Part shown: positions 1 through 45,416 of the stretch, one piece after another
Position numbering within the stretch: position 1 is the stretch's first letter
How the letters are laid out: each line of letters opens with the position of its first letter
Origin: Desulfurobacterium indicum
GTDB lineage: Bacteria > Aquificota > Aquificia > Desulfurobacteriales > Desulfurobacteriaceae
DNA: 45,416 bases
Reading direction: 5' to 3'
NCBI RefSeq assembly: GCF_001968985.1
Contig: NZ_MOEN01000013.1
Span: 1-45,416, forward strand
Notes under the pieces: generated by a model
The model's input: only the letters and a program-made list of their open reading frames with translations
Told to the model about the DNA's origin: nothing
The model's database searches: none
Program-made: the position numbers and the translations under genes

Positions 1-792
1 TTTTTTCATTCAAATATAGAAGAAAGCATAAATTCGATTATAAAAGCCAGTAATAAAATTAATCTACCTTCCCTAATACAGAAATACATAAAGAAAACCT
101 ATTCCTCTTTTGATCTGGTTATAACACCTTCAAAATACATGAAAAACTACTTAAACAGCATAGGAATAAACAAAACATCCACGGTATACCTGGGAGTTGA
201 CACAGATACATTCTCCTTAAATGGAGAAAGATACCCGGTAAGAAAAACCTTCAACATTCCGGAAGATAAAACGTTACTCATATATGCAGGCAGGCTATCC
301 AACGACAAAAACATACGAGAACTTCCAGAAATATATAACCTGCTATTAAAACGCTCAGACAAATTTCACCTATTAATCATCGGAAGCGGTCCGGAAGAAA
401 AAAATCTCCGAAAAGAGATGAAAAAAAACACAACATTTCTTGGATTCGTAAGAGACAAAAAAATTCTGGCATCTATCTATAGAAGCTGCGATATATTCAT
501 AACCCCATCTATAGCAGAATCTTTTGGACTTGCAATAATCGAAGCTCAAAGTTGCGGAATTCCAGTTGTGGGTTATAAAAAAGCTTCATTACCGGAAGTG
601 ACAATTAATCCAGAATTTCTTGTTCACAATAAGAGCCAATTTATAGACATATTATTATATAAGAATAAAAACAAGATTAACCGGAAAGAAATAAGTAAAA
701 AAATAACTTCTATGTTTTCATGGCAACAAACCTTTGAGCAAATTTTGAATATTTACTCTAATCTGATAGAAAAAAAGTATTATGCACACTAA
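1..792 (+). CDS. glycosyltransferase, GT4/GT1-like, 3' part only
   Basis: The reading frame is open from base 1 to a TAA at 790-792, so the gene starts before the window. The visible 263 residues are the C-terminal Rossmann half of a GT-B glycosyltransferase. They include the linker FDLVITPSKYMK, then GVDTDTF, the nucleotide-sugar domain opening LLIYAGRLSNDKNI, and the family-4 E-x7-E region PSIAESFGLAIIEAQSCGIPVVG with its catalytic and binding glutamates. Such enzymes move a sugar from an NDP-sugar to cell-surface glycans or lipids on the cytoplasmic side of the membrane. An internal ATG at 139 is not the start, because the domain is already under way upstream. The gene looks more AT-rich than its neighbours, which could mark the end of a polysaccharide cluster. 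The acceptor cannot be told. Confidence 0.85.
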   Translation, partial: FFHSNIEESINSIIKASNKINLPSLIQKYIKKTYSSFDLVITPSKYMKNYLNSIGINKTSTVYLGVDTDTFSLNGERYPVRKTFNIPEDKTLLIYAGRLSNDKNIRELPEIYNLLLKRSDKFHLLIIGSGPEEKNLRKEMKKNTTFLGFVRDKKILASIYRSCDIFITPSIAESFGLAIIEAQSCGIPVVGYKKASLPEVTINPEFLVHNKSQFIDILLYKNKNKINRKEISKKITSMFSWQQTFEQILNIYSNLIEKKYYAH

Positions 793-853
793 AAGCACAA
801 CTTTAGATCTTAAAAATATCCCATAAACTTGCAAAATTGCTTCAGAAAATTTA

Positions 854-878
854 ATTTAAATCTAACTATAGATTAAAT
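854..878. promoter_or_regulatory. inverted repeat just upstream of the YfdX-like gene
   Basis: Bases 854-864 and 869-878 are inverted copies (ATTTAAATCTA and TAGATTAAAT) with one bulged base and a 4-nt loop. The repeat ends about 10 nt before the strong AGGAGG of the next gene. It could be an operator or an mRNA hairpin near the ribosome-binding site. The region is AT-rich, so chance is possible. Confidence 0.35.
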
Positions 879-898
879 ATCCCTCCAGGAGGAATAAA

Positions 899-1897
899 AT
901 GAGAAAACTAATAGCTGCAATGCTGACAGCCGCACTCATCGCACCAACAGGAGCAATGGCAACATCTATGAAATCAGAAAGAAAGTCAGAATCTACAGGA
1001 AGTAGCATGACCGGTAGCATGATGCCTGAACACGGCACATCCTCCGCCGCTTTCTGGAAGGTAAATACAGGAAGAAGAGAAAAGATGATTGCGAAAAAAA
1101 CCTCTATGAATGCTGTAAGGAAAAAAGTTGAATCATTAAGAAAAATGAGGCCTTCCTTTACAACAGCTTTAACAGCAATGAAAAAAGTTGACGAAGCGAT
1201 AATACTGCTAAAAGAAGGAAAAACAGAGCAAGCTAAAAAAGTTTTAACTGAAGCAGAGAAATATGTCGAAAAATACATGAAAGAAAACAAAGGAATGGGC
1301 TTTGTTCCCCTTAATCAGCAGATAGCAGTCATAGAATTTAGAGGAGATGTAAAAACTGCAGAAAAAATAGTCAAAAAGGCAGAAGAACTTCTTAAAGAAG
1401 GCAAAGTACAGGATGCAAAAGCCCTCCTCAACACGTTATCTGACGAAATAGATGTAATCAATGTCTATCTACCGCTTACCATGTATAAAAAAGTTGTAAA
1501 AGATGCAATCAAAGAGATAGACAAAGGCAAGAAAGAAGAAGCCATGAAAATGCTCATGGCCATAAGAGACAGTATAGCCATTCAGAAAATCGTAATCCCA
1601 ATACCTATGATTAAAGTGCAAGCTCTGATAGAAAGAGCAAAAGTTATGAACAAAAAAGACAGAAAGTTAGCCATAGCTTACCTTAAAGAAGCACAAAAAG
1701 AATTAAGACTTGCAAAAGCTTTAGGTTACGCCTACGACTTTGAAAAAACTTACAGAGAATTGGATAGAGAATTAAAGCAACTTGAAACAGCAATAGAAGG
1801 AAAGAAAGAGACAGGTTCTCTATTTAACTCTATTCTTGAAAAACTCAAGCTTCTAAAAGAAAAAGCTACGAAAGAAATAACATCCAGGACAGAATAA
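899..1897 (+). CDS. secreted YfdX-like helical protein
   Basis: The 332-residue product starts with a Sec-type signal peptide (MRKLIAAML..., likely cut after ...TGAMA, about residue 22). A Met/Ser/Thr-rich linker to about residue 50 follows. The rest is a long, charged, all-helical region built from recurrent units of the type A-x2-L-L-x-E-G-K-x2-[QE]-A-K. This matches the YfdX family, periplasmic proteins of poorly defined function linked to acid or other stress in enterobacteria. The start is firm: AGGAGG lies 7 nt before the ATG. The gene stands alone, with an inverted repeat before it and a terminator after it. The YfdX assignment rests on the look of the repeats and is moderately sure. 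Confidence 0.7.
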   Translation: MRKLIAAMLTAALIAPTGAMATSMKSERKSESTGSSMTGSMMPEHGTSSAAFWKVNTGRREKMIAKKTSMNAVRKKVESLRKMRPSFTTALTAMKKVDEAIILLKEGKTEQAKKVLTEAEKYVEKYMKENKGMGFVPLNQQIAVIEFRGDVKTAEKIVKKAEELLKEGKVQDAKALLNTLSDEIDVINVYLPLTMYKKVVKDAIKEIDKGKKEEAMKMLMAIRDSIAIQKIVIPIPMIKVQALIERAKVMNKKDRKLAIAYLKEAQKELRLAKALGYAYDFEKTYRELDRELKQLETAIEGKKETGSLFNSILEKLKLLKEKATKEITSRTE

Positions 1898-1904
1898 AAA
1901 ATCT

Positions 1905-1937
1905 AAATGGGGCTGCCTTCAAAATAGCCCCATTTTT
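1905..1937 (+). terminator. intrinsic terminator of the YfdX-like gene
   Basis: A 10-bp stem (1905-1914 with 1926-1935, core ATGGGGCT/AGCCCCAT) with an 11-nt loop ends in a run of five T. It lies 8 bases after the stop codon. Confidence 0.85.
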
Positions 1938-1948
1938 GCAAAAAAGAC

Positions 1949-1978
1949 TTGACACACAAGAACAACCGGCTATATTAT
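1949..1978 (+). promoter_or_regulatory. sigma-70-type promoter of the initiator tRNA
   Basis: A perfect -35 TTGACA (1949-1954) lies 18 nt before TATTAT (1973-1978), or 16 nt before TATATT (1971-1976). Transcription would start near 1985, a few bases before the tRNA. Confidence 0.75.
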
Positions 1979-1990
1979 ACGTTACACTGA

Positions 1991-2067
<77 letters not shown>

Positions 2068-2075
2068 AATTTTCC

Positions 2076-2780
2076 TCATAATCTTGGAATAGCCTGAAGA
2101 AGTTCCCTGGTATATTCCTTTTTTGGATTTTTAAAAATTTCTTCTAACGTTCCCTCTTCCACGATTTCACCATCTTTCATCACCATGATACGGTCGCAAA
2201 TATACTTTGTAGTGAGAAGGTCATGAGTGACAAAAAGCATTGAGAGATCAAAATTTTCTTTAAGTTCCCTCAATGTTTTTAAAACCCACATCTTAAGCGT
2301 TACATCAAGCATGGAAATCGGCTCATCGGCAATTATAAGATCAGGAGAAACAAGAAGTGATCTTATTATAATTACTCTCTGCCTCTGTCCTCCCGAAAGC
2401 TCCGAAGGCTTCTTTCCCGACAGCCTTTCATAGTTAAGATTAAAACTTGCGAAAAGCCTTTTTATCCTCTCCTCATCAGGCAAAATATCGAGTAACTGTC
2501 TCCTTACTGAAAGGTAAGGATGTAGAGAAGCAAGAGGATCTTGAAACATACATGATATCGTTTTACCTTTAAACTCTATCTTCCCTTCATAAGGAACAAG
2601 TCCAAGAATCGCCCTTCCAACAGTGGTTTTCCCAGAACCACTCTGACCAACTATCCCAAGTACCTCACCTTTATGAAGAGAAAAAGAAACACCTTTAACA
2701 GCATGAAACACTTCAGATTTTAAAATACCTTTATTTTCAAATGTAACAGACAGATTTTCAACACGAAGAACCGTATCCAT
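2076..2780 (-). CDS. oligopeptide/nickel-type ABC transporter ATPase, orphan
   Basis: This 234-residue ATP-binding subunit resembles the DppF/OppF/NikE group. It has Walker A GQSGSGKTT (45-53), Q-loop Q80, signature LSGGQ (128-132) and Walker B LIIADEP (148-154), followed by a switch His in FVTHD. It would power import of peptides or nickel at the cytoplasmic membrane. It is shorter than the usual 320 residues because the C-terminal oligopeptide extension is absent, as in the NikE type. No permease or binding-protein gene lies beside it, so its partners are elsewhere. GGAGG lies 5 nt before the ATG. The substrate is unknown. Confidence 0.8.
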   Translation of the reverse strand: MDTVLRVENLSVTFENKGILKSEVFHAVKGVSFSLHKGEVLGIVGQSGSGKTTVGRAILGLVPYEGKIEFKGKTISCMFQDPLASLHPYLSVRRQLLDILPDEERIKRLFASFNLNYERLSGKKPSELSGGQRQRVIIIRSLLVSPDLIIADEPISMLDVTLKMWVLKTLRELKENFDLSMLFVTHDLLTTKYICDRIMVMKDGEIVEEGTLEEIFKNPKKEYTRELLQAIPRL

Positions 2781-2828
2781 TTAAACCTCCGTTCACACTA
2801 CGAAACAAGTTTATAAAAAGTTTTCCGT

Positions 2829-2858
2829 TTGAGCAATCAGGAAGAAAAATGATATTCT
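2829..2858 (+). promoter_or_regulatory. possible proB promoter
   Basis: TTGAGC (2829-2834), an 18-nt spacer ending in TGA, then TATTCT (2853-2858), which is an extended -10 arrangement. The start point would fall about 26 nt before proB. The match is moderate only. Confidence 0.35.
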
Positions 2859-2890
2859 TTATGAGCCACAAATTCCAAGAGGTACTTTAA

Positions 2891-3946
2891 ATGCTCCGAC
2901 AGGTTAAAAGAGTCGTAATAAAGGTAGGAAGTCAACTGCTGGCAGAAAAAAATGGATTGAACAAAAACTTTATAGAAAAAATCGCTGAAGAAATATCCAC
3001 ATTAAAAAGAGAGGGAAAAGAGGTTATTCTCGTCAGTTCTGGAGCTGTTCTTGCAGGTATAAAAGTTTTGAACCTTGATAGAAAACCAAAATCCCTTCAA
3101 GAAAAACAGGCACTTTCTGCAGTTGGACAACCCTATCTAATGGCAGAATATACACAAGCTTTTAAAAAACATGGATACAACATAGCCCAGGTCCTTTTAA
3201 CAGCCGAAGACCTTCGCTCAAAAAAACGCTTCTCTCATGCAAAAGACACCTTTCATGCACTGTCAAAATTAAACGTCATTCCCATAGTGAACGAAAATGA
3301 CACAGTTTCTGTTGAAGAAATCAAAATCGGGGATAACGACAATCTTGCAGCTCACGTGTCTGTTGTAGTTGAGGCTGACCTGCTTATAATGCTGACCACT
3401 ACCAACGGCATATTCGACAAAGATCCAAACATCTTTCCCGATGCGAAAAAAATAGAATCAGTAAAAGATATTCACGAACTTCAACTAACATGTGACTTCT
3501 CAGGCAAAAGCCCTTTCGGAACCGGCGGAATGTGGACAAAAGTCGAAGCAGCTTTTAAAGCTGCCAGAAAAGGCATTCCAGTTATCATAGCCAACGGAAG
3601 AGAAGAGAAAATAACAGTAAAAATTCTAAAAGGAAAAAAGAAAGGTACACTCTTCCTACCTAAAAAGGAACTTAAAGCAAAAGCGTACAGAATTCTCTAC
3701 CTGGAAAAACCAAAAGGGAAACTGATAATAGATAAAGGAGCAGAAGAAGCAGTCTTAGAAAAAGGAAAAAGCCTTCTTCCAAAAGGCGTAAAAAAAGTAG
3801 AAGGAACTTTTGAAAGAGGTGATGTAGTTGAAGTTGTAAATACGGAAGGAAAAAAACTATTTAAAGGCATTGTGAAATGCAGTAGCAGAGAGCTTCTTTC
3901 ATTTGACAAAGAGTGTATTCACCGCGACGACATGGTGTTTTTATAA
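2891..3946 (+). CDS. proB: glutamate 5-kinase with PUA domain
   Basis: The 351-residue protein phosphorylates glutamate with ATP, the first step of proline synthesis in the cytoplasm. The amino-acid-kinase domain covers about 1-250: VIKVGSQLL and VSSGAVLAG near the N-terminus, IPIVNENDTVS and GDNDNLAA in the middle, and FGTGGMWTKVEAA for binding. A PUA domain fills about 270-351 (RGDVVEVVN... lies in it), as in full-length ProB. An in-frame stop just upstream (2888-2890) rules out a longer start, and GAGGT lies before the ATG. proA is not adjacent. Feedback inhibition by proline is known for the family but cannot be read here. Confidence 0.95.
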   Translation: MLRQVKRVVIKVGSQLLAEKNGLNKNFIEKIAEEISTLKREGKEVILVSSGAVLAGIKVLNLDRKPKSLQEKQALSAVGQPYLMAEYTQAFKKHGYNIAQVLLTAEDLRSKKRFSHAKDTFHALSKLNVIPIVNENDTVSVEEIKIGDNDNLAAHVSVVVEADLLIMLTTTNGIFDKDPNIFPDAKKIESVKDIHELQLTCDFSGKSPFGTGGMWTKVEAAFKAARKGIPVIIANGREEKITVKILKGKKKGTLFLPKKELKAKAYRILYLEKPKGKLIIDKGAEEAVLEKGKSLLPKGVKKVEGTFERGDVVEVVNTEGKKLFKGIVKCSSRELLSFDKECIHRDDMVFL

Positions 3947-3952
3947 ACATTA

Positions 3953-3973
3953 AAGCGGGCAAAGCCCGCTTCT
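3953..3973. terminator. two-way terminator between proB and the flavodiiron gene
   Basis: An 8-bp stem AAGCGGGC/GCCCGCTT (3953-3960 with 3964-3971) has a 3-nt loop. It lies between two convergent stop codons. A T-containing tail (CTTTAAA) follows on the plus strand, and on the minus strand TTTAATG follows. It probably serves both genes. Confidence 0.7.
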
Positions 3974-5161
3974 TTAAACAGTGCTAAGTTTTTCGGAAAG
4001 AATTTCGGCTAAAACTTCAAGCTTCTTAAAATCATTCTCTTTCGGAGTTCCTTTAACTAAAACAGAATCTATCCATTCAGCTTTTATAACAGAAAGAACA
4101 CCTTTAATATGTTTTTCAACAACTGTTCCGCTCCAGCCATAAGATCCGATAAGTGAAAGAAAACGTGTTTTAGGCCTTAAACCATTCATAAGATAAGCAA
4201 AACCTATAACAGACGGGTGAGCACCAGCAAGAACAGCAGGAGAAGCAAAAACCACAGCTGCAGCATCAACTAGATCCATAGCAATGTTACTCAAATCTGA
4301 TGTTATTAAATTGTAAGGCCTTACTCTTACGCCCCTTTTCGAAAGCTCTCTGGTTAAAAATTCAACCATTACACGGGTGCTTTCATGCATCGATACAAAA
4401 GGAATCAGAACAAGCGGTTTCACATCGTCAGAAACCCACTCTTTATAAGCATTTAGAATAAATTCCGTTTCTTTGATAACAACCCCGTGGCTAGGAGCTA
4501 TTATTTCCGGCGAAAGCTCATCTATAAGTGCAAGATGCTTCTTTATAAAATTGCGGAAAGGCATCATTATCTCTGCATAATAACGCTTTGTCTCCAGATA
4601 GACTTTAGCCCTATTTTCATCTGTCGTATCAAACAGCTCACTCGTCGCAATGTGAGAACCTAAAAAATCACACGGAAAGAGCACTTTATCTTCAACAGCA
4701 TAAGTAAACATAGTCTCGGGCCAGTGGACCCAGGGAGCCATAAAAAACTGAAGGGTCTTATCACCAAGAGAAAGGGTCTCTCTATCCGAAATAATTTTAA
4801 AAACATCATCAGGAAGCGAAAAGAAATCCTGAAGCATTCCTTTACACTTGGCATTTGTAACAACCTTGGCTTCCGGAAACTTCTCTAAAACATAAGGAAT
4901 AGAACCAGAATGATCCTGCTCAGCATGGTTAGAAATGACATAATCTATACTATCAACCCCAAGCTCCTCCAGATTCTCAAAAAGTTCCTTTTTCTTATAA
5001 GGCTCAACAGTATCTATGAGCGCCACCTTCTCACTTCCCACAACAAGGTAAGCATTGTAACTTGTGCCTTCCGGCAGAGCAACAAGCTCATCAAAAAGAA
5101 CCCTGTCCCAGTCTACCGCTCCGACCCAGTAGATACCTTTCTTTATCTCTTTAGCTGCCAT
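3974..5161 (-). CDS. flavodiiron protein (FprA/ROO-type)
   Basis: The 395-residue flavodiiron protein reduces oxygen (to water) or nitric oxide in the cytoplasm of anaerobes, fed by rubredoxin or a similar donor. The N-terminal metallo-beta-lactamase-like domain carries the full diiron ligand set: H79-x-E81-x-D83-H84, H147 (VHWPET), D165 (FPCDFLG) and H225 (PSHG). The C-terminal flavodoxin domain runs from about 250 with the FMN loop SMHESTRVM. The start at 5161 is chosen because GAGGAGG lies 5 nt before that ATG; an ATG at 5182 would put the Shine-Dalgarno sequence inside the gene, and an ATG at 5164 is only 2 nt from it. No rubredoxin gene is adjacent. Oxygen protection fits a strict anaerobe. 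Confidence 0.93.
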   Translation of the reverse strand: MAAKEIKKGIYWVGAVDWDRVLFDELVALPEGTSYNAYLVVGSEKVALIDTVEPYKKKELFENLEELGVDSIDYVISNHAEQDHSGSIPYVLEKFPEAKVVTNAKCKGMLQDFFSLPDDVFKIISDRETLSLGDKTLQFFMAPWVHWPETMFTYAVEDKVLFPCDFLGSHIATSELFDTTDENRAKVYLETKRYYAEIMMPFRNFIKKHLALIDELSPEIIAPSHGVVIKETEFILNAYKEWVSDDVKPLVLIPFVSMHESTRVMVEFLTRELSKRGVRVRPYNLITSDLSNIAMDLVDAAAVVFASPAVLAGAHPSVIGFAYLMNGLRPKTRFLSLIGSYGWSGTVVEKHIKGVLSVIKAEWIDSVLVKGTPKENDFKKLEVLAEILSEKLSTV

Positions 5162-5246
5162 CATTACCTCCTCTAGATGCAAATAATTATCAACGTTTCT
5201 TTAAGTTATAATAAATTCACAGAAAAACAACTCTATTCTATGGAAA

Positions 5247-5275
5247 TTGAAAACATAACAAAATGTTGCTAAAAT
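5247..5275 (+). promoter_or_regulatory. promoter of the diguanylate cyclase gene
   Basis: TTGAAA (5247-5252), a 17-nt spacer ending in TGC, then TAAAAT (5270-5275). This is a good -35 plus an extended -10. The start point would be about 5282, leaving a leader of about 36 nt. Confidence 0.6.
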
Positions 5276-5317
5276 ATAAGTTCACTAAATTTGATTTACA
5301 CTTATTAAAAGGAACTG

Positions 5318-6538
5318 ATGGAAAAGAAAAGGGGCATACCTGTAAGTTACAAAGAGATAGGGTATTTGCTTGAAAAACTTATTCTCCCGCTTGGCGGTTC
5401 CTGTATTATTTTGGATGAAAACAAAAAAGTTCGTTATGTAACAAGACTGTCTCCTCTTTGCAATATACTGAAAAAGCAAGACGAGAAAATGTGCAGAGAA
5501 TTTTTATCTGAAAACTTTAAAAGAGCACAGGAAACGAAAGAGCCCTTCACAACAAAGTGTCCAATAGGGAAACTTGTCTATGTCATCCCTATTTACATAG
5601 ACGGAAAATTTAAAGGTATAGGAACAGGCTCAATAGGTGTAGCCAGTTTTTCAAGAAGGAGAAGAAGAAAACTCATAGAAATAGCGCGAAAAGCAAACAT
5701 TCCCGAAAGCAAACTGTTAAAACTTGCCGAAGAAGAATTCCTGAACAAAAGGTATTTAATATCAAGCAACCGTAATATCTTTTTCAGAGAGATAAAAGAT
5801 ACCGAATGTGTAATGAAAGCCCTACGAAGGTTTTTAGAAGTGCTTAAAATAAGAATTGCTATAAAAAAAAATTCTCCTCAATGTTGTTATACATATGATC
5901 TTATGGACGCAATAGAATATCTTATTGCCGGAAATTTTAGTCCATCTCCTGAAAAGTTTAACGAAAAAAATGAAAGAGATTTACTGTTAAAACTGGTAGA
6001 GCTTGCTAAAAAAACGTGCAGAGAAATGTTAAAAGTAACAATGTCCGAATCAATAAGATGGAAAGCATACCACGACAGTTTGACAGGTGTTTACAACAGA
6101 TATGTCCTGGAAGAAGAACTGAAAAAGATAAGAGAACTGCGACTTGTCCCTGTAGCATTTATCCTGGTAGATATGGATGATTTAAAAAAAATCAACGACA
6201 ACTACGGCCATGAAATGGGGGATAAAGCCATATATGCGGTTGCAAAAGCCGTTAAATCGGCAGTAAGAAGAAATGATGTTGTTGTCAGGATAGGCGGTGA
6301 TGAATTCATAATAGTCCTACCCGGCATTACAGAAAGAGAAGTAAAAGAGATAATAGAAAGAATAGAGGAAAATGTTGCCAAGTCAGCATCGATATTCGGA
6401 CTGCCGTTTAATCTAAGCGTATCCATAGGATATGAAATTCTTAAAGCTTATGAAGACCCTGAAGAAGCCATACTAAGAGCAGATAAGAACATGTATAAAT
6501 GTAAAAAGTGCAGGAAGAACGGCAACGGTAAATTTTAA
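5318..6538 (+). CDS. diguanylate cyclase with N-terminal PocR-like sensor
   Basis: The 406-residue soluble protein should make cyclic di-GMP from two GTP. The C-terminal GGDEF domain (about 245-400) has an intact active site GGDEF (326-330), the metal Asp in FILVDMDDLKKIND, and a product-inhibition site R317-x2-D320 five residues before the GGDEF. The N-terminal 140 residues resemble a PocR domain: three spaced cysteines (C48, C59, C81) and the pattern CPIGKLVYVIPIYIDGKFKGIGTGSIG. PocR domains are thought to bind small ligands. A Cys pair (C189, C190) and CKKC near the end are further possible redox or metal sites. There are no membrane segments. Its last 4 bases overlap the convergent neighbour. 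The sensor assignment is by eye. Confidence 0.85.
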   Translation: MEKKRGIPVSYKEIGYLLEKLILPLGGSCIILDENKKVRYVTRLSPLCNILKKQDEKMCREFLSENFKRAQETKEPFTTKCPIGKLVYVIPIYIDGKFKGIGTGSIGVASFSRRRRRKLIEIARKANIPESKLLKLAEEEFLNKRYLISSNRNIFFREIKDTECVMKALRRFLEVLKIRIAIKKNSPQCCYTYDLMDAIEYLIAGNFSPSPEKFNEKNERDLLLKLVELAKKTCREMLKVTMSESIRWKAYHDSLTGVYNRYVLEEELKKIRELRLVPVAFILVDMDDLKKINDNYGHEMGDKAIYAVAKAVKSAVRRNDVVVRIGGDEFIIVLPGITEREVKEIIERIEENVAKSASIFGLPFNLSVSIGYEILKAYEDPEEAILRADKNMYKCKKCRKNGNGKF

Positions 6539-7785
6539 CTTTCCTTTAACCTCAATTTCTTTATGCGCCTTTTGTCTACATCGGCAACTTCAATCGTAAG
6601 ATCATGAAATTTTATTTTTTCACCTTTTTTTGGAAATCTGCCCAAAGTTTTTAAAACAAAGCCAGCAATCGTTATATAATCTGCTTTTGAAGGAAGAGAA
6701 GTTTTCAAGTACCTGTTTATCTCATTTATCTCTACTGAACCGTCAACGACTAAAGAACCGTCAGAAAGCTTATTTACAAGTGGATGTTCACCTCCAAACT
6801 CATCATCAATCCTTCCAACTATCTCCTCAAGTATATCCTCAATGGTAACTATCCCCAAAGTGGAACCAAACTCATCAACAACAACAGCCATCTGAGTTTT
6901 TGCTCTTCTTAACTCTTTCAAAGCATCAATAAGGCTCATATATTCAGGAAGAACAAGAATAGGCCGCAAGAAGTTTTTAACAGAGGCAAACTTATCATTT
7001 GCATCAAGAAGGTCAGTTATCAATATATAGCCTACAATATCATCAAACCGCTCCCTATAAACGGGCAATTTTGAAAATCCAGTTTTATTAAAGAGTTTTA
7101 AAGCCTCTTTTACACGGGAATTCATATTAACAGCAACTACATTTACCAGCGGAACATAAATATCACCTAACGTCTTCTCTTTCAAACGAAGAACATTTTT
7201 AAGTATTTTTCTCTCGGTTTTTTCAAAAGCAGAACGGGAAGCACTCTCAACCAGAAGTTCAAGCTCCTCCTTCGTAACAAAAGGATTTTTCTTTGTTTCT
7301 TCACCAAAAAGGTTTGTTAAAAATCCCGCAACAAAAGTAATAAGCAATGTTAAAGGCCTAAAGAGCCTGTGAAAGAAATAGAGAGGGTAAACTATCTTAA
7401 AAGCAACTTTATCTGAATATTTCTGAAACAAACTTTTAGGAATGAGCTCTCCAAAGGTAATTGTAAGAGGCGTAAGTGTAGCTACCGTAAAAAGCTCAGG
7501 ATATTTCCCGATAAAAGGATATGTTGAAGATGCACTATCTATAACAAAAGCCGTGAAAAGCGTTGCAGCAGAAACAGTAGATATGTTCGTTCCAACTAAA
7601 GTAGTAGCAAGAATCTTCTCTGGTTCTTTCAAAAGCTGATTCAACAAAACTGCAGCCCTATCACCTCTTTTAAGGCGCTTTTTCAGCTCAACACGACTAA
7701 CAGAAATAATGGCTATCTCGCTTCCCGAAAAAAACGCTTCAAATGCAACACAAATTAAGATCGCAACTATGTAAAAGCCACTCAC
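6535..7785 (-). CDS. CNNM/CorC-family membrane protein with CBS pair (second of tandem)
   Basis: The 416-residue protein has an N-terminal CNNM (DUF21) membrane domain (about 1-190, opening with hydrophobic helix FYIVAILICVAFEAFF and SGSEIAIISVSR), a CBS pair (about 205-330, ending VVDEFGSTLGIVTIEDILEEIVG), and the C-terminal CorC/HlyC domain (about 340-410). The family is often named hemolysin but is linked to Mg2+ and Co2+ efflux or homeostasis, with nucleotide binding by the CBS pair. The start is GTG, placed directly after the TGA of the upstream paralogue, with GGAGAGAG as ribosome site inside that gene, so the two are coupled. Its stop overlaps the convergent cyclase gene by 4 nt. Confidence 0.9.
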   Translation of the reverse strand: MSGFYIVAILICVAFEAFFSGSEIAIISVSRVELKKRLKRGDRAAVLLNQLLKEPEKILATTLVGTNISTVSAATLFTAFVIDSASSTYPFIGKYPELFTVATLTPLTITFGELIPKSLFQKYSDKVAFKIVYPLYFFHRLFRPLTLLITFVAGFLTNLFGEETKKNPFVTKEELELLVESASRSAFEKTERKILKNVLRLKEKTLGDIYVPLVNVVAVNMNSRVKEALKLFNKTGFSKLPVYRERFDDIVGYILITDLLDANDKFASVKNFLRPILVLPEYMSLIDALKELRRAKTQMAVVVDEFGSTLGIVTIEDILEEIVGRIDDEFGGEHPLVNKLSDGSLVVDGSVEINEINRYLKTSLPSKADYITIAGFVLKTLGRFPKKGEKIKFHDLTIEVADVDKRRIKKLRLKES

Positions 7786-9060
7786 TCACTCTCTCTCCAC
7801 TATTATAGATTTAATCCTGTTACCTTCCATCCTTTCCACTTTTAGCCTGAGACCGTTCCACTCTACGCTGTCTCCCTTTTTAGGAATCCTATCAAGAAGT
7901 CTCATAACAAGTCCACCGACAGTATCGACATCCTTTTCTTCTTCTGTTATTTCATCAATGCCGAAAAAGTCTTTAAAATCTTCTATACTAACACTTGGAT
8001 TAACTCTGTATTTCTTATTTTCTATCTTTTCAAAATCTTTCTCTTCCGTCTGCCTCTCATCAGGAATTTCACCAATAAGAGAAGAAAGAATATCATCAAG
8101 AGTAACAATTCCAGCTGTATTTCCATACTCATCAACAACTATTGCAAGGTGTTTTTTCTTCCTCTGCATTTCCTCAAGAAGATCGTCGATCTCTTTAAAC
8201 TCCGGAACGAAAAAGGGTTTATCTGTAAATTCAACAACGGGTCTTTCAAAGTCCTCATCTTTCAACTGAATAGGAATAATCTTCCGCGTATAAAGAATGC
8301 CTTTTATATCATCAAGGTCTTTACCATAAACCGGAATACGAGAAAACCGTCTCTTTTTAATCTCATTCAAAGCGTCCTTTACTTTCATATCGGCAGGAAG
8401 AGCAAAAACTTCGTGCTTGGGAACCATTATTTCTTTAACATCACTTTCGTCAAGGTCAAGAGTCCGATCAATTAAATCCTTCTCTTCTTTAGCAATCACT
8501 CCTTCCTTTGCCCCCTCCTCAACCAGAATCATAAACTCTTCGTCGGAAATGACTTTTTGCTCGCTGAAAAGTTCAATACTAAAAGGTTTCAAAATTAAAG
8601 AAACAAACGTAATAAGAACAGCTCTTATCGGCGTGAGAACAAAACTTACAAGTTTTATAAATCTCACAACAAAAAATGCATATTTTTCGCTGTATTTAAC
8701 GGCAAAAGTTTTCGGAGTAACCTCTCCAAAAAGCAGAAGAGCAATAACCGTAGAAGGAACAGCGTATATGGAACCTCTCTCTCCGAAAAGATCCATGAAA
8801 AGAAGGGCTGCTGTTGAAGAAATGGCAATGTTGACCATTTCATTACCTATAAGAATTGTTGCTATGAGCTCGGCAGGATTTTGCAGAAAATTGTAGATTT
8901 CCTTTGCTGTCTTATCACCTGCAAGAGCAAGTCTCTCTAACCTTAAACGATTAAGAGAAAAGAAAGCCGTTTCAGAAGCGGAAAAAAGGGCCGAGAAAAG
9001 CAGGAGAACCGCCAGAATCAGCCCTTCTGTTATTACGCTACTACCACCGCCCGGGTCCAT
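7786..9060 (-). CDS. CNNM/CorC-family membrane protein with CBS pair (first of tandem)
   Basis: The 424-residue paralogue of the next gene on this strand has the same order: CNNM membrane domain (about 10-190, with LFSASETAFFSLNRLRLERLA), CBS pair (about 205-330, with VVDEYGNTAGIVTLDDILSSLIGEIPDE), and C-terminal CorC/HlyC domain (about 345-420). The role is likely divalent-cation efflux or homeostasis at the inner membrane. It follows yidC by 3 nt and touches its paralogue without a gap, so the pair lies in the yidC transcript or close to it. Two adjacent copies suggest a hetero-oligomer or different ions. The ribosome-binding site (GGAG, 10 nt away) is weak. Confidence 0.9.
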   Translation of the reverse strand: MDPGGGSSVITEGLILAVLLLFSALFSASETAFFSLNRLRLERLALAGDKTAKEIYNFLQNPAELIATILIGNEMVNIAISSTAALLFMDLFGERGSIYAVPSTVIALLLFGEVTPKTFAVKYSEKYAFFVVRFIKLVSFVLTPIRAVLITFVSLILKPFSIELFSEQKVISDEEFMILVEEGAKEGVIAKEEKDLIDRTLDLDESDVKEIMVPKHEVFALPADMKVKDALNEIKKRRFSRIPVYGKDLDDIKGILYTRKIIPIQLKDEDFERPVVEFTDKPFFVPEFKEIDDLLEEMQRKKKHLAIVVDEYGNTAGIVTLDDILSSLIGEIPDERQTEEKDFEKIENKKYRVNPSVSIEDFKDFFGIDEITEEEKDVDTVGGLVMRLLDRIPKKGDSVEWNGLRLKVERMEGNRIKSIIVERE

Positions 9061-9063
9061 CTC

Positions 9064-10557
9064 TTACGACTCTCCGTGATGAATCATCTTATTAATTATA
9101 AAGTTTTGGGCAGCGGTGATAAGGTTGTTTGTCATCCAGTAGAGAACAAGACCTGCCGGAAACTTCGCAAACATAAACGTAAAGACTATCGCCATAACAT
9201 AAAAGATCTTCTGCTGCTCCGGATTTGCACTGGGCGTCAGCTTTTGCTGGAGAATCATTGAAAGACCCATGAGTATAGGAAGAATATAGGTAGGATCCGG
9301 TGTTGAAAGATCTTTAATCCATAAAAAGCTTACACCCTTTAACTCAACGGCATTAAGAAATATCTCATAAAGAGCAAAAAAGACGGGAATCTGAAGAATC
9401 ATAGGCAGGCAACCACCCATTGGATTCACGCCTTCTTCTTTATATAACTTCATCATCTCTTCGTTTAATTTCTTCGGATCCTTTGAATACTTTTTCTTAA
9501 GCTCCTCTATCTTGGGAGCCAGAACCTGCATTTTTTTCATGGATTCAAAACTTTTATGTGTAAGAGGATGCATTATGATTTTTATAATCAAAGTGATAAG
9601 AATAATTACAAGACCATAATTAGGAATAAATCTGTGGAGGAACAGGAAAAATTTGAGAAGTGGTTTTGCAAGAAATCCAAATATCCCAAAGTCTATAGCT
9701 TTATCCATACCAAGTTTCTCGAGCTGAGACAGCTCTTTAGGTCCGAAAAAAGCTTTAAAAGTAGCTACATGATTGTTAACGATAGATCTACCGTCTGAAG
9801 CTACAATATCAACTGAAAAAGCAGAATCTTTTACAGCACATAGGAAATATTTATCTTCTTCTCCAGCCCACTTTACCGAATTAAAAGCGACAGATTTTAT
9901 CTTCTTCGCATTTATTCTTTCCACTTTTCCGTTTGAAAGTTCAATAACAGGACCTATATGTCCCATACGGGAAGTATGAGCTTCGTTTACTTTTATGCCA
10001 GGTCCGATTATTACAGACAATTTTGCACCTTTAAGGCTTTCGTTAACATCAATTACATAACTATCAGGATGGAAAGTAAGTTCTTTAATAAATTCTCTAC
10101 CGTCAGGCAACGTCCCTCTAAGAACAATTTTTCTGGGAGATTTCGTGACAGAAATCTCAGTAACATCCGACTCAAGAGGTGTTTCCATAAGCCATGTATT
10201 AACTGTCTTATTATCGGATACGGTTGTAAGAGGGTAAATGTTAAGTTTTTTTGCCTCATCCGAAACAAGCTCAGCTTTATACTTTTTAACATAGAAATCA
10301 ACAACCGCTCCGTTAACTTTAGAAATTTTAGCTCTATAAAGAGGTGTCTCGATATTTATGAAGGAATCAAGGTGTTTAAGTCCTTCAACAGGGAAACTGT
10401 AATCCTTTTTGTTCTCTGCAACCGTAGCAACTTCTGCAGTTTTCTTAACTTCCTGCTGCTTATTTTTGTTAAACCTTGTAAAAAGAGCAAAAACCAAAAA
10501 TGTTATGGCAACAGCTTGAATAATTACAAGCAACTTCTTGTTCTGTTCCTGATTCAT
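9064..10557 (-). CDS. yidC: membrane protein insertase YidC
   Basis: The 497-residue insertase places proteins in the inner membrane, alone or with SecYEG. An N-terminal anchor (about 8-26) is followed by a large periplasmic beta domain (about 55-300). The conserved C-terminal core of five membrane helices runs from about 310, with the motif MKKMQVLAPKIEELKKKYSKDPKKLNEEMMKLYKEEGVNPMGGCLPMILQIPVFFALY split over the coiled-coil hairpin and helix 2. The start at 10557 is chosen because GGAG lies 7 nt before this ATG; a GTG two codons earlier is too close to it. It sits in the classical order rpmH-rnpA-yidD-yidC. The periplasmic domain marks the long Gram-negative form. Confidence 0.95.
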   Translation of the reverse strand: MNQEQNKKLLVIIQAVAITFLVFALFTRFNKNKQQEVKKTAEVATVAENKKDYSFPVEGLKHLDSFINIETPLYRAKISKVNGAVVDFYVKKYKAELVSDEAKKLNIYPLTTVSDNKTVNTWLMETPLESDVTEISVTKSPRKIVLRGTLPDGREFIKELTFHPDSYVIDVNESLKGAKLSVIIGPGIKVNEAHTSRMGHIGPVIELSNGKVERINAKKIKSVAFNSVKWAGEEDKYFLCAVKDSAFSVDIVASDGRSIVNNHVATFKAFFGPKELSQLEKLGMDKAIDFGIFGFLAKPLLKFFLFLHRFIPNYGLVIILITLIIKIIMHPLTHKSFESMKKMQVLAPKIEELKKKYSKDPKKLNEEMMKLYKEEGVNPMGGCLPMILQIPVFFALYEIFLNAVELKGVSFLWIKDLSTPDPTYILPILMGLSMILQQKLTPSANPEQQKIFYVMAIVFTFMFAKFPAGLVLYWMTNNLITAAQNFIINKMIHHGES

Positions 10558-10581
10558 ACTCACTCTCCAATTCTCTAAATT

Positions 10582-10791
10582 TTACGGATAATCTATTCCG
10601 CCTGAAGAAAAAGGATTACACCTCAAAACACGCCAAACAGCCTTCAAACTTCCTTTAAAAACTCCATACTTTTCTATCGCAAGGATAGCATAATCGGAAC
10701 AGGTGGGATAAAAGCGGCAACTTTTGGGCAAAAAAGGAGAAACAAACCTTTTATAACCTTTTATAACACTTATCATTAAAGCTTTTAACAT
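10582..10791 (-). CDS. yidD: membrane protein insertion efficiency factor YidD
   Basis: The 69-residue protein carries the typical YidD signature KSCRFYPTCSDYAILAIEKYGVFKGSLKAVWRVLRCNPFSSGG, given here by its key residues: the cysteines of CRFYPTCS and RCNPF and the closing GGIDYP. It helps YidC insert proteins and probably lies on the inner face of the membrane through an N-terminal amphipathic helix. It overlaps the end of rnpA by 7 nt and precedes yidC by 24 nt. Confidence 0.93.
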   Translation of the reverse strand: MLKALMISVIKGYKRFVSPFLPKSCRFYPTCSDYAILAIEKYGVFKGSLKAVWRVLRCNPFSSGGIDYP

Positions 10792-11156
10792 TTCTTTTCC
10801 CTTAAAATTCCTGCCCTGCGGGCAAGTTTTAAAAAGTCCTTTTCCACATCAGAGTAAGAAGCATTCTTCATACCTTTCTTTGCAATAAAAACTATATCAC
10901 AGGGATAAAGTTTATGTTTATTAAGCCTGAAAACTTCTTTCATTAAGCGCTTTGCCCTGTTTCTGTCAACAGCCCTTTTCGAAAAACGCTTAGAGGCTAT
11001 AAATCCTGCCCTGGGTTGCCCACTGTTTCTCAAAATAAAATAAAGAGCCAGGGTGACACCACCAAGGCTCTTACCCGATTCAAAAACATATTTAAAATCA
11101 CGACTCTTTTTTATTCTATCCTCTTTAGAGAGGAAAAAATTTACCTTCTTCTCCAC
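10785..11156 (-). CDS. rnpA: ribonuclease P protein component
   Basis: The 123-residue basic protein joins the RNase P RNA to trim tRNA 5' ends. The RNR signature is present as [16 protein letters not shown], with [13 protein letters not shown] before it. The only usable start is GTG at 11156, since an in-frame TGA lies two codons upstream. This places the first 16 nt inside the end of rpmH in another frame. No clear Shine-Dalgarno sequence precedes the GTG, so translation probably depends on ribosomes finishing rpmH. Overlap of rpmH and rnpA in a different, more extreme form is known in Thermus. Confidence 0.92.
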
Positions 11157-11302
11157 TCGTCACTTACCGTAAGCTTCTTACGGCCCTTTTTCCTTCTTCT
11201 TCTAAGAATTTCCCTTCCTGTCTTGCTCTTCATTCTCGCTCTAAAACCGTGAACTCTCTTTCCGTGTATTCTACTTGGCTGATAAGTTCTCTTTGTTGAC
11301 AA
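11141..11302 (-). CDS. rpmH: 50S ribosomal protein L34 (TTG start)
   Basis: The 53-residue frame gives a clear L34: [19 protein letters not shown], then [24 protein letters not shown], and an extra tail TVSDEWRRR beyond the usual end. It starts with TTG at 11300-11302, with AGGAGG 6 nt before it. It ends at 11141, overlapping the rnpA start by 16 nt. The tail exists because the frame runs on into rnpA. It is the first gene of the rpmH-rnpA-yidD-yidC unit. Confidence 0.95.
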
Positions 11303-11365
11303 TTTGCACCTCCTAAATCTTTAAATGAACAAACCTGATCGGAATTTAAGATTTTGTAGAAGGAA

Positions 11366-11393
11366 ATTATATGCAACCTTTTCGTTTTGTCAA
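11366..11393 (-). promoter_or_regulatory. consensus promoter of rpmH-rnpA-yidD-yidC
   Basis: On the minus strand, TTGACA (11388-11393) lies 16 nt before TATAAT (11366-11371), both perfect matches. The start point is near 11358, giving a leader of about 55 nt. The promoter begins 5 bases after the stop of the PEP-synthase-like gene. Confidence 0.9.
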
Positions 11394-11397
11394 AAAA

Positions 11398-12975
11398 TCA
11401 AATACGTTCATCCAGTTTCAAAAACTGCCTTGCCATCTTTAACATCAATCTTCTCTCTTCGGAAGCAACAACTTTTTTTAAATAAACGATCTCGTCAGGA
11501 TGAACAACAATAAAGTCAAAACCAGAACGGACAAGCTCCCTTACGAGAGAAAGATTGGGTGAAAGAATCGAACCTTCATCTGTAAAAAGCTTTCCGTAAG
11601 CACCCTTGAATACACTGCCGGTTATAAAAGGAGTCTCCTCTTTTATAAAAGATGGAACGTCATGAACGATCAAAACGCCGTCGGTTGCAACCCAGACATT
11701 CGTAAAACCTTTATTCCTTGCTTCTCTAACAGCATTAATCTCCTCTTTATTACGAACACTTACAACAACAGGTTTCGGAAAAGCGGCTTCGGCCGTCTCA
11801 AGCAACACCTTCTCAAACATCTCACCTATAACACCTGAAATATTAAAGTAAATGCCGTCGCACGGAAGAAAGCTAATCGTCCTTGCAATATCCACATCCG
11901 TCACCTCGGCAAGAATCCTAACACCTGTTGGATAAAACGGCGCCTCTTCCAGAACGGAAAGTTTTCTTAAAAGTTCTCTCTTCTCCTTCAGTCCAACCAC
12001 CGAAATATCTGTAAAAAACGGCCTCCCGTCTTTTGAAATAACAAAATCAAGCTTTATGGTTCTGCTAAAGTTCTTCTCTATAGAAAGGGCAAGTTTTGCT
12101 AAAACAAGAACCTCTTCATCAGAAAGACTTGCCATTAAAGCTCTATCATCGGAAATTTCAAATTCGGTAATATTACCAGTTTCAGAATCTATAGAAAGCT
12201 CCGTATATTTTCTAACAATCTCCTTTTTTATTCTCCAGAACTCAAACGTTTCCTTATCAACTCTATATTTATCAAGATTCAGTTTATTACCTTTTATATA
12301 TCCACATATTCCCCAGCTCGATTCTATAATAACAGTATTATCACCGGTCAACGGATCGGAAGAATAAAGGAATCCAGAACTTCTCGCATCTATCATCTCC
12401 GAAACTATTGCTATATCTCCCATATCCTTCACTATCTGCAAAACAGCCTTTCTAAGTTTTTCAAAAGAAGATATATTAAAAAAGGTAACTCTCCCCTCTT
12501 TTTTTCCGGTTTTAGCAATAAACCTGCTTGCTCCTGACTTCTCTTTTAAAAGTCTAAATCCTTTTTCAATTTCATCTTCCGAAGCTTCCGGGAAAACAAC
12601 AATACCTGCCGGAACCGGCGCACCGCTTGCAACAAGAACTCCAAAATCGTCAAGCTCTTCTGGACCTCTCCTAACTATTTCTTCTATAAAGATGACATTA
12701 CGTAAACCTGTTTTTAACGTTAAAAGCTCCTTTATCCTACCAACAGAAACAGATATTTTCAAAAGAGACAATCTTCTCACTATAGATTCATGAACTCTCC
12801 TTATCTCTTCATCTATAGACTTCTCATCAGGTTCGTCTTCCATTCTCAAAACAGTTTGCCCACCTTGAAAAAGAAGTGTTATCACTTTACCCGACGATTG
12901 ATAAAATTCCGTCTGAACATGAAAATCCCCCACACCAGTTCTAACATTTGTATTTAAACTCCTAACACTCTTCAT
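11398..12975 (-). CDS. degenerate PEP-synthase-like protein, no phosphohistidine domain
   Basis: The 525-residue product starts with a small domain (about 1-75, NVRTGVGDFHVQTEFYQSSGK). Next is a PPDK_N-like ATP-binding region (about 105-330): SGAPVPAGIVVFPE, SEMIDARSSGFLYSSDPLTG, then a GICGYIKG stretch and LDKYRVDK, as in PEP synthase. The swivelling domain with the catalytic His (GG-T-SHAA type) is missing. Instead the protein goes straight to a shortened copy of the C-terminal barrel: PTGVRILAEVTDVDIARTISFL resembles its start and GFDFIVVHPDEIVYLKKVVASEE its end, while the centre is gone. It probably cannot make PEP; a binding or regulatory role is inferred. The start at 12975 has CAGGAGG 6 nt upstream; an ATG five codons earlier would contain that site. 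Confidence 0.7.
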   Translation of the reverse strand: MKSVRSLNTNVRTGVGDFHVQTEFYQSSGKVITLLFQGGQTVLRMEDEPDEKSIDEEIRRVHESIVRRLSLLKISVSVGRIKELLTLKTGLRNVIFIEEIVRRGPEELDDFGVLVASGAPVPAGIVVFPEASEDEIEKGFRLLKEKSGASRFIAKTGKKEGRVTFFNISSFEKLRKAVLQIVKDMGDIAIVSEMIDARSSGFLYSSDPLTGDNTVIIESSWGICGYIKGNKLNLDKYRVDKETFEFWRIKKEIVRKYTELSIDSETGNITEFEISDDRALMASLSDEEVLVLAKLALSIEKNFSRTIKLDFVISKDGRPFFTDISVVGLKEKRELLRKLSVLEEAPFYPTGVRILAEVTDVDIARTISFLPCDGIYFNISGVIGEMFEKVLLETAEAAFPKPVVVSVRNKEEINAVREARNKGFTNVWVATDGVLIVHDVPSFIKEETPFITGSVFKGAYGKLFTDEGSILSPNLSLVRELVRSGFDFIVVHPDEIVYLKKVVASEERRLMLKMARQFLKLDERI

Positions 12976-13038
12976 GTTTTCCTCCTGCATTTAATTAAAT
13001 ATAGCATATATTTGAAGCAACTTTATATCATATACCCC

Positions 13039-13067
13039 TTGACAAATCACGAATTTGAATGTAAATA
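13039..13067 (+). promoter_or_regulatory. probable promoter of the rplY operon
   Basis: TTGACA (13039-13044), a 17-nt spacer, then TAAATA (13062-13067). The -35 is perfect and the -10 is weak. The start point would be near 13074, about 30 nt before rplY. Confidence 0.5.
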
Positions 13068-13106
13068 TTGCGTGCTTTCCCGCAAAAATTTTTTCAGGAG
13101 GTAAGA

Positions 13107-13706
13107 ATGGAAATCGTAAAGCTGGAAGCTACCCGCAGAGAAAAAACTGGTAAAGGGGTAGCAAGAAAGTTGCGCAGGGAAGGCCTCCTTCCAGCAGTTA
13201 TCTACGGCGGAGGGAGACCGGAGGCTACACCAATCGCCATAAAGGCGAGCGACCTGAAAAAACTCAAACACCACTCAGGTCTTATCTACATCAACGTTGA
13301 GGGAGAAGAGAGAGTTTGCATCCTCAAAGAGATTCAATACAACTACCTCGGTGATGTTCCAATTCATGTTGACTTCCATGAAGTAACATTCGGAGAAACA
13401 ATTGTAACAACGGTAGAACTCGAATTCGTAGGAACACCTATTGGTGTTAAAGAGGAAAACGGCGTTCTCGAAATCTTCTTCAGAGAAGTTGAAATCGAAA
13501 CACTCCCGAGAAATATCCCGGAAAAGCTTGTCATCGATATCTCCAACCTACATGCAGGAGATGCTCTTCACATAAGTGACATCCCCGTTCCTGAAGGTGT
13601 TAAAATCCTTGAAGATCCAGAAACAGCCGTAGTTGTTGTTTCCGAAACAGAAGAAGTTGCTGCAGAAGAGGGCGAAGAGGAAGGAACTGAAGAGGCTACT
13701 GAATAA
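13107..13706 (+). CDS. rplY: 50S ribosomal protein L25, long CTC/TL5 form
   Basis: The 199-residue 5S-rRNA-binding protein has the L25 domain first (about 1-90: LEATRREKTGKGVARKLRREGLLPAVIYGGG), then the TL5/CTC C-terminal beta domain (about 95-180), and ends in a Glu-rich tail. The start at 13107 is set by AGGAGGT 5-6 nt upstream; an upstream in-frame TTG would place that site inside the gene. It begins the operon rplY-pth-rpsF-ssb-rpsR-DUF2232-rplI, where rplY-pth is a common bacterial pairing. The long form is usual outside enterobacteria. Confidence 0.93.
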   Translation: MEIVKLEATRREKTGKGVARKLRREGLLPAVIYGGGRPEATPIAIKASDLKKLKHHSGLIYINVEGEERVCILKEIQYNYLGDVPIHVDFHEVTFGETIVTTVELEFVGTPIGVKEENGVLEIFFREVEIETLPRNIPEKLVIDISNLHAGDALHISDIPVPEGVKILEDPETAVVVVSETEEVAAEEGEEEGTEEATE

Positions 13707-13708
13707 AA

Positions 13709-14269
13709 ATGATTAAACTCATAGTTGGACTTGGAAATCCTGGAAAAGAATATGCGTTTACCAGGCACAATGTGGGCTGGTGGGTGCTCGATAAAATTGC
13801 CCACAAGTTTAACGAAGAGTTTTCAAAAGAGAAATTTAAAGGCATTGTGGCTGAAATTCCGGGGAAAGCTGGAAAAGTAACGTTGCTAAAACCGCTTACA
13901 TATATGAACAGAAGCGGAGAAAGCGTTATAGAAGCAGTTAAGTTTTATAAACTTAAACCGGAAGAGATACTTGTTATTTCCGATGACCTGGACATGCCTG
14001 TCGGGAAAGTCAGAATGAGACTAAAGGGAAAGCACGGCGGGCATAGAGGGTTAATGTCGATAGAAAAACATCTCGGAACTGATAAATTTCCGAGGCTTAA
14101 AATAGGTATCGGAAGGCCTGCAAGAAAAGAAGAAGTTGTAAACTATGTATTACAGCCGTTTACAGGCGAACAGCTAACAGTAATAGAACAGGCTGTTGAA
14201 AAAGCAGCCGATTGGGCATCAGAAACCATAAACGGAAAGCCTATAGAAGCTAAAAGTGCCAGCTTCTAA
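13709..14269 (+). CDS. pth: peptidyl-tRNA hydrolase
   Basis: The 186-residue enzyme frees tRNA from peptidyl-tRNA that drops off the ribosome. The catalytic parts are visible: VGLGNPGKEYAFTRHNVGW with Asn10 and catalytic His20, LKPLTYMNRSGE with Asn68, and SDDLDMPVGKVRMRLKGKHGGHRGL with the catalytic Asp. The length is normal. The ATG lies 2 nt after the rplY stop, with only a weak ribosome site, so coupling to rplY is likely. Confidence 0.95.
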   Translation: MIKLIVGLGNPGKEYAFTRHNVGWWVLDKIAHKFNEEFSKEKFKGIVAEIPGKAGKVTLLKPLTYMNRSGESVIEAVKFYKLKPEEILVISDDLDMPVGKVRMRLKGKHGGHRGLMSIEKHLGTDKFPRLKIGIGRPARKEEVVNYVLQPFTGEQLTVIEQAVEKAADWASETINGKPIEAKSASF

Positions 14270-14288
14270 CCTACAAAGGAGGTAAGGA

Positions 14289-14645
14289 ATGAGAGAATAC
14301 TATTATGAAACAGTTTATATACTTAGACCAACTCTTTCTGATGAAGAGATAGAAAAAGCCATTGAAAAGGTAAACAACGCCGTAGAAAAATATAACGGTA
14401 AAGTTCTCCACATAGACAAATGGGGAAAGAAGCAACTTGCATACCCGATTAACGATTACCAGATGGGCTATTATGTTCTTCTCCATATTCACACAAATGA
14501 TAGGAATTTCGTTAAAAACCTTGAAAACTTCTTCAGAATTAATGAAGACGTCATAAGATTCCTCTCTTTCAGAATAAAACCTTCCGAAGTAAAAGGTTTA
14601 AAGAAAGAAGAAGCTAAATCCGATTCTGAGGCAAATAATGGCTAA
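14289..14645 (+). CDS. rpsF: 30S ribosomal protein S6
   Basis: The 118-residue protein has the S6 start YYYETVYILRPTLSDEEIE and the conserved core KWGKKQLAYPINDYQMGYYVLLHI, with a charged tail after residue 100. A strong AAGGAGG precedes the ATG. S6 pairs with S18 (gene two places on) on 16S rRNA. The 20-nt gap to pth is too short for the known S6-S18 leader motif, so that form of autoregulation is not seen here. Confidence 0.95.
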   Translation: MREYYYETVYILRPTLSDEEIEKAIEKVNNAVEKYNGKVLHIDKWGKKQLAYPINDYQMGYYVLLHIHTNDRNFVKNLENFFRINEDVIRFLSFRIKPSEVKGLKKEEAKSDSEANNG

Positions 14646-15015
14646 TTTAAACAAAGTTTTTCTAGCCGGAAGACTCACAAGAGACCCGGAGCTTCAGCAT
14701 ACAAACTCCGGAACGCCGTTTACACGATTCACAATCGCAGTAAACCGCAGTTACAAAGACAAAAACGGGAACTGGCAGGAGGAAACCTCATTCATTGACA
14801 TAGTCGTATGGGGTGATGCTGCAGACAGAGCGGTGAGCAGATTCAACAAAGGCACCGAGATTCTGATTGAAGGAAGGCTCCGTCAATCAACCTGGGAAAC
14901 GAACTCCGGCGAAAAACGTTCAAGAATTGAAGTAGTTGCAGATAGAGTCCAGCTTCTAAGCCAGCCGGCGGGAAGAGGACGGGAACAAGAAGACATTGAT
15001 GATATTGAATTTTAA
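14638..15015 (+). CDS. ssb: single-stranded DNA-binding protein
   Basis: The 125-residue protein has one OB fold (about 1-105: [62 protein letters not shown]). A very short linker and the acidic tip EDIDDIEF follow, close to the DDIPF tip that docks repair partners. It overlaps the end of rpsF by 8 nt. The order rpsF-ssb-rpsR is the common bacterial arrangement. The linker is much shorter than in E. coli. Confidence 0.95.
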
Positions 15016-15026
15016 GGAGGTTTAAA

Positions 15027-15260
15027 ATGGCAGAACAGAGAAGATTTGTTAGAAGAAGAAAATACTGTAAATTCTGCGCGCAAAAGATTGAACATATAGA
15101 TTACAAAAACGTGGAACTTCTCAAGCCTTTCATAAGTGAAAGAGGAAGGATTATTCCTAAAAGAATTTCAGGCGTATGCTCCAAGCATCAGAGACAGCTT
15201 GCAAGAGCCGTAAAAAGGGCAAGACACCTTGCACTATTACCTTTTGTTAAAGTGGACTAA
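15027..15260 (+). CDS. rpsR: 30S ribosomal protein S18
   Basis: The 77-residue protein has the S18 core: [50 protein letters not shown]. The N-terminus CKFC with later cysteines C48 and a His gives a possible zinc site (the C+ form). AAGGAGG lies 7 nt before the ATG. It partners S6 from the same operon. Confidence 0.95.
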
Positions 15261-16054
15261 TGAGAAACGTTAAGATATCCCTTATCCTTTTTGCTATTAT
15301 ATCCCTGGCCGGAGTGGCAATGGGATACGGGGCCTTTGCCGCTTTTGGTTGGGGACTATCCCTTTTCATTCCCGTTACACTCTTCATGGGAATAGAAAGG
15401 GAAGGATTTGCATTTTCCAGTATGGCAATATTAGCAGGAATAGGGATTGTATGGATTATCGGCGGATGGGAAGTAGCCCTAAATGTAATAGAAATGACAA
15501 TACCAGGCTATATTACCTGGTTTTCACTAAAGAAAGAGATCAAAAGAGAGAGGCTGGCTCTCCTATTAACACTATACTTTTACATCATATCCATCGCTGA
15601 AGATCTGTTCTACGGCCCGCCAAAAGACATAGACCCCATCAAGGCAATTATTCCTTTCAGATGGGGACTTTACTTTTACACATCGGCTCTATTTGCGGTA
15701 ATAATAATGGGAACTGTGGCACTTGTAGCGAAAAAGGAGGTTGATTTTAAAAAGATAAATTTTGGAGCCACACCGGTTGCACTGTTTATACTCAGCGGTA
15801 TAGCCGCTATTTTAAAGTGGTTTCCTGTTATTCAAATAGTAGGGGCAAATGCCCTTATAGCAACCTGTGGATTTTTTCTCATTCAGGGCTTTGCAGTAGC
15901 CACAGCGGTCATAGAAAAATGGCAACCGCTGAGCAGAATAATCACCTTTTTTATGGCAATACTGTTTCCGCTGGCAGCACTGGTTATAATAACATTGGCA
16001 GGACTTTTTGACTTCTGGTTTGACTTTAGAAAACTTAAAGGAGGGTTGCAATGA
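15260..16054 (+). CDS. DUF2232 (YybS-like) polytopic membrane protein
   Basis: The 264-residue protein is almost wholly membrane-embedded, with about eight hydrophobic helices separated by short loops (KKEIKRERL, YGPPKDIDPI). The C-terminal FFLIQGFAVATAVIEKW...LAGLFDFWFDFRKLKGG matches the DUF2232/YybS ending. Its function is unknown; it could be the membrane part of a transporter. The place between rpsR and rplI is shared with YybS of Firmicutes. It overlaps both neighbours (1 nt with rpsR, 4 nt with rplI), so it is translated with the ribosomal proteins. Confidence 0.8.
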   Translation: MRNVKISLILFAIISLAGVAMGYGAFAAFGWGLSLFIPVTLFMGIEREGFAFSSMAILAGIGIVWIIGGWEVALNVIEMTIPGYITWFSLKKEIKRERLALLLTLYFYIISIAEDLFYGPPKDIDPIKAIIPFRWGLYFYTSALFAVIIMGTVALVAKKEVDFKKINFGATPVALFILSGIAAILKWFPVIQIVGANALIATCGFFLIQGFAVATAVIEKWQPLSRIITFFMAILFPLAALVIITLAGLFDFWFDFRKLKGGLQ

Positions 16055-16509
16055 AGGTAATCCTGATTCAGGATATGGAAAATCTGGGAAAGGTTGGTGA
16101 TATCGTCGAAGTTAAAGACGGATACGGTAGAAACTACCTTATTCCTCAAGGAATCGCTCTTCCAGCAACAGAATCCAACGTTAAAAAAGTAAAGAACGAA
16201 ATCAACGCTCTCAAAAAGAAAGCTGCAAAGCAGATGGAAAAGTTCAAAGAACTTGCAGAAAAACTCTCTTCCGTAAGAGTAACGATAAAGCACGAAGCCG
16301 GAGAAGAGGGAAAGCTTTTCGGCTCTGTTACAACATCACAGATTGAAAAAGCTCTCCACGAAGCAGGATACGAAGACATAGAGAAGAAGCAAATCATACT
16401 TGAAAAACCGATAAGAGAAACAGGAACATACGACGTTAAAATCCATCTTTTCCAGGATATCGAAGCCACTATTACCGTTGATGTCGTTCCTCTAAAGAAA
16501 GAGAAGTAA
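16051..16509 (+). CDS. rplI: 50S ribosomal protein L9
   Basis: The 152-residue protein has the L9 signature GKVGDIVEVKDGYGRNYLIPQGIALPAT, a long Lys-rich connecting helix (about 40-80), and the C-terminal rRNA-binding domain with LFGSVTTSQIEKAL. AAAGGAGGG lies before the ATG. It is the last gene of the operon. Its stop lies 1 nt from the stop of the convergent glycosylase gene. Confidence 0.95.
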   Translation: MKVILIQDMENLGKVGDIVEVKDGYGRNYLIPQGIALPATESNVKKVKNEINALKKKAAKQMEKFKELAEKLSSVRVTIKHEAGEEGKLFGSVTTSQIEKALHEAGYEDIEKKQIILEKPIRETGTYDVKIHLFQDIEATITVDVVPLKKEK

Positions 16510-16510
16510 T

Positions 16511-17173
16511 CTATCGGTGGCTGCCCTGTGCAGCCCCGTTTCTCCAAAATTTGCAACCATCAATCAAAGGACACCCTTCACATAAAGGCTTTTTTCTGCA
16601 AAACTCCTTACAGTGCTTAACTATAAGTGCGTGAAATTCACTGAAAAGCTCGATATCTTTCGGTAGAGAGCGTTCCACTTTCTCCCTTAAAACATCGTAA
16701 TCAATTTTCTCAGAATCTATAAAACCCATACGGTAAAAAAGCCTCTTCGTATAAGCATCAACAACAAATATCGGTTTCTCAAAAGCGTAAAGAATCATTG
16801 AATCTGCTGTTTCCCTACCAACACCTTTAAGATTTAGTAACTTTTCCCTTAAAGAATAAAGTGGCAGAAGCGAAAGCTTTTCAAAACCACCATTATCTAT
16901 AAGAAACTTCGCAAATATTTTCAATCTCTCTGCCTTCTGGTTGAAAAAACCCGCCGGTCTGATCAACTCTCTTAAACGCTCATCTGGAACCTGAACAATA
17001 GCATAAGGGGAAAGTAAGTTTTCTTTCTTCAAATTATGTATTGCTCTTTCCACATTTGTCCAGGCTGTATTCTGAGTTAAAATAGACCCCACACACACCT
17101 CAAACTTTGTTTCGGCAGGCCACCAATATTGAGGCCCGAAAAATCGAAATAGACGATCAAAAACCGTTCTCAT
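16511..17173 (-). CDS. MagIII-like DNA glycosylase (endonuclease III superfamily)
   Basis: The 220-residue HhH-GPD protein has ILTQNTAWTNVERAI, a helix-hairpin-helix LKGVGRETA (115-123), the catalytic Asp D139 in VVDAYTKR, and a [4Fe-4S] loop C192-x5-C198-x2-C201-x5-C207. The Lys that gives endonuclease III its lyase activity is Glu (E121), as in Helicobacter MagIII, a 3-methyladenine glycosylase. It therefore probably removes alkylated bases without cutting the strand. The first Cys gap is one residue shorter than the usual six. The start at 17173 is preferred for its GGGG site 8 nt upstream; ATG at 17194 is the alternative. Confidence 0.82.
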   Translation of the reverse strand: MRTVFDRLFRFFGPQYWWPAETKFEVCVGSILTQNTAWTNVERAIHNLKKENLLSPYAIVQVPDERLRELIRPAGFFNQKAERLKIFAKFLIDNGGFEKLSLLPLYSLREKLLNLKGVGRETADSMILYAFEKPIFVVDAYTKRLFYRMGFIDSEKIDYDVLREKVERSLPKDIELFSEFHALIVKHCKEFCRKKPLCEGCPLIDGCKFWRNGAAQGSHR

Positions 17174-17213
17174 CAAATCTGCCCCTTTCCTCATATTCTA
17201 ATACCAAATTGAT

Positions 17214-17222
17214 TGCTAAAAA
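17214..17222 (+). promoter_or_regulatory. possible extended -10 promoter of the rimP-nusA leader
   Basis: TGC followed by TAAAAA (17217-17222) resembles the TGnTAAAAT boxes before other genes here. It would start a leader of about 125 nt that contains the terminator at 17296. No clear -35 is seen. Confidence 0.35.
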
Positions 17223-17295
17223 CATCTTTTTGCCCTAAATTTATACAGAGCGGTTAAGAGCTGTCTGTGTTCATCGCATTCATATTCCGTGTGAA

Positions 17296-17322
17296 GAGCG
17301 GGTGTTTTGCCCGCTCCTTTTT
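17296..17322 (+). terminator. leader terminator upstream of rimP-nusA (possible attenuator)
   Basis: A 7-bp G-C-rich stem GAGCGGG/CCCGCTC (17296-17302 with 17310-17316) is followed by CTTTTTATTT. It ends about 30 nt before rimP and no gene ends just upstream on this strand, so it looks like a leader terminator. An upstream copy GAGCGG (17248-17253) could pair with the same 3' arm. Confidence 0.75.
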
Positions 17323-17353
17323 ATTTCACCCCAAACAAATTTAGGAGTGAACC

Positions 17354-17845
17354 ATGAACGAGGAAAGAGTGTCTCAACTTATAGAAAAAGTAAAAGAACT
17401 TTTACTTCCCATACTGGAAGAAGGAAACTTTGAGCTGATTGATACAGAGTTTGTAAGAGAACCAATAGGTTGGGTTTTAAGAATCTACGCTGACCGCGAA
17501 AATGGAGGCATTACAATCTCAGATTGTCAGTGGATAAGCGAAAGAATAGGTACAATTCTTGATGTTGAAGACTTAATACATCACCCCTATAACCTGGAAG
17601 TATCTTCTCCAGGTCTTGACAGACCTTTGAAAAACCAAAGAGATTTTGAAAAGCAAATTGGAAGCGTTGTAAAGATTAAGACAATAGAACCTCTTGACAA
17701 TCAGAGAAATTTCAAAGGTGAAATCCTCTCTGCAAATGGCGAAGGCGTAACGATCCATGACGTATCAAGAAACGCAGAAGTAGAAATACCCTTTGAAAAA
17801 ATCAAAACAGCAAAGCTTGATCTTGACTCTCTTTTTAACAAGTGA
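17354..17845 (+). CDS. rimP: ribosome maturation factor RimP
   Basis: The 163-residue protein helps mature the 30S subunit. The family pattern is clear: VSQLIEKVKELLLPILEEGNFELIDTEF at the start, RIYADRENGGITISDCQWISERIGTILD, then YNLEVSSPGLDRPLKNQRDFEKQIG, and an Sm-like C-terminal domain from about 90. TAGGAG lies before the ATG. It leads rimP-nusA as in most bacteria. Confidence 0.95.
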   Translation: MNEERVSQLIEKVKELLLPILEEGNFELIDTEFVREPIGWVLRIYADRENGGITISDCQWISERIGTILDVEDLIHHPYNLEVSSPGLDRPLKNQRDFEKQIGSVVKIKTIEPLDNQRNFKGEILSANGEGVTIHDVSRNAEVEIPFEKIKTAKLDLDSLFNK

Positions 17846-17859
17846 ATAAGGAGGAAACA

Positions 17860-18987
17860 ATGGAAAGCCTTGGAAAAACCATAGAAATGTTATGCAAAGA
17901 GAAAGGTATATCAAAAGAGGATGTAATTTCAGCCGTTAAAACAGGCATAATAAACGCTGCCAAAAAAGCCGGATACAGAGGAAACCTTGTCGTTAAAATA
18001 GACGAAGACGGTAAGGACTTCGGTATATATCAGGAAAAGGAAATTGTAGAAACCGTTGAAAATCCTGACTACCAGATTACTCTTGAAGAAGCAAAAGAGA
18101 TAACCGGCGAAGAAAAAGAGATAGGCGACAAAGTTTTAGTAGAAATCAAAGCAGAAGAACTCGGCAGAATAGCCGCAAAAGCCGCCGCACAGGTTATCCA
18201 TGAAAAGATAACGGAAGCTGAAAGAAAAGCTCTATACGACTATTATAAGGAAAAAATTGGAAACATAATCTCCGGAACGATAAAACAAATAATGAGAAAC
18301 GGAGACATTGTAATAGACCTCGGAAGAGTTATTGGCATTTTACCGAAAGAAGAACAGATATCTAAAGAGAGATACCGTCTTGGTGAAAGAATAAGAGCAT
18401 ACATATACGACATAGTTTTTGATTACAGACAATACAAAAAGAGAGGTAAAAGTAGAATAGGTGATTATCCGCCACCTTACGTAATCCTATCAAGAACACA
18501 TCCCAAATTTTTAAAAAGGCTTATGGAAATCGAAATACCAGAAGTTGCAGAAGGACTTGTAGAGATTAAAGCCGTTGCAAGAGAACCGGGAATAAGAGCC
18601 AAAGTGGCAGTAGATACAAAAGAAGAACACATAGACCCGGTAGGAGCGTGCATAGGCGTCAAAGGAAGCCGAATTCTGCCTGTATCACGAGAACTTTCCG
18701 GAGAAAAGATAGAAATAATAAGGTGGACGAACGATATTGCGGAACTTGTTGCTAGGGCTTTATCACCTGCAAAGGTTCTTCATGCCGAAAGTTATGAAGA
18801 CGAGGACGGCGAATTAAGAGTAGAAGTAGTCGTCCCTGACGACCAACTATCCCTTGCAATAGGTAAGCACGGTGTCAACGCAAGACTTGCATCAAAACTT
18901 GTTGGACAGATAGTTGGAATAGATATAATCAAAGAGTCCGACTTTAAAAAGATACAGGAGCTTGAATCTCTTGAAACCGAAGAGTGA
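17860..18987 (+). CDS. nusA: transcription termination/antitermination factor NusA
   Basis: The 375-residue RNA-polymerase-binding factor modulates pausing and termination. Order: N-terminal polymerase-binding domain (about 1-125), S1 domain (about 130-200: ISGTIKQIMRNGDIVIDLGRVIGILPKEEQI), KH1 (about 225-290, VGACIGVKGSRI) and KH2 (about 295-365, LAIGKHGVNARLASKLVG). It has no C-terminal acidic repeats, as usual outside proteobacteria. The start at 17860 has AAGGAGG 6 nt upstream; a GTG at 17842 in the same frame would contain that site. It begins 14 nt after rimP. Confidence 0.95.
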   Translation: MESLGKTIEMLCKEKGISKEDVISAVKTGIINAAKKAGYRGNLVVKIDEDGKDFGIYQEKEIVETVENPDYQITLEEAKEITGEEKEIGDKVLVEIKAEELGRIAAKAAAQVIHEKITEAERKALYDYYKEKIGNIISGTIKQIMRNGDIVIDLGRVIGILPKEEQISKERYRLGERIRAYIYDIVFDYRQYKKRGKSRIGDYPPPYVILSRTHPKFLKRLMEIEIPEVAEGLVEIKAVAREPGIRAKVAVDTKEEHIDPVGACIGVKGSRILPVSRELSGEKIEIIRWTNDIAELVARALSPAKVLHAESYEDEDGELRVEVVVPDDQLSLAIGKHGVNARLASKLVGQIVGIDIIKESDFKKIQELESLETEE

Positions 18988-18988
18988 T

Positions 18989-19519
18989 ATGCCGGAAAGA
19001 ACCTGTGCTGGATGCAGAAAGAAGGGAGAGAAGGAAGAATTTATAAGATTTGTCATATTCGAAAACAAACCCTTCCCGGACATTAAAGGAACATTGCCCG
19101 GGAGGGGCTTTAACGTATGTCCCCGCAAAGACTGTATCAAAAAGTTTGTAAAAAAAAAGTTCAAAGGAAAAATCTCTCACGAAAGTATCATAGAAGAGAC
19201 GTTGAACCAGCTCAAAAATTATCTCCTCTCATTGCTCTCAGTAGCCCATAAATCAAGAATAACAATAGTTGGTCAGGACAACATAAAGAAAACGAAACCG
19301 GAAAAGGGAACACTTTTCATCTCTAAAGGCCTCAGCAGGAAAACTGCAGAAAATCTTGAAAAATACGGAACAACCGTAATAAAGGGTATATTATCAAACG
19401 AAGAAATAGGAAACGCTCTAAAAAAAGAGGCAGAAATAGGAACCGTCTTTGTGAAACCTATAGGCATAGGAAAGAAAATCGAAATAATAGGAAAAAAACT
19501 AAAAAGTCTGCTTAAGTGA
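18989..19519 (+). CDS. YlxR-L7Ae (YlxQ) fusion protein
   Basis: The 176-residue protein joins two RNA-binding modules that are usually separate genes after nusA. Residues 1-75 are YlxR (DUF448, RnpM): RTCAGCRKKGEKEEFIRFV, then LPGRGFNVCPRKDCIKKFVKK. Residues about 85-176 look like an L7Ae/YlxQ domain with a basic tail: GTLFISKGLSRKTAENLEKYG followed by LSNEEIGNALKKE. YlxR binds and modulates RNase P RNA in some bacteria. The ATG at 18989 lies 1 nt after the nusA stop. infB, the usual next gene, is absent. The YlxQ half is inferred from position and pattern. Confidence 0.8.
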   Translation: MPERTCAGCRKKGEKEEFIRFVIFENKPFPDIKGTLPGRGFNVCPRKDCIKKFVKKKFKGKISHESIIEETLNQLKNYLLSLLSVAHKSRITIVGQDNIKKTKPEKGTLFISKGLSRKTAENLEKYGTTVIKGILSNEEIGNALKKEAEIGTVFVKPIGIGKKIEIIGKKLKSLLK

Positions 19520-19597
19520 CATCCTCTCATCAGCAAACCCACAAACCTTCAAAAATCTGTTAAACTCATAAAAGCGACATATTTTGGGGAGGAAACA

Positions 19598-20590
19598 TTG
19601 AAAAGGGACATCCTAGCATTTGGATCAATCGTCATAGATAACCTGATGATAGTAGATAAGTTTGCAGCTCTAAACGAAACGGTGCCTGTAAAAAAATACC
19701 GATACACTTACGGCGGAGCCGGAGCAAATGTTGCTGTTGCTTCCGCAAGATTAAAAGCAAAAAGTGGTCTTTTTGCAGTTTCAGGCTATGATTTCAAGAA
19801 GATGAACTATGAAAAATGCCTGACCGAGCAAGGTGTAGACATAAGAGGTGTTATACGTACATCTGAATTCCCGATGGCAAGAAGTTTTATTTTGAGCAAA
19901 GAAGAGAGCGAAGATCAGATTCTATATTATTATGAAAGCAAAAAAGCCGTAGCACAACTTTTATTCCATAACATTCATCTGGCAAAAACACTGGCAAAAG
20001 AATACAAAATACTCCACTTTTCAACCGGACACTTTGAATTTTACAGAAGGTTTCTAAAAAAATACAAAGGAGAACAAATAATCAGTTTCGATCCTGGACA
20101 GGAAACATTTTCCTATCCTTACAGAGTAATAAGGCTACTTAAATATTGTCATCTATTATTCATGAACAATCACGAAGCAAAAAGGATAAAAGAAATTCTA
20201 AAGCTGAAAAGCATAAAAGAGATAAAAGGACCTTCGTTAATATGCATCTCTTTAGGAGCACAGGGGGCAATAATCCTTTTTGATGGAAAGTTCTATCGTA
20301 TTCCTGCTGTAAAACCGACCAGAGTCATCGATCCAACAGGGGCCGGAGACTCTCACAGGGCAGGATTTCTAACGGCACTTCTTAAAGGTTATGACATAGA
20401 AACAGCCGGAAGAATAGCTTCTACCGTTGCATCATTTACAATAGAAGCGGAAGGAGCACAAACCAGCCTTCCAACATGGGAAAAAGTGGCCAGAAGATAC
20501 GAACATTTCTTCAAAGAACCTTTACCAGAACCAAGCCTTTCATGGGAAAAAACAATAAAAATGATACTTGAAACCAAGCACAAATGTTAG
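19598..20590 (+). CDS. PfkB-family carbohydrate kinase
   Basis: The 330-residue ribokinase-fold kinase transfers phosphate from ATP to a sugar or nucleoside. The N-terminal substrate region is DILAFGSIVIDNLMIVDK with YTYGGAGANVAVASARL. The C-terminal ATP and anion-hole motif is DPTGAGDSHRAGFLTALL with the catalytic Asp. The start is TTG with GGGGAGG 5 nt upstream. It lies alone, with a possible TGTTAAACT promoter about 30 nt upstream. The substrate cannot be read; adenosine and ribose kinases share the motifs. Confidence 0.85.
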   Translation: MKRDILAFGSIVIDNLMIVDKFAALNETVPVKKYRYTYGGAGANVAVASARLKAKSGLFAVSGYDFKKMNYEKCLTEQGVDIRGVIRTSEFPMARSFILSKEESEDQILYYYESKKAVAQLLFHNIHLAKTLAKEYKILHFSTGHFEFYRRFLKKYKGEQIISFDPGQETFSYPYRVIRLLKYCHLLFMNNHEAKRIKEILKLKSIKEIKGPSLICISLGAQGAIILFDGKFYRIPAVKPTRVIDPTGAGDSHRAGFLTALLKGYDIETAGRIASTVASFTIEAEGAQTSLPTWEKVARRYEHFFKEPLPEPSLSWEKTIKMILETKHKC

Positions 20591-20591
20591 A

Positions 20592-21149
20592 TTACTCCTC
20601 CCCCTGCTTCAATCTCGTTAAAAACTGTTCAACACTATCTGAAAGATCCAGTTCCGTCGTTGTAAGATCCCATCTTATACTTGACTTAACCTTATAATCA
20701 AGCTGTATTTCAAAGTTTGATAAAATCTCCTCAATCCTGGTCAAAACCTTTACCTTTGATTCTACATTTTTATCAAGAATATAAATGATACCTAAGGAGA
20801 AATCATCAAACAGAAAGAGCGTATCCGTCGGCCTTATGTGGCTATCTATATAATTGATAATGATATCCCTCAACTCTTGATAATTACCAAGATGAAACTT
20901 TATCCTTATACCTAAAACCGTTTTATTTCTTTCAAAAGACATCCTTTTAATAAGCCTGCTTAAACGATATTTGATAAATTTCTCTTTAGGAACAATAGTC
21001 GAAATGTCTATAAGGTCCTGATACGATTCAAGAGTCTTGGCAAGAATCAAGACAGCTTCTTCAAACTCTTCCAGTTTTTCTATACCGTCTTTAAATAATT
21101 TCCTCGCTTCCCCTATATACTGCTTCAGAGCCTCTGCTTCTATCACCAT
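20592..21149 (-). CDS. unknown protein, possibly a degenerate GGDEF-like domain
   Basis: The 185-residue soluble protein is not recognised with confidence. The first 60 residues are helical and charged (LKQYIGEARKLFKDGIEKLEEFEEAV). Residues about 75-160 follow the shape of a GGDEF fold (GIRIKFHLGNYQELRDIIINYIDSHIRPTDTLFLFDDFSLGIIYIL) but carry no GGDEF, with DDFSLG in the place of that motif. If so, it cannot make cyclic di-GMP. The start is uncertain: ATG at 21149 has GGGGG 2 nt upstream and TTG at 21158 is possible. It follows tal closely and is probably co-transcribed. Its stop lies 1 nt from the convergent kinase stop. Confidence 0.6.
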   Translation of the reverse strand: MVIEAEALKQYIGEARKLFKDGIEKLEEFEEAVLILAKTLESYQDLIDISTIVPKEKFIKYRLSRLIKRMSFERNKTVLGIRIKFHLGNYQELRDIIINYIDSHIRPTDTLFLFDDFSLGIIYILDKNVESKVKVLTRIEEILSNFEIQLDYKVKSSIRWDLTTTELDLSDSVEQFLTRLKQGEE

Positions 21150-21161
21150 TTCCCCCAAAAA

Positions 21162-21824
21162 TCACTTAAAAATAGATTCTCTATCAGGCACCTTAGCCCA
21201 ATCTTCGAGAAATCTCTCAATACCTATATCCGTCAAAGGATGCTTAGCAAGCTGGGTAATTACCTTAAACGGAATAGTCGCGATATCGGCACCGATGAGA
21301 GCAGCTTCAAGAACATGCTTAGGATGTCTTATACTTGCAACAATTATCTCTGTCATAAATCCATAATTGGCATAGATATCAACAATCTGAGATATAAGCT
21401 CCATTCCATCATGTCCTATATCATCAAGCCTGCCAACAAACGGAGAAACGTAAGTGGCACCGGCTTTCGCCGCTAAAAGTGCCTGAAGAGGAGAAAAAAC
21501 AAGTGTAACGTTGGTTCTTATCCCCTCTTCAGAAAGGATCTTAACTGCTTTTAATCCCTCAGTCGTCATAGGAATTTTAATAACAACATTTTCTCCGAGT
21601 TTTGCAAGTTGCCTTGCCTCATCTACCATACCTTTTGCATCTAAACTAACAACTTCAAGACTAACAGGCCCATCAACAAGTTTAAGAATTTCATTTACTA
21701 CTTCTTTAAAAGGCCTTCCTGTTTTTGATATGAGTGTAGGATTTGTTGTAACTCCATCTATTAAACCAAGCTCAACTGCTTCCTTTATCTCGTTAACATC
21801 AGCTGTATCAATGAAAAACTTCAT
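21162..21824 (-). CDS. tal: transaldolase (TalC/fructose-6-phosphate aldolase subfamily)
   Basis: The 220-residue short transaldolase moves a three-carbon unit between sugar phosphates in the non-oxidative pentose phosphate path. It has [25 protein letters not shown], the Schiff-base lysine K83 in VVIKIPMT, then [31 protein letters not shown]. The length fits the small subfamily that includes FSA, but most thermophile members are transaldolases. AGGAGG lies 5 nt before the ATG. Confidence 0.93.
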
Positions 21825-21862
21825 ATAACCTCCTAAACTTCAGATATTATTTACGACAAAGC

Positions 21863-22354
21863 CTATTTTAGCATATTCATTAGAAATGAAATATTATCCC
21901 TGCCGAAAAAAGATTCCAGAGTAATAGATTCTTTCTTAAATATCCCTGCCAGAAAAATAAGCAATAGAAGTGCAACAATTATCTCTGAAAGTTTACCACT
22001 TTTTAAAAGCTTAAAGGAAAACCTTTGGCGATAGGAAAATCCAACAGGGACGCCAAGAGGTGTAAGAGAATCCAGCAAAAGATGAGAGGCATAACCCAGA
22101 GAAAAGGATAAAACGTCTCTGAAAATAACAGATGGAATAACATCCTTAAAAAAAAATAACATAAACGTCAAAATTACAGGTATTGCCACATGATGTGTTA
22201 TACCTCTATGAGAATTAAAAAGCGTTCTCTTTTTCGGGAAGCCTTTTTTCAAATCAACATCGGGAAAAACAGAACCGAAAACAGCCGGAAAAATCGGCAA
22301 CTTAAAGTAAAGAGCAACCGCAACTCCGGCAAGAATATGAGTGCCCGTCGTCAT
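21863..22354 (-). CDS. YdjM/DUF457-like membrane hydrolase
   Basis: The 163-residue inner-membrane protein has the conserved start MTTGTHILAGVAVAL, the motif FPDVDLKKGFPKK and SHRGITHHVAIPV, with His and Asp residues that could hold a metal, and about four hydrophobic segments. The family (YdjM, LexA-regulated in E. coli) is annotated as a metal-dependent hydrolase of unknown substrate. It overlaps the upstream hydrolase gene by 4 nt (ATGA) and ends the HerA operon. Confidence 0.8.
   Translation of the reverse strand: MTTGTHILAGVAVALYFKLPIFPAVFGSVFPDVDLKKGFPKKRTLFNSHRGITHHVAIPVILTFMLFFFKDVIPSVIFRDVLSFSLGYASHLLLDSLTPLGVPVGFSYRQRFSFKLLKSGKLSEIIVALLLLIFLAGIFKKESITLESFFGRDNISFLMNMLK
21865..21873 (-). 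promoter_or_regulatory. possible extended -10 promoter of tal
   Basis: On the minus strand TGC is followed by TAAAAT, inside the last codons of the upstream ydjM-like gene. The start point would be near 21858, about 35 nt before tal. It is the same box as before the diguanylate cyclase gene, but without a clear -35. Confidence 0.4.
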
Positions 22355-22992
22355 ATAATAAACTCCCTTATAAAGGGATTATCAAGTAACTCCTGTTTAA
22401 CCGTTGTTGTAGGACCATGACCAGGAATAATAACCGTATCTTTATTAAGTTTATCAAGAAGCCTCACTATAGACTTTTTCAGCGTCTCATAATCACTTCC
22501 GGGAAGATCATAACGGCCAATGCTACCTTTAAATATCAAATCTCCAACAATTACAAAATTATCATCTTCATTAAATAGAGATATACTTCCGGGAGAATGA
22601 CCGGGAGTGTGAAAAACTTTGAATTTATACTTTCCAATCTCAAGAACATCACCATCATTAATCGTTCTGTCCGGCGGAGGAGAATACTCTGCACCGATAC
22701 TTCTGCCGAAATCGGATTCGATCCAGCGGTTAATACTCTCAGCAGCCGCAGGATGCATTAAAAGCTCGGCATCAGAAAACTCTATCTTTGCCCATGCATT
22801 CTTGGCCACATGGTCTGGATGTTCGTGAGTATTAACTATATAATTTACCTTTACATCGTTTCGGTCTGCTACTCCAACTATCTCATCAAGCTCACCTGCA
22901 GGATCGACAATCATACCTTCTTTACTTTCGGGATCATAAACAAAAAGGGTATTAACCGTCAAAAGCCCCAGGGGAAATATCTTCACCACCAT
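22351..22992 (-). CDS. metallo-beta-lactamase fold hydrolase (glyoxalase II-like)
   Basis: The 213-residue protein has the zinc motif T-H56-E-H58-P-D60-H61, a further His in HTPGHSPGSIS, an Asp in VGDLIF, and the final His in PGHGPTT. This is the set for a two-metal active site. Related enzymes cleave S-lactoylglutathione or other thioesters; the true substrate is unknown. It overlaps the end of the NYN gene by 41 nt in another frame, with GGAG 7 nt before the ATG inside that gene. It overlaps ydjM by 4 nt. Confidence 0.88.
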   Translation of the reverse strand: MVVKIFPLGLLTVNTLFVYDPESKEGMIVDPAGELDEIVGVADRNDVKVNYIVNTHEHPDHVAKNAWAKIEFSDAELLMHPAAAESINRWIESDFGRSIGAEYSPPPDRTINDGDVLEIGKYKFKVFHTPGHSPGSISLFNEDDNFVIVGDLIFKGSIGRYDLPGSDYETLKKSIVRLLDKLNKDTVIIPGHGPTTTVKQELLDNPFIREFII

Positions 22993-23542
22993 GACCGTTC
23001 TCCTCTTTAAAAACTATAAAATCAGAAACTTCATAAAGGTCTATATATTCATCAGCCGCAGTAATCAACTCCTTTGCGGTAATCTGTTTAAAAGAAAGAA
23101 CTTCTACCTTTATGCCTTTAGCCTTAAGAAAGTTAACCAGATCGACAAAATCACCATCACCGCTCATAAGAACGGCAACATCTATCTTTCCAGACTCCGC
23201 CATTGCTATTGCGTCAATAGCTATACCCATATCCCAATCAGCTTTATATTCAATCTTATCCCAGCTATAAAACTTTTTGGGCTGTTTCAATTTAATCTCG
23301 TAACCTAAACTTTTCAAAACATATAAGAAACTCCCCTGATTAACATTGTCAAGGTCAACAAGATAAGCTATTGCTCTATGAAGCTTTCGTCCTCTAACGG
23401 CTATCTCAAGAAGCCTTTTAAAATCTATTTTCTTTTTAAGCGTATTCCTCGCACCGTAATAGAGATTCTGCATGTCAACAAAAACTGCAACATTTAAATG
23501 ACCGTAAACAGAATCTCTCTCTATTAAATCTTTGGCTTTCAT
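22952..23542 (-). CDS. NYN-domain (LabA/DUF88-like) putative ribonuclease
   Basis: The 196-residue PIN-like protein has the acidic active-site set of the NYN family: D23 and N26 in FVDMQNLYYG, D102 and D104 in KADWDMGIAIDA, and D129 and D131 in SGDGDFVDLV. Members are metal-dependent RNases or nucleases. It overlaps the CDF gene by 4 nt (ATGA) and the hydrolase gene by 41 nt. Being locked in an operon with a HerA-type DNA translocase suggests a nucleic-acid role, but its target is unknown. Confidence 0.87.
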   Translation of the reverse strand: MKAKDLIERDSVYGHLNVAVFVDMQNLYYGARNTLKKKIDFKRLLEIAVRGRKLHRAIAYLVDLDNVNQGSFLYVLKSLGYEIKLKQPKKFYSWDKIEYKADWDMGIAIDAIAMAESGKIDVAVLMSGDGDFVDLVNFLKAKGIKVEVLSFKQITAKELITAADEYIDLYEVSDFIVFKEENGHGGEDISPGAFDG

Positions 23543-24783
23543 TCATTTCCTCCCATCACTTCCCTTAAAAACAAAAGAGGAGACTGGCATTTCAAACCTT
23601 TAGAAACCAAATCATTCAAAAAATCATAAGGATTTCCTATCTCATCAACAACTGCCAGTTTAACCCTGTTCTCTGCCATTGCATAGAGAACACCTCTGTG
23701 AGAAGGCGGTTTAGAAAGAATTATGCAGGTTACCCCCTTGCTCTTTAAGAACTCAACAAGCTCTATACCTCTTCCTTTCTCTATATTTTTAACAGGATTG
23801 ACGTAAAGTTTGGCATTTTCTATCAGCTTTTTCTTCTTATCAACAACGGCAACAAGAATAAAATCACATCTTCCAAATCCCTCACACACTTTATCTTCCG
23901 AATCAAGAGGAATCGCTATCACCTGTTTTTCCGGCTCGTAAGGCTCAGGATGAATTATTACCTTCTCAACGAAAGGAACTTCTTTTTTTACCTGCTGTTC
24001 TATTGCATCTATAATTTTGTGAGCTTCTTCAAGGGAATCACAATCTACGTAAACTTCCGCCTCTATAAACTTGTAACTTCCAGAATTCCTCCCGCTTATA
24101 GACTTTATCCCAGCAACTTCTGGAAATTCATGCATGATGCTCTTAACCTTTTCAAGAGTCTCTCTGTCTATAGAAGCATCAAGCAAAACTTTGAGAGATT
24201 CAAGAAGTATTTCGAAACCGGCATGGAATATAAGCAATACAACTATAGCGACAGCTATCTTTTCTATCCACGGATAACCGGCATAGTTCGCGATAACACC
24301 AACTAAAACAACAATAGCACTGAACATATCAGTTTTAACATGCTCCGCATCAGCAATCAAACTCGGAGAATTAAGCTCTTCTCCCTTTTTCTTCTCATAA
24401 AGAGAAAACAGGAGCGTTAGAATAAGCGTTAACACAATAGCTCCAAGAGCTACCAGAAGATTCGTTATCCTCTCTTCCATTCCACCGAAAAGAGAATGTT
24501 TTGCTATTTCATATCCTGCAAGGAAAATCGCAAAAGAACTTATTATGGCAACTATATTTTCGACTTTGTAAAGACCGTAAGGAAAGTTTTTTGATTTCAT
24601 ATTCGCTATGGTTATACCAGCATAAACGGAAATCGCCGCTGCCAGATCGGATAGAGAATGAATTGCATCGGCTATCAAAGATGCAGAATTAGAAACAAGG
24701 CCTGCTGAAAGCTTAATCAAAAACAGAGTCAAATTTAAAAAAACCGACATAAGGGCTATTTTTTTCTTTTCTTTATATATCAA
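23539..24783 (-). CDS. cation diffusion facilitator with C-terminal NifX-like domain
   Basis: The 414-residue fusion starts with a six-helix CDF metal exporter (about 10-205). The transport site is HxxxD in helix 2 (H42, D46) and HxxxD in helix 5 (H148, D152), the HD-HD set common in zinc carriers. The cytoplasmic dimerisation domain runs about 207-280. Residues about 287-400 match the NifX/NafY-type (dinitrogenase iron-molybdenum cofactor) fold: VIAIPLDSEDKVCEGFGRCDFILV and FLKSKGVTCIILSKPPSH. The start is TTG, overlapping the herA stop (TTGA), with AGGAGG 4 nt upstream. The NifX part may bind metal or a cofactor. The real ion is not known. Confidence 0.87.
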   Translation of the reverse strand: MIYKEKKKIALMSVFLNLTLFLIKLSAGLVSNSASLIADAIHSLSDLAAAISVYAGITIANMKSKNFPYGLYKVENIVAIISSFAIFLAGYEIAKHSLFGGMEERITNLLVALGAIVLTLILTLLFSLYEKKKGEELNSPSLIADAEHVKTDMFSAIVVLVGVIANYAGYPWIEKIAVAIVVLLIFHAGFEILLESLKVLLDASIDRETLEKVKSIMHEFPEVAGIKSISGRNSGSYKFIEAEVYVDCDSLEEAHKIIDAIEQQVKKEVPFVEKVIIHPEPYEPEKQVIAIPLDSEDKVCEGFGRCDFILVAVVDKKKKLIENAKLYVNPVKNIEKGRGIELVEFLKSKGVTCIILSKPPSHRGVLYAMAENRVKLAVVDEIGNPYDFLNDLVSKGLKCQSPLLFLREVMGGNE

Positions 24784-26324
24784 AACTCCTCCTTGTCAGT
24801 GTAAAAAGATTCTATTTCTTCAAGCAACTTCTCCTTTTTCTTCGCAATCTTTTTCCACTCTTCGACAGCACTTGTGTCGTTACCAGATTTTTTACCCCTT
24901 GCGCGTCTTATCTTAACCAGGGCAGGGACAGGTATCATTTTCCCCATTATAAGGGCTTCACCAACATTCAGAGACGAAAGCTGTTCCACAAGCTCACTGC
25001 TCAGAGCTTCCGCAGCCTGTTGAACGTGCCTCTGATCGCTCGGTTCAACAAGTTTCAAAATTATCATGTTGTTCGCCTGTGAAAGCGAATCCACATCAAG
25101 AGCCTTGGGTCTTTGACTTACAAGACAAAGACCCAATCCAAATTTTCTACCTTCTCTTGCAACCCTTGATATCCAGTATTTTGAACGGGTGCGTGCGGAA
25201 GAAGACGCAAGAATATGGGCTTCCTCAAGTATCGAGAAAACTGGAAATTCAAGCCCTCCGTCATACCCGTGAACATACCTTTTCCTCTTTTCAAGCATAT
25301 TTCTTAAAACATGACTCACTATAATATCTGCTACCTTTTCATCAACATGCGAAAAATCGATAACGTTCAAACGTGCAGGCTCTATCTGCTCAGCAATCGG
25401 CTTCTGAAAAAGATCAAAAAGCTCACTGTAACTTTCTTTCATATCCTCAACTTTATTAATAACACCAATTATGGACTTTCTGTCCTCTCTTATGTCGCTA
25501 TCTTTATCTGAAGCAAGCTCCTTATAATATTCAAGTTCCCCTAAAAGCCTTTCCCAGAAATTATCCACCTGAATCACACCGGTTGATATTTCATCTATAA
25601 CTTTTTTGAACGCCCTTTTCAAATATCTGTCCTGAATAAAAGAATTATCATCAACATTTGCAAACTGCCTGAACTCTCTGTAACTCAGATGAACGGGATT
25701 GAGTTTTAAATCAAGTTTCTTAACGATACTTTCTCCATTTATTTTATAATCAAAGTTTACATACTCTCCATGCATATCAAAAACCAGTATAGAACCAAAC
25801 TTCTCCAGCATACCTTCTATAATTACGGAAACTGTATTTGACTTCCCGCCACCGGTAACGGCAAGTATGGCAAGATGTCTGCTAACTATCTGGTCAACAT
25901 CAACATAAACATCTACATCCTCTCTGGTAAGAAGAGAACCTATACATATTTTCTTTTCATCGCTTCCACCGAAAACTTTCTTTAAAGTGGACGATGAGGC
26001 AAGATAAACATCTGTCCCGGGTGGAGGAGGAACCCTCGGAATAAACATATTTTTGTCAACATCTCCCAGAATGGAAATCTTACCGTATAAAATCCTGTGA
26101 TCACTTGAAATCTCTTTTAACCTGTTAACATCTTTAAAATCAAAATCATTATCAAACAAACGATTTGAACAGGACAAAGACTTTACAAAACCAAGAACGC
26201 GGGCATTCTCATACTCCAGCTCAACATAATCCCCGAGAGAAATGTTGCCTGGACTCATAAACGCAACTTCTCTGGGCGTTGATTCGTTAAGACATACTCC
26301 TACTTTTTCTCTTTCTTCTGCCAT
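24780..26324 (-). CDS. herA: HerA-like ATPase/DNA translocase
   Basis: The 514-residue protein has an N-terminal HAS-barrel region (about 1-100), then a FtsK-HerA RecA core with Walker A AVTGGGKSN (155-163), FDMHGEYVNF, Walker B around FSILEEAHIL, and an arginine-finger region SRVAREGRKFGLGLCLVSQRPK. HerA forms a hexameric ring and in archaea and many bacteria works with the nuclease NurA in end resection; others pair with SIR2-type defence proteins. Neither partner lies here; the only nuclease in the operon is the NYN protein. GGAG lies 7 nt before the ATG. It leads a coupled five-gene operon. Confidence 0.87.
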   Translation of the reverse strand: MAEEREKVGVCLNESTPREVAFMSPGNISLGDYVELEYENARVLGFVKSLSCSNRLFDNDFDFKDVNRLKEISSDHRILYGKISILGDVDKNMFIPRVPPPPGTDVYLASSSTLKKVFGGSDEKKICIGSLLTREDVDVYVDVDQIVSRHLAILAVTGGGKSNTVSVIIEGMLEKFGSILVFDMHGEYVNFDYKINGESIVKKLDLKLNPVHLSYREFRQFANVDDNSFIQDRYLKRAFKKVIDEISTGVIQVDNFWERLLGELEYYKELASDKDSDIREDRKSIIGVINKVEDMKESYSELFDLFQKPIAEQIEPARLNVIDFSHVDEKVADIIVSHVLRNMLEKRKRYVHGYDGGLEFPVFSILEEAHILASSSARTRSKYWISRVAREGRKFGLGLCLVSQRPKALDVDSLSQANNMIILKLVEPSDQRHVQQAAEALSSELVEQLSSLNVGEALIMGKMIPVPALVKIRRARGKKSGNDTSAVEEWKKIAKKKEKLLEEIESFYTDKEEF

Positions 26325-26360
26325 TGCAAGACTCCAACAAGAAGAGATATTTCATACGTG

Positions 26361-26390
26361 AATATATGATATATAACTAAAGAGAAGCAA
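26361..26390 (-). promoter_or_regulatory. possible promoter of the herA operon
   Basis: On the minus strand TTGCTT (26385-26390), an 18-nt spacer, then TATATT (26361-26366). The start point would be about 30 nt before herA. The surrounding DNA is AT-rich, so the match is moderate. Confidence 0.4.
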
Positions 26391-26397
26391 CTGTCTG

Positions 26398-28746
26398 TTA
26401 TTTGCCGTCTTTTTCTTTCCGCATTTTATATTTTGTTGCATAAGTCAAAGCCTTACACAACTGCGCAAACTCAACAGGCTTAACCAGGTAACCATCTGCT
26501 CCTGCCTTCATTGCCTTTTCTTCTGAATCTCTGAAAGCATCGGCGGTAAGAACAAAAATTGGAACATCTATTCCTCTTCTCCTTATCTCTTTAACGGCAG
26601 TTAATCCGTCCATCTCCGGCATCTTTAAATCCATAAGTATAATGTCGTATTCGTTCTTTTCTGCCTCTTCAACCGCCTTTTTACCGTTGTCAACGATTCT
26701 CACGTGCTCTATTCCGAACTTCCTTTTCAAAAGCTCTCTTATAAATATCTGATTTACCAGGACATCTTCGGCAACAAGAACTTTCAGATTTTTATCAACA
26801 TGCCTACAGCTTATAGATTTCATTGCTGATTGTCTGGCAGGTGCTTTGGTCTTCTTAAGTGTAATTAAAACATAGAATGTAGAACCCTTTCCGGGAGCAC
26901 TTTCTACCCAGACATCCCCACCCATTATATTTGCGAGTTTTTTCGTTATAAAAAGCCCAAGCCCTGTTCCCTCAACTTTTTTACTTATATGACTTTTCAC
27001 TTGAGAAAACGGCCTGAAAAGGAGCGGTTGCTTCTCATAAGGAATACCTATTCCTGTATCTTTAACATAAAATAGAAGCTTAACAAGATCCCCTTGGTCT
27101 TTTTTCTTCTTAAGACCCACTTCTATATAACCTTTTTCCGTAAACTTAGCTGCATTGGAAAGGAGATTGAAAAATATCTGCTTAACTCTCTTTTCATCTG
27201 CAACAACCCATATCTCATCTTCAGGGAAATTAAATTTAAGCTCCACACCTTCTTTAAGATTTGAAGATAAAGCATAAGCTGTTTCTTTCAAAACTTTTAT
27301 TATGTTAAGAGGCTCCGTGTAAAGCTCTATCTGTTCAGCCTGAATCTTTGCCACATCAAGAATATCATTAACAAGGCTCAACAGCTGTTTCGCACTTGAA
27401 AGGGCAAGCTCCACATACTCTTTATCTTTTTCGTCAAGTTTATCCGATTGAGACAAAAGATTTAAAAATCCGATAATGCCGTTCAACGGAGTCCTGATAT
27501 CATGAGAAATCGTGGCAAGAAAAATTTTCTGGCTTGAAAGCGCATTTATAAGATAGATAGCCATATCTTCAAGTGCTCTCGCTATATGGATAAGAAACTC
27601 TGGAATCTTAGAATAATCAATTGTTGACGGAATGTAACTCTTCCCTTCTCTTATCGCTTTTGAAACCTCCTCCCTGAAACGTTCTATTTCATCAGCTGCA
27701 ACCATCGTCTCATCTTTAAGTCTTTTTAGCGTTCCATAGATCTGTTTATAAATTCCTCTATTGTCCGCCGGAACAATGCAGTTAAAACGATTCTCGCAAG
27801 TTTCACATGATCTAAGCCCTTTAAAACACTCTATCCATCTCAAAGTTGCCTGTGCAGCTTCTGCCCATTTATCGGATATAGTATTCAAAAGTTCACCTAT
27901 ATCTTTCCACTTACCTTCAAGGTCATCAACACGTATCTTCTCAATTCTGCCGGATTGGAAATTCTGAAGCATAAACTTTATTCTGCCAAGAAGTGTAAAG
28001 ATTAACTTGGCTGTATCTTCCGCAGCTCTAAAAGCCTCTCCTATCTCATCATTTGTTTTATATTTATCAGGAACATTTGAAAGTTTACACACAAGCCCAG
28101 AGGGAATACTTGAAATGGCATAAGTTAACTTGCCTAACCTGTAAGAAACATCCCTTAACATTAAAGCTATCAAAACAAAGACAAAGGTTCCCAGAACTAT
28201 ATAAATACTCTCCAATTTATAAAAGAGCTGCCTTTCATCACTCTTCCTTAACCTATCCTCAATACGTCCAAATGCCTCCCTTATTGAAGCTGCTTCTCTT
28301 CTTATCTTCTCCAAAGGAACATTTCCGCTTAAAAGCTCTTTCTTCAAACGCTTCCATTGTTCATTGATTATCTTTATCTCAGCCGGACATCCTTTCTCTT
28401 TACATAAACCTTTATCGATCTCTATTTTTTCTTTCAAAGAAGACTCATGCTTTAAACCGGTAAAATGAACAAATTCTCCACCTTTTTCAAGAGCTGAAAG
28501 ATTCTTTTCAAAGATAGAAATTGTTCTTTTTAAATCCTCTCTTTCCTTCCCCGAAAAATTTTTCTCGTAAGAAACAGCATAATCAAGGAGCATCCTTTCA
28601 AGAAGATACCTTTCAGTGCTGACAGCTTCAATCTTCTCATCTACCTTTTCACGAACGCGCATGCTATACATTCCGGTAGTTGCCGCCAAAAAACCAAAAA
28701 AACCCATTACAAAAAGGAGCAGTATGAACTTTGTCCTTATCTTCAT
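26398..28746 (-). CDS. hybrid sensor histidine kinase with four-Cys motif
   Basis: The 782-residue membrane kinase has two membrane helices (about 7-28 and 181-197) around a periplasmic helical sensor of about 150 residues with a Cys pair (C115, C120). A HAMP-like segment (about 200-260) and a linker with C307-x6-C314-x2-C317-x5-C323 follow. Then come HisKA with phospho-acceptor H415 (SHDIRTPLNG), HATPase with N531, DTGIG and GTGLGL, and a C-terminal receiver with D706 (LMDLKMPEMDG) and K756. The Cys spacing equals that of the [4Fe-4S] loop in endonuclease III, so a redox or metal sensor is possible. No partner regulator is adjacent; output probably passes to a separate phosphotransfer protein. 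Confidence 0.88.
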   Translation of the reverse strand: MKIRTKFILLLFVMGFFGFLAATTGMYSMRVREKVDEKIEAVSTERYLLERMLLDYAVSYEKNFSGKEREDLKRTISIFEKNLSALEKGGEFVHFTGLKHESSLKEKIEIDKGLCKEKGCPAEIKIINEQWKRLKKELLSGNVPLEKIRREAASIREAFGRIEDRLRKSDERQLFYKLESIYIVLGTFVFVLIALMLRDVSYRLGKLTYAISSIPSGLVCKLSNVPDKYKTNDEIGEAFRAAEDTAKLIFTLLGRIKFMLQNFQSGRIEKIRVDDLEGKWKDIGELLNTISDKWAEAAQATLRWIECFKGLRSCETCENRFNCIVPADNRGIYKQIYGTLKRLKDETMVAADEIERFREEVSKAIREGKSYIPSTIDYSKIPEFLIHIARALEDMAIYLINALSSQKIFLATISHDIRTPLNGIIGFLNLLSQSDKLDEKDKEYVELALSSAKQLLSLVNDILDVAKIQAEQIELYTEPLNIIKVLKETAYALSSNLKEGVELKFNFPEDEIWVVADEKRVKQIFFNLLSNAAKFTEKGYIEVGLKKKKDQGDLVKLLFYVKDTGIGIPYEKQPLLFRPFSQVKSHISKKVEGTGLGLFITKKLANIMGGDVWVESAPGKGSTFYVLITLKKTKAPARQSAMKSISCRHVDKNLKVLVAEDVLVNQIFIRELLKRKFGIEHVRIVDNGKKAVEEAEKNEYDIILMDLKMPEMDGLTAVKEIRRRGIDVPIFVLTADAFRDSEEKAMKAGADGYLVKPVEFAQLCKALTYATKYKMRKEKDGK

Positions 28747-28888
28747 CCTACCACCATACCTTAAATATATTTCAAACTTTAAATATATAGCGAAGAAGAC
28801 TAACCCGCATTATAATCAGGCAAAAATACCATGATTTGAGATAGTAACATATATTTAGCCGTAACCAATACTTCGTTACAAAATTAGA

Positions 28889-28897
28889 TGTTAAAAT
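28889..28897 (+). promoter_or_regulatory. possible extended -10 promoter of leuD-leuB
   Basis: TGT followed by TAAAAT (28892-28897), about 32 nt before leuD. No good -35 is seen. The same box occurs before glyQ. The rest of 28747-28888 holds AT-rich direct repeats (ATATATTTAAAG and ATATATTTAAGG read on the minus strand) near the kinase start, of unknown meaning. Confidence 0.4.
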
Positions 28898-28928
28898 TTC
28901 ATCACTATTTAAATCTAAGGAGGCATGG

Positions 28929-29435
28929 ATGTCAGAAGAAACTTACAAAGGCAGAGCTTTTAAGTTCGGAGACGATATAAATACTGATGAAATCATACCT
29001 GCAAGGTATCTTAACACCTCAGATCCGGCAGAACTGGCAAAACACTGTATGGAAGATGCTGATCCTGAATTCCCCTCAAAAGTTCAAAAAGGTGACATAA
29101 TCGTAGGGGGAAAAAACTTCGGATGCGGTTCTTCAAGAGAGCACGCCCCAATAGCGATAAAGGCTGCCGGCGTTTCAGCTGTTATTGCAAAATCATTTGC
29201 AAGAATCTTTTACAGGAACTGTATAAACATAGGATTACCCATTTTCGAATCACCGGAAGCAGTAGAGGGAATAGAAGAAGGAGATATCGTAGAAGTTAAT
29301 CCGGCAACCGGAGTAATCAAAAACATAACAAAAGGAACCGAATTTAAAGCCACTCCGATCCCTCCTGAAATAAGAAAAATCATGGATGCTGGCGGATTAA
29401 TGGAATACGCAAAACAGAAGCTTCAAGAAAAATAA
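28929..29435 (+). CDS. leuD: 3-isopropylmalate dehydratase small subunit
   Basis: The 168-residue swivel-domain subunit, with LeuC, isomerises isopropylmalate in leucine synthesis. It has [17 protein letters not shown], then [22 protein letters not shown] and [20 protein letters not shown], the substrate-binding region of the short thermophile/archaeal form. Relatives can act on homoaconitate or methylmalate. AGGAGG lies 5 nt before the ATG. leuC is not in the window; leuB follows by 18 nt. Confidence 0.93.
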
Positions 29436-29453
29436 AATTTAGGAGGCAAAAAG

Positions 29454-30530
29454 TTGAAAGAGTTTAACGTTGCGGTTCTTCCTGGAGACGGAATAGGACC
29501 GGAGATTGTAAAACAAGCTATAAAAGTTATGGATGCAGTTGCTGAAAAGTTTAACTTCAAAATCAACTACGAATACGGCCTTATCGGCGGAGCTGCAATA
29601 GACGAGACTGGAAATCCTTTTCCGGAAGAGACAAAAGAAATCGTTCTCAAATCTGATGCAGTTCTCCTCGGTGCTGTAGGTGGCCCCAAGTGGGACAATC
29701 TTGAATTCTCAATAAGACCAGAACGGGCACTCCTGGGACTGAGAAAACTCCTTAACGCCTTTGCAAACTTGAGACCTGCAAAACTTTACGACGAACTGAT
29801 AGATGCATCTTCACTTAAAGCGGAAATTGTAAAAGGCGTTGACATAATGGTTGTAAGAGAATTAAACAGCGGTATTTACTTTGGTATCCCAAAAGGTATT
29901 TTTATCGATGGTGATGAAAGAGTAGGTATAAATACGCTCAGATACTATGAACACGAAGTTGAAAGAATTGCAAAGGTAGCTTTTGAAGTTGCTAGAAAAA
30001 GAGGCAAAAAAGTTACCAGCGTTGACAAGGCGAACGTCCTTGAAGCAACTGTCCTCTGGAGAGAAGTTGTTGAAAAAGTTCACAAAAACTATCAGGACGT
30101 TGAACTCAACCATATGTATGTTGACAACGCGGCAATGCAGATAATCAGATGGCCAAAGCAGTTTGACGTTATAGTTACAACAAATATGTTTGGTGACATT
30201 TTGTCTGACGCATGTGCCATGCTTACAGGCTCTCTCGGGATGCTCCCTTCTGCAAGCATCGGTGGAAGAATAGGCCTTTACGAACCGATCCACGGTTCTG
30301 CTCCTGACATTGCAGGTCAGAACATTGCAAACCCAATTGCAACAATAAACTCTGCAGGCATGATGTTTACATATTCCTTCCACATGCCTGAAGCTGAAAA
30401 AGCCATAGATAGAGCTGTCAGAGCAGTTCTTGCAAAAGGTTACAGAACAAAAGACATCATGTCAGAAGGATGCAAGGAAGTAAGCACTGAAGAAATAGGC
30501 GACCTAATAGCAGAAGAAATTAAAAAATAA
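29454..30530 (+). CDS. leuB: 3-isopropylmalate dehydrogenase
   Basis: The 358-residue enzyme oxidatively decarboxylates 3-isopropylmalate with NAD+. It has [24 protein letters not shown] with substrate arginines, [11 protein letters not shown] with the catalytic Tyr region, DKANVLEAT with the catalytic Lys, [23 protein letters not shown] with metal Asp residues, and [18 protein letters not shown]. The length matches LeuB rather than isocitrate dehydrogenase. The start is TTG with AGGAGG 8 nt upstream. Confidence 0.94.
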
Positions 30531-30540
30531 TTAATCTTTT

Positions 30541-30559
30541 GGAGCGGAGTTTCCGCTCC
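30541..30559 (+). terminator. hairpin terminator after leuB
   Basis: An 8-bp stem GGAGCGGA/TCCGCTCC with a 3-nt loop lies 10 bases after the leuB stop. The following TTGTC is a poor T run, so termination may be partial. Confidence 0.6.
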
Positions 30560-30675
30560 TTGTCAAATATTAAAAACTTCAGATAGTTTATCATTTTTAC
30601 CATCATCAAAAATAATTTCATAATAAAAACTATTTTAAAATCGGATAGTTTAGTCGATCGATACGAAAAATTTAA

Positions 30676-30684
30676 TGTTAAAAT
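30676..30684 (+). promoter_or_regulatory. possible extended -10 promoter of glyQ-glyS-ppdK
   Basis: TGT followed by TAAAAT (30679-30684) would give a leader of about 85 nt. The palindrome TCGATCGA (30654-30661) covers the -35 position and could be an operator. The rest of 30560-30775 shows two ATAGTTTA copies (near 30583 and 30645) and no gene beyond a possible 7-codon leader frame. Confidence 0.4.
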
Positions 30685-30775
30685 TATTAGCAATTCCAGA
30701 GTAAAAGCGGGCGTTTGACTACCTGAAGAAGAGATTTTAAAATAAGTGTGAAATTATGGGTAAACGGAGAATACG

Positions 30776-31639
30776 GTGACTTTTCAGGAATTGATTTTTA
30801 AACTGGAAACCTACTGGTCAGAAAAAGGCTGTGTCATAGGAAAAAGTTACGATGTAGAACAGGGTGCAGGAACAATGCACCCTTTTACATTTTTAAAAGT
30901 TCTTGATTCAAAACCGTGGAACATAGCTTATGTTCAAGCCTGCAGAAGACCAGCTGACGGAAGATATGGCGACAACCCGAACCGCCTGCAAAGATACTTT
31001 CAGTTTCAGGTTATTCTCAAACCTTCTCCTGAAAATGCTCAGGAACTTTATCTAGGCAGCCTGGAAGCCCTTGGAATAAGTCCCTACAAACATGACATAA
31101 GATTTGTTGAGGACGACTGGGAATCACCAACATTAGGTGCATGGGGACTCGGCTGGGAAGTATGGCTTGATGGAATGGAAATAACACAGTTCACTTACTT
31201 CCAGCAGGCAGGAGGTATAACACTTAAACCTGTTTCTGTTGAAATAACTTACGGCCTTGAAAGAATAGCAATGTATATTCAAAATGTAGATAGCGTTTAC
31301 GACATAATCTGGACAGACGGAGTGAAATACGGAGACCTATACAAAGAATCAGAATATCAATGGTCCGTTTACAACTTCGAAGAAGCAGATGTCAATATGC
31401 TATTCAATCTCTTCTCCATGTATGAAAAAGAATCTAAAAGGCTTGTTGAAAAAGGATTTGTCCTTCCTGCCTATGACTACTGTCTTAAGTGTTCCCATGT
31501 ATTCAACGTACTGGACGCAAGAGGCGCAATATCAGTAGCAGAAAGAGCTTCTTACATAGGAAGAGTCAGAAAACTGGCAAACCTTTGTGCAAAAGAATAC
31601 TTGAAAAAAGAGAAAGAGGTAACAGCAGGTGAAGGCTGA
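30776..31639 (+). CDS. glyQ: glycyl-tRNA synthetase alpha subunit
   Basis: The 287-residue catalytic subunit of the tetrameric bacterial GlyRS charges tRNA-Gly. Class II motifs are clear: [67 protein letters not shown], and [21 protein letters not shown] with YGLERIAMY. It ends in a Lys/Glu tail. The start is GTG at 30776 (an in-frame TAA lies five codons upstream) with CGGAG before it. A 7-codon frame (30756-30779) ends over the GTG, so coupling is possible. It overlaps glyS by 11 nt. Confidence 0.95.
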
Positions 31640-33689
31640 AAATTTTATTCTCGAAATAGGAACCGAAGAACTTCCAGCATCTTTCATAGAACCAGCGTTA
31701 AAAAGTATAAAAGAGCAATTTAAAAAAATCCTTTTAGATTCAAAATTGTCAACAGAAAGTCTGGAAATTTTCGGAACACCAAGAAGACTTATTCTCATAG
31801 CATCTGGAATTCCCACAAAGCAACCTGATAGAGAAGAGATAATAACCGGCCCGGCATGGAAGGCAGCATTTGACGAAAACGGCAATCCGACAAGAGCAGC
31901 AGAAGGATTTGCCCGCTCAAAAGGCGTATCCGCAAAAGAACTGATAAAGATAGAAACAGAGAAAGGTATCTACGCAGGAATTAAGAGAACGATAAAAGGT
32001 AAAGAAACAAGAAACATCCTATCTGAAAAAATACCTGAACTTATCAGATCAATTCCTTTCAAAAAAAGTATGCGCTGGGGCAATGGAAACTTAAGGTTCG
32101 GAAGACCTATAAGATGGATATGTGCAATCTTTGGAAAAGAGACTGTGCCCTTCTCCATTGACGGAATAGAAAGCAGCAATCTTTCACGAGGGCACAGATT
32201 CCTATCCCCTGAACCTTTCGACGTTTCAGAGGTTGACGATTTTATATCAGAACTCGAATCAAGATACGTAGTAGCAGACGTTCAAAAGAGAAAATCCTTA
32301 ATCCTTGACGGAGCAAAAGACCTTGCAGAAAAAGCAGGCTGTGTTCTTATAGATGATGAAGATCTACTGGAAGAAGTAACCAATCTGGTTGAATTTCCAT
32401 ATCCAATGCTGGGAAGCTTTGAAGAACGTTTTCTCCAGCTACCTGAAGAAGTTCCCATTGTAGTTATGAAAGAACATCAGAGATACTTTTCCGTAAAGGA
32501 TAAAAACGGAAAGCTTAAAAACTACTTCATAGCAGTCGCAAACATAAAACCACCAGAAGAGGAACTTATAAGGCACGGCTATGAAAAAGTATTAAGAGCA
32601 AGATTATCAGACGCTCTTTTCTTCTTCAATGAAGATAGGAAGAGGAAGCTGGAAGAAAGAGTTCCCGAACTAAAAGGCGTTATTTTTCATGACAAACTGG
32701 GAACGATGTTTGAAAAAGTTGAAAGACTCCAGAAACTTACACCTAAAATAGCAGAACTCATTGAAGGCAATTCCGAAAAAGCAGAAAGAGCGGCGTTCTT
32801 ATCAAAAGCAGACCTTGTAACCGAAATGGTAAAAGAGTTTACCGAACTTCAAGGCGTAATGGGGAAAAATTACGCTCTGCTTGACGGTGAAGACAGAGAG
32901 GTAGCTGAAGCCATATTCGAACAGTATCTACCCCGATTCTCTGATGATCAAACGGCAAAAACAAAAACAGGAATAGCATTATCACTTGCTGAAAAGTTTG
33001 ACAATATCGTAGGTTTCTTCGGAGTTGGACTCAAACCTACAGGCTCTATGGATCCGTTCGCTCTAAGAAGAAACGCCATAGGAATAATTAAAACACTTAC
33101 AGAAAACGGCATTCTCATAGACATAATGGAAATTGCTACCCTTGCATTCAACATTTATGAATCTCAGGGAAAGAAGCTTTCTGAGAGCAATCCGGAAGAC
33201 GTTGTAAACTTCATAAAAGAACGACTCAAAACCCTACTTTCTGAAAAATTCCGCCAAGATACAATAGATGCAGTCCTTGACGTAACAAACAATATCACCG
33301 ACGCGGTTGAAAGGATAAGGGCAATAGATGAACTCAGGAAAGACGAAGAGTTTGAAACTGTCCTTTTAACTATGAGAAGAGTGATGAACATAATACCGCC
33401 AGATTTCCATGCAACCAGCAATGAAATAGAAACGGACAACGAATACGAAAGGCAACTTCTTGAAGCATTTAAAACCATCAAAGAAGAAATTGAAAAAGAC
33501 ATTAAACGCGGAGACTACAAATCAGCTCTTCTCAGAATCGGGTCTCTTAAAAGAAACGTTGATCTTTTCTTTGATAACGTCATGGTTATGGATAAAAACG
33601 AAGAAATCAAGCATCGAAGGTTATCAATCTTAAAACTTATCTCAGAAACTCTATCGCAATTTGCGAACTTTAGAAATATTAGAAGTTAG
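31629..33689 (+). CDS. glyS: glycyl-tRNA synthetase beta subunit
   Basis: The 686-residue beta subunit binds and proofreads tRNA-Gly. Family landmarks are [18 protein letters not shown] at the start, [62 protein letters not shown], and the C-terminal HD-like and anticodon-binding parts with [23 protein letters not shown]. The start is GTG, 11 nt inside glyQ, with GAGGT about 10 nt upstream. Confidence 0.95.
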
Positions 33690-33700
33690 GGGGCGGCATA

Positions 33701-36385
33701 ATGGCTAAAAGAGTCTATTTCTTTGGAAACGGAAGGGCGGACGGAACCGCACAGATGAAAGATCTGCTGGGCGGCAAAGGTGCAAATCTTGCCGAAATGA
33801 CAAACCTCGGATTACCTGTTCCACCAGGTATTACGATAACAACCGAAGTATGTAAAGAATACTTCCAGCTCGGGCAACAATTCCCCGAAGGACTGTGGGA
33901 AGAAATCCTAGAAGGAATGAAAAAGATTGAAGAGGTTGTTGGCAAAAAATTCGGTGACAGAAAGATACCACTTCTTGTTGCCGTTCGTTCAGGTGCTCCT
34001 GTATCAATGCCTGGAATGATGGACACCATTCTCAACCTTGGCCTTAACGACGAATCCGTAGAAGGCCTTGCTGAAAGCACCGGAAATGAAAGATTTGCAT
34101 GGGACTCATACAGAAGATTTATCCAGATGTTTGGTAACGTCGTTATGGGCATTCCTCATGAGAAATTCGAGGAAATTCTGGAAGCAAAAAAAGAAGAAGT
34201 CGGAGCAAAAGCTGACATAGACCTTACGGCCGAAGATTTCAAAGATATCGTTAAAAAATACAAAGAGATGGTAAAAAGGGAAACTGGACAGGAGTTCCCT
34301 CAAGACCCTTATAAACAACTTGAAATGGCAGTAAGAGCCGTATTCGATTCATGGAACAACCCAAGAGCCATAAGATACAGAGAGATCAATAAGATCCCGG
34401 AAGATTACGGAACGGCCGTTAACGTCGTTGCAATGGTTTTCGGAAACATGGGAGATACCTCAGGAACAGGTGTTGCATTTACGCGTAACCCATCAACAGG
34501 AGAAAACGAATTCTACGGCGAATACTTAAAAAACGCTCAGGGAGAGGACGTTGTTGCAGGTATAAGAACGCCACAACCACTTAGAAAGTCACAAAAAACA
34601 GACGAATCCCAGGTATCTCTCGAAGAGGAATTTCCGGAAGTATACAAAGAGCTTGAAAGAATCAGAGACATTCTAGAAAAACACTACAGAGACATGCAAG
34701 ACATAGAATTTACAATAGAAAACGGCAAGCTTTACATGCTTCAGACAAGAACAGGTAAAAGAACTGCCAGAGCAGCCGTAAAAATTGCAGTTGACCTTGT
34801 AAAAGAAGGACTCATAACAAAAGAAGAAGCCATAATGAGAATAGATCCTTCTCTCATCAACCAGCTTCTCCATCCAATGATTGATGAAGAAGACAAGAAA
34901 AGAGCTATCGCAGAAGGAAGACTTATTACAAAAGGTCTTCCTGCTGCTCCGGGTGCAGTATCTGGTAAAGTTGTCTTCTCAGCTGATGAAGCTGTTGAAA
35001 TGAAAGAGAAAGGCGAAAAAGTAATCCTTGTAAGACATGAAACATCACCGGAAGACATCCACGGAATGCACGCTGCAGAAGGTATATTAACGGCAAGAGG
35101 TGGAATGACATCCCACGCTGCCGTCGTTGCAAGAGGTATGGGTAAAACGTGTATTGTCGGTGCAGAAACAATAACTGTCGATTACGACAGGCAGGAATTT
35201 CGTGTCGGTGATATCGTCGTCAAAAAAGGTGATATCATAACCATTGATGGCTCAACCGGCGAAATTTTCCACGGTGAAATCAAAACCATTCCAGCAAATA
35301 TTTCAGGTGAATTTGAAGAGCTCATGAAGTGGGCTGACGAAATAAGAGACCTCAAGGTAAGAGTAAACGCCGACACACCGGAAGACGCTCTTCAGGGAAG
35401 AAAGTTTGGTGCCGAAGGTATAGGACTCTGCAGAACAGAACACATGTTCTTCAACGAAGACAGAATTCCAGTTGTTAGAGAAATGATCCTTGCAAAGACA
35501 AAAGAAGAAAGAGAAAAAGCACTTAAAAAACTTCTGCCGATGCAAAGAAGTGACTTCAAGGCAATCTTTGAAGTTATGGACGGACTACCTGTCAACATAA
35601 GGCTTCTCGACCCACCACTTCACGAATTCCTTCCAAAAACAGAAGAAGAGTTTGAAAAGACAGCAAAAGAGATGGGACTCTCTGTTGAAGAGATAAAGAA
35701 AAGAGCAGAAGAACTTCACGAAGTTAATCCGATGCTCGGACTTAGAGGTTCAAGACTTGGCATAGCTTACCCTGAAATCTACGAAATGCAAGTAAGGGCA
35801 ATCATAGAAGCCGCCTGTGAATGCAAAAAAGAAGGCATCGACGTAAAACCTGAAATAATGCTACCTCTAATTGCCGATGACAGGGAACTTGCAGAACTTA
35901 AAAAAATGATAGACAGAGTTGCCGCCGAAGTTTTCGTAGAAACAGGCGTTGAAGTCCCTTATCAGGTAGGAACAATGATAGAAATTCCGAGAGCTGCACT
36001 TATAGCAGATCAGCTTGCAAGAGACGCCGAATACTTCTCATTCGGAACAAACGACCTTACACAGATGACTTTCGGACTTTCAAGAGACGATGCTGGCAAA
36101 TTCATAGGAAAATATGTAGAAAAAGGCATCCTAAAAGGCGATCCTTTCATGCATATTGATGAAAACGGAGTAGGCCAGCTCATAAAGATAGCGATAGAAA
36201 AAGGAAACAAAACAAGACCCGGCATTAAAACAGGTGTCTGCGGTGAGCACGGCGGTGATCCTCGTTCTATTAACTTCTTCCAGCAGATAGGAATCCAGTA
36301 TGTAAGTCCTTCTCCTTTCAGAGTTCCTATAGCAAGACTTGCAGCGGCACAGGCAAAGATTAGATTAAGTAATAAGCAAAATTAA
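33701..36385 (+). CDS. ppdK: pyruvate, phosphate dikinase
   Basis: The 894-residue enzyme interconverts pyruvate, ATP and Pi with PEP, AMP and PPi. It has the ATP-binding N-terminal domain (GGKGANLAEMTNLGLPVPPG, VRSGAPVSMPGMMDTILNLG), the swivelling domain with the phospho-His in ARGGMTSHAAVVARGMGK, and the C-terminal barrel (LLDPPLHEFLP, GVCGEHGGDPRSI with the catalytic Cys). Its full length and the SMPGMMDT motif separate it from PEP synthase. It probably serves gluconeogenesis from pyruvate in an autotroph. It follows glyS by 11 nt, an unusual link to translation genes. Confidence 0.95.
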   Translation: MAKRVYFFGNGRADGTAQMKDLLGGKGANLAEMTNLGLPVPPGITITTEVCKEYFQLGQQFPEGLWEEILEGMKKIEEVVGKKFGDRKIPLLVAVRSGAPVSMPGMMDTILNLGLNDESVEGLAESTGNERFAWDSYRRFIQMFGNVVMGIPHEKFEEILEAKKEEVGAKADIDLTAEDFKDIVKKYKEMVKRETGQEFPQDPYKQLEMAVRAVFDSWNNPRAIRYREINKIPEDYGTAVNVVAMVFGNMGDTSGTGVAFTRNPSTGENEFYGEYLKNAQGEDVVAGIRTPQPLRKSQKTDESQVSLEEEFPEVYKELERIRDILEKHYRDMQDIEFTIENGKLYMLQTRTGKRTARAAVKIAVDLVKEGLITKEEAIMRIDPSLINQLLHPMIDEEDKKRAIAEGRLITKGLPAAPGAVSGKVVFSADEAVEMKEKGEKVILVRHETSPEDIHGMHAAEGILTARGGMTSHAAVVARGMGKTCIVGAETITVDYDRQEFRVGDIVVKKGDIITIDGSTGEIFHGEIKTIPANISGEFEELMKWADEIRDLKVRVNADTPEDALQGRKFGAEGIGLCRTEHMFFNEDRIPVVREMILAKTKEEREKALKKLLPMQRSDFKAIFEVMDGLPVNIRLLDPPLHEFLPKTEEEFEKTAKEMGLSVEEIKKRAEELHEVNPMLGLRGSRLGIAYPEIYEMQVRAIIEAACECKKEGIDVKPEIMLPLIADDRELAELKKMIDRVAAEVFVETGVEVPYQVGTMIEIPRAALIADQLARDAEYFSFGTNDLTQMTFGLSRDDAGKFIGKYVEKGILKGDPFMHIDENGVGQLIKIAIEKGNKTRPGIKTGVCGEHGGDPRSINFFQQIGIQYVSPSPFRVPIARLAAAQAKIRLSNKQN

Positions 36386-36409
36386 GGGGGCATTCGCCCC
36401 CCTTTTTTT
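36384..36409 (+). terminator. intrinsic terminator after ppdK
   Basis: A stem AAGGGGG/CCCCCTT (36384-36390 with 36398-36404) starts at the stop codon and is followed by seven T. It ends the glyQ-glyS-ppdK transcript. Confidence 0.9.
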
Positions 36410-36434
36410 AAATAACGAAACAAGAGGTGAAAAA

Positions 36435-37337
36435 ATGAGACGTCTTATCTATCTTTTTCTTGCAGTTGCCGCAACAACATCCTTCTCATGTGCACAGACA
36501 CAGACAGCTCAAACCGATACAGCAAATTCAAAAAACGTAAAAACACTTATCAAAAAAATGTTCGGTCACGCTGGCGGAAAAAATCTTGAACTCGTTGACG
36601 TTGAACCGACGAACAAAACAGTAACCCTCAGAGCTTATAAACTTAAATTCAAAGATAAAGCCGGAAGCAGATACATATACGGCTACGTATGGATGACGGA
36701 CAACGGCAAAAATATGGCTCTCAAACTGTATAAGTTTGACTCCGAAACAAAAGGCGGTATGCCTCTTGCCTCTGTCATAGAACCTAAAGTTCGTGAAAAA
36801 ATGATAAAAACAGACCTATCATGGTTTAAAAATATCCTTAAAGAGCTTGACAAAAACAACATACCTCATGTTGTAGGAAACGGAAATAAAATTATCTATA
36901 TAGTATGGGACGTCTATTGCCCATTCTGTTACCAGAACTTCTCAAAGGTAGCGGAATCTCTCAAAAAAGGGATAAAACTTGTATTTGTCCCTCTTCCAGT
37001 TCACGGAGAACGTTCCATAAAAGGATTCGTTTACTACACATATCTTGCCAGAAAGGAAGGTGCTCAAAAGGCAATGGGACACATCTTTATGAGAGGAAAC
37101 GGTAACTTTATGAAATTTAACCAGAGCCTTGCAGAAGAAGTAAACAAGAATTACAATAAAATACCGGAAAAAGAGAGAAAGGAACTTGAAAAATTTTACA
37201 CAAAGATAAGAAGCGACCTTCTCAAGAAAGGAATAAATGCAACCCCAACCATCATCTACATCCCACCAGGAGAGAACAACAAAGGTTACATCCATCGTGG
37301 ATTTATTCCCTTTGACCAGCTTCTCAAGATGAAATGA
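36435..37337 (+). CDS. exported thioredoxin-fold protein, DsbC/DsbG-like
   Basis: The 300-residue exported protein has a signal peptide (residues 1-20; a Cys at 19 could make it a lipoprotein, but the lipobox SFSC is not canonical). An N-terminal domain follows (about 30-125), then a thioredoxin fold with active site C162-P-F-C165 in WDVYCPFCYQNF, and a cis-proline loop NATPTIIY. This matches DsbC/DsbG-type disulfide isomerases or reductases acting in the periplasm. GAGG lies before the ATG. It overlaps the ABC ATPase gene by 4 nt, which suggests a joint role, for example in metal or haem handling. Confidence 0.82.
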   Translation: MRRLIYLFLAVAATTSFSCAQTQTAQTDTANSKNVKTLIKKMFGHAGGKNLELVDVEPTNKTVTLRAYKLKFKDKAGSRYIYGYVWMTDNGKNMALKLYKFDSETKGGMPLASVIEPKVREKMIKTDLSWFKNILKELDKNNIPHVVGNGNKIIYIVWDVYCPFCYQNFSKVAESLKKGIKLVFVPLPVHGERSIKGFVYYTYLARKEGAQKAMGHIFMRGNGNFMKFNQSLAEEVNKNYNKIPEKERKELEKFYTKIRSDLLKKGINATPTIIYIPPGENNKGYIHRGFIPFDQLLKMK

Positions 37338-38131
37338 CAATGCAAAACCGAGGAATCGAACTTAAAAACCTTACGGTAGGCTACGATATAACAAGGCCCC
37401 TGATTAAGGGGCTTTCTCTATTTATGGACGAAGGTGAGTTCTGGGTAGTCGTGGGCCCAAACGGTGCAGGTAAGTCAACTCTCCTGAAAACTATACTCGG
37501 AATAGTCCCCCCTTTGGAAGGGGAAATATACATCCACGGCGTTGACTGCACGGACACCGGTTACTGTGAAGAAAAACATTTTCTAAGCTATGTTCCTCAG
37601 ATGGAAAGTTATTCAAAAATATTTCCGGCTACAGCTCTTGACATTGTAATATCCGGTCTCTTTCCCAGAAAAAGAAGATTCGAACCTGTTAAAGAAAGCG
37701 ATAAAAAACTTGCACTCCACTGGTTAAGAATGTTAGAGCTTGACCACCTCGCAGAGAAGCCGTTTTCAAAACTATCCGGGGGACAGCAGAGGAAGATACT
37801 AATAGCAAGGGCATTAATAAGCAATCCACACTACTTATTTCTTGATGAACCGACTACGGGAGTCGACATAAAAAGCTCCAGAAAAATTCTGGACATTATA
37901 GCCACGCTAAACAGAGAAAAAAATTTCGGCATATTTATGGTTACCCATGATCTTAACTTTGTGTGGCCCTACATCGAAAAGGTAATAATCGTAGGAAACG
38001 GTAAATTTATAGCAGGAAGCAAAGAAGAAATCATGAATGAAAAAATACTTTCAGAAATCTACGGAGTAAAAATTCAAATCATTCAGACACCAGGTGGACC
38101 GGTATTTCTTATAGGAGACAAACATTACTGA
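37334..38131 (+). CDS. metal-type (ZnuC/MntB-like) ABC transporter ATPase, orphan
   Basis: The 265-residue ATPase has Walker A GPNGAGKST (41-49), signature LSGGQQRK, Walker B YLFLDEPTTGVD, and switch His in VTHDLNFV. The sequence style (LFPRKRRFEPV, SEIYGVKIQI) fits the zinc/manganese import group. No permease or binding protein follows; the next gene is convergent and overlaps by 7 nt. The ATG overlaps the upstream stop (ATGA), and a second ATG two codons on is possible. Confidence 0.82.
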   Translation: MTMQNRGIELKNLTVGYDITRPLIKGLSLFMDEGEFWVVVGPNGAGKSTLLKTILGIVPPLEGEIYIHGVDCTDTGYCEEKHFLSYVPQMESYSKIFPATALDIVISGLFPRKRRFEPVKESDKKLALHWLRMLELDHLAEKPFSKLSGGQQRKILIARALISNPHYLFLDEPTTGVDIKSSRKILDIIATLNREKNFGIFMVTHDLNFVWPYIEKVIIVGNGKFIAGSKEEIMNEKILSEIYGVKIQIIQTPGGPVFLIGDKHY

Positions 38132-39102
38132 GAAAGAGCCTCTCCAATTGCGTGGAAAAGCTCTTCTTTAAGCTTTTCAAGTCCTTCTGCACCGGAATAT
38201 TCAAAGCCTGCCGCCATAACATGGCCACCACCGCCAAATCTACTTGAAATAGCTGCAACATTTACACTTCCCTTGGAACGAAGGGAGACTTTCCATCTTC
38301 CTGGTTCATATTCCTTGAAAAACACGGCTACCTCAACCCCTTCAATCGAACGGGGATACCCTATGAAACCTTCCGTCTCCTCTATTCCTGCTCCTGTCTC
38401 TTCAAGAAACCTTTGATAAAGTGTAATATGAGCAATCTTTCCGTTAAGGGCAAAATCAAGCGTTTCAAGAACCTTCTGAAGCAACTTGATTCTCGTTAAA
38501 CGGTTTCTCTCAAAAAGATTCTTTATAACGGTATAAGGATTAATACCACCTTTCTCAAGCAGAAACGCAGCATTTCGCAAAGTTTGAGGCGTCGTAGAAC
38601 TATACCCAAAACTTCCCGTATCCGTAACCATTCCGGTATATATAGGAAGGGCAACTTCATAGTCTATTAAATCTTCACCTATAAGTCTCATTATCTCCAG
38701 AGAAAGCTCACAGGTGCTGGGCATAGAAGGTTCAACTACTGCAAACGTACTTTCAGGATTTGCAGTTACATGGTGGTCTATCACAAGAGAATTTTTCGCC
38801 GGGATGGAATCAAAACCTGTCCTTGAAACTTCCGAAACATCAAGAATTATAGCCCAATCAAACTGCTTATCTATCCTTTTCGAAGAGACTATTTTTCCTA
38901 CGTTGGGAAGAAAATCGTAAAAGTACGGAACATTATCGTAAAGTATCACTTTAATATCTCTTTTAAGCTTCCTCAAGAAATTAAACCACCCCAAAGCACT
39001 ACCTATAGCATCTCCGTCAGGATTCTTGTGAGATGTAATGAGAATTTTCCCTTCCATATTTTCTATTAGCTGAGCTACTTCTCTCCTTGACATCCTTTTC
39101 AA
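38125..39102 (-). CDS. nrnA: DHH/DHHA1 phosphoesterase (NrnA-like)
   Basis: The 325-residue enzyme probably degrades nanoRNA or removes the 3' phosphate from pAp. Metal ligands are visible: H25, D29 and D31 in SHKNPDGDAIGSA, D88 in ILDVSE, and D109-H110-H111 in VIDHHVT. The DHHA1 domain ends with FGGGGHVMAAGF. The start is TTG at 39102, overlapping the rbfA stop (TTGA), with GGGAG 7 nt upstream; ATG at 39093 lacks a properly spaced site. The pair rbfA-nrnA is common in bacteria. Confidence 0.9.
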   Translation of the reverse strand: MKRMSRREVAQLIENMEGKILITSHKNPDGDAIGSALGWFNFLRKLKRDIKVILYDNVPYFYDFLPNVGKIVSSKRIDKQFDWAIILDVSEVSRTGFDSIPAKNSLVIDHHVTANPESTFAVVEPSMPSTCELSLEIMRLIGEDLIDYEVALPIYTGMVTDTGSFGYSSTTPQTLRNAAFLLEKGGINPYTVIKNLFERNRLTRIKLLQKVLETLDFALNGKIAHITLYQRFLEETGAGIEETEGFIGYPRSIEGVEVAVFFKEYEPGRWKVSLRSKGSVNVAAISSRFGGGGHVMAAGFEYSGAEGLEKLKEELFHAIGEALSQ

Positions 39103-39419
39103 ATTACATCTCCCGGCATTACATTTATATCCGGCGCCACCTTAAATTCCGGCCTCGGAACAACTTTCATCCTCAGGCGCTTACCAAGTAAGTGGTGAAT
39201 GTAGCCCGCTGCATGATTCAAAACCTCCACCATTGCAGCAGCCTCTTCCATTTTTAAAGCCGATATGTAAACCACCACTTTCCGTCCATCTTTTGAAACG
39301 TTTACAGATGAAACAGAAACAAATTTAATCCCTTCTGGTTTGTCTATTTCAAAAGTTACAATATCCGAAATTTCCCTTCTTAACAGAGATTCAACTCTCT
39401 CTTTCCTTCTATTTTTCAT
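39099..39419 (-). CDS. rbfA: ribosome-binding factor A
   Basis: The 106-residue KH-like protein helps mature the 16S rRNA 5' end in 30S subunits. It has RVESLLRREISDIVTFEI, a VSSVNVSKDGRKVVVYIS strand, and LGKRLRMKVVPRPEFKVAPD. It overlaps pmbA upstream and nrnA downstream by 4 nt each. It is separated from its usual partner infB. Confidence 0.93.
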   Translation of the reverse strand: MKNRRKERVESLLRREISDIVTFEIDKPEGIKFVSVSSVNVSKDGRKVVVYISALKMEEAAAMVEVLNHAAGYIHHLLGKRLRMKVVPRPEFKVAPDINVMPGDVI

Positions 39420-40744
39420 ACTCCACCAACCATAAGCTCTTTAACCAGAACGGAAGGGCTGCTTATATTACCTATCCACCTGCTGTCTCTTCCGACTTCA
39501 CTTATGTTATTAAGCAAATGCTTAACGTTACCTGCAACAGTGCATCCAACAACCGGCTGAATAACTGTCCCTTCCCTCAAAAGAAGTCCGCTGACACCTA
39601 TGGAAAATTCACCGGAAATCGGATTAATTGTGTGGATACCCATTGCATCTGTTATAACAAGAACTTCTTCAGGCGTTCTTACAAGGCTTTCAAAAGATAA
39701 AGCTCCAGGCTCTATCACAAGATTTGTAACTCCCGACTGCGGAAGAGAAGCTATGCCTGCTCTTATGCCGTTACCAGTAGTCGGATGATTCAATCTTCTG
39801 GCAGAGTATATATCAACAAGGAAATTCTTAAGAACCCCTCTCTCTATAATTGCTTTTTTCCTGGTAACAGTTCCCTCGTCATCGTAAGGTCTTGAGCCAA
39901 TTCCATCTTCAAGATGAGGATTATCATAAATTGAAAGAACATGACTAGCAACTTCAAAACCCAGCTTACCTGCAAACAGAGATTTCTTTCGCAAAACATT
40001 GTTTCCCAGAAAGCCGGCAGAAAGAGCATCTATAAGCTCGGCAAAAACAACATTTTTAAATATTACAGGAATTTTCCTGGTTTTAATTGGTTCTGCACCT
40101 AAAAGAGAAACGGCACTTTCAACAGCCCTCATAGCAACAACATCTGTATTAAGCCGGGAAAAATATCTCACAACATCAAAATCCCAGCCCATCTGACTGT
40201 CACCATCATCTTCGGCTTTAAGCATTACACTAAGGGAGAAAGAGGTTGTTTCGTAAGAAAAAGAGTGATCGTTGGAATTGTAATAAAATACTCTCGTTAC
40301 AGAATCACTATAAGAGGCTTTTCTCACAACTTTAACTCTTCTATCCATAGAACGGACTTTTTCTTCAAGTTGTTTGGCTATCTCCACTTTTCTATCTACT
40401 GGAATATCTTTGAAATTCTCATCGGCGAGAGAAAAATCAAGAGATGATTGAGCAGGCATGGAAAGCTCATACTCGTCAGGATCAGCACTTCTTGCATTCT
40501 CCCTGGCACATTCAATAGCTATCCTTATACCATCATCACTTGTATCTCTGGTATAGGCAAAACCGAGTCTATCATCAACAATAACCCTTATAGCAACACC
40601 CTTCTTAACAGGAACTTTTACCTTCTCAACACTTCCGTTTTTAATTTCTACACTGTAACCTTCAGTAGAAACGGCATATATATCAAACTTTCCTATATCC
40701 TGCTTTTTCAAGATACTTATAACCCTTTCGAGTCCTTTTTCCAT
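39416..40744 (-). CDS. pmbA: TldD/PmbA-family metalloprotease, PmbA (TldE) type
   Basis: The 442-residue protein is the PmbA/TldE half of a protease pair that trims peptides and processes microcins in E. coli. It has the two-domain family pattern: N-terminal YSVEIKNGSVEKVKVPVKKGVAIRVIVDDRLGFAYT, and C-terminal PTTGNGIRAGIASLPQSGVTNLVIEPG with the glycine-rich GEFSIGVSGLLLREG. The HExxxH zinc motif of TldD is not visible, as expected for PmbA, so it should need a TldD partner, which is not in the window. AGGAGG lies 6 nt before the ATG. Confidence 0.9.
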   Translation of the reverse strand: MEKGLERVISILKKQDIGKFDIYAVSTEGYSVEIKNGSVEKVKVPVKKGVAIRVIVDDRLGFAYTRDTSDDGIRIAIECARENARSADPDEYELSMPAQSSLDFSLADENFKDIPVDRKVEIAKQLEEKVRSMDRRVKVVRKASYSDSVTRVFYYNSNDHSFSYETTSFSLSVMLKAEDDGDSQMGWDFDVVRYFSRLNTDVVAMRAVESAVSLLGAEPIKTRKIPVIFKNVVFAELIDALSAGFLGNNVLRKKSLFAGKLGFEVASHVLSIYDNPHLEDGIGSRPYDDEGTVTRKKAIIERGVLKNFLVDIYSARRLNHPTTGNGIRAGIASLPQSGVTNLVIEPGALSFESLVRTPEEVLVITDAMGIHTINPISGEFSIGVSGLLLREGTVIQPVVGCTVAGNVKHLLNNISEVGRDSRWIGNISSPSVLVKELMVGGV

Positions 40745-40774
40745 AAAGAACCTCCTGTCATAAACCTGCCTATT

Positions 40775-41368
40775 CTACAGGTTTTCAAAGAATGAAACAA
40801 CTTCTGGCTGTTTACCGCAGGTTTTCCCTCCTTCCGGACAGACACCTGTCATAAAACATCCGGGGCCAACCCTATCAAAAATCTCAGGCATTTTTTCTCT
40901 AAGTAATTTAAGCATTCTAATCGCCATTTCCCTTATTTCCCATTGAGCCCTGTTACAGGTTCTGAGCTTCAAAAAATGAATAAGCTCTTTACTGTTCATG
41001 GTAAAAACAATTCTCGTTGCGCAGGCGTTAGGAAGAACAAAACGGGCATCTTCTTTAGGCACTCCTGCTTCAATAAACGCTTCATAAACATCACCTAAAA
41101 AAGACATAACATCGTCAAAAGAGATCTTTTTATTTTCATATAAAATAAACTTATCCTTTAGAGATTCAGGCTTTACATAAGGAAAATCTTTCATAGAAAC
41201 ATACCTTTGAGACTGCTGACTGTAAGAAGCAGGCCTATGTCTAACAAGCTGGTGAGAACAGGCTCTTGAAATACCATCAACGAGAAACGTGAAAAAAATA
41301 TGCTTTTCCAGTTCTCTCTCTTCAATATCTAAATCGGGAATATTAGCATCAAGCAGGATAATTCTCAT
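40775..41368 (-). CDS. thyX: FAD-dependent thymidylate synthase, lacking the usual N-terminal part
   Basis: The 197-residue enzyme methylates dUMP to dTMP using FAD and methylene-THF. It has the ThyX motif R43-H-R45-x2-S48-x4-S53-x-R55, preceded by [16 protein letters not shown], and a C-terminal [15 protein letters not shown]. Usual ThyX proteins have about 35-40 more residues before this, including an AAR-x-[SC] helix and an H-x-S-x2-EH segment. Here only about 22 residues precede the core. The start is firm: CAGGAGAG lies 4 nt before the ATG and an in-frame stop (41396-41398) blocks extension. It overlaps queC by 4 nt. A Cys-rich end ([15 protein letters not shown]) is also unusual. Confidence 0.88.
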
Positions 41369-42078
41369 ATTCTCTCCTGAATTTTTCCTTCTCTCTTAAG
41401 ACGCCTTATAAGATGATCCTCTTCTCCAACCTCTTCCCAGCCTTTAGCTCTTAAAACACAGCTATCACATCTACCACAGGGAATCTCTCCGCCTCTGTAA
41501 CAGGAGACAGAATAGGAATAATCAGCACCTAGAGAAAGCCCCAGTTTAATTATTTCTCCTTTAGTCAAATTTATCAAAGGAGCGTGAATGTGCCATCTAA
41601 CTCCTTCTACGCCTATCTTTGTTCCCCTATTTAAAGTCTCTTCCATCGATTTCAAAAATTCAGGTCTGCAATCGGGATATCCGCTGTAATCAACGGCATT
41701 CCAGCCGCCTGCTATATCGGTACAACCTTTTGTCTCGGCATAAGCCGCGGCTATTGAAATAAAAATACCGTTCCTGAACGGAACATAGGTAATCGGAATA
41801 CCTCTATCCTTTATCTCTTCAACAGTATGAGCTTCGGGAACATCTATACTTTTATCGGTGAGAGCCGAACCTCCAATCCTAGAAAGGTCTATCTCAAAAA
41901 TCTTGTGCTCCTTCACTCGTGCATTTTCAGCAATTTTCCTGGCCATTTCAACTTCTATGTTATGCCTCTGGCCGTAGAAAAAAGTTATCGCGTAAACATC
42001 GTCAAAATGTTTCTTTGCCCAATAAAGAACCGTAGTAGAATCAAGACCTCCGGATAGAATGACAACACAAGAATTCAT
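41365..42078 (-). CDS. queC: 7-cyano-7-deazaguanine synthase
   Basis: The 237-residue enzyme makes preQ0 from CDG and ammonia for queuosine. It has the PP-loop SGGLDSTT (9-16), FFYGQRH, and a zinc site [16 protein letters not shown] near the C-terminus (the four cysteines of Cx8Cx2Cx2C). It overlaps thyX and the lipoprotein gene by 4 nt each. Other que genes are not nearby. Confidence 0.95.
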
Positions 42079-42593
42079 TTCTTCTCCTCTATAACCTTAA
42101 CAGGTTTAATCACAAGGTTACAGGTACCATCAGATATAACAACTTTTTTAATTCCTTCCGCACCGTACATATATGTTTCTTTCAATCTCCCAAAAGAAAT
42201 CCTCAAAGTATAAGGTGTTATTATTTTATACGATTTTCCGTAGATATAACCTGTAAGTATGGATTTTAACTGTTTTGGAGAGTAAAGATACTTTGCAAAA
42301 GAAGATAGATTCTCATCTGCAAAAACCTCTCCATTTCTCATAACAATCTTTCCGCCGTAAACACCGGCAGGACCATAAACCTTCACCAGAGCTTTGTTAC
42401 TATCAACCTTAACAACCGCCTTTCCCGAAACGTTAGTACCGTTAGAGCAGTAAACAGAACACTTGACTACTCCTTTCAAAATTTCTGCCGGTCTCTTAAC
42501 AAAATTCCAGGGATATGGCTGTGTTACAGGTTTTGATTGGAATACACATGAAGAGAAAAAAAGAAGAGAAACTATAAAAAACCATCTTTTCAT
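42075..42593 (-). CDS. small lipoprotein, possibly LolB/DUF4292-like
   Basis: The 172-residue protein begins with a lipoprotein signal ([16 protein letters not shown]) and a likely lipidated C16. The rest is rich in beta strands ([37 protein letters not shown]), which recalls outer-membrane carrier proteins such as LolB. This is inference from pattern only. Three further cysteines (C45, C49 and one near the end) could form a disulfide. It is the first gene of the minus-strand operon and overlaps queC by 4 nt. The gene starts 20 nt after the tRNA-Pro. Confidence 0.7.
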
Positions 42594-42613
42594 TGTTTAA
42601 TCCCAAAAAGAAA

Positions 42614-42690
42614 TGGTCGGGGCGACCCGACTTGAACGGGCGACCTCTGGCCCCCCATGCCAGCGCGCTACCAGGCTACGCCACGCCCCG
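42614..42690 (-). tRNA. tRNA-Pro (GGG)
   Basis: A 77-nt cloverleaf on the minus strand with encoded CCA. The acceptor stem is CGGGGCG/CGCCCCG, and the anticodon stem CTGGC/GCCAG encloses the loop ATGGGGG, giving GGG. A terminator ends the rplA transcript about 45 nt upstream; an AT-rich stretch with TTGATT and TATTTT, 16 nt apart, could be its promoter. Confidence 0.93.
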
Positions 42691-42734
42691 ACACTCGACT
42701 AAATATAAAATAAAATCTAAGTCGGAAAAATCAA

Positions 42735-42757
42735 GAAAATGCGGGGATAATCCCCGC
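42735..42757 (-). terminator. terminator after rplA
   Basis: A 7-bp stem GCGGGGA/TCCCCGC with a 3-nt loop (42741-42757), followed on the minus strand by ATTTTC. It lies 5 nt after the rplA stop and closes the rplK-rplA unit. Confidence 0.85.
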
Positions 42758-42761
42758 GCTA

Positions 42762-43487
42762 TTATTCGATAGATTGTGCTTTATTAATAGCATCAAAAAT
42801 ATCTATTTTTACGCCAGGATCCATTGAAGCAGATATAGCCATGCTTTTAATATATTGACCTTTTGCACCCGAAGGCTTAGCAGCAAGAATAGCTTTAACC
42901 AAAGCAAGAGCATTTTCTAAAAGTTTTTTTTCATCAAAAGAAACCTTTCCTATTGGTGCATGAACAATACCGGCTTTCTCAACCTTGAAATCAACTTTAC
43001 CGGCTTTTGCTTCCTTAACAGCTTTAGCTACATCAAACGTAACGGTTCCTGTCTTCGGATTAGGCATAAGTCCTCTTGGACCGAGAATTCTACCCAATCT
43101 TCCCACCTTACTCATCATATCAGGCGTAGCTATAAGAACGTCAAAATCAAGCCAGCCTTGCTGTATTTTTTGAACAAGGTCATCACCGCCTACAAAATCA
43201 GCTCCAGCTTCTTTTGCTTCATTAAGCTTTTCTCCCTGAGCAATAACGGCAACCTTTACGTCCTTTCCAAGACCGTTAGGAAGAACGACACTTCCTCTAA
43301 CCATCTGATCCTGATATTTGGGATCAACGTTAAGTCTCACCGCCAGCTCAACTGTCTGATCAAAGTTTCTCTTTGTAACATCCGCCATCTTTTTAACGAG
43401 AGAAACTGCTTCATCGATCGGATACGCTTTTGTCCTGTCGATCAGGGCAAGAGCATTCATATACTTCTTACCGTGCTTTTTAGCCAT
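42762..43487 (-). CDS. rplA: 50S ribosomal protein L1
   Basis: The 241-residue stalk protein binds 23S rRNA and, as a repressor, its own mRNA. It has [49 protein letters not shown], the domain II core [21 protein letters not shown], and a C-terminal [23 protein letters not shown] lies before the ATG. A structure resembling the L1 rRNA site precedes it. rplJ and rplL, the usual next genes, are missing. Confidence 0.96.
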
Positions 43488-43513
43488 TACTTCCTCCTAT
43501 CGGCATTTTAACT

Positions 43514-43545
43514 CTTTATGCCTCCCACCATTTTTGGTGGTAAAG
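43514..43545 (-). promoter_or_regulatory. probable L1-binding mRNA operator between rplK and rplA
   Basis: On the minus strand the leader folds as CUUUA, CCACCA, loop AAAA, UGGUGG, a six-base one-sided bulge GAGGCA, then UAAAG. The strands GGUGGGAGGC and UACCACC both occur in the L1 site of 23S rRNA (helices 76-77), so the mRNA mimics the rRNA target. It ends about 26 nt before the rplA start, well placed for repression by L1. Confidence 0.75.
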
Positions 43546-43556
43546 TATGAAAAGTT

Positions 43557-43982
43557 TTAGTCAACTACTTCAACACCCATGTTTCTGGCTGTCCCTTCAA
43601 TTATCCTCATTGCAGCCTCAACATCATAACAGTTAAGGTCAGGCATCTTCGTTTCAGCAATCTGCCTGAGCTGCTCTCTGGTAATCTTACCTACCTTTTC
43701 CTTCTTAGGCATGTGAGCACCTTTCTCTATCCCGGCTGCTTTCTTTATAAGAACAGAAGCCGGAGGAGTTTTCATTATGAAGCTAAAAGATCTGTCGGCA
43801 TAAATTGTGATAACTACAGGAATAACAAGTCCTTTCTTATCTGCAGTTGCGGCGTTAAATGCTTTTACAAATTCCATAATATTAACACCATGCTGACCAA
43901 GTGCCGGACCAACCGGTGGCGCAGGTGTGGCTTCGCCAGCAGGCAGTTGAAGTTTAACTTCAGCAACAACCTTTTTTGCCAT
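43557..43982 (-). CDS. rplK: 50S ribosomal protein L11
   Basis: The 141-residue protein forms the GTPase-associated centre. It has [49 protein letters not shown], and the C-terminal rRNA-binding part [32 protein letters not shown] lies before the ATG. It lies between nusG and rplA as in most bacteria. Confidence 0.96.
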
Positions 43983-44007
43983 TTTATTCCTCCGCTATTT
44001 ATCTCAT

Positions 44008-44742
44008 TTAGCTTACTTTCTCTATCTGATCAAATTCGAGTTCAACAGGTGTCTGTCTGTCAAAAATGTTTACAAGAACGATAATTTTTTCTCTCTCCGC
44101 ATCAATCTCAGATATAACACCCTCAAAACCAATAAACGGACCCTCTTTAATTTTAACTCTATCACCTTTATCAAACTTAAGTTTTGTAACTTTAGGCACA
44201 CCTTTCTCCAGTCTTTCTCTCATAGCCACTATTTCAGATTCCGGTACAACTACCGGCTCTCCACCTGTGCTAACGAATCCGAGCACTCTTGGAACGGCTC
44301 TTACCGTGCTTCTTACTCTATTATCAAGGTCCGCCTTAATAAAGATGTATCCCGGATAAAGCTTATCCCTCAGCTCTATTTTCGCTTCCGCCTTAAGCTC
44401 TGGACACTTTATCTTCTGGCCAATCCTCCCTATCGGTTTTTGTGGAAGACATCCTTTCCTGGTTTCTACCGGCTCTGCCCACACCTTCCCGTCTTCAATA
44501 TGAAAAATCACCTTCTTGCCATCTTCCGTCTCCACTTCATAAGCAACCGGTTCTCCCTTAAGAGGAAAAACTGCCTTTTCCTTTCCGGCAACCTTTATTA
44601 CAACTCTTTCGTTAGCCGGAATAAATATCTCTTCAACCTTATCAAGAAGCCCTTCCTGCTGCAGAGCCTTAACAATGTTTGCTCTTACTCTGTCTTCAAA
44701 ACCGGACTGAACATGAAGGGTGTACCATCTGTTCTCAGCCAT
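44008..44742 (-). CDS. nusG: transcription factor NusG with inserted domain
   Basis: The 244-residue factor is about 60 residues longer than usual. The NGN domain starts RWYTLHVQSGFEDRVRANI and resumes at LYPGYIFIKADLDN; between about residues 47 and 122 is an insertion rich in charged strands with C98 and C113. The C-terminal KOW domain is FDKGDRVKIKEGPFIGFEGVI. Extra domains at this place are known for Aquifex and Thermotoga NusG. It follows secE by 4 nt. Confidence 0.95.
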   Translation of the reverse strand: MAENRWYTLHVQSGFEDRVRANIVKALQQEGLLDKVEEIFIPANERVVIKVAGKEKAVFPLKGEPVAYEVETEDGKKVIFHIEDGKVWAEPVETRKGCLPQKPIGRIGQKIKCPELKAEAKIELRDKLYPGYIFIKADLDNRVRSTVRAVPRVLGFVSTGGEPVVVPESEIVAMRERLEKGVPKVTKLKFDKGDRVKIKEGPFIGFEGVISEIDAEREKIIVLVNIFDRQTPVELEFDQIEKVS

Positions 44743-44746
44743 TAAC

Positions 44747-44935
44747 TTAAACCCCTTGTTTGATTATGAACTGAAGAAGTTTCGTAAATATCATATCTAT
44801 AACCCAGAAGTATGCTGCTATTATACCTGTAAAAACAAGCACTCCAATAGTAGCCTCTACGACCTCTTCCTTTGTCGGCCAGGTAACTTTATCAAGTTCC
44901 TGCTTAACTTCTTTCAAGAAAGTTATAGGGGACAT
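44747..44935 (-). CDS. secE: preprotein translocase subunit SecE
   Basis: The 62-residue single-helix SecE has the conserved amphipathic part FLKEVKQELDKVTWPTKEEV and one membrane helix (about 30-55). GGAGG lies 4 nt before the ATG. It lies between tRNA-Trp and nusG, the standard order. Confidence 0.95.
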   Translation of the reverse strand: MSPITFLKEVKQELDKVTWPTKEEVVEATIGVLVFTGIIAAYFWVIDMIFTKLLQFIIKQGV

Positions 44936-44960
44936 CAGCCCTCCGTAAAAATAAATAAAA

Positions 44961-45036
44961 TGGCAGGCCAGGAGGGACTTGAACCCCCAACCGCCGGATT
45001 TGGAGTCCGGTGCCCTGCCAATTGGGCTACTGGCCT
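44961..45036 (-). tRNA. tRNA-Trp (CCA)
   Basis: A 76-nt cloverleaf on the minus strand with encoded CCA end. The acceptor stem is AGGCCAG/CTGGCCT, discriminator G, and the anticodon loop CTCCAAA gives CCA. It is transcribed between rpmG and secE, the common tuf-rpmG-trnW-secE-nusG order. Confidence 0.95.
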
Positions 45037-45067
45037 ACCCTTCATGTTTCGCGTGAGAGAATATAAC

Positions 45068-45232
45068 CTATTTTACTTCTCTATGCAAGGTGTGCTTATT
45101 ACACCAGGGGCAGTATTTTCTAAGCTCAAGTCTCTCCTGAGTGTTTCTCTTGTTTTTAGTTGTAGAGTAGTTTCTCCTCTTACATTCTGTGCATGCAAGC
45201 TGAATTATTTCACGAGGTCCTTTTTTGGCCAT
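45068..45232 (-). CDS. rpmG: 50S ribosomal protein L33
   Basis: The 54-residue protein is a zinc-ribbon L33 with C14-x2-C17 and C41-x2-C44 (CTEC and CPWC). The start at 45232 is chosen because GGGAG lies 6 nt upstream; an ATG six codons earlier would put this site inside the gene and add residues foreign to L33. It lies between tuf and tRNA-Trp. Confidence 0.95.
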
Positions 45233-45266
45233 TTCAAACTCCCAAATCATGAGGTTTTACAGTTTT

Positions 45267-45297
45267 ACAAAATTAAGGGCATCCACAAGGGATGCCC
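45267..45297 (-). terminator. terminator after tuf
   Basis: On the minus strand an 8-bp stem GGGCATCC/GGATGCCC with a 5-nt loop (45277-45297) is followed by TTAATTTTG. It would partly end the tuf transcript before rpmG. Confidence 0.75.
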
Positions 45298-45326
45298 GCC
45301 GATGGGAATTTATGTATTTTTTCCAA

Positions 45327-45416
45327 TTAGTCAAGGATTTCAGTAACAACACCTGCACCTACAGTTCTACCACCTTCACGAATAGCAAATCTGAGTCCTT
45401 CTTCTATAGCTACAGG
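45327..45416 (-). CDS. tuf: elongation factor Tu, C-terminal end only
   Basis: The last 29 codons and TAA of EF-Tu are in the window: VAIEEGLRFAIREGGRTV followed by GAGVVTEILD, the usual C-terminus of the third beta domain. The gene continues beyond the right edge. Its place before rpmG-tRNA-Trp-secE fits. Confidence 0.95.
   Translation of the reverse strand, partial: PVAIEEGLRFAIREGGRTVGAGVVTEILD

Follow-up and report, generated by a model that had tools for sequence, protein, structure and literature searches.

Which role is left to a protein that resembles PEP synthase and lacks most of what that enzyme works with? The question is raised by a 525-aa open reading frame on the minus strand of the window, that is, of the whole stretch of 45,416 nucleotides from Desulfurobacterium indicum analysed here. 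The gene is flanked by rpmH/rnpA on one side and by the divergent rplY on the other. Its product is here referred to as P0001, and its features are listed below together with a second enzyme of the window that served for comparison.

11398–12975, minus strand: complete coding sequence, 525 aa plus TGA; RomY_N-like domain and degenerate PEP-synthase half
12980–12986, minus strand: Shine-Dalgarno sequence AGGAGGA before the ATG at 12975
12760–12975, minus strand: residues 1–72, RomY_N-like mobile domain; predicted four-stranded sheet and helix, pLDDT about 85
12412–12759, minus strand: residues 73–188, linker and remnant of a shrunken first ATP-grasp lobe; low model confidence
11986–12411, minus strand: residues 189–330, second lobe of the PPDK_N ATP-grasp, under the strongest constraint of all parts; ATP-site residues lost
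11752–11928, minus strand: residues 350–408, start of the PEP-binding (TIM) barrel, from hhalign and the model
11566–11751, minus strand: residues 409–470, barrel centre, collapsed; lowest conservation within the closest pair
11401–11565, minus strand: residues 471–525, final strand of the barrel, then a long C-terminal helix; identity to the two orthologues 85% and 69%
33701–36385, plus strand: intact PPDK (PPDK_N, PEP-utilizers, PEP-utilizers_C by Pfam); for comparison only, outside the system

The frame is intact and, as a preliminary description of this DNA had stated, well initiated: an AGGAGG placed 5 nt ahead of the ATG at 12975 gives a strong ribosome site, and both orthologues share this start position. 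Another ATG 15 nt upstream, at 12990, is a less likely start. Elsewhere in the window, positions 6535–9060 hold a tandem pair of CNNM/CBS/CorC genes.

A PEP-synthase half without its catalytic residues

PPDK_N (PF01326) is the sole Pfam match in P0001 (2.9e-17), and it joins residues 189–317 to only positions 169–298 of the 328 in the profile, which are the second lobe. Neither PEP-utilizers, the His domain (PF00391), nor PEP-utilizers_C (PF02896) was matched at E ≤ 10; in the same search the real ppdK at 33701–36385, taken as a control, matched all three domains. Comparison by hhalign with ten Aquificota PEP synthases gave three collinear pieces in P0001, namely the ATP-grasp second lobe (7e-9), the barrel start (2e-4) and the barrel end (0.0065). 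Moreover, phmmer matched residues 475–519, the C-terminal barrel end, to solved PEP synthases, of which 9dae and 8a8e match the PEP-synthase-like half at 2.8e-16 and 7.6e-16. By these alignments, the second lobe is the only part of the ATP-grasp that is convincingly left. The earlier claims that the phosphohistidine domain and the barrel centre are missing, that the barrel can be recognised at its beginning and its end and that a true ppdK lies 21 kb off (20.7 kb by our count) are all borne out.

We scored individual residues in three orthologues aligned to PEP synthases. The motifs concerned include the GGK Lys, the VRSS Arg, the GLGE Glu, DxEW and QxRP, which we take to have the ATP-site roles that they have in PPDK. 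In all three orthologues gaps take the place of the GGK Lys, the VRSS Arg, the catalytic His and the GG.TSHAA region, while GLGE has become GICG or GIGG (Glu to Gly), DxEW has become K/R-x-D/A-F and QxRP is lost. In the barrel, the Arg of GLAREEF is replaced, the motifs GLxRxEF, SxNDLTQ and CGQ are absent or gapped in the orthologues with no match to PF02896, and 76 of the 158 columns that are invariant in ten Aquificota PEP synthases are gaps in all three. Since the residues of the ATP site, the His and the PEP site are lost, P0001 should have no activity as a PEP synthase or PPDK, and to judge from its sequence any phosphotransfer of that type is very improbable. The statement that ATP-binding motifs remain thus stands for the second lobe and fails for the ATP-site Lys, Arg, Glu and QxRP. 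Two functions suggested for the protein fare worse: nucleotide binding is opposed by the loss, or replacement by a gap, of all the PEP-synthase ATP-site residues checked, and modification of PpdK by the absence of the phosphotransfer residues and of any link to ppdK apart from the 21 kb distance.

A first AlphaFold model, built from three sequences, had a mean pLDDT of 48 and gave no significant fold match. The second, whose alignment included full-length PEP-synthase rows, reached 61 and matches PEP synthase and rifampin phosphotransferase, a match that was guided by the supplied rows and is not independent. In this model the second lobe takes the form of an ATP-grasp half (2.4 Å over 135 columns to the ATP domain of rifampin phosphotransferase), whereas the shrunken first lobe models poorly. 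Outside the N-domain, the second lobe and the barrel start the model is weak. Residues 1–72 form four strands and a helix in both models, with pLDDT of about 75 and 85.

The N-terminal domain and its MglA/MglB setting

A small extra domain at the N-terminus had been recognised in the preliminary description, which missed its identity as RomY_N and with it the main functional clue, the connection to RomY and MglA. The NCBIfam family RomY_Nterm (NF053858) is the sole named family matching this part of P0001, at 19.9 bits (E 7e-4) and below the family cut-off of 50 bits. Because some 20 bits stand against a curated cut-off of 50, the domain is, on this profile score, a divergent relative of RomY_Nterm. 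Its own relatives reach 8e-6 by protein and 1.7e-7 per genome, and none of the 14 control genomes was matched. By hhalign, the N-domains of the three orthologues align at 2.5e-8 with 13 Acidobacteriota sequences above the curated cut-off, and the whole vent family aligns at 2e-12 with canonical Acidobacteriota RomY_N, the canonical sequences of this comparison scoring above 100 bits. The profile alignments thus establish a common ancestry of the N-domain and canonical RomY_N, and both classes have the motif N-T-[DN]-V...[FY]HVQTE...(T)(L/I)(I/L)[FY]..G...H. Canonical RomY_N above the cut-off is present in 92 of 149 Acidobacteriota genomes; this phylum also has a second, vent-like class, and the two lie less than 3 kb apart in one genome (G262).

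Residues 3–71 also match two more proteins in the same genome and at least one protein in most Desulfurobacteriaceae. These proteins have the same N-domain followed by unrelated effector halves, including a receiver domain (L022), KPGKE repeats (L021) and FGIxA repeats, and the PEP-synthase part was found in none of those examined. In total, RomY_N occurs in 19 of 22 Desulfurobacteriaceae genomes (16 of the 16 good ones) and in 0 of the 114 other Aquificota genomes searched. A close MglA, at least 81% identical over its entire length, is present in 22 of 22 genomes of the family (in G010 as two pieces), and other Aquificota families have at most a relative of 37–50%.

The genome that carries P0001 has a canonical mglB-mglA pair (G000:C1:4515-5586), in which MglA, matching Myxococcus MglA at 5e-73, directly follows MglB (9e-24). 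The 525-aa gene is not close to this pair. Some other RomY_N genes of the family adjoin Pfam-confirmed roadblock genes, in three loci (L045, L046 and L133), the last of which, in G011 from a sister genus, is a cluster mglB2-orf-RomY_N-mglA2 (L133:1204-3066). The 121-aa RomY_N neighbour in L134 is roadblock-like by eye and has no Pfam match; L134 and the similar L135 were left out of the count. In this genome one RomY_N paralogue is the next gene after pilD, which encodes the prepilin peptidase, an order repeated in G002; another carries the receiver domain (L022).

Several further arrangements were observed. The pilD-RomY_N pairs lie at L047:7865-9250 and L076:3224-4411, the C-terminus in L047 being a KPGKE repeat. 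Sister genera have a single RomY_N gene divergent from a DUF4388-type gene (L050:7652-9346, L049, L051 and L065), the neighbour being Pfam-confirmed in L050 only. An Hmd-like gene (PF03201) directly followed by a roadblock gene (Robl_LC7) is present in two copies (L043:5353-6812 and L044:5093-6569, on C8 and C36 of G000), and one of these pairs adjoins radical-SAM and NIF3-type genes resembling Hmd cofactor genes.

Distribution and selection

The full architecture is found in three of four genomes of the window's genus and nowhere else among 136 Aquificota genomes. The two orthologues, with 77% and 47% identity to P0001, carry identical deletions, which rules out a local deletion or an assembly fault; homologues keeping the His domain would have pointed to the former, and both orthologues are without it. 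Two genomes agree in the strand of the gene, and in G003 it occupies the unchanged site in opposite orientation (L029:3609-5207 against 11398–12975 of the window). It is absent from G002, where the rplY-rpmH site is sequenced and empty. In a four-protein tree G002 and G003 group with a support of 100, and from this tree the simplest history of the fusion gene would be a single gain in the ancestor of the genus and a single loss.

For the closest pair, dN/dS is 0.066 overall, 0.048 in the second ATP-grasp lobe, the slowest-evolving part, and 0.16 in the N-domain, all being rough values as synonymous sites are near saturation. The low ratio argues that the C-terminal half is not junk. Together with an architecture common to three genomes, it also upholds the earlier view of a maintained protein with a new role, probably a regulatory one.

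A proposed regulator and its alternatives

RomY of M. xanthus, a protein of 188 aa whose C-terminal motif is short and partially conserved, stimulates the GAP activity of MglB, and its isolated N-terminal domain retains part of the RomY activity (PMC9481161). P0001 resembles it in the homologous N-domain with the NT[DN]V, [FY]HVQTE and G...H motif and in the MglA/MglB pair of its genome, but differs in having a C-terminus that is a 450-aa pseudo-PEP-synthase and a score under the curated cut-off of NF053858. To our knowledge, the co-GAP activity of RomY is known experimentally from Myxococcus only. With PEP synthase and PPDK (PF01326, PF00391, PF02896) P0001 shares the second ATP-grasp lobe and the barrel start and end; unlike them, it has a shrunken first lobe, no phosphohistidine domain, barrel centre or catalytic residues, and an added RomY_N domain.

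We consider P0001 to be, with fair probability, a RomY-like protein specific to the genus that would regulate the MglA/MglB switch or serve it as an adaptor, with a domesticated pseudo-PEP-synthase as its output or sensor half. By analogy with Myxococcus, residues 1–72 would most likely dock on MglB and/or MglA-GTP and tune the MglA GTPase cycle as RomY does. The C-terminal 450 residues, a PEP synthase minus phosphohistidine domain, active sites and barrel centre, would have been kept as a folded, non-catalytic module that binds a partner, location or ligand and sets the place or time of RomY_N action. The pseudo-enzyme half could also be the business end, with the RomY_N domain just an adaptor.

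A rather doubtful extension is that the half ATP-grasp binds nucleotide (or PEP) without catalysis and acts as an energy or carbon-status sensor for the MglA switch. The slow evolution of the second lobe and its modelling as an ATP-grasp half agree with this, but the fold match cannot count as independent, the reduced first lobe is poorly modelled, and the GGK Lys, VRSS Arg, GLGE Glu, DxEW and QxRP are lost in all three orthologues. A precedent is VadK (Rv1127c) of Mycobacterium, a PPDK-derived regulatory histidine kinase (PMC13400623) and likewise a truncated PPDK relative turned to regulation. However, VadK retains the ATP-binding and His domains and lacks the PEP domain, the opposite of the loss in P0001, which is without the His and ATP-site residues and keeps some of the barrel. 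Equally doubtful, in our view, is the idea that an MglA/MglB regulator uses the dead fold for sensing or as a scaffold, directly coupling central-carbon or energy status to a small-GTPase polarity or pilus switch.

Less probable still is a role as a subunit of the resident PEP synthase or PPDK, regulatory or dominant-negative, that RomY_N would tether or control. The barrel end and the second lobe would allow association with a true enzyme, few parts are conserved as well as the final barrel strand with the C-terminal helix (85% and 69% identity to the orthologues), and the genome has both a true PEP synthase (G000:C2) and the PPDK of the window. Yet the gene has no linkage with either, other vent genera have the same enzymes without the 525-aa protein, and the RomY_N domain is left unexplained. 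The resident PEP synthase is moreover a far poorer match (tblastn 2.2e-5) than 9dae and 8a8e, so that an origin from it is not favoured either. Finally, an enzyme fusion decaying into a pseudogene is highly improbable, since, despite large internal losses and the empty site in G002, the frame is intact in three genomes with the same deletions, the ribosome site is strong and the strong purifying selection (pN 0.14 against pS 0.72) contradicts it.

Our literature search for a PEP-synthase pseudoenzyme found no paper. In Aquificota, RomY_N appears as a swappable module joined to a receiver domain, to repeats or to a dead metabolic enzyme. If the RomY_N reading is true, the MglA co-regulator family would reach another phylum, and P0001, found in a deep-branching thermophile from vents that belongs to the Desulfurobacterium group, would be a testable example of an old enzyme fold put to new use in signalling.
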